A stretch of 30,812 bases of DNA, taken from positions 585,500 through 616,311 of the forward strand of contig NW_003121911.1 in assembly GCF_000003605.2 (NCBI RefSeq), written 5' to 3'. This DNA is from Saccoglossus kowalevskii (lineage: Eukaryota > Hemichordata > Enteropneusta > Harrimaniidae). The notes below the pieces were generated by a model. The model searched no databases. It was not told where the DNA came from and worked only from the letters and a program-made list of their open reading frames with translations. This document shows positions 1 to 30,812 of this stretch, in pieces. Every line of letters starts with the position of its first letter. Position 1 is the stretch's first letter. A program made the translations under genes and the position numbers.

Positions 1-258
1 TACAATTAACCCCAATAACCAATCACTCTGAAAGTAACCAGCAGAATATAACTTATTGAATAATTTAACTAGTAAAACTGTAAATTCGGTGGGACATTTT
101 TTTAACAATTCAACTGGAATGCCAACATACCCTGTAGCTTTACCCCTTTTCATGTCATGAATTACTTTGTTAACTTCCTCTTTCGCTCCCAAGTTCGTCA
201 CAATTAATATGGTTATAATCCTGGTCACTTTCTTGAAAGTTAAAATTTGAAATATTTA

Positions 259-396
259 GAGTCAATGGAAATGTGATCATGCTAGGCAGTTACATCACCA
301 TTTTTGGGACACTTTCCCGCGATATTTATGGCGTATGTGAAACCTAACCAACCTAACTTGTTGACAAGAAAGTACGAACTTGAACTCGGCTCAGAA
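259..396 (+). repeat. Decayed upstream copy of the cytokine promoter and leader
   Basis: GAGTCAATGGAAATG, TTACATCACCATT, GGxCACTTTxCC and (further on) GACAAGAAAGTAxxAACT recur in the same order at about 1141-1275. The two stretches are clearly related although diverged, with an offset of about 880 bp. The TATAAA is not preserved in the upstream copy. This suggests a local duplication of the promoter, or of an upstream paralogue that was lost. Confidence 0.55.
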
Positions 397-1139
397 CTGT
401 CCGCAATGAGGCAATGTTGACTAGTAATCAACAGGTGTTCTCTGCACGTAATGTGACGATTCAAATACTTGGGGTCATATTTATGTCTTGAATATTATTT
501 CAGGGTAGACGCGGCATGTTTACGGACAATTTAGAAACATTACACATTATCGATATTTCCAGTGAGATGTTCCATTCAATAAATTGAAAGGAACAAATAA
601 GAATAAGGGATGTCCTAGCTTGTGATTTGTGACTTTGTCATAGCGCTGAGCAATACTGTTAAAGTGATCAGCATGTAAACAACTGGTCATGAGATTCGTA
701 ATGCAGAAACAAGTTCAGCTACTCCGAGCAGTTTTTTTCAGTGACTTTCTAATCACCAGCCACGCGATGCCGGGAAACCATTAACAACATTTCAGGAAAC
801 TCCTGTGCCTGGGTGTGTGAGCCGAGTTCGTTCTTAAATCAAGTTATTCACCGGTGCGTTCACTGCAACCCACGTCTTTAAAACGAGGGCTTTAAATTTA
901 CCGGGCGGGAATTTTCGACTACTATATACTGACTATTCAAGTACGCCACGCAATGACAACACGGCGTTGATATTTTGGTTTGTCCTAAAGATATTGTGAC
1001 AAAATTTCCCCGTTCTAATATATTAAACAGTGTCGCCATGACGATGTCACACTAACTTTTACATAATAACATATCTATTATGATATATTTTTGATATTTT
1101 TAGACAAGCGGAATAGGATATCCTGTGAGTAGGATAGCG
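397..1139. other. Non-coding 5' flank of the cytokine-like gene
   Basis: AT-rich, with stops in all frames. I see no exon with good splice sites. Positions 1-258 are likewise featureless to my reading. Confidence 0.5.
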
Positions 1140-1146
1140 TGAGTCA
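1140..1146 (+). promoter_or_regulatory. Consensus AP-1 site TGAGTCA
   Basis: A perfect TGAGTCA about 65 bp upstream of the TATA box, followed by ATGGAAATG. AP-1 sites are known in many inducible cytokine promoters, so use here is an inference from position. The upstream decayed promoter copy has AGAGTCA instead. Confidence 0.4.
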
Positions 1147-1208
1147 ATGGAAATGTTGTTATTCCTGATAATTACATCACCATTCGGTTCGGGCCACTTT
1201 TCCAGTAC

Positions 1209-1247
1209 TATATAAAAACCTTGGTCAGTATGTGTAAAATATTGTCA
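1209..1247 (+). promoter_or_regulatory. TATA-box core promoter of the cytokine-like gene
   Basis: TATATAAAA at 1209-1217. An initiator-like TCAGTC lies around 1245-1250, roughly 35 bp downstream, which suggests transcription starts near 1247 and a 5' leader of about 75 nt before the ATG at 1321. Confidence 0.55.
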
Positions 1248-1320
1248 GTCGCATTTTGTCGAGAAAGTATCAACTCTGATTCATTTAGAACGCACTTTCA
1301 AACTCGATTTTTGGAAGAAA

Positions 1321-1336
1321 ATGACTACATTTCAAG
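1321..1336 (+). CDS. Cytokine-like gene, coding exon 1 (start of signal peptide)
   Basis: ATG ACT ACA TTT CAA G followed at once by the consensus donor GTGAGT. Position -3 is A (GAAAATGA). Five codons plus one base give a phase 1 intron. It sits about 75 nt downstream of the expected transcription start set by the TATA box, so it fits a first coding exon. Confidence 0.6.
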
Positions 1337-3584
1337 GTGAGTAAAACATCGACTCGCGTTATTTTTGTGTTCAAAGAGCTTGTTATAGTGGGCAGTTTGT
1401 GTAATAAGTGCAGATAAAATACATTATTCCTATTTGTGCATCGACTCTCGTTCACAGTTGATAAAAACATATATTTAACTTTTTGAGCGCCATGATCGGG
1501 TTGCCTCGTCAACTTGAGTCGGTGCACCATTTTCCATGTATTGTTAATTTATTTGATAATTTTTAACCAAATGGACATACTTTCCTACTGGCTACATTAA
1601 TTTCATAACAAATTTAGAAACAAATATGTGAGAAAAAATTATTGGGGTGAATTTGGCACGAGAATATGTGTTCGTGTTATTTATCTACTCGGTTTCTGTG
1701 TTTATGTTTTACATAAATGTTGTACAAACTTTTATTTTGAAGATTCGCTGCTACGTGTCACTTGCTATATCCTAGTAGTCATGACGTCACAAACAATCGG
1801 CACGCCCATCGTCACACCGACGCTGTTACCATCGAGCTGTGGTGAGACCTGTGAAACGCTTGGCTTGTTGGGACAGGCAGGACATACCCTAAAGACCTAC
1901 GGAGTTTTGACCTGGCAGAAACATGTACGTATTAAAAACGTAAGTCACCATGACAATTAATGACGTTGAGAAATCCATTGATTTAGGGAGATCTAATGTG
2001 AATAAAATATAGTCTCATTAACGTCATATTGGCTTGACGGATGACTTTCTAAATTCAGAGACTGACTGAGACTCCTCGTGATTTGTCGTATACAATTTTA
2101 CAATTCGATACGATAGCGGAAATACCATGATGAACTTGTTCACGGCGGCATACAAAGAGCGGTGCGATTACCGCTAGATTATAAGGGGTGCTGCTCTACA
2201 CTAAGTCAACACGTTTGAGTATAAATCATGAAGACAGTTCAGTTTACTGTAGTGGCCATAACATACCAGAAGTGTGTTAAAACAGCCGGCAAGTTTGTAC
2301 AAGATCTAACAATACAGCGTACAGCATTTCATTCAGTTGACACGATCTAAAAACCCGTGGCTTCGTGACGCCAAAAATAGAACATTTTCCAGGAAACTAC
2401 GTCCACTCAGTTTTTCTTTTGATGTTTACCTACTTACGTGGTTAATAAAGAGTGCTACATTCACTACAGCCTCGCTGAATAATAACAACACAAAGCTAAT
2501 TCAATTACTCCGCTTTCTATGTTTAGCAAGAACAGAGACCGGAGACTGTAGGCTACAACTTCGAACTGCCGTCGTTGCCCCGCATTACTCCGCCTTTTAT
2601 TCGCCGTCGCTGGTCGGTAAGTATTATATCTGCAGTATTTGCATTACGGTTACTGACACTATCGGGTAGTACACGATATACGATGACATTACCACGTGAC
2701 CTGAAAATCAGGGCAGTTTTGGATAACGAATTAGCGTACCACATTCCATTTGTTTTGAAATTATAGTGATTTTGTTTAAATTCTAGAATGGAAAGTGTAC
2801 ATTATCATTATACATATTGAAAGTCCCAGCAATGAAACCGATTCAGTCACGCCGATACCTTGAATTCCGTCTTCAATCTAAGCTAAAATTAGTCTGGTAT
2901 CATAGTAAATAAAACAACATATAGAGGGGATTACATTCATACCATTATGAGTCCTATTTCGCTGTAATGTGAAACCGTTAGTCCATTTTTCAGAGGATGT
3001 CTGCTTTATAATTTTATAATTTGTTCGTGTGATTTAACAGGAAGTTGACATACTCGTGTACCACAAGGAGAGTTTGGAGTCATACAGAGAACATTTCGTG
3101 CAATTAAAAGAAGAGGAATATCTTGCAATCCCAAGTTTTCATGATGATTTCCGGAACATGACGTTTTTGTGTGACAGAACTATCACAAAAGTCAGATCAG
3201 CGGTAAGTATATATTTGCTAGCCATATGTGTATGATAACAGTAGACGGTGTGTTGACATCGTTCAATGGCGACTGACAACCACGATGTAATTTTCCGCTG
3301 ACAATGTTTGCGTGTGTTATTAATGAATAACAGGACATTCGAACACGCACATGTACGATCGTGCATTTTAATAACTCAATGTCATAATTTTTCAGTTATG
3401 TGTACATGAGTTCGATGACAGTCCACCTACCCAAATCGATCTTGAAGAGATTGAAAGCGATGACCTCCGATTCTGGAGACAACGGAAAGTTCTGAAGACT
3501 TTCATTGACTACGTCGCTGGTGTACAGCAGGATGCAGAACGAATCCGTTTCGAGGTTCACATGTGTCCTTTCCCTGGCAACTAA
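1321..3584 (+). CDS. Predicted secreted IL-6/CNTF-family-like class I helical cytokine, five exons
   Basis: Joined exons 1321-1336, 1743-1939, 2527-2616, 3041-3202 and 3396-3584 give 654 nt, or 217 residues plus TAA. Seen: every junction has GT-AG with strong donors (GTGAGT, then GTAAGT three times), and phases are 1,0,0,0. The predicted protein has a signal peptide (about residues 1-25, hydrophobic core VTCYILVVM), a helix A candidate (40-66), a proline-rich AB loop (72-101, with NFELPSLPRITPP), helix B (103-129), helix C (133-161) and helix D (177-208). Mature cysteines are 38, 42, 145, 157 and 212, and there is one N-glycosylation sequon at Asn140-Met-Thr. Known: IL-6-family cytokines are about 200-225 residues, act outside the cell on gp130/LIFR-type receptors and signal through JAK-STAT. 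Inferred: the helix B to D pattern and the loop resemble CNTF, CLCF1 and cardiotrophin-1. The LIFR-site FxxK motif is not clearly kept; helix D begins LRFWRQRK. The least certain point is the acceptor of exon 2. Alternative: an unrelated four-helix secreted protein. Confidence 0.72.
1743..1939 (+). CDS. Cytokine-like gene, exon 2 (signal peptide and helix A)
   Basis: The acceptor TTTTATTTTGAAG ends at 1742. This gives the phase needed by exon 1 (G+AT = Asp6) and yields a hydrophobic signal sequence. The exon then encodes CGETC and an amphipathic run (GLLGQAGHTLKTYGVLTWQK) typical of helix A. It ends AAC|GTAAGT at 1939, phase 0. A CTAG acceptor at 1774 is also in phase but would remove the signal-peptide core, so I prefer 1743. 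Confidence 0.65.
2527..2616 (+). CDS. Cytokine-like gene, exon 3 (AB loop)
   Basis: Thirty codons between a TTTAG acceptor and TCG|GTAAGT, phase 0 on both sides. It encodes a proline-rich, helix-poor segment (residues 72-101) ending FIRRRWS. In human IL6, exon 3 likewise encodes the AB loop. The segment GYNFELPSLPRITPP resembles the loop of cardiotrophin-1 and CLCF1, by my recollection of those families. Confidence 0.65.
3041..3202 (+). CDS. Cytokine-like gene, exon 4 (helix B and start of helix C)
   Basis: Fifty-four codons from GATTTAACAG|GAA to GCG|GTAAGT, phase 0 both sides. It begins EVDILVYHKESLESYREHF and continues to a helix C start at SFHDDFRNMTFLCDRTI. It carries the only N-glycosylation sequon (NMT). 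The pattern of an acidic helix B, a short turn with proline, then FHxDF is like CNTF (GDFHQAI). Confidence 0.8.
3396..3584 (+). CDS. Cytokine-like gene, exon 5 (end of helix C, CD loop, helix D)
   Basis: Acceptor TAATTTTTCAG at 3395, then 62 codons and TAA at 3582-3584. After LCVHEF comes an acidic loop (DDSPPTQIDLEEIESDD) and a long amphipathic helix, RFWRQRKVLKTFIDYVAGVQ and onward. It aligns by eye with helix D of CNTF and cardiotrophin-1 (KVL...W/Y...D). A short tail, HMCPFPGN, ends the protein. Confidence 0.8.
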   Translation, partial: LCVHEFDDSPPTQIDLEEIESDDLRFWRQRKVLKTFIDYVAGVQQDAERIRFEVHMCPFPGN

Positions 3585-3717
3585 AATTCAGATCACCCGA
3601 GTCTTATTTTAGTATAGTAGTGTTAGTAGTGCAGTATGTCATCACAACTAATAGCTTTGTGCACGAAATTGGCCGCTGATGTCTCGTTCAGAGCGAGATA
3701 CCTCGAGACTTGCACTT

Positions 3718-3842
3718 ACTTCTCGAATAAAGACCCATTCTCTTCCGTCTCCGCACCCACTGCTTCATTGACCAATGTCATCATTATCTTTTGAACAGTG
3801 AACGTGTTGGCATGGGAGAAGAACAAAAGTCTCGCGGCTCTC
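3718..3842 (-). CDS. Possible antisense exon, unidentified
   Basis: On the minus strand a TTTTGCTCAG acceptor near 3843 opens a frame that reads about 40 codons (SVRAARLLFFSHANTF, then VQKIMMTLVNEAVGAETEE). It ends at a GAGAA|GTAAGT donor near 3719. The composition looks protein-like. It overlaps the 3' untranslated region of the cytokine-like gene and I see no partner exons on the minus strand nearby. It could be chance, a relic, or an exon of an overlapping gene. I do not recognise the family. Confidence 0.2.
3726..3731 (+). terminator. Polyadenylation signal AATAAA of the cytokine-like gene
   Basis: The first AATAAA after the stop at 3584, giving a 3' untranslated region of about 165 nt. 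A pyrimidine-rich stretch follows. Confidence 0.5.
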
Positions 3843-3849
3843 ACACTCT

Positions 3850-4990
3850 GAGCAAAATCTCGACAGTCATTTGTGTTTATTGTATATTGTGAGGGTTCAA
3901 TTTTGTTTGTTGGCACTGTGATGACATGATGCTTCTCTTGTTGTTTTTTTGACTAATGGGATCAGATTATGATGGCCTATTTCAGGCCAAACTTCACCAA
4001 GTAATGGTAAATATTATTAACACGCGATCCGCAAGCCTGAGTTCTATCTTGTTTTTGGGGGGTATTTTTGTTTTTGAAAGAATTCCGTTCTAATCGGCGA
4101 ATAAGTATAATCTATATATATATATTGATAGTTTTTTTGGAACTCATAAAAACGAATACAAGAAATGATATATTTCACCGTCGAGGGCGCGACATCCGAC
4201 GCAATTTGTATTGAAAGTGAGATAAAATACCCCAAATAAAACGAGAATATTATTTAAGGCTTGTTGGTCCAAAATGTAAGCGGTATTCGCTTCTATTAAT
4301 CACATTTGTATGGATGATTATAATATTTATATTACATCCGCGTTGACGACATTAGTTGTAACAACTTGAAAGTTCTTTGGGAATACTGCAGGCATTAGAC
4401 TACTTGAAATTCGCTAAAGTTGATCGCAGCCATTTTGAATCACATATTTCATATTGTAAAGGCAGCCATACTATCATTATTTCTTCTTCTTGTAGGAGTA
4501 CAGACGTTAAACGACATTAACAAAAGAGATTAGTAGTTGTATGTATGCATATCATCAAATATAACCAAGTGTATACCAAATATTTTACATAATTTTAGAT
4601 TTTGTTCGATTTATTTTGTTATACGGCTACCTTTATTAATATTTGAACACATTTTCGCCGACGTGCGAAAACAATTTTAACTCAGTTTTTGACCTACGCT
4701 GTAAATCGGGGCCTAACAGGGGCATATGCTTTGCAGGGCATTATTCAGCCATTATTAATATTTATAAATAAAATTGTTAACAACATATTATCGTGTTTTC
4801 TCGTCTTTTCATCACCATTATCAAATATATGTAGTTGTTTTCGATTATCATACAATAAGAAGCTCCATCTCTCTAAGTACAGTGTCTTTAAATGGGCAGT
4901 GACATACTCCGAGTCAGTAGTTAAATACATGTATTTGAATTCGACTCGCACTGCCGTGAATTAGGCCAAACTGAGAATATTATGAGAAGG
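3850..4990. other. Convergent intergenic spacer
   Basis: Lies between the 3' ends of the plus-strand cytokine-like gene and the minus-strand deiodinase. AT-rich, with an (AT)n patch near 4110-4130. No supported exon or RNA gene. Confidence 0.5.
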
Positions 4991-5017
4991 AAACCATAAA
5001 ACACTAATCAGAAGTTG

Positions 5018-5180
5018 TTTATTCACCAGTCAAATGCAGTACTCATACAGGTAGTTTGGGGGATTCAGCCACATCGGTCGTCATGGAGACGGCTACCTAA
5101 GTGACGTCATAAGTACCTTGTACGGCGACATGTTGTGTCATATAGCATACAACCATGCAATTAAAATATAATACCAAAAG
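5018..5180 (-). terminator. Deiodinase 3' untranslated region with AATAAA signal
   Basis: Reading on the minus strand, AATAAA lies at 5023-5018, about 158 nt after the stop. A SECIS element is required for Sec insertion and should lie in the 3' untranslated region. Several ATGA quartets are present, and there is a long-range stem (GTACTTAT with ATGAGTAC, then AGGTAG with CTACCT). I could not fold a canonical SECIS by eye. Confidence 0.5.
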
Positions 5181-5442
5181 TTATAGTTTAGAATCCGGGA
5201 AGCGCTCTTCCAACCATTCACAAAGTTCATCTGTCATTAATTTTTCTGGTTCTTCTAACTGAATTAGTATACTCCTTCCTACATACGCAATCTTTCCCTT
5301 TTCAATTACATATACACGATCTGGAGAGGCAGCGTAACCAACCGAGAAATCATCCTCCATGTTGTCCACCACTACACGACATTTATTCAGACTCTCAATG
5401 TCGGACGTCAGAATATTAAATTTGTCCATTTTGATAAGCGAT
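5181..5442 (-). CDS. DIO: Deiodinase-like gene, exon 4 (C-terminus)
   Basis: Acceptor TTATTTTCAG. One base completes Arg211, then 86 codons and TAA at 5183-5181. Contains VVVDNMEDDFSVGYAASPDR and a beta-hairpin, VYVIEKGKIAYVG, which match the end of the thioredoxin-like fold of deiodinases. The C-terminus is acidic and helical. Confidence 0.9.
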
Positions 5443-7390
5443 CTGAAAATAATGAGGAAAAAACACACAATTACACTGGCCCGGGGACTGAAATTAACTT
5501 GGTTTATACTAATCAGGGTCGTCGTACGATGGTTTCCCAGGGTGGCATTGTAAATAAACTGCACCACAGTTTGTACCAATCCCGATAAGTTATAACAATC
5601 CACATGTCGTATTATAAGAATAGCGAGGTTTTGTTCGATGGTCACTGATTACAACTATGCCCCCCCCCCATGACAGTGAATGCTTACCTGGCAGCTGCCA
5701 GTCTGTCTTCCAGCGTTCTGTGATTTTCAATGAAACTAAAATGCGATCCCATTCTCCATCCGTCTTTAGGATGAGCTTCTCTGATGTAAACAAATATAAA
5801 CTCTACTTTTTCTTTGTACCGATGCAACAGTACAGACAAGCCATCGCTGTGTACGATAGCCTAGCAACGATAAATATGATGAATAAATTAAGAGTTAAGA
5901 TTCATTTTTGATTAAAAAATAATTAGTAAAAGGTTTAATTTAACGTTTTCTTGCCTGGTAACTTACCCGAAGTGGAGGTCAGGATAAGGAACCTGCAATC
6001 ACCACGAGAGGTCTTTCTTTGTTCATCCAGAGATTTTCCATTTGTATTATTTGTTGCGTTTCTATGGATACCAAACCAACATTTGGTGCTATGTCGCCAG
6101 GATCAAGTTCAGAAGCTGTCACAGGGGGTCCAGTGTCCATCAACATTTCAATTATGCCCATTACCTGAAAGCAATACGCACATGTATAACATATAATGTA
6201 TGTTAGAGTATACGATTATCACGGAATCGTTTGGTTTCGGGCTTCATGATGGATGAACGTTACTCGAATATATACCGTGTATAATAATATATTTTTAGAA
6301 GAATGTCATAGAACACTAAACCAAATCGAGAATAATTTATAAAGCTAACCACACCTTTTATTAACACTAGAGGTGTATAATATTTTCAAAATAAAATTGA
6401 GCCGTTACAGTTCTGATATATATATTGCGCTGAGTATGTGTTGGTTGCTTCTCGCTCAGGTAAGAAATATCTCCGCTGTACACATTTTTTTTTCAATTTG
6501 AGAAACAAGTCCAGCACGCTGATGAATTGAATACATAAATTTGATGTAGAAAATAATTACAATTCAGAATAGCGTATTAAATGAAAATCACTTTAGGTGA
6601 ACATGATAAAGCTGCCCTTTTTGAGCTGCACAAAGAGGAAGCCGTCTTATCCGGAGTCAAAAATATCTTCACTTTTTACCAAAAATGACAAAATATTCAT
6701 CCACACTAATGAATTGAACATATCGTCACAAAAGACAACTCAATATATGCTGAACATCAAAACAATTAGACTTAGTATGACGTTTTATCAAAAATGACAA
6801 AACTATTCGTCAACATTAGAGAACTGAAGATATTGTTACAAAATGAACAAATCAGAGACAGGTCAACCTGAGATACCTATATATGTTTAGTACCGAAGCA
6901 ATTAGGTTACTAGTATAAAAAATGACAAAACATATTTTTCACAATTAGAGAATTAAGGATATCATCACGGAATTAACAAATATTATAAAAAAAGATGTAC
7001 ATTTGTCGTGAGTATGAAACCCATATAGCTGGCCGTTTTTAAGAGGAAGTTGGCCACGAACATGTATCTAAAGACCATAGACGGCGCCCTCTTTAGGCGT
7101 ATTTTTTTTAAAACAATGTGCCATGTTACCTCCTGATCGGCACCATATAGTGATAAAATGTGGACCATAAATGGCATCTCTAGCACACCAGGATCCACGC
7201 CGTTCTCCAGCAAGCACTGACGTTCAACGCGTCTGATAATTTTCTTATTCGTCTTGACCAACATTTTCGGATTTACTTCCGGATTCATCATCCTGTCATA
7301 TTTTTCTAGCGTGTCCGCTTCGTGCAAAATCTCCACAAATCGGCGGAGAATTTTCAATACAAGCGGCCGATCGTTAAAAGGTTCTGCCAT
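5181..7390 (-). CDS. DIO: Iodothyronine deiodinase-like selenoprotein, four exons
   Basis: Minus-strand exons 7390-7130, 6164-5967, 5860-5688 and 5442-5181 give 894 nt, 297 residues with one in-frame TGA at 5981-5979 (residue 149). Known: deiodinases are thioredoxin-fold selenoenzymes that remove iodine from thyroid hormones. Seen: ERPLVVIAGSLS-TGA-PPLR matches the family core RPLxxxxGSxxU-PP. YIREAHPKDGW (178-188) holds the conserved Glu-Ala-His. FIENHRTLEDRLAAA (196-210), VVVDNMED and YAASPDRVYVIEKGKIAYVG are further family blocks. Reading stops at TGA would break a conserved domain that continues in the same frame across two more exons, so TGA is best read as selenocysteine. Odd: no hydrophobic N-terminal anchor is visible, and the Cys two before Sec in DIO1/DIO3 is Leu. 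The substrate is unknown. The start ATG has a good context (GAAGATGG), but a T-rich tract ending GGAG sits just upstream, so an earlier exon is possible. Confidence 0.88.
5688..5860 (-). CDS. DIO: Deiodinase-like gene, exon 3
   Basis: From GTTGCTAG|GCT to GCCAG|GTAAGC, phase 0 in and phase 2 out. Encodes LLHRYKEKVEFIFVYIREAH and the FIENHRTLEDRLAAA block. The spacing from Sec to the YIREAH tyrosine is 29 residues, two more than in vertebrate DIO1 and DIO3 as I recall them. Confidence 0.9.
5967..6164 (-). CDS. DIO: Deiodinase-like gene, exon 2 with Sec (TGA) codon
   Basis: Starts after TTGCTTTCAG with GTA ATG, and ends CGG|GTAAGT, phase 0 both sides, 66 codons. Contains PGDIAPNVGLVSIE, which matches the (G)xLAPN block before the active site in deiodinases. 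It then has the active-site motif with TGA at 5981-5979. Five codons (TGA CCT CCA CTT CGG) continue in frame before the donor. Confidence 0.9.
6676..6985. repeat. Diverged tandem repeat in deiodinase intron 1
   Basis: Three related blocks begin with AAAAATGACA at 6681, 6790 and 6918. Each is followed by an AC(T)ATT...ACTAATGAATTGAA-like or ACATTAGAGAACTGAA-like stretch. Spacing is 109 and 128 bp, so the copies have drifted and gained indels. Confidence 0.55.
7130..7390 (-). CDS. DIO: Deiodinase-like gene, exon 1
   Basis: Eighty-seven codons starting MAEPFNDRPLVLKILRRFVE and ending YGADQE|GTAACA, phase 0. Charged and helical, with no convincing membrane segment. This is the least family-like part of the protein. 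Confidence 0.7.
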
Positions 7391-7399
7391 CTTCTCCAA

Positions 7400-7835
7400 A
7401 AAAAAAGAACATGTTATCGCATGTATAATATGAGTTTTACCAATCCAACATTGTTGTTACATTAGCATCCCATATTAGTCGGCGTTGGGTATGAACATAC
7501 ATTATTGTACATGTAAATGTTATGTTTTATGATTTATTTGTATCCAGACATGAAATAGTATGTTTGTTTATGGGGATACAAATGATGAGATCAGAAAGCC
7601 TATCATCTGTCCCTCCTTATCCCCAGTCCTCCCAAGGCAAATACAAGTGACTGTTCCCTTATCACTGTCACGATTGCTGTGTTTCTCCGTAATATACTTT
7701 TGATAACGACAATCACAAGGACGGGGTGGCCTCAAAGTGACCCTGGTCAGACTGCATACATCTCTATCAGTCTGAACTAGGCACTTTGTTGTATGACAAA
7801 GCGTATCCTTCAAAATACAATGAATCATTTGGTGT
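7400..7835. other. 5' flank of the deiodinase gene, no assigned gene
   Basis: A minus-strand open stretch at about 7570-7830 is Cys-rich, with segments such as VTCICLGRTGDKEG. It has no clear start, splice sites or family. I treat it as unassigned sequence. Confidence 0.35.
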
Positions 7836-7843
7836 AAGTATAT

Positions 7844-8011
7844 CAGTGGCGGATCCAGCACAATGTATTGGGGGGGGGGGGGAGCTTCGCTTAAAATTAT
7901 GGAGCGTAAATTGCAGATAAACTATGCGTAATCCAGATAACATGATTCGTCATGCGATTTTTTGGGGGGAAATGCCACCCCCTGTCCCCCCCCCCTTTGG
8001 ATCCGGCACTG
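7844..8011. mobile_element. hAT-type MITE with 8-bp target duplication
   Basis: The 5' end is CAGTGGCGGATCCAG and the 3' end, reversed, is CAGTGCCGGATCCAA. Flanks are AAGTATAT at 7836-7843 and AAGTATAT at 8012-8019, a perfect 8-bp target-site duplication. Length is 168 bp, non-coding, with G- and C-homopolymer runs inside. CAGTG ends and 8-bp duplications are hallmarks of the hAT superfamily. The perfect duplication suggests fairly recent insertion. Confidence 0.85.
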
Positions 8012-8019
8012 AAGTATAT

Positions 8020-8560
8020 GCCGTTATAATTATGCTATTGTGCTATGCCATATATAAATATGTTGTCAGCAACAAACAGCAACATTGCGATATGTTCCGT
8101 AGATCTGCACACCTGGGTAGAACTAGGGCTCGCACATGAACATGAGTTGTACATCAACACGCAGGGATAGTTGATTGCTCGCATGGTTCTAAAGATTAGC
8201 CGCTTCTTCCCAGGTTATTTCGTCCAATGGTCATATACAAGCTACTGGCAACTTTGCTATATTTGGTGATATATATAAAATTGGGATCGTCGCGCAATGC
8301 CCTAACAGTTATTCAAAGTCATGTCGTTTTTTTTTGTATTTCTAACAAGATTGCTTTCTTACCTTAGTACAAATGTTTTCTGCTCAAAATAGGTTGACAG
8401 GAATCGGACTTTTCTGTACGATGTACCGTGTGTACGCCGAGCTCGACACTATCAACGACGAAATAACATAAAGAAAGATCGCCGTGGGTAGCACACACTA
8501 CCGATTAGCATAATTATTAAAACTACTGACACCTAGGGGGTCATATGACACTGCAGAAGG
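8020..8560. other. Non-coding spacer
   Basis: No supported gene or repeat seen between the two hAT-type elements. Confidence 0.4.
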
Positions 8561-8567
8561 GTACGCA

Positions 8568-8710
8568 CAGACTCGGATTTAGGGCACGTGGATTTAGGGG
8601 GCGCCCCAGGCACGCGCCCCTCCCTTCAGCCCGGAAAACAAATTGACAAACCCAGCCCAACCGAGGCCACGTCAATAGGAGCGCGCTTTCCCTCTGGATC
8701 CGCCAATGAA
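8568..8710. mobile_element. Degenerate hAT-type MITE relic
   Basis: Starts near ACAGACTCGGATTTAGG and ends GGATCCGCCAATG (reversed CATTGGCGGATCC), related to the termini of the element at 7844. It is flanked by AAGGGTAC and AAGGGTGT, which agree at 6 of 8 positions. The inside is GC-rich and non-coding. Confidence 0.5.
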
Positions 8711-8739
8711 GGGTGTCTTTACATGACGTCATTACCGAA

Positions 8740-9600
8740 TCGCATTATGGGATATACGTGTGTGAGCGAAGAATGTTTTAGCGGGGCGTGTTTCATCAAG
8801 TGTACCACTCTTAATCTGCCCGTAAATTCAGGATGAGTGGCATGAACGTTACTATGTCAATACGCACACTTTTATCGTTCAAACATCGTCGTTTTTAATT
8901 ATATGTAAAAAGGTCATCATTTAGTTATTAAGTAACTATATGGTAATTTATATTCGAAATAGATCGATACGATCTGATTCATTGACAGCAGCAATGCAGC
9001 AACTTGAATGACATGGAAGTATTTCAACAGATAACTACCAATTAATAATGATGTCAAAGTCGAGCAATGGTGAATGAAGAAACTCGAACCATTACGACAC
9101 CCGGGCAACTTACTGCTAAATACACCATTGTTCTAATTTCGCTTTGGTGTTTATTCTATGCCCAGACGTCTGCCCTATTGACACCGTCCTCGATTTAGTG
9201 CGGTTCAGATTTATATATAGGGTACTCAAAAGTTCACATCAGAAGTGTATCATGGTACGCTTCATTTCAATGACGGTCACATTTTCGTGTTTGTAAACAC
9301 TACAACTGCACAAGCGCAGTAAAAGAGATCCAGGTCACTGGATTTGGATTTAACTACAGGTAACACCACAGGAAAAGGGGTGTTGCGAGGGCGAAGCCAT
9401 ATATATACTTGCTGCTTCAATTTAATTTGCTTCTCGAGGCAAGGTCAACCTAATTTTCCTATCAACAGATAATTCTCTAATTTCCACCACCTGTTGACAC
9501 TGACCACTCAGCAGTCAGAATCTCACTTGCTTAATAGGAAAGTAAGAGTATGTATCACATATTTTAAATATACATGTATAACGCTTCATTGTTTTTACGT
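8740..9600. other. Non-coding spacer
   Basis: AT-rich with no supported exon. I looked here for remains of deiodinase exons 3 and 4 to match the decayed exon 2 at 9.6 kb and found none by eye. Confidence 0.4.
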
Positions 9601-9602
9601 AT

Positions 9603-9738
9603 CCAGCGTTGGTGTCAGGATAGAAAGCTACAATCGCCACGAGAGGGCGATCTTTCGTTGATATTATTACATTACGTTTTTCCCTGGTTTTTCCATAAAG
9701 GCAAACTCAACACGTTTTACTAAGTCGCCAGTACATAT
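9603..9738 (-). pseudogene. Decayed copy of deiodinase exon 2
   Basis: On the minus strand, CTGGCGACxTAG...TGTTGxGTTTG, then GAAAGATC...CTCTCGTGG, GATTGTAG and CTATCCTGAC follow the order and spacing of the intact exon 2 at 5967-6164 (CTGGCGACATAG, TGTTGGTTTG, GAAAGACCTCTCGTGG, GATTGCAG, TTATCCTGAC). The reading frame is broken: the first half runs GDLVKRVEFAFMEK and meets TAA TAA, while the active-site part reads DRPLVAIVAFYPDT only in a shifted frame. It is a relic of a second, tandem deiodinase gene on the same strand. Confidence 0.7.
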
Positions 9739-9779
9739 AAAAGCGAAGGTTGCTGTTTGGTATTATTTTGATGAACTTA

Positions 9780-9984
9780 GGCCAAAAAAAACAACAACAA
9801 CTTATGTTGCCCTCAAGTCGGAAAATTAAAAAATCGGGTCGGTCGGTCGGATTTTTTTTTTAAACTCGTCGGTGAAAACTAATGGTATCGTAAATAGCCG
9901 AGGTACGTGGAAAAAAAAAACGCGACCCGATATTTCATATTTTTCGGTCGGTCGCTGAGGGCAACAAAACACTTTTTTTTTGCC
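9780..9984. mobile_element. Harbinger-like MITE with TTA target duplication
   Basis: Terminal inverted repeats GGCCAAAAAAAA...TGTTGCCCTCA and, reversed, GGCAAAAAAAAA...TGTTGCCCTCA, followed by CGGTCGGTCGG-type sub-terminal repeats on both sides. Flanked by TTA at 9777-9779 and 9985-9987. A TWA duplication is typical of PIF/Harbinger elements, so the class is an inference. About 205 bp, non-coding. Confidence 0.75.
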
Positions 9985-9989
9985 TTACA

Positions 9990-11380
9990 CAGTTTTTTGT
10001 ATCCAATCAATGAAACATTAAAACTCTCTAGCATATATATTGATATTTGGTAACCATAACAACAGTCACTGCATATTAGTATGCGTGTGTTTATTTTTCA
10101 TGGAACGAATGATATATAATGTGATGAGAAAGTAACATTCCTTATTTAACGATGAATCATAACCTCAGCACTCAACATGAAGTATCCTACTCCAATGTCA
10201 TAAAATGTATGTACAATCCGCTATATCTAGAACCGTATTTTGGCGAATATGATTCAAAAACCTGAGTATAGAGAGACGAGTTCGCACAAATTGAACAATC
10301 ATTGTTTACATAATTACCACGTGACAAAAAAAAAAATAGCGAAACTTGTAAAAATTACTAAATCCGCGAGGATTGCGAAAGCACACTACGGAATTTCAGG
10401 GTGAAATTTGCGCCATTCATTGTCCGTAATCAAGTCCATTGAAATGTGTCCCCAATAATGAAGACCTATTCTTCTGATTTCTACGCAGAATTGTTTTTGT
10501 TGTCCCCTAATTATTTCATACTTGGCACCTTTAACAGACTATTATTCTGTGACAAAGCATTTTCTTAAAAAACCCAGACATATTTCGCACCGTCATTATC
10601 TTGTGAACTATAAATTATGTGTTCACAATTCCATGTACATAAGTTGTTGACAATCATCCCATTGGCGTCCGTCAGGCTAAACCCCATCGTATCAGCAGCG
10701 TGTTGTGTTATTAATTAATTAGCAATCGAGTTTCAGCAAATGACGATCGAGTTAGATACATGAATTCAACTATATTCTGACCATTACTCTACTACGTTGC
10801 GATTTTTGCCAAAATGGCAGTTAGAATAAGTTTACAAAGACCGTGGCTGATTGATAAACTTAATTTATTTTGTGATATGAGAGAATAACCGTAAAGCTGG
10901 ACAAGCAAAACCGGCATACAAATTAGTATTTGAAGTTTGTGTCAGTGAACTTAGTTAGATTGAAAAAAAAAAAAACGTGACCAAAGATGGCGCGGCATTG
11001 CAGATATGCGTAGGATGAGTGCAAGGTGTGATAGGAACATGTAGCACAGTTGCAATAGTATTTTCAAGTCTTTTATCACTAAGCTGACAAACTTCCGATG
11101 ACACGGGAGAGTTAGACTGCTATAAATATAGACTCGACACAGCTCCTCACTGCTGCGAGCGTTTCAAACTAATGACGTTGAGGGCAGCATTCATCTTGAA
11201 CAGCCAGCCGAGGCAATGCGGGACATACCGATGATATACGGACAGCAAATCGAGTCTACTATAAACGTAGTAAAACATTAATATTCGCGCATACTTTACT
11301 ACTTAACACTAACCACTAAGTATTTACTTGCTGGAATGTGTCACTAATATAAATTGCCTGGTCGTTACACAGAATAAATT
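9990..11380. other. Non-coding spacer
   Basis: Short A-runs and AT-rich sequence. No convincing exon on either strand. Confidence 0.4.
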
Positions 11381-11670
11381 TCGACATTTACTAGGGCGAA
11401 TAGTATTAGGGGGGGGGGCATTTCACGACACAACAGCAGACTTGCAGCATACATTAAAGTGGGACTACAAAACACGTCGGTTAATTGTTCCTGGTTTCAT
11501 TTCGGAGCCGGCCGACCGAATGAAATAAAAAACAACAGTATTCGTTGAAAGAAATAGTTCGAATTTGAAACTCACGCAGTGAAAAGTGAACAAACGATTC
11601 CTAATAGAAAACTCGCCCTCAACGACTGATGCGTGAAAACCGGATTTAGAGGGGGGCGCACCTAGCTGTT
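11380..11670. mobile_element. Possible hAT-type relic with G-runs
   Basis: A G10 run near 11410 and ACCGGATTTAGAGGGGGGCG near 11640 resemble the GGATTTAGGGGG-type ends of the hAT MITEs at 7.8 and 8.6 kb. No target duplication is apparent, so boundaries are rough. Confidence 0.3.
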
Positions 11671-11851
11671 GTAATGTGCCCCAATAGCAAACCATGCATG
11701 CAACTTTCACGATCGTATTTCCAATGATTTCCTTTGGGTTGCGATACACTGTTCACGCAAGACTATATACCGACCGAACACTCGAGTATTATTTCAACAT
11801 GCGGCCCGAGTCTCTCTTGTCATGGTCACATCCTCATTTTCTTAGACTTTA

Positions 11852-12060
11852 CTGTAAAATGACTAATTTTCACTAGGTTTAAATTTTGCTGATTTACCAT
11901 TTCAGGTATATTCTGTGGGTTTTAAATTCACGGTTTTGTCATTTAGATAATGCGTTCTATGCTAAATTTTACATATTCACTGTGTTTTAATTTAGCGCAT
12001 TTTTCCAGTCAGCGAAATAAGCTAAATTAAAACCCAGTGAATATTTACCCCCTTTACAGT
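11852..12060. mobile_element. TA-flanked MITE with long inverted repeats
   Basis: The 5' arm CTGTAAAATGACTAATTTTC... and the reversed 3' arm CTGTAAAGGGGGTAAATATT... stay similar for about 42 bp, and both ends are bordered by TA (11850-11851 and 12061-12062). Inside, a nearly perfect 24-bp inverted pair (11973-11996 and 12022-12045, one mismatch) shares its right arm with the terminal repeat. TA duplication suggests a Tc1/mariner-related MITE. Confidence 0.75.
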
Positions 12061-12069
12061 ATCTAAAAT

Positions 12070-15000
12070 GGGTACTAGTATATCGAATCAAATTTATAAG
12101 AGTTTCCTTATTGCAGTGCATGTATGTATGTAGGACAACTATCCCGTAGTATGATTTAAAGCTGTGACATGTGCGACATTTCTTTCGTTTGGCTTTAATA
12201 ATGTGTCCTAGCCCTAGCCGAACACTGTAAAAATGGTGCACTGGGACTGCAACATTGTGTACACATGGCATACGAGTATTTTGACTCCCATATAAACATG
12301 GCCCTCGGGCATGAGCAGTATTTTTTCCATCAAGACGGTTCTGGGTGCCCATTCTGGCTTACCTGTACTGTGTGGAACTTTGCATTGACAAGAAAATCGT
12401 GTTGCTCATCCCAGCCCTCTGATGTTCTTGTGATTATAAAATTGCACCGAAAACAAGCCTTTATTGAGTAAAACTTGTGCGACATCATGGTTAAGAGGCT
12501 AAAAAGTCCATCTTTCTCCATTAAACTCTCGCTTTGTCAACTGGAACAAGTGTAACAACCCATATGTTAAAACACAGCCCGTGTAGAGTTACTGAGATAA
12601 ACTACGCTCTAATCTCTTGGGAGTTTGAGAGGAACAAAGAAAAGATGCCACCATTCATTTAGTGTCGCCACCATGGTTGGATAAGTTGAACCCAACAAAA
12701 ATAAAATAGACTGTTTCTGTTTCCATGCAATGACCCGGCACCGACATTGTGGACGCGGCTCACTGCTCTGGCCTGGTATAGTCTGGGGGTCACCATCAAC
12801 GGGAGAGAGGCGACGAATGTTGGTGTCATTGAAACGCGCATTTCTCTAATTACATTAACTATGACCAACATCTGTATCGTGAAAGTGTCATCCGTAATAA
12901 TCATTTGGATAGAGCAAAATATTATGAGATCAAAGTTCAAGTTCAAATACGTGATCTAGTATTATTTAAATTAAGAATACCGTCAACATAATTACACTTT
13001 ACGAGTGTTGGGTCGCGGTAGAGCGACGAGTCGGAATTGTCGAACGGATAATAGGCGTAGGTACGAATCACTGAGATAAGGCATGATAAATTGACACTTT
13101 CTACAAACAATTTATCGAAGCCAATTACTTTGTGACAATTAACTGTTAAATCTTTTCGAAAGGAAGTTTTATAGTGTTTGGAAATAGCTTGCATTAAATC
13201 GCTGATTTAATAGAGTTAATCTGAATACGTGATCAGTAATTGTTACAGTAAATATCCAACTCTCCGCTTGTCCGTGCGACTAACTGCCTAATAACGTCAA
13301 TCACACGTACCGAAGTGAGGTGTGTATCTTAGGATAAAATGCATGACTCCCTCATATATTTGGTTAACGGGATATGGTCGTTATGATAGCTTGTTTGATT
13401 ATTAAGAAGAAGCGAAGAATTTCCAAACAGCTTTTTGGGACAGATACTGATAGTTTTAATGACACTTTTCTATGTATTTATTCAAATAGGTATTAAGTCT
13501 TATCAGTTGTCAAATGAAATGACAGTCTGTGGATGATTGGTGATCAAACGAACGATAAGAAAGTCCCATATCAATGTATCGTATTATCCCGTGTATAATT
13601 ATCGGCGATCAGTACGTATGCAAAATGGCGGGAACGTGCCTGTGTCATCCACTTTTGAAGCTTTGATAACTGATTGTTTATCACTGATTGAGTCAGTACA
13701 CTATTCGTCATTTTTTTGCAATGTGTGCATGTAACAGCGCCATCATCTAAATATACAATATGGGGGAATACATTTATTTTTTTGATACTGTAATTTATTT
13801 GCCAAATTGCGGAGAACACAAAAGTAATTGTTCGATGGACAATAAAAACAACAAACTGACTAATCATATGCAATGATTTTTATTGTACGTACTAAAAAAT
13901 GTCGCAAGAGAATACCATTGTTTCGTCGAACGAGTGCCCAGATGTGTGCTACAAATACTCGTTTAATGTTTTTACCAACATTTGTCAAACAACGGTAATT
14001 AAAATTGCTTGTTCTCATCCATATTGCGTACACGCCAGGTATCTATTATTAAATATTTCAGTAATAGCAATGGTATGTAGACATTCTCATCATTGTCAAT
14101 GAAGAGAAACAGTCATATAATGTGCACTCAAGTTTTTTTTTGCTAGAAAATGCCTAGGAAACTGGACCAACTGCAGTGGACCAATAGTGGCAGAAAACTA
14201 CTAAACCTATATTTGTTGTAAACCGCGGCAGTTGATCCGAGTTTTTACAAAAATACTGTGTTTTCTGCCGTTTGTTTTTCTGGGTTTTTATCTTTGCTAT
14301 GGGAAACAACGGACTCCATACGTTTAAATAACCTCTTTCATCATATAGTAATATAAAACTAAAGAACAACTTCTTAAACACAATTATACGACAGCCTTAG
14401 AATCTTATGGAAACTGCTCTAAAACCTTAAAACAGTTTTTTTTTAGTTATCGTAATCATCTATCTGTCTTATTTATTTTCGCGTTCGTGTAGACACAACG
14501 CTTTCTTAGTACTGTCATATTGCAGTATCCAACAGTCTATGCAGCTACAGAACTTATTTCTGTGATTATTACCATGCATGTCACGTATATATGAGATAAG
14601 TATTTAATTATTTTCTGTTGTTCACATATTTATTCACTCGTGTATTTATCTATTTGTGTTATTATTTTGTTAGTGGTATGAATTTCATTATTCATTCAAA
14701 AATTATATTTAGAAACACCCATTAAACTGTAGCGTCTGGTAACTTTTTAATGGATCCACGTACACACGCACGTATTTTTTATTGAACTCTCGTCATAATG
14801 ATGAGAATCCCGCGAATATCCAGAATTTTGCAAACATCGAGAACTGACCATCAATAATTTATATAGCCATGGTCGACAATAAATTCGCAGCGGGTCGACA
14901 ATACAGCTTGAGTTCAACAATGTTTTATTTTAGTAAAATTAAAATTGTTTTAGATATTTGTTCATACTCGGATGTTATAAACGGCAAGCGGAAAGTTGTC

Positions 15001-15130
15001 AGCGGATAAAAAACCTCTCTGGATGAAATTAGAATATTTTGGAGGAGATAACAGCCGAGCGTAAGCGGTCTTCTATTGCCAGATATAAGTAAGACCTTGT
15101 TCAGCCAATCATATGGCTAGATTCACCTTC
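12070..15130. other. Non-coding spacer
   Basis: Open frames here are short and lack a start context, splice sites or recognisable protein features. Nothing supported. Confidence 0.4.
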
Positions 15131-15142
15131 AAGTTGCTGTAC

Positions 15143-15180
15143 TAAATAAAGTGTAGCCGATCAGTTCAACGCTCGGGAGT
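15143..15180 (+). promoter_or_regulatory. Possible promoter of the 15.3-kb first exon
   Basis: A TATA-like TAAATAAAG at 15143-15151 with initiator-like AGTCAGTCTG about 30 bp downstream. It precedes a leader of roughly 150 nt before the ATG at 15331. Position alone supports it. Confidence 0.25.
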
Positions 15181-15330
15181 CAGTCTGTGAGCGTACGTGC
15201 GTGGTAGGTTGTTTCCATCTGGAATTACGTACCCATATCACTGCATTATTGCAGATAATTGCAAGTAACGGTTATATACGGACATCGGTTTGCCCAATTA
15301 GTCGTTTTATCGCAATCATATAGTAAAACA

Positions 15331-15416
15331 ATGAAGACGTGTCAATTTGCATCTAAAAGAGTTCCCGTAATCCGGGTTTCATTAAAGAAAATCCTCCTTT
15401 TTTCAATATTGGCCGT
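15331..15416 (+). CDS. Candidate first coding exon with signal or anchor sequence, partial gene
   Basis: ATG in good context (ACAATGA) opens MKTCQFASKRVPVIRVSLKK followed by hydrophobic ILLFSILAV, then a consensus donor GT|GTAAGT, phase 2. A short basic cytoplasmic-type tail plus hydrophobic stretch is what a secreted or type II membrane protein starts with. The frame meets TAA one base into the donor if unspliced, which supports splicing. Downstream exons are uncertain; 22723-22804 fits in phase. Family unknown. Confidence 0.42.
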
Positions 15417-16085
15417 GTAAGTCTTACATTGGGTTGACCTCTCGGGTCAATGTGGTCGTTTATAAAAATTGACTTATAAATGATATTGTATAATAACTCA
15501 CCAATGAAGCTATTTGAGATTAGGAACAGGCATACTCGTCTTCAGGGATCATCTCAAAAAACGAAATCCGGTCACGTTAAAATTCGGAGTTCGTCACGGT
15601 ATCTCAACTGACGAAGGGGTCGACTACTACTTCGGTATGCAGCGCTGTTATGCAACCAGTATTCCCAAATCTGATACATCAATATATAGAATGGTATACT
15701 TGTATCGCAGTTGCCTCAACAGCTCAAAAATTGGTTCTGTTGATCACATTTTTGTTTTCGTTTGTTTGAATAAACGTAATACCGAGCCAAAATTACATTT
15801 GTAGCACCAAATTAGTAAACACGATATTCTCGGCATAACAAACATGTGCCTTTCATCTTTTTTGAAAATTTCTAAATTCTATCTAAAACGGAAGCTTTCT
15901 ATTGGCCATTTGTATGACATTTGACCGTTTTCGGCGGACATTGTTGCATACCATGCACTCGTTGATTGGCTGGCTGGATACAACTGCCGTTTTTTCAAGT
16001 TAAAGATGAAAAGAAAGGGTTTGTTGTACCGAGAGTGTGATATAATTATGGTAATGATACGATCGACGATCAAAAATTCATTTTT

Positions 16086-16217
16086 CAGCTGGCTGGGTCA
16101 CAAGAGCCTGACGATCTATGCGTATGGCTAGTCAATACATGGACGACTATGGGCGGAACGACCGGAATGTCCCGGCACAGGGCCTTATCCTTGCCCAGGA
16201 ATGCGAATTGTGCCTAA
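16086..16217 (+). CDS. Weak exon-like segment
   Basis: The acceptor CATTTTTCAG is followed by 43 open codons (LAGSQEPDDLCVWLVNTWTT...) to TAA in phase 0. The phase does not match the exon at 15331. It could be a chance open frame after a T-rich tract. Family unknown. Confidence 0.15.
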   Translation, partial: QLAGSQEPDDLCVWLVNTWTTMGGTTGMSRHRALSLPRNANCA

Positions 16218-16866
16218 AGGGCGCTCTACGCATGCGCATATACACATATACTAGTACTTAAGTAAATGAAATCTGGTACCAGAATGATTGTAAATGGTCA
16301 TATTTCGCTAGGAATGCACGATTTATAAGTAATCGGTCGATATTTTCTGATAGCCCAATGTGCTATCAGCCCACTAGATGGAATGGACAAGATATGTTGT
16401 TTTTTTATTTTCGTCGCTATTAACCTGAGAAAGAAGAGGCCCTGTTTCGGTCCGGGGACATACTCGTTACGCCCTATAGACATCCATGTATTGACTTCAG
16501 CAACCAACCAATGCAAACGAATAGATCGTCTGGCCCCTGCAGCCCGGGTTGCATAGCATGTAACATCCTATATGCGTTCATTTGAGTGGTACCCATATTG
16601 AGTAAATTGACAAAAATGCAGCTCATACCTTTTTGTTTTTGTCACGTGCAATTGAATGGCGGTTCCGTGATTTCAACGTCCCGTATCATGTGAATGAAAA
16701 AAAAATAGCGCGTCTCGATCTGCACCACCATTTCTGGCGCCGCGGTCTTTGCCTACGGAACGCGCGTTCGAATTGCATGTAAACCGAAACTTACAGTGTA
16801 TTTTATATGATATGCGTTGTATAAGTCACACGGTAATTGTCAAACCCTCTTGTCTTATATATTTCA

Positions 16867-16967
16867 GGTGGGAATTCCTGCGATGTTTGTTTTAAAGAAG
16901 TCCCCTATTCAAGACGACGTCCTTTCATTTCACAAAAAGTGACAGTTGAATTACGCTTTTCAAATTG
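16867..16967 (+). CDS. Weak terminal-exon-like segment
   Basis: A strong acceptor (CTTGTCTTATATATTTCAG) is followed by two open frames. Phase 1 reads about 32 residues (CDVCFKEVPYSRRRPF...) and phase 0 reads 24 (VGIPAMFVLKKSPIQDDVLS...) before stops. Only the acceptor is compelling. No partner exon in the matching phase was found. Confidence 0.18.
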
Positions 16968-17377
16968 ATCTGATAATGTAAAATCCAGTCCCATTACGCG
17001 TTAACTGTTACTTTTAATTAGTTATTGCTAGTAAATCATAATACGATGAACTGTATAACTCATAGAAAACATGACATAGGACATTCCATTATGGTTATTA
17101 ATGACGGCGTTATGTTATGAATTGACGTTTAATTGTGTTATTATATTTAATACGTAGAGGGCGGAAAAGGAGACTGTTCGCGGCCCGGGTTCTCTGGTTT
17201 TACCGTCACTGAAACGTTTGAATTCCAATGCAGCACGGAGACTGGCAGCGAAGGCTAACACAGGCTTGTTTTCTCCCGGCAATTATATAAAAACACGTCA
17301 CATCGTTTACATAATAACTTGTCTCTTGAATCTGAGCTGAATCCTAAAAATAAGTAAACATGGTCACAAATGTCTTT

Positions 17378-17573
17378 ACCCGTCACGCATCATAGAATCC
17401 ACCGAAGCTCTTATATTTAGATCTGATAAATTTGTCCCATATTTTTTCGCAGCACATCTAAGTGAGGAGAAAACATCCGCGAGTTGATACAAGTGAGTAC
17501 GCCATGGCAACGGTACGACACCGACAAAGAGTGTATTTGTTAAGTCATTACTTGGAATCAAATTGGATTTCAA
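17378..17573 (-). CDS. Exon-like open frame on the minus strand, unidentified
   Basis: About 60 open codons with protein-like composition (LFVGVVPLPWRTHLYQLADV, then AAKKYGTNLSDLNIRASVD), ending at a possible donor GACGG|GTAAAG near 17378. On the plus strand the same region has a strong acceptor (ATATTTTTTCGCAG) and a GTGAGT donor, but the 40-nt segment between them has stops in all frames. Both readings are unproven. Confidence 0.2.
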
Positions 17574-18190
17574 TATTATTGTAACTCACGACCTGAAATG
17601 ATTTTTCTGCGTGTTATAGAAACACATTATTAACATCCCGTTAAGTTTATCGCGGAAAGTTAAAAATATAATTACCATTCAAACGACGGGTTTAATCTGT
17701 GGATATTAGCGACGAACACGGGGAACGAAAACCCGTCGAAATATACACGGGGTTGTAATAAACATGCCATCATAGTAGCTATAACGAGGTAGCAGCATTG
17801 ATTTGTTTCAATTTATTGCCATTATGTTTTAGTATGAATATGAAATAGACATTATGAGATAATTTACCGATCTTAATCTGCGTGTGACGTGATACGCGTG
17901 TGAATAATCACCATGACAACATCGTATAAAACTATACATGGCACGAAATCGTAAGTTCTCTCACCGCCGTTAAATCACCAAACCTGGTCATCGCCCTTGG
18001 CATTATTACGAGGTTCAAGTACAATCCAATAACCAAAACAGATTACGCTTAGTTTTCAAAGTCGGAGATTTGTGATTATTTTTATCCATTGTGTGTGGGG
18101 CGCGGGGTGGGTGGGTAAGGCGTTAGTAGCAATTATATAAGCTTTAGGCTGTTTCGCGAAATTACTGACATGTACCTTGCCCCATTTCAG

Positions 18191-18298
18191 AAACCAAGTC
18201 TCATGATTCAAGTCAAGAGAAATAAACCAATTCGACAAATGAGAATGGGCAGCGAACATGTGTTGTGTACAAATTCAGATAAGGCGATGGCGGAGTGA
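18191..18298 (+). CDS. Weak terminal-exon-like segment
   Basis: A good acceptor (TACCTTGCCCCATTTCAG) is followed in phase 0 by 35 open codons (KPSLMIQVKRNKPIRQMRMG...) to TGA. Basic, no recognised motif. It could be chance. Confidence 0.17.
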   Translation, partial: KPSLMIQVKRNKPIRQMRMGSEHVLCTNSDKAMAE

Positions 18299-18318
18299 TA
18301 TTGTCAGGACGTTTTTTA

Positions 18319-18344
18319 TAAAGTCCACTTTTAAGTGGACTTTA
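18319..18344. repeat. Perfect short hairpin
   Basis: AAAGTCCACTT and AAGTGGACTTT separated by TT, extended to 12 paired positions by an outer T-A. No T-run follows and no gene ends here, so a role is unknown. Confidence 0.6.
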
Positions 18345-21300
18345 ACTGTAACAGGAACATTTGTGTAAATCACGACACGAGAGTAGCTACAATTAATATG
18401 GCGGGAAGGGGATGGCGCTCTCACCATTTCCACAAGAACACGCGTATCACCGCTCACAAAGACTCGAAATATTATACATAAATCAGGTTACTGTTGTTAT
18501 GCGTAAGCAATCCGCAACGTTCAGTGACACTACACGGAAATATGATGGATTTGGTTAAAGTCTTTCTAATTTATGTAAATGTATATTTCGATGATAATAA
18601 CGAAATAAAGTTTGCTATATTCATAAACATGTATCGGGGGATTGATGCTAATCTGTGCACACTTGGCTGATGTTACCGGTGCTTATCTTAGATTAATCTC
18701 CTCAATTTGGAGATGATGCCGCGACAACAGGAAGTATATTAAAATAATACCCCAATGATGTGTTCCTCCAGCGTCATTTAACACTATAAACGCGATCTTA
18801 ATAAACGTCCCGGCACGATGAAGTAGTTTATAAGCCGATTGCCACGGTAATTGTCTCAATCATGGCATGAAATTTGTTTTCTCAATGTGAAATTGCTCGA
18901 ATGCTCTGGTCGTATTTGTGCGTTTTAATTCGCCGCAATTAGCAAGGGCAGCTGCATATACGAACGCGCACTTCATACGCCGTGGGAAAGCAGGACACAT
19001 TCCCATGTGGCACAAACAAATCATTTGGTCCGAACAAAGCTTTTCATGATTATAGAGAGCATTTGTCGCATCGCGTCTAGCTCGATGCGGGTCCCACGCT
19101 ACACATACAACGCGTGCAAAATGGATTTGTTTACACGAAACGAAACGACGACTGAGGCGTTTTTTTTTAAGTGTGAAATGTGTTACGAATGTGTTAAATA
19201 ATTCCAAACCCTCGGTGAATCAGTACAATTCAGTTCTTTTGTACCCATGCCCACATCGGTAAGCATGTTTGAATTGGTAAGCTCAAACAAACAACGCGAG
19301 ACTAGACATATCTGGCCTGAAATATCTTAAAATAACAGATCGTCAGATTGTCTTGACTTTAACAATGTGGCTCCATGTTTATGAATAATAAGACTTGATC
19401 ACTGATATATTTTTCGCATAGAATGGCCACTTAATAATCACAAAAATGGCGATTTTCAATCAATCATTGGTTGCTATGGTAACACCATATCCCCCTGATT
19501 TTGATTAAGTTGACACTAACTATTAAATTTGAATGATGTAATGTTTTGCTATATTTTTTGTCAAACTATTTTCAAAACAAGTATTTAACTTGCTTAATGT
19601 TTTGCACATGATTATTAGAAATTGATGCTCATTTCGTGAAAATGAACTGCGCAATACATAAAATGTGTAAAATATTGCTTTAACATTTTGTTGGGTAAAT
19701 CCATAACACGGGGCTCCGTGCGTTCGGGGTGGCTGGAGTGACCAACAATTTTGTATATCTGCACGAGATGCACACATACTTATCATACTTATATCTGTGT
19801 GGCTGACTCATATACGGACATGGGGAACGTGATATTGTTCCGTTTACCCAATAAATATTTTACAATTCTGTGCAAATTAGTTAAAATTCAGAGCGCTGAC
19901 TTAAAATTGTGCTCTTTGCACTGTCGCGTGTCTTATTTCTATAATAACCCCTCATAGGGATAACCAGGGAGACGGACTGGCCTTCCAACATGTCAACGTT
20001 ATCGAATGGTCAAATTTATTGTTCTTCGAATCTTAGGAATTACTGGGCGAATCACGTTATGAGATCAGGGTGCTCTGAATTATTTATAAAACGAAATCAT
20101 CATCGTGCTGGGATTATATTTCGTTTTCTGTTGCGGTACATCTTGAGTAATATCAAGCGAGGACGTTAAACGTACGGCGTGCTAGTGGGTTCGCGTTATA
20201 TCATCATGATCGGTAAATTGGTCGCGTATTTTTATTTTCTGTTGGCCATGAGTATGCATCGTGGTAATGGCTCTCCCTGAAAACTTGAAAACAAAAATAA
20301 ATGTGGCCAAGAGCAGGGAGTTTAGTAGTTCATCGAACGCATACTCTATTAGTGTGAAGAGTTATGGGTATCAGAATTCACATTCCTGAGCGATCCACAC
20401 TGTGTTGTCTTAGGAAACCCACTGGTGGTAATAGCTGAACTGGTGGCTGAATTGTTGTAAACAAGTCGAACGGCCTGCAGCTATTTAACCTTTGGAGTAT
20501 AAACTCCCCCTATGTTCTGAATTGTAGAAAGGAATTGTATCGGATTTGAAATGGCAGAAAAACACACACAATGAAAGCAAGTTCTGTCACGAGGTCATAA
20601 AAACAATGCAGAGTGACGAAATCATCATCTTGAACGAGGATAGACAACCTAGCAGCGGCGGCTTTGAGAAGTGACACTGCACACACATGAAGTTGTTCAT
20701 CGGTCTTATTTCAGTGGAAACTTTCATATCGTATATATTTCAAACGGTACTTTATTATTGCCACCCACCATACGAAAATGAACATACCGCCATTGCGGTA
20801 ACTAGTGACTGCCGAGGTTCCAAATGTTGCAATCGTTCCAGTACCAACATGCTCCCATTTAAAAGCTCCCACTCGCCAGTAGAATCATAGATCACTTCTT
20901 TTTTTATTCAGTGCATTATTAGTCATCAATTATCCGTTATATCTGGAATAAAAACCAGTTACAATTTGTCATCTTTTGAGAATCGATTTGTGGAACACGT
21001 GTACACAAAGAGACACGTGTGGACACATGAAACCTCATATATACTATTAGGTTGGTGGAGTTATTACTCCCCTCTCACGTGTTACAAGGTCTGATTTCAC
21101 TATGTGTCAAGTTCATTTCCGAGGGGTGTTTGTGGCGCTACGATACGTGTCGGCAATGATGAAAATAGCGCGTAATCATAACGTGTTGCACAATCTCGCT
21201 GGCTAAGGATGCCACATCCTCGATCGTGACGACAACTTATCGATACCCGTAATGCTCCGGCCACTGTCATTCAAAGATCTACCACACTGCGCGAAACATC

Positions 21301-22640
21301 AAAAAATACCGCTATCAAAACCGTGTTTATAACATCAGTGAGCCGTATGATTTGTATGCATACTCAGATCCCTGGCCTTTGACGCTACCCACGTACAATT
21401 AACTTCTAATTGATTTCGTGCTCGTAAAAATCGCAAGATCAGGTTTCAGAGAAAATGGCAAGCGACGCCAAATATGGACGCCGCAATCAGCAACAAGTTT
21501 AAAAAAAGAAGATAGGAGACCACTCAAGTTGACAGAAAATTTCACCAAGCCCCTTGGGGATGTGTCCGCTAGGGGCGGGAAATCCCGAAAGTGTGTAATC
21601 TCACGAGCGTATCGCGGGTGAGATTACATAACTAATATTGTTGGTCTTAGAACGATTGTTGTCGTTGCCCGTGATCGGTTACTCACTGTAAATCACAGAA
21701 ATGATAAATTTATTGTGATACTGACATCAATCATGAGACAAAGCTAAGGCTGGGAGAGAATAATGTTAAAATAACAAACACTCATCGCCGTTCGCCTAAT
21801 AACAACAGCGTAATATAAACAACGGTTTTCAACTAATCGTTAAGGAGGTTACTGAGAAATACTGTCAAGTCTAAATCTAGATAGGTCGGGTACCGGTGAT
21901 CGCGGCAGAATCCCCACTGAGCAGGTCATAGTTTTACGGCAATGACCCGTCGCAATTCTGGTAAATCATTTCCCCCTAACAGATTTCTGTATGGTTTCCG
22001 TCTGCAGTGAATGCATTCGTATTCTCAAGGCGACCATGGAATGCCGAGATGGGTAAACCGTGTGATCTATCACTTCGGAAAATTCGGTTTCAATGTGTAA
22101 ATTCTATTTAATGGACTATTTCAGTTGTTCCCCCCTGTGTCTAAAGGCAACACAAAGATGTCAATTGGGCCGACCATTGCATCATTGCCGGGTGGCGGTG
22201 TTGTGGAAGTATTTGGGAGTGCAGTTACGCATCTTTAAATTAGATTAGCCAAATTTGGCGGAGAGTTAAATACCGTGATATGATTTATGCCCTCCCCGAC
22301 ACACTTAATCGTTACCCCTGAACGATGTGAGGGTCCTGTCATGATATATATGCTATCACGTCTAACGTTAATTGAGTTATTGTTTCTCATCAACTTTACT
22401 ATGATATCGACGAGCGATTGGAATTCCACAAGGAATGGCCACTCTGGAGCCCAATCAGTATGACTAGCATTCTTGAAGACAGAACACCGACCGTGCAGGC
22501 TGCGATGTGGATATAGAGTGTGGATAATATCATTGCATTGCCATCGGCTACAAAGATAAACGACGAAAACGATACTACCACTTAGCTCTCGATTAAGTCA
22601 GTAATACAACCAAAAGACACAAACTACTTTCCGACGCGAA
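18345..22640. other. Mostly non-coding, possible large intron
   Basis: If the 15.3-kb exon joins the 22.7-kb exon, this is intron. A small open segment at about 20556-20673 ends NEDRQPSSGGFEK and stop, behind a poor acceptor, so I do not call it. Three CACGTG E-boxes cluster at about 20,997-21,080. Confidence 0.3.
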
Positions 22641-22722
22641 GGCCAGTAGTGTGTTTATTTCACTGTGTCGCCTTTCCATTTCCACTCACACTCTTCACTT
22701 GTTTTGTCTCCGAGTACAGCAG

Positions 22723-22804
22723 TTTCTCCACGGGTCCCGCTACAATCAAGGCCACTTTTAGCGTTTCGTTTCCACGCCAAAGGATGGGTAGCTTTCATCG
22801 CGCT
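22723..22804 (+). CDS. Candidate internal exon, phase-compatible with 15331-15416
   Basis: A long pyrimidine tract (CACTTGTTTTGTCTCC) ends in ACAGCAG, then 82 nt to GCT|GTGAGT. With the two bases left by the exon at 15331-15416 it reads V-FSTGPATIKATFSVSFPRQRM onward without a stop, extending the hydrophobic stretch. The antisense strand is also open here (DCSGTRGETAVLGDKTSEEC) and runs to TAA overlapping AATAAA, so the strand is not certain. Confidence 0.27.
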
Positions 22805-23565
22805 GTGAGTTATATTGAATATAATACTGTTGCGCGAAAATACTCTGAGGCGTGAAAAAATAAGCAAACTTCTTCAAGCGTTTGATTTTAGTTTGGAGTT
22901 CCTCTGTCTAATCGCGTGGAAGCTACTGGAGCTATCCATGAGCGGGCCAGAGCGGCTTGGGCAAAGGCCGCTTGATTCACAGCACGTACATGCATTAGAA
23001 CACCGCGCTGTATTATTTAACTAATTGTTGTTGGTAATTAAAGTCACTGATCCCTAGAAAAGCAATACAAAGTTCATTAAAACGAGAGCGGTAATTTGCC
23101 AGTTACTTCATCTGCCTAAAATAATAAGGCGTCACTAAATACGCCGCCTTTATTCCGGTACGATTTAAAGTTCTTCTATTGATAAAAAAAAAGTTGCGCT
23201 AATTTGCATAAACCATTTATCGGATGAAAGAAGTGAAGCCATCCCTGTCTTTACATTGTTACAGTTGCTAATTCAACTTGAAGTGTTCGTCGTCTCACTG
23301 TTGCCGACATCAACCGCCATCAACAGTTTGCCGCCCATCAGTCCATCATGCCCTGTGTGACATCCACGAGTTGAACATTCCTTTATATTGATGTGAAATC
23401 TCTAGCTTGTTCTTGCGAGATCAGTGTATTTTACAACTAATCTCATTCTTCGTGGAATTTCAGATATTTAAAAAAAAATCAAATAGGTTGTAAAAAAATA
23501 AACATTTTTCTTGAAAGAGATAGTAAATCCTTCAGTTTTTGACCTTCTTCTTAAATTGTATTTTC

Positions 23566-23677
<112 letters not shown>

Positions 23678-23689
23678 TTTGTATTTGTG

Positions 23690-25430
23690 ATTCCAGGCTG
23701 CTGGCACCAGTGGCGTCGAACCGTACCACAGGGGACTGGAAGGAAAGAAGCGGTCCAGAGGCCGTATGCTAGTAGTTGGATAATGGTTTCATACTTGCCC
23801 CCCACCCAGCCACCCCACCGACCCACGTATAAGTTGAGACCTTTCTTCAGTTTCTAGGATTGAGAATACCAGTTTAGTCTATATGAACGAAACACTGACA
23901 TTTCAATACCGCGATAATGTGGATTACAGTCTCACCTCTTCGCCCTTCTCATGCTGAAGAAGGTCCGACACGGAGCTTGCCGCCGTGTATATTCATAAAA
24001 TGGGATATTTCTGACTTACAAACAATCCTTTCACATCGCGAGTGAACGTACTCGGTTCAAACCCTGTTTTTTTTGACTGCACGAATAAGTTTGAATTACT
24101 TTTCATGGTTGGTGTCTCTAGTTCTAAAATAAAAGAATATGCCGGTTTTTAGCCAGCGGCTCCTTTTTTTCAAAGCTAGCATTGAGAATGCATTTATGGG
24201 TACGCACCCATGTGTAAAAGAGCGACAGTATATGTAAATTAGGCGTTTTCAACTCCACTCTTTTAGTTTTAAGAGTTACTTTAACACATTTTCTGATGTA
24301 TCAAAATTATGAGATTGTAACTGAGACGGATCGATGTATACAAAACATAAATGTTTTATTTTTGTGTTCTCGTTCCACCAAGTTTTGTGATAGGCAAGCA
24401 TACTATCAACTGTAAAAAAAAATCAGTCACCCCTAGACGTATTCCGGCGGACCAGCTCTTCTCTTTTCGGATGACTGGGATTAATTCGTGCATTCGTATC
24501 AAACGAGTCGTACTTGTTGCTGTTCTCGTTAAGAAGATGATTTTCCAGACATCATAGACTGCGTGTATCACATGTAGAAATGTGAACGTTTTTAGCTTTT
24601 TTCTTCTTCTTTGTCTGTCTGTTGATGATATAGTGATATGTGCACGTTTGCTGCGTTCGAATTGTGGTCAGTATTCTAACTTTTGAACCATATGCATCAT
24701 GTTTTTACAACCATTCTTGTTATTCAGTTCATGTTGAAGGGGAACTGGGATTCCATATCGCTGCTCATTCGGTACAGCGGACGAAGGTTGGATACATTTT
24801 ACCACTGATACTTTATCTTCGCCCAACATGCCTTGATGTCTCGTGACTGCGTGTACATATGATAAATTATTCACAACACCGATTATTAAGTAAATAACAA
24901 GTAATAGCTTACGGTACCTACCTATCTACCCATTGCACAGCTTTCCTTTCGTCACACGGGCCCCATTACAACAACAGGTAATCCGTTTTCTGCTGTCACG
25001 TCTAGGCATATGTGTTAGCGTGGAACACAACAAAAACCTCTCCGGCTAAAACAACCCCATGCGCCGTCTTGATTGGGTTGGGTTTCAGATCTTTACTAAT
25101 GTAGTATGGCTTTTTGAAACAAACAACAATGCCTAGTTTCATCATTTTTTGGTAACGTATTGTTTCTTTAGGGTTATTCTTGTACATATTATTTGAACAT
25201 CCGACTAAAGGTGTCCGGTGACATATTGGACACGGGTTGTATTCACAATTATCCGATATAGTTGTTTTTGCAGAATTCAATTTGTTATGATTCACGCAAG
25301 CAGAACAGGAACTCAAATTTGTTTGCAAAGCCGTGGAAGCAGGTCTTCAAAAACTGATTCATTAATGCTACAATTATAATTGAAATTAGTTATTGTGTCT
25401 GAGATTGGAACGCAACGTTTGATGTACTTG
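23690..25430. other. Non-coding spacer
   Basis: No supported exon. A minus-strand open stretch at about 25002-25328 has several cysteines (SCSAC, CPICHR) but no start or splice support. Confidence 0.35.
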
Positions 25431-25431
25431 T

Positions 25432-25581
<150 letters not shown>

Positions 25582-25589
25582 GACAGCTA

Positions 25590-27540
25590 TAGATTAAAAT
25601 TGTTAATTTATAATTTATTTGAAAACAACAACAATTAGTAACAGAAATATACGCGAAAGTGTAGAAACAGGACATCGTAAAGAGAAAGAAGACTATAGGT
25701 ACTGAAAACAAACGTGACGTTCAATCCCAGGTAACAAATACGATAATTTTGTTATTATGTTTGAATCACACAGTGTCAGTAACATATGAAACGACTAATC
25801 GGTATAACATGAGTCCCTCCCTGCATACCCTGGCTGAATGGTCAGTTCTATTCGATATGACCATCATCATAGCAGTACACCACTGCCGACTGATGTGATT
25901 GTTGAATATTACATGCGTGTATCGATTCGATCTCAGCATCTCCGCCACTTTGCAATGACCATGAACAGGAACTTTGATTAACCATTATGATGACAAATTT
26001 TGTTGAGCAAGTAACGACTGAATTATTTGATTACAAAAGATATTTCCATTCATAACTTTCTCAGCGGAGATCCTTTTTCAATAAATGCTTTGTTCGTGTC
26101 AGAGACGATAACATCAGTACCGTCCGTGCGTGTGCCAACTCCCACTGCCTTCAGCTTCCAAATTGAACTAAAGGCATCGATATATACTACCCATTTACGC
26201 GGAAAATAACACCAATATTTTTTTTTCTCATCAACTCCGAAAATTCAAGACAAATGAAGTGAGAATTAGTGTTCACTGGCCAATAAAGAGTTCACATTGC
26301 TAAAAAGGAAATTATTGCTTCCCAATCAAGAGGACACCCGACAGCGAATTAGAATTACTGACGTGGTAGTTTTTGTGCTTTATATTTACACAAATATACA
26401 TCAAAAGATTAATAGAAAGTGAAGTTCCGTTTGCATCATAAAATGTTGCCACCATGTGGGCAAAACTAATTTCGCCAAAACAGGTTTGATTATGACTTAT
26501 TTCATAGCGGTCCTCTGCTAAGCCGTATCATTAGCTGTGTTCTGGTAAAGTCGGAATAGGAACTCAATTTAGCAGTTTATTAAGACATTATGAACATACT
26601 GTTATATGATGGCAAAAATTCATCAATATCTTTAAAAAGCCGTGCATAACGAGCTCTGAGTGGATCGGAAACGCGGCATATATGTCCTCCTTATTAGAGT
26701 TTATTACTTAAGACAAACAACATGGAGAGGAAATATAGAAAAACCAATGAAAGCCCATGGGTTACCAAATTATTAGTAATTAATCTTTCGTCGCGATATT
26801 AGTTCGCTGAATATTACTCTCAGCGGCGACTGAAAGATAAACCATCCGGGGTAGCAGGGTTCCTATGGAAACTCATTAAAAAATAAAGTCGTAAAAAGTG
26901 ATGTTATTTCGCGGTGATTTGATGCGTGAGAGCACGCCAATAATGTTCATTTAGTTTTATGGATTTCTGTTTCTCTCTTCCGGAAAATAAGCCGAAAGGA
27001 TTTTTTACACTCAGTATTCATTGGCGAGAATGAATGGTGAGAAACTGTAATGACGACTTTCCTATATAGAATGGATATATACCCAGCGAGACGTACCACT
27101 GGGTCTTTGTCCAGACCATCGATATCATGAATTTCGTATAATATTAAAACATATCGCGTGACTCTTTCAATTCCTGTATCAATTTGTGTCGTTATATGGG
27201 GTACACGCTATAGGGGACTTTATTATGTCGTTTCAAGTTGTAACCTAAAACAACCGAAACAACTGATTTATTGTTTGTTCTCGCCTACTCTTTTTGTATA
27301 ATGTTTAAATCATTGCCGAGCGAAAAGAAAGAAGTAGAAAAAAAAACAATTCTATCGATTTAGTGCCATTAAGCAAATAGATTGGTGTTATTGTATTAGG
27401 GTCAAACAAATGCACGTACAAATGATATTCTGAAATTGTGCACGCTTCAGAGCGACCCGGCACAGTATACGGTGGTGTACATTCATCCACGGTGTAACGT
27501 AATTGTGTCTTCTGCAGACTTAGTCGAATTTACTGAGAAA
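25590..27540. other. Mostly non-coding
   Basis: A segment at about 26,060-26,200 is open on both strands, with protein-like reading on the minus strand (LKAVGVGTRTDGTDVIVSDT). No splice or start support makes it more than a curiosity. Confidence 0.3.
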
Positions 27541-27563
27541 AGAAAATATAGACAATGTTCCAG

Positions 27564-27740
27564 GCCGCGAAGAGAAATTCTGTTGACAATTGCTTAACAA
27601 TTCGAACGCAGAGTAAAGCTCATTTGCCCGGTTTCCGTGCATGGCACAATGGTGGCAATGGAAACGGGGGCAACCCGTATAAAATGAGCTACAACTTTCT
27701 GAAGACGAACCCCAAGAGGAAATCCGACCAGACTCAGTGA
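27564..27740 (+). CDS. Candidate terminal exon or small open frame, unidentified
   Basis: Open from an ATG at 27555 (ACAATGT, preceded by in-frame TAG) or from an acceptor GTTCCAG at 27563 to TGA at 27738-27740. Codons near the end favour G or C in the third position (AACCCGTATAAAATGAGC and on), unlike the surroundings, which supports coding. The product has a Gly-Asn-rich patch (HNGGNGNGGNPY) and a basic end (NPKRKSDQTQ). Phase 0 fits the exon ending at 22804. Joined with 15331 and 22723 it would make a secreted protein of about 114 residues with KR sites, like a peptide precursor, but this is speculation. The pyrimidine tract before the acceptor is poor. Confidence 0.3.
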   Translation, partial: AAKRNSVDNCLTIRTQSKAHLPGFRAWHNGGNGNGGNPYKMSYNFLKTNPKRKSDQTQ

Positions 27741-27749
27741 CCCACCCTT

Positions 27750-29680
27750 CCTATCATTGGTTGTATGCGGGGATCCGATACAATATTGTCTTTATATTAC
27801 CAATATTTTTCTTTGTGTCTGTGAAAAGCGAAAAAAAGAACAGCTCGAGGCAGTGAGTAGTATGAAGTAAAATGTTTTATATTGACATTGCGTGTATACC
27901 TTGCAGTTAACCAACGAGACCCGTTAAAGTTGATAAATCATTTTATTAAATTCATATTTGCTGACATCGAATGAATACAAATTGTGAGAATGAAAATAGT
28001 TTGATGGTGCCGTATGTCCACTTTTTTTATGGAAATAGCACACACGGCGGGTGAGATGGGCGCTAATCGGCAACTCGGCGTTGCAGTCGTTTTGATGTAT
28101 TCAATATTGGTTTACGATCGCCACTGGCTATGTAGATCATAACTATTACTGGTACAATACGGAAATTTTAGTCAACTGAGACGGTGGGAAATTAACTGAG
28201 GAAAAATAATAGCGACAGGCAAAGCATTCATCTCATGGTATATTACCGTTTCTTTATGAACCTAGGAAGTACTGGAGCATCTGACGAGTACTAGTAGTAC
28301 TGCGATAATTGTATTACTATATAGAGCGCACCTACATGATGAGACTTGTTTTGCCACGATACGGCGATGATCCCGCGTTTAAACCCAAAAACAATGTAGT
28401 AAAATGGCAGATAAACTCGTCGTCAATGCCATGTCTCCGCGAGGTCCTTGGAGCCCTGGTATCACGCAAAACGTATCAATGAAACATGCGCAATAACTTT
28501 ATGACACACACACAAAAAAAAAAACATCAACTAAAACACGAATAACGAAATGAGGCGGAATAAACCATAGCAATACTGCAAAAAGGAATGTGTGAAAAAG
28601 AGTGACACTTAACAAAATAAAAAAAATAAAATAAAATAAAAATCACTGATACATCTACGATGTGAAATTTCATCTTTTCAATTATAATTACATTATTCAG
28701 GGCTCGTAGTTAGGATTGTGTTGCGTGCAAACCAGACAAGTAATAGGGAAACTTACGGGGCTCTATTTCACTATTTATTACTCCCCAATTCTTCTTTCAT
28801 TATACATGATGATTTATGATTTATAGTATTTTATTGCTACGACATCGTTTTCTCTGTGGCATTCCCATATTAATGTTCCCGTATCCCTATTACTAGTTTC
28901 TACCACATTAGACTTAATTACCGTATTATCTTTTTGTATTGGTCGGGTACCATCTGATGAGGGTAAATGGCTTTTGGTCAAGCACGGCTGCGCATATTAA
29001 CAAGCAGGGTCATTTTGTCATAAATTAATTTTGCATTAAATTTATAATCCACACGCATATCTGGGGTAACTTTATGAGACGGCTGGTTCGAAATTACAGC
29101 TACATTTGAATTTACCCTGTTAGCTAAGAAAATACAGATAAGTACAACTGACAGGCGTTGAAACAATTATCTAAACGGTCGGTGATGCCATCAAAATACA
29201 AATAATTTCCATGTAAAATACTGATTAATTTTCTCGGTAAAGTCATGTTCAATATTATAAGTTCAATGTAACATTATATGGTGTTTGGTAAGTTTCTATT
29301 GAATACGGTGTTAAGAATGGTACGCTACTCAGATTACCTTCCAGATGGCGTAATATGTAAATATTTAACGCGAATATATGCCACGTCGTGAAACAACGAT
29401 GAAGAAAGCGAATCAAAAAAATGTTTACTTACTGTTGACAGTTTCGAGTTAGACAATTTGACGATGATATACGACATATACTATAATTTACGATATATAG
29501 CTATTCTAAATATACAACACTGTGTTTGGCATTCCGAAGTACCCCGTCAGTTATTGGATGTGATTCCCTGTCAACGTCTGATAATTCTATTGGCAATGTA
29601 GTAAACTCAATATTATAATTAAACATCTACCCATAATTTATTTAATATAATCTTTCAACATTGAAGATAGGTTCCTCGGA
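27750..29680. other. Non-coding spacer with short A-rich repeats
   Basis: Contains an (AATAAA)-like low-complexity patch at about 28,613-28,642. No supported gene. Confidence 0.4.
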
Positions 29681-29689
29681 TGTATTAAA

Positions 29690-30812
29690 TATCGCTTCAT
29701 GTGGTCCATGAAGTATTGCAATAAGTCACTGGAGATATAGAAATATATTGATGTAACACCACATTATGTGGTTCATGATGTATTGATTATTGATTGGTGT
29801 CTATGATGTATTGATGTAACATTACTCCATGGTGTCCATAATGTATTTATTTTACATCACGCCATGGTGTATATGATGTGTTGAAGTAACATCACTCCAT
29901 GAGGTACATGATGTATTGATTTTACATCGCTCCATGGTGTCCATGATGTATTGATGTAACATCATTCAATGGGGTCATTGATGCATTGATGTAACATCAC
30001 TCCATGGGGTCCATGATGCATTGATGTAACATCACTCCATGGTGTCTATGATGTATTGATGTAACATCACTCTATGGGATCCATGATGTATTGATTTTAC
30101 ATCACTCCATGGTGTCTATGATGTATTGATGTAACATCACTCTATGGGGTCCATGATGTATTCATGTAACGTCACTCCATGGGGTTCATGATGTTTTAAT
30201 GTAGCAGGACTCTGTGGGGTTCACGGTGTATTGATGTAACATCACTATGTAGGGTTCATGACGTATTGATGTAACATCACTCCGTGGGGTTCATGATGTA
30301 TTGATGTAACATCACTCCATGGGGTGCATGATGTATTGATGTAACATCACTCTATGGGGTCCATGATGTATTGATGTAACATCACTCTATGGGGTCCATG
30401 ATGTATTCATGTAACATCAATCCATGGGGTTCATGATGTATTGATGTAACATCACTCTGTGGGGTCCATGACGTATTGATGTAACATCACTCCATGGGGT
30501 TCATGATGTATTGATGTAACGTCACTCTGTAGAGTTCATGATGTATTGATGTAGCAGGACTATGTGGGGTTCATGGTGTAATGATGTAACATCACTCTGT
30601 GGGGTTCATGATGTATTGATGTAACATCACTCCGTGGGGTTCATGATGTATTGATGTAACATCACTCTATGGGGTCCATGATTTATTGATGTAACATCAC
30701 TATATGGGGTTCATAATGTATTGATGTAACATCACTCCATGGGGTTCACGATGTATTGATGTAACATCAATATATGGAGTTCATAATGTATTGATGTAAC
30801 ATCACTTCATGA
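29690..30812. repeat. Minisatellite, 35-bp unit, runs off the right edge
   Basis: About 32 copies of a 35-bp unit (CATGATGTATTGATGTAACA followed by TCACTCCATGGGGTT). Copies near 29,700-29,850 are degenerate and those further right more uniform, so the array edge is on the left and the array continues beyond the window. Each unit holds three palindromes: TCATGA, GATGT-A-ACATC and CCATGG. Rare variant units recur 350 bp apart, showing a 10-unit higher-order repeat. Confidence 0.95.

Follow-up and report, generated by a model that had tools for sequence, protein, structure and literature searches.

Does the DNA studied here, a stretch of 30,812 nt called the window, hold a gene for a class I helical cytokine outside the vertebrates? 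The candidate lies on the + strand at 1321–3584. Class I receptors occur in invertebrates (PMC13203501), Domeless being one of them (PMC7378365), and the sea squirt has a gp130-like receptor (PMC1963337). Two surveys report ligands of the IL-6 family from vertebrates only (PMC13203501, PMC8226699). According to one of them, receptors of the IL6R type go back to molluscs, and sponges already have JAK and STAT. Upd, an IL-CTL ligand and an IL6-like factor reported from the starfish Asterias forbesi are also mentioned in these surveys. A search of open-access literature brought up no further gp130-type ligand of an invertebrate. The Unpaired proteins of Drosophila are invertebrate ligands of the gp130-like Domeless, and leptin has served as the template for a model of one of them, Upd2 (PMC5385356). 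In amphioxus, a GH-like (GHl) type I helical cytokine of 208 residues and, according to a review, several further divergent type I helical cytokine genes are described; in acorn worms and sea squirts, the review says, none was detected (PMC9010856).

We give a probability of roughly 0.55 to the reading that the locus is a functional non-vertebrate gene encoding a secreted class I long-chain helical cytokine. The protein is thus a probable addition to the class I cytokines, and how novel it is depends on the host species.

Gene structure

When the exons were rejoined from the sequence, they gave a coding sequence of 654 nt in a single open frame on the + strand, encoding 217 residues. The exon sizes are 16/197/90/162/189 nt and the intron phases are 1-0-0-0. 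The coding part of exon 1 (1321–1336, 16 nt) ends in phase 1 at the donor GTGAGT; exons 2, 3 and 4 each end at GTAAGT. Exon 2 (1743–1939, 197 nt) carries the remainder of the putative signal peptide, Cys38, Cys42 and the presumed helix A. Exon 3 (2527–2616, 90 nt) encodes the presumed AB loop, with Trp100-Ser at its end. Exon 4 (3041–3202, 162 nt) comprises the presumed helices B and C, the sequon at N140 and Cys145. Exon 5 (3396–3584, 189 nt including the stop codon) contains Cys157, the presumed CD loop and helix D, and Cys212. All five are on the + strand.

The motif GTRAGT occurs exactly four times on the + strand of 1321–3584, and every one serves as a donor of the candidate gene; the whole window has 14 on the + strand and 13 on the − strand. 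The acceptors of the four introns have 9, 11, 8 and 10 pyrimidines in 14 positions. The rejoining and the donor census bear out what a first-pass annotation had claimed, namely five exons with good splice sites and compatible phases encoding 217 residues. A TATA box, TATATAAAAA, can be read at 1209–1218 (+), placing the expected start site at about 1240–1247, and the ATG at 1321 is the first one past it. An AATAAA polyadenylation signal, also read in the sequence, is located at 3726–3731 (+); its start is 142 nt downstream of the stop codon. The longest-chain search preferred another ATG, at 1230, together with other acceptors; that ATG was set aside because it precedes the expected start site and stands about 20 bases away from the TATA box. 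We take the candidate gene to be very probably real.

To gauge chance, five-exon chains with GTRAGT donors were sought on the + strand only, in the real window and in dinucleotide-shuffled windows. The main test used 3000 shuffles and required acceptors with at least 8 of 14 pyrimidines, that is, at least as rich as the weakest real acceptor. Any five-exon chain was found in 68 of the 3000 shuffles, and a chain of at least 654 nt in one (maximum 762 nt). The combination of 1-0-0-0 phases and exon sizes in the cytokine range was found in none of the 3000. In this layout test, an upper bound of 200 nt was chosen for exons 2 and 5, the maximum for exon 2 in the known genes being 191; the 197 nt exon 2 of the candidate is therefore taken in, and the bound was chosen for that purpose. 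The real window had a longest chain of 870 nt and three cytokine-like layouts among 200 chains. With laxer acceptors (6/14), 25 of 2000 shuffles reached at least 654 nt (maximum 1077 nt), and the longest chain of the real window was 1023 nt. At a stricter setting (9/14), the real gene was missed by the chain search. Codon-position bias, trained on the neighbouring deiodinase gene, scored the true frame at +5.4 versus −28.5 and −34.1 for the other + frames; the true frame was favoured in four of the five exons, the exception being exon 3.

Genomic context

Vertebrate genomes are strongly CpG-depleted. For the window as a whole the observed/expected ratio of CpG is 1.07, and among its parts it ranges from 0.98 to 1.16, which makes a vertebrate host very improbable. 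This composition agrees with the earlier view that the genome is that of an invertebrate. The G+C content of the window is about 38%.

The convergent neighbour (5181–7390, − strand) is an iodothyronine deiodinase-like gene with exons at 7390–7130, 6164–5967, 5860–5687 and 5441–5181 and an in-frame TGA at the selenocysteine site. Residues 107–290 match Pfam PF00837 (6.8e-35), and Dio2/Dio3 structures in the PDB match at about 3e-19. The first 106 residues matched no Pfam family and are presumably unlike the vertebrate enzymes. Rfam gave no match to a SECIS element for this gene; a pattern search gave five loose matches, and the stretch with the first of them folds no better than shuffles. Elsewhere in 7.6–29.8 kb no further gene was found: when 12 half-window frames were compared with Pfam, nothing else reached E≤0.01 beyond a single match to TMEM251 (E 0.0068, 17 bits versus a cut-off of 27).

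The promoter and 5′ UTR block of the candidate gene (1141–1279) has a decayed copy at 259–383 (+), with an alignment score of 76 versus a maximum of 36 in 500 shuffles. A possible third copy at 25891–26045 was rejected; it scored 54 versus a maximum of 46 in 300 shuffles of one 500-base stretch, which is unconvincing after a window-wide scan. When the protein was compared with the window by tblastn, the matches listed beyond its own exons all had E 1.0 or worse. One of them, at 798–851, resembles exon 2 in 7 of 18 residues (E 7.2) and sits in the interval that separates the promoter copy from the gene. When 384–1140 was aligned with the gene at the DNA level, the match was weak (p 0.02 and 0.055, 200 shuffles) and did not place 798–851 on exon 2. 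This interval may hold a decayed tandem copy of the gene.

Comparison with five-exon class I cytokine genes

The coding exons of the human genes measure 19/191/114/147/168 nt in IL6, 40/155/108/147/165 in CSF3, 10/161/120/165/198 in GH1, 13/146/87/180/156 in EPO and 28/182/108/180/186 in PRL. Each of these sets sums to the length of its protein. All five genes share with the candidate the number of five coding exons and the phases 1-0-0-0. Four of the five candidate exons fall within these size ranges, and exon 2 is six nt above. The division of the protein also appears to be the same, with the signal and helix A in exon 2, the AB loop in exon 3, helices B and C in exon 4, and the CD loop and helix D in exon 5. 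Published accounts give five exons for the IL-6 gene (PMC5165036) and, in carp, human and mouse alike, for that of G-CSF (PMC6389648).

We then aligned each candidate exon with the corresponding exon of human IL6, CSF3, GH1, PRL and EPO and compared the scores with those of shuffles. The candidate against the five gave z +2.0 (p 0.033). When each known member was set against three or four of the others, excluding its nearest paralogue, z was 1.5–3.0 (p 0.003–0.073). With shuffles that keep the hydrophobic pattern, the candidate had p 0.087. The signal was found in exon 5 (p 0.010) and exon 2 (p 0.024), and there was none in exon 3 (p 0.35) or exon 4 (p 0.76). As controls, three of the 23 alternative orders of the exons gave z −0.4 to −1.0, reversed letters z +0.5 and the deiodinase exons z −1.3. 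Pairwise, EPO (p 0.020) and CSF3 (p 0.040) stood out, and nothing was seen for IL6 (p 0.32), GH1 (p 0.27) or PRL (p 0.37). By this comparison, the candidate's signal looks like that of known remote class I members.

Database searches and likeness to CNTF, CLCF1 and IL-27

The candidate protein matched no Pfam family at E≤10, and the single match in the PDB, to a peroxiredoxin (E 0.67), is not credible. In the protein database, none of 85 candidates matched; the same database gave only one match for the deiodinase neighbour. Profile comparison was carried out with hhalign against seven family alignments, together with shuffles and eight control pairs of known relatives. Every score of the candidate was in the shuffle range, that with the CNTF group being 13.7 (shuffles 12.4±2.2). 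Five of the eight control pairs also scored within the shuffle range (11.3–17.0); CSF3/CNTF group and IL6/CSF3 scored 19–20, and LIF-OSM/CNTF group 32. Searches of solved structures with human CLCF1, CNTF and IL-27 p28 likewise gave no match at E≤10 to any cytokine family but their own, and most pairs of known members also fail in local alignment. Because several known members fail to find each other, the missing database match is weak evidence and not a disproof.

In local alignments with ten human cytokines and rat CNTF under two matrices, rat CNTF scored highest with both (p 0.02–0.03). Human CNTF had p 0.03–0.12 and CLCF1 p 0.04–0.08; all of these p values are uncorrected. With CNTF, the register is kept over a stretch that starts in the AB loop or helix B and extends to where helix C begins; the alignment with CLCF1 is out of register. 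IL6 and CSF3 were below the shuffle mean. No global alignment with the known cytokines was significant.

A tryptophan is a conserved site-1 residue of CNTF, CLCF1 and IL-27 p28 (PMC10022904). We built a helix-B block from these three proteins, beginning at this receptor-binding residue. Its best position in the candidate is exactly Trp100, with a score of 13.3 that was reached by 0.9–1.1% of shuffles; IL6, CSF3, GH1, PRL, EPO, LIF, OSM and CTF1 scored −1.7 to 8.0. The three members scored against each other reach 27–37.5, far above the candidate, whose score is also tied by a single one of the 15499 other 24-mers of the window. Nine of the 24 block residues of human CNTF are identical in the candidate (ungapped, counted by eye). 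The segment ESLESYREHF, which had been likened to helix B of CNTF, is indeed inside this block and in register from Trp100 and CNTF Trp64. A helix-D block also found its best position where it was expected, at residue 186. The segment KVLKTFIDYV, earlier likened to helix D, fits this block with a score of 5.7, which is ordinary (p 0.26–0.36) and was exceeded by six of eight other cytokines. The p values of both blocks are optimistic, because the blocks were chosen after the sequence had been seen.

The candidate appears to share with CNTF, CLCF1 and IL-27 p28 the W-S-E closing the AB loop, the helix-B block that follows in register, KVL at the helix D position and the order of these segments. 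It differs from them in its five cysteines, its five coding exons and its lack of FXXK. CNTF and CLCF1 have fewer coding exons than five. FXXK is the motif of LIFR-binding members (PMC10022904); it is absent from the start of helix D in the candidate, which has FWRQ at 181–184 instead. Trp182 adjoins Phe181 there, and IL-6, IL-11 and IL-27 also carry a Trp at site 3. The members of the CNTF/CLCF1/IL-27 p28 group in print are vertebrate. As a lead, their side of the superfamily seems to fit the candidate best. The stronger suggestion made earlier, that of a clear CNTF/CLCF1-like ligand, was not supported: no Pfam family matched, the hhalign score of 13.7 is at shuffle level, the helix-B score is well below that of the members, the helix-D score is ordinary, FXXK is absent and helix A is weak.

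Protein features

The candidate protein has cysteines at 13 (in the signal region), 38, 42, 145, 157 and 212 and one sequon, N140; the earlier count of five mature cysteines and one N-glycosylation sequon is correct. Five of the 30 residues of exon 3 are proline, as expected from the description of a proline-rich AB loop. A short hydrophobic stretch at about residues 11–19, judged by eye only, is the putative N-terminal secretion signal.

We compared the peak helical moment of each exon with that of shuffles and ran five known cytokines alongside. No exon of the candidate had an amphipathic peak beyond the shuffles: p was 0.74 at the end of exon 2 (helix A), 0.35 in exon 3, 0.26 in exon 4 (helices B and C) and 0.14 in exon 5 (helix D). 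Each of the five known cytokines had at least one exon below 0.05. The four amphipathic helix candidates noted in the first-pass annotation are thus not confirmed by this test. The presumed helices C and D have higher moments, and the presumed helix A, which contains three glycines and β-favouring residues, is weak. AlphaFold2 models of fragments from exon 4 and exon 2 had pLDDT values of 41 and 55, too low to be informative either way; at this very low confidence they showed short helices and strands, or strands alone.

LIF resembles the candidate in having two cysteines ahead of helix A and two in or past helix C. The candidate differs from LIF in its cysteine spacing and in having neither an AB-loop cysteine nor FXXK. 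In LIF, the N-terminal extension is joined to helix C through two disulfides (PMC10022904).

Alternative explanations

There is a sizeable chance, smaller than that of a class I cytokine, that the gene is genuine but encodes a secreted protein that is specific to its lineage and folds differently, with the five-exon 1-0-0-0 form and the cytokine likeness arising by chance. The missing profile or credible sequence match, the lack of an amphipathic peak in any exon, the ordinary helix-D score and the fragment models, which are not helical bundles (at very low confidence), all point this way. Such a coincidence would have to extend to exon phases and sizes that agree with five separate cytokine genes, to the in-register block at Trp100 and to an exon-anchored signal whose controls were negative. 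A class II helical cytokine of the IL-10/interferon type, signalling via class II receptors, is improbable. Class II genes, too, consist of about five exons and have their introns in phase 0. IFNL2/3 begin with an additional short exon, which stops after the first base of a codon (PMC2654155). In the IFNL genes, however, there are four phase 0 introns besides that extra one (PMC2654155), and in teleost interferon genes all four introns are in phase 0 (PMC4929537). The candidate has just four introns, the first in phase 1, and so departs from the all-phase-0 rule of class II.

It is most improbable that there is no gene and that open stretches happen to be joinable. Chains of 654 nt do arise in 25 of 2000 shuffles with lax acceptors (6/14), but at the real acceptor quality only 1 of 3000 shuffles has one and 0 of 3000 a cytokine-like layout; moreover, all four GTRAGT motifs are used, the frame bias is in favour, and the TATA box and AATAAA are in place. 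A separate matter, compatible with the main reading, is that the host could be amphioxus and the gene of a kind known there. The review's GH-like and other divergent type I helical cytokine genes (PMC9010856) would suit such a host, which we nevertheless consider unlikely. Branchiostoma has a G+C content of about 41%, and that of the window is lower.

Proposed function and significance

If the candidate is a secreted class I cytokine, it would be released as a protein of about 190 mature residues and would fold as an up-up-down-down four-helix bundle. The N-terminal Cys38 and Cys42 may be bridged to Cys145 and Cys157 of helix C, as in LIF. Trp100 at the end of the AB loop would be the site 1 receptor contact, and the aromatic patch of Phe181-Trp182 at the start of helix D the site 3 contact. 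The ligand would then bridge two class I receptor chains of the gp130/LIFR/Domeless type, and this bridging would switch on JAK-STAT signalling. A narrower form of this reading is that of a gp130-type (CNTF/CLCF1/IL-27-like) invertebrate ligand gene that still has the ancestral layout of five exons with phases 1-0-0-0, a layout since given up by CNTF and CLCF1; we regard this form as doubtful.

If the class I reading is confirmed, the history of immune and growth signals like IL-6, erythropoietin and CNTF would reach beyond the vertebrates. Should the CNTF/CLCF1/IL-27-like reading be true, IL-6-type ligands would predate vertebrates, beside the known invertebrate receptors of the gp130/Domeless type. 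The BLAST rule given in one survey (E≤1e-5, identity ≥30%; PMC13203501) is unlikely to recover the candidate gene. If the gene is real and its host is not amphioxus, it would provide a ligand that has been missing so far and a way to approach the ancestral form of signals of the IL-6, EPO and GH type, and its exon layout may be a way of finding ligands that sequence searches miss.

The candidate cytokine gene, with five predicted exons, is preceded by a block (1141-1279, + strand) holding its promoter and 5′ UTR. A second, decayed copy of this block lies 882 bases upstream (259-383, + strand), and the interval between the two may hold a decayed copy of the gene. A short open stretch at 798-851 (+ strand), preceded by an acceptor-like AG, resembles the part of exon 2 that surrounds the cysteine pair, with 7 of 18 residues alike; given the E value of 7.2, this likeness in sequence may be due to chance. 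The open frame at 1-255 (− strand) looks by eye like a fragment of a LINE reverse transcriptase, and a Pfam search at E ≤ 1 returned no match for it.

The convergent neighbor at 5181-7390 (− strand) is a four-exon iodothyronine deiodinase gene of the selenocysteine type, with an in-frame TGA at the active site. Its N-terminal part had no match in Pfam, and a SECIS element was not found with Rfam.

The 22 kb at 7600-29800, searched in six frames, gave no Pfam domain above its cut-off; the CpG observed/expected ratio there is about 1.0-1.16. Simple repeats occur at 23568-23677, (ACAG)n, and 25433-25581, (TAAA)n, and a tandem repeat of 29 copies of a 35-base unit (29795-30811) reaches the end of the window.
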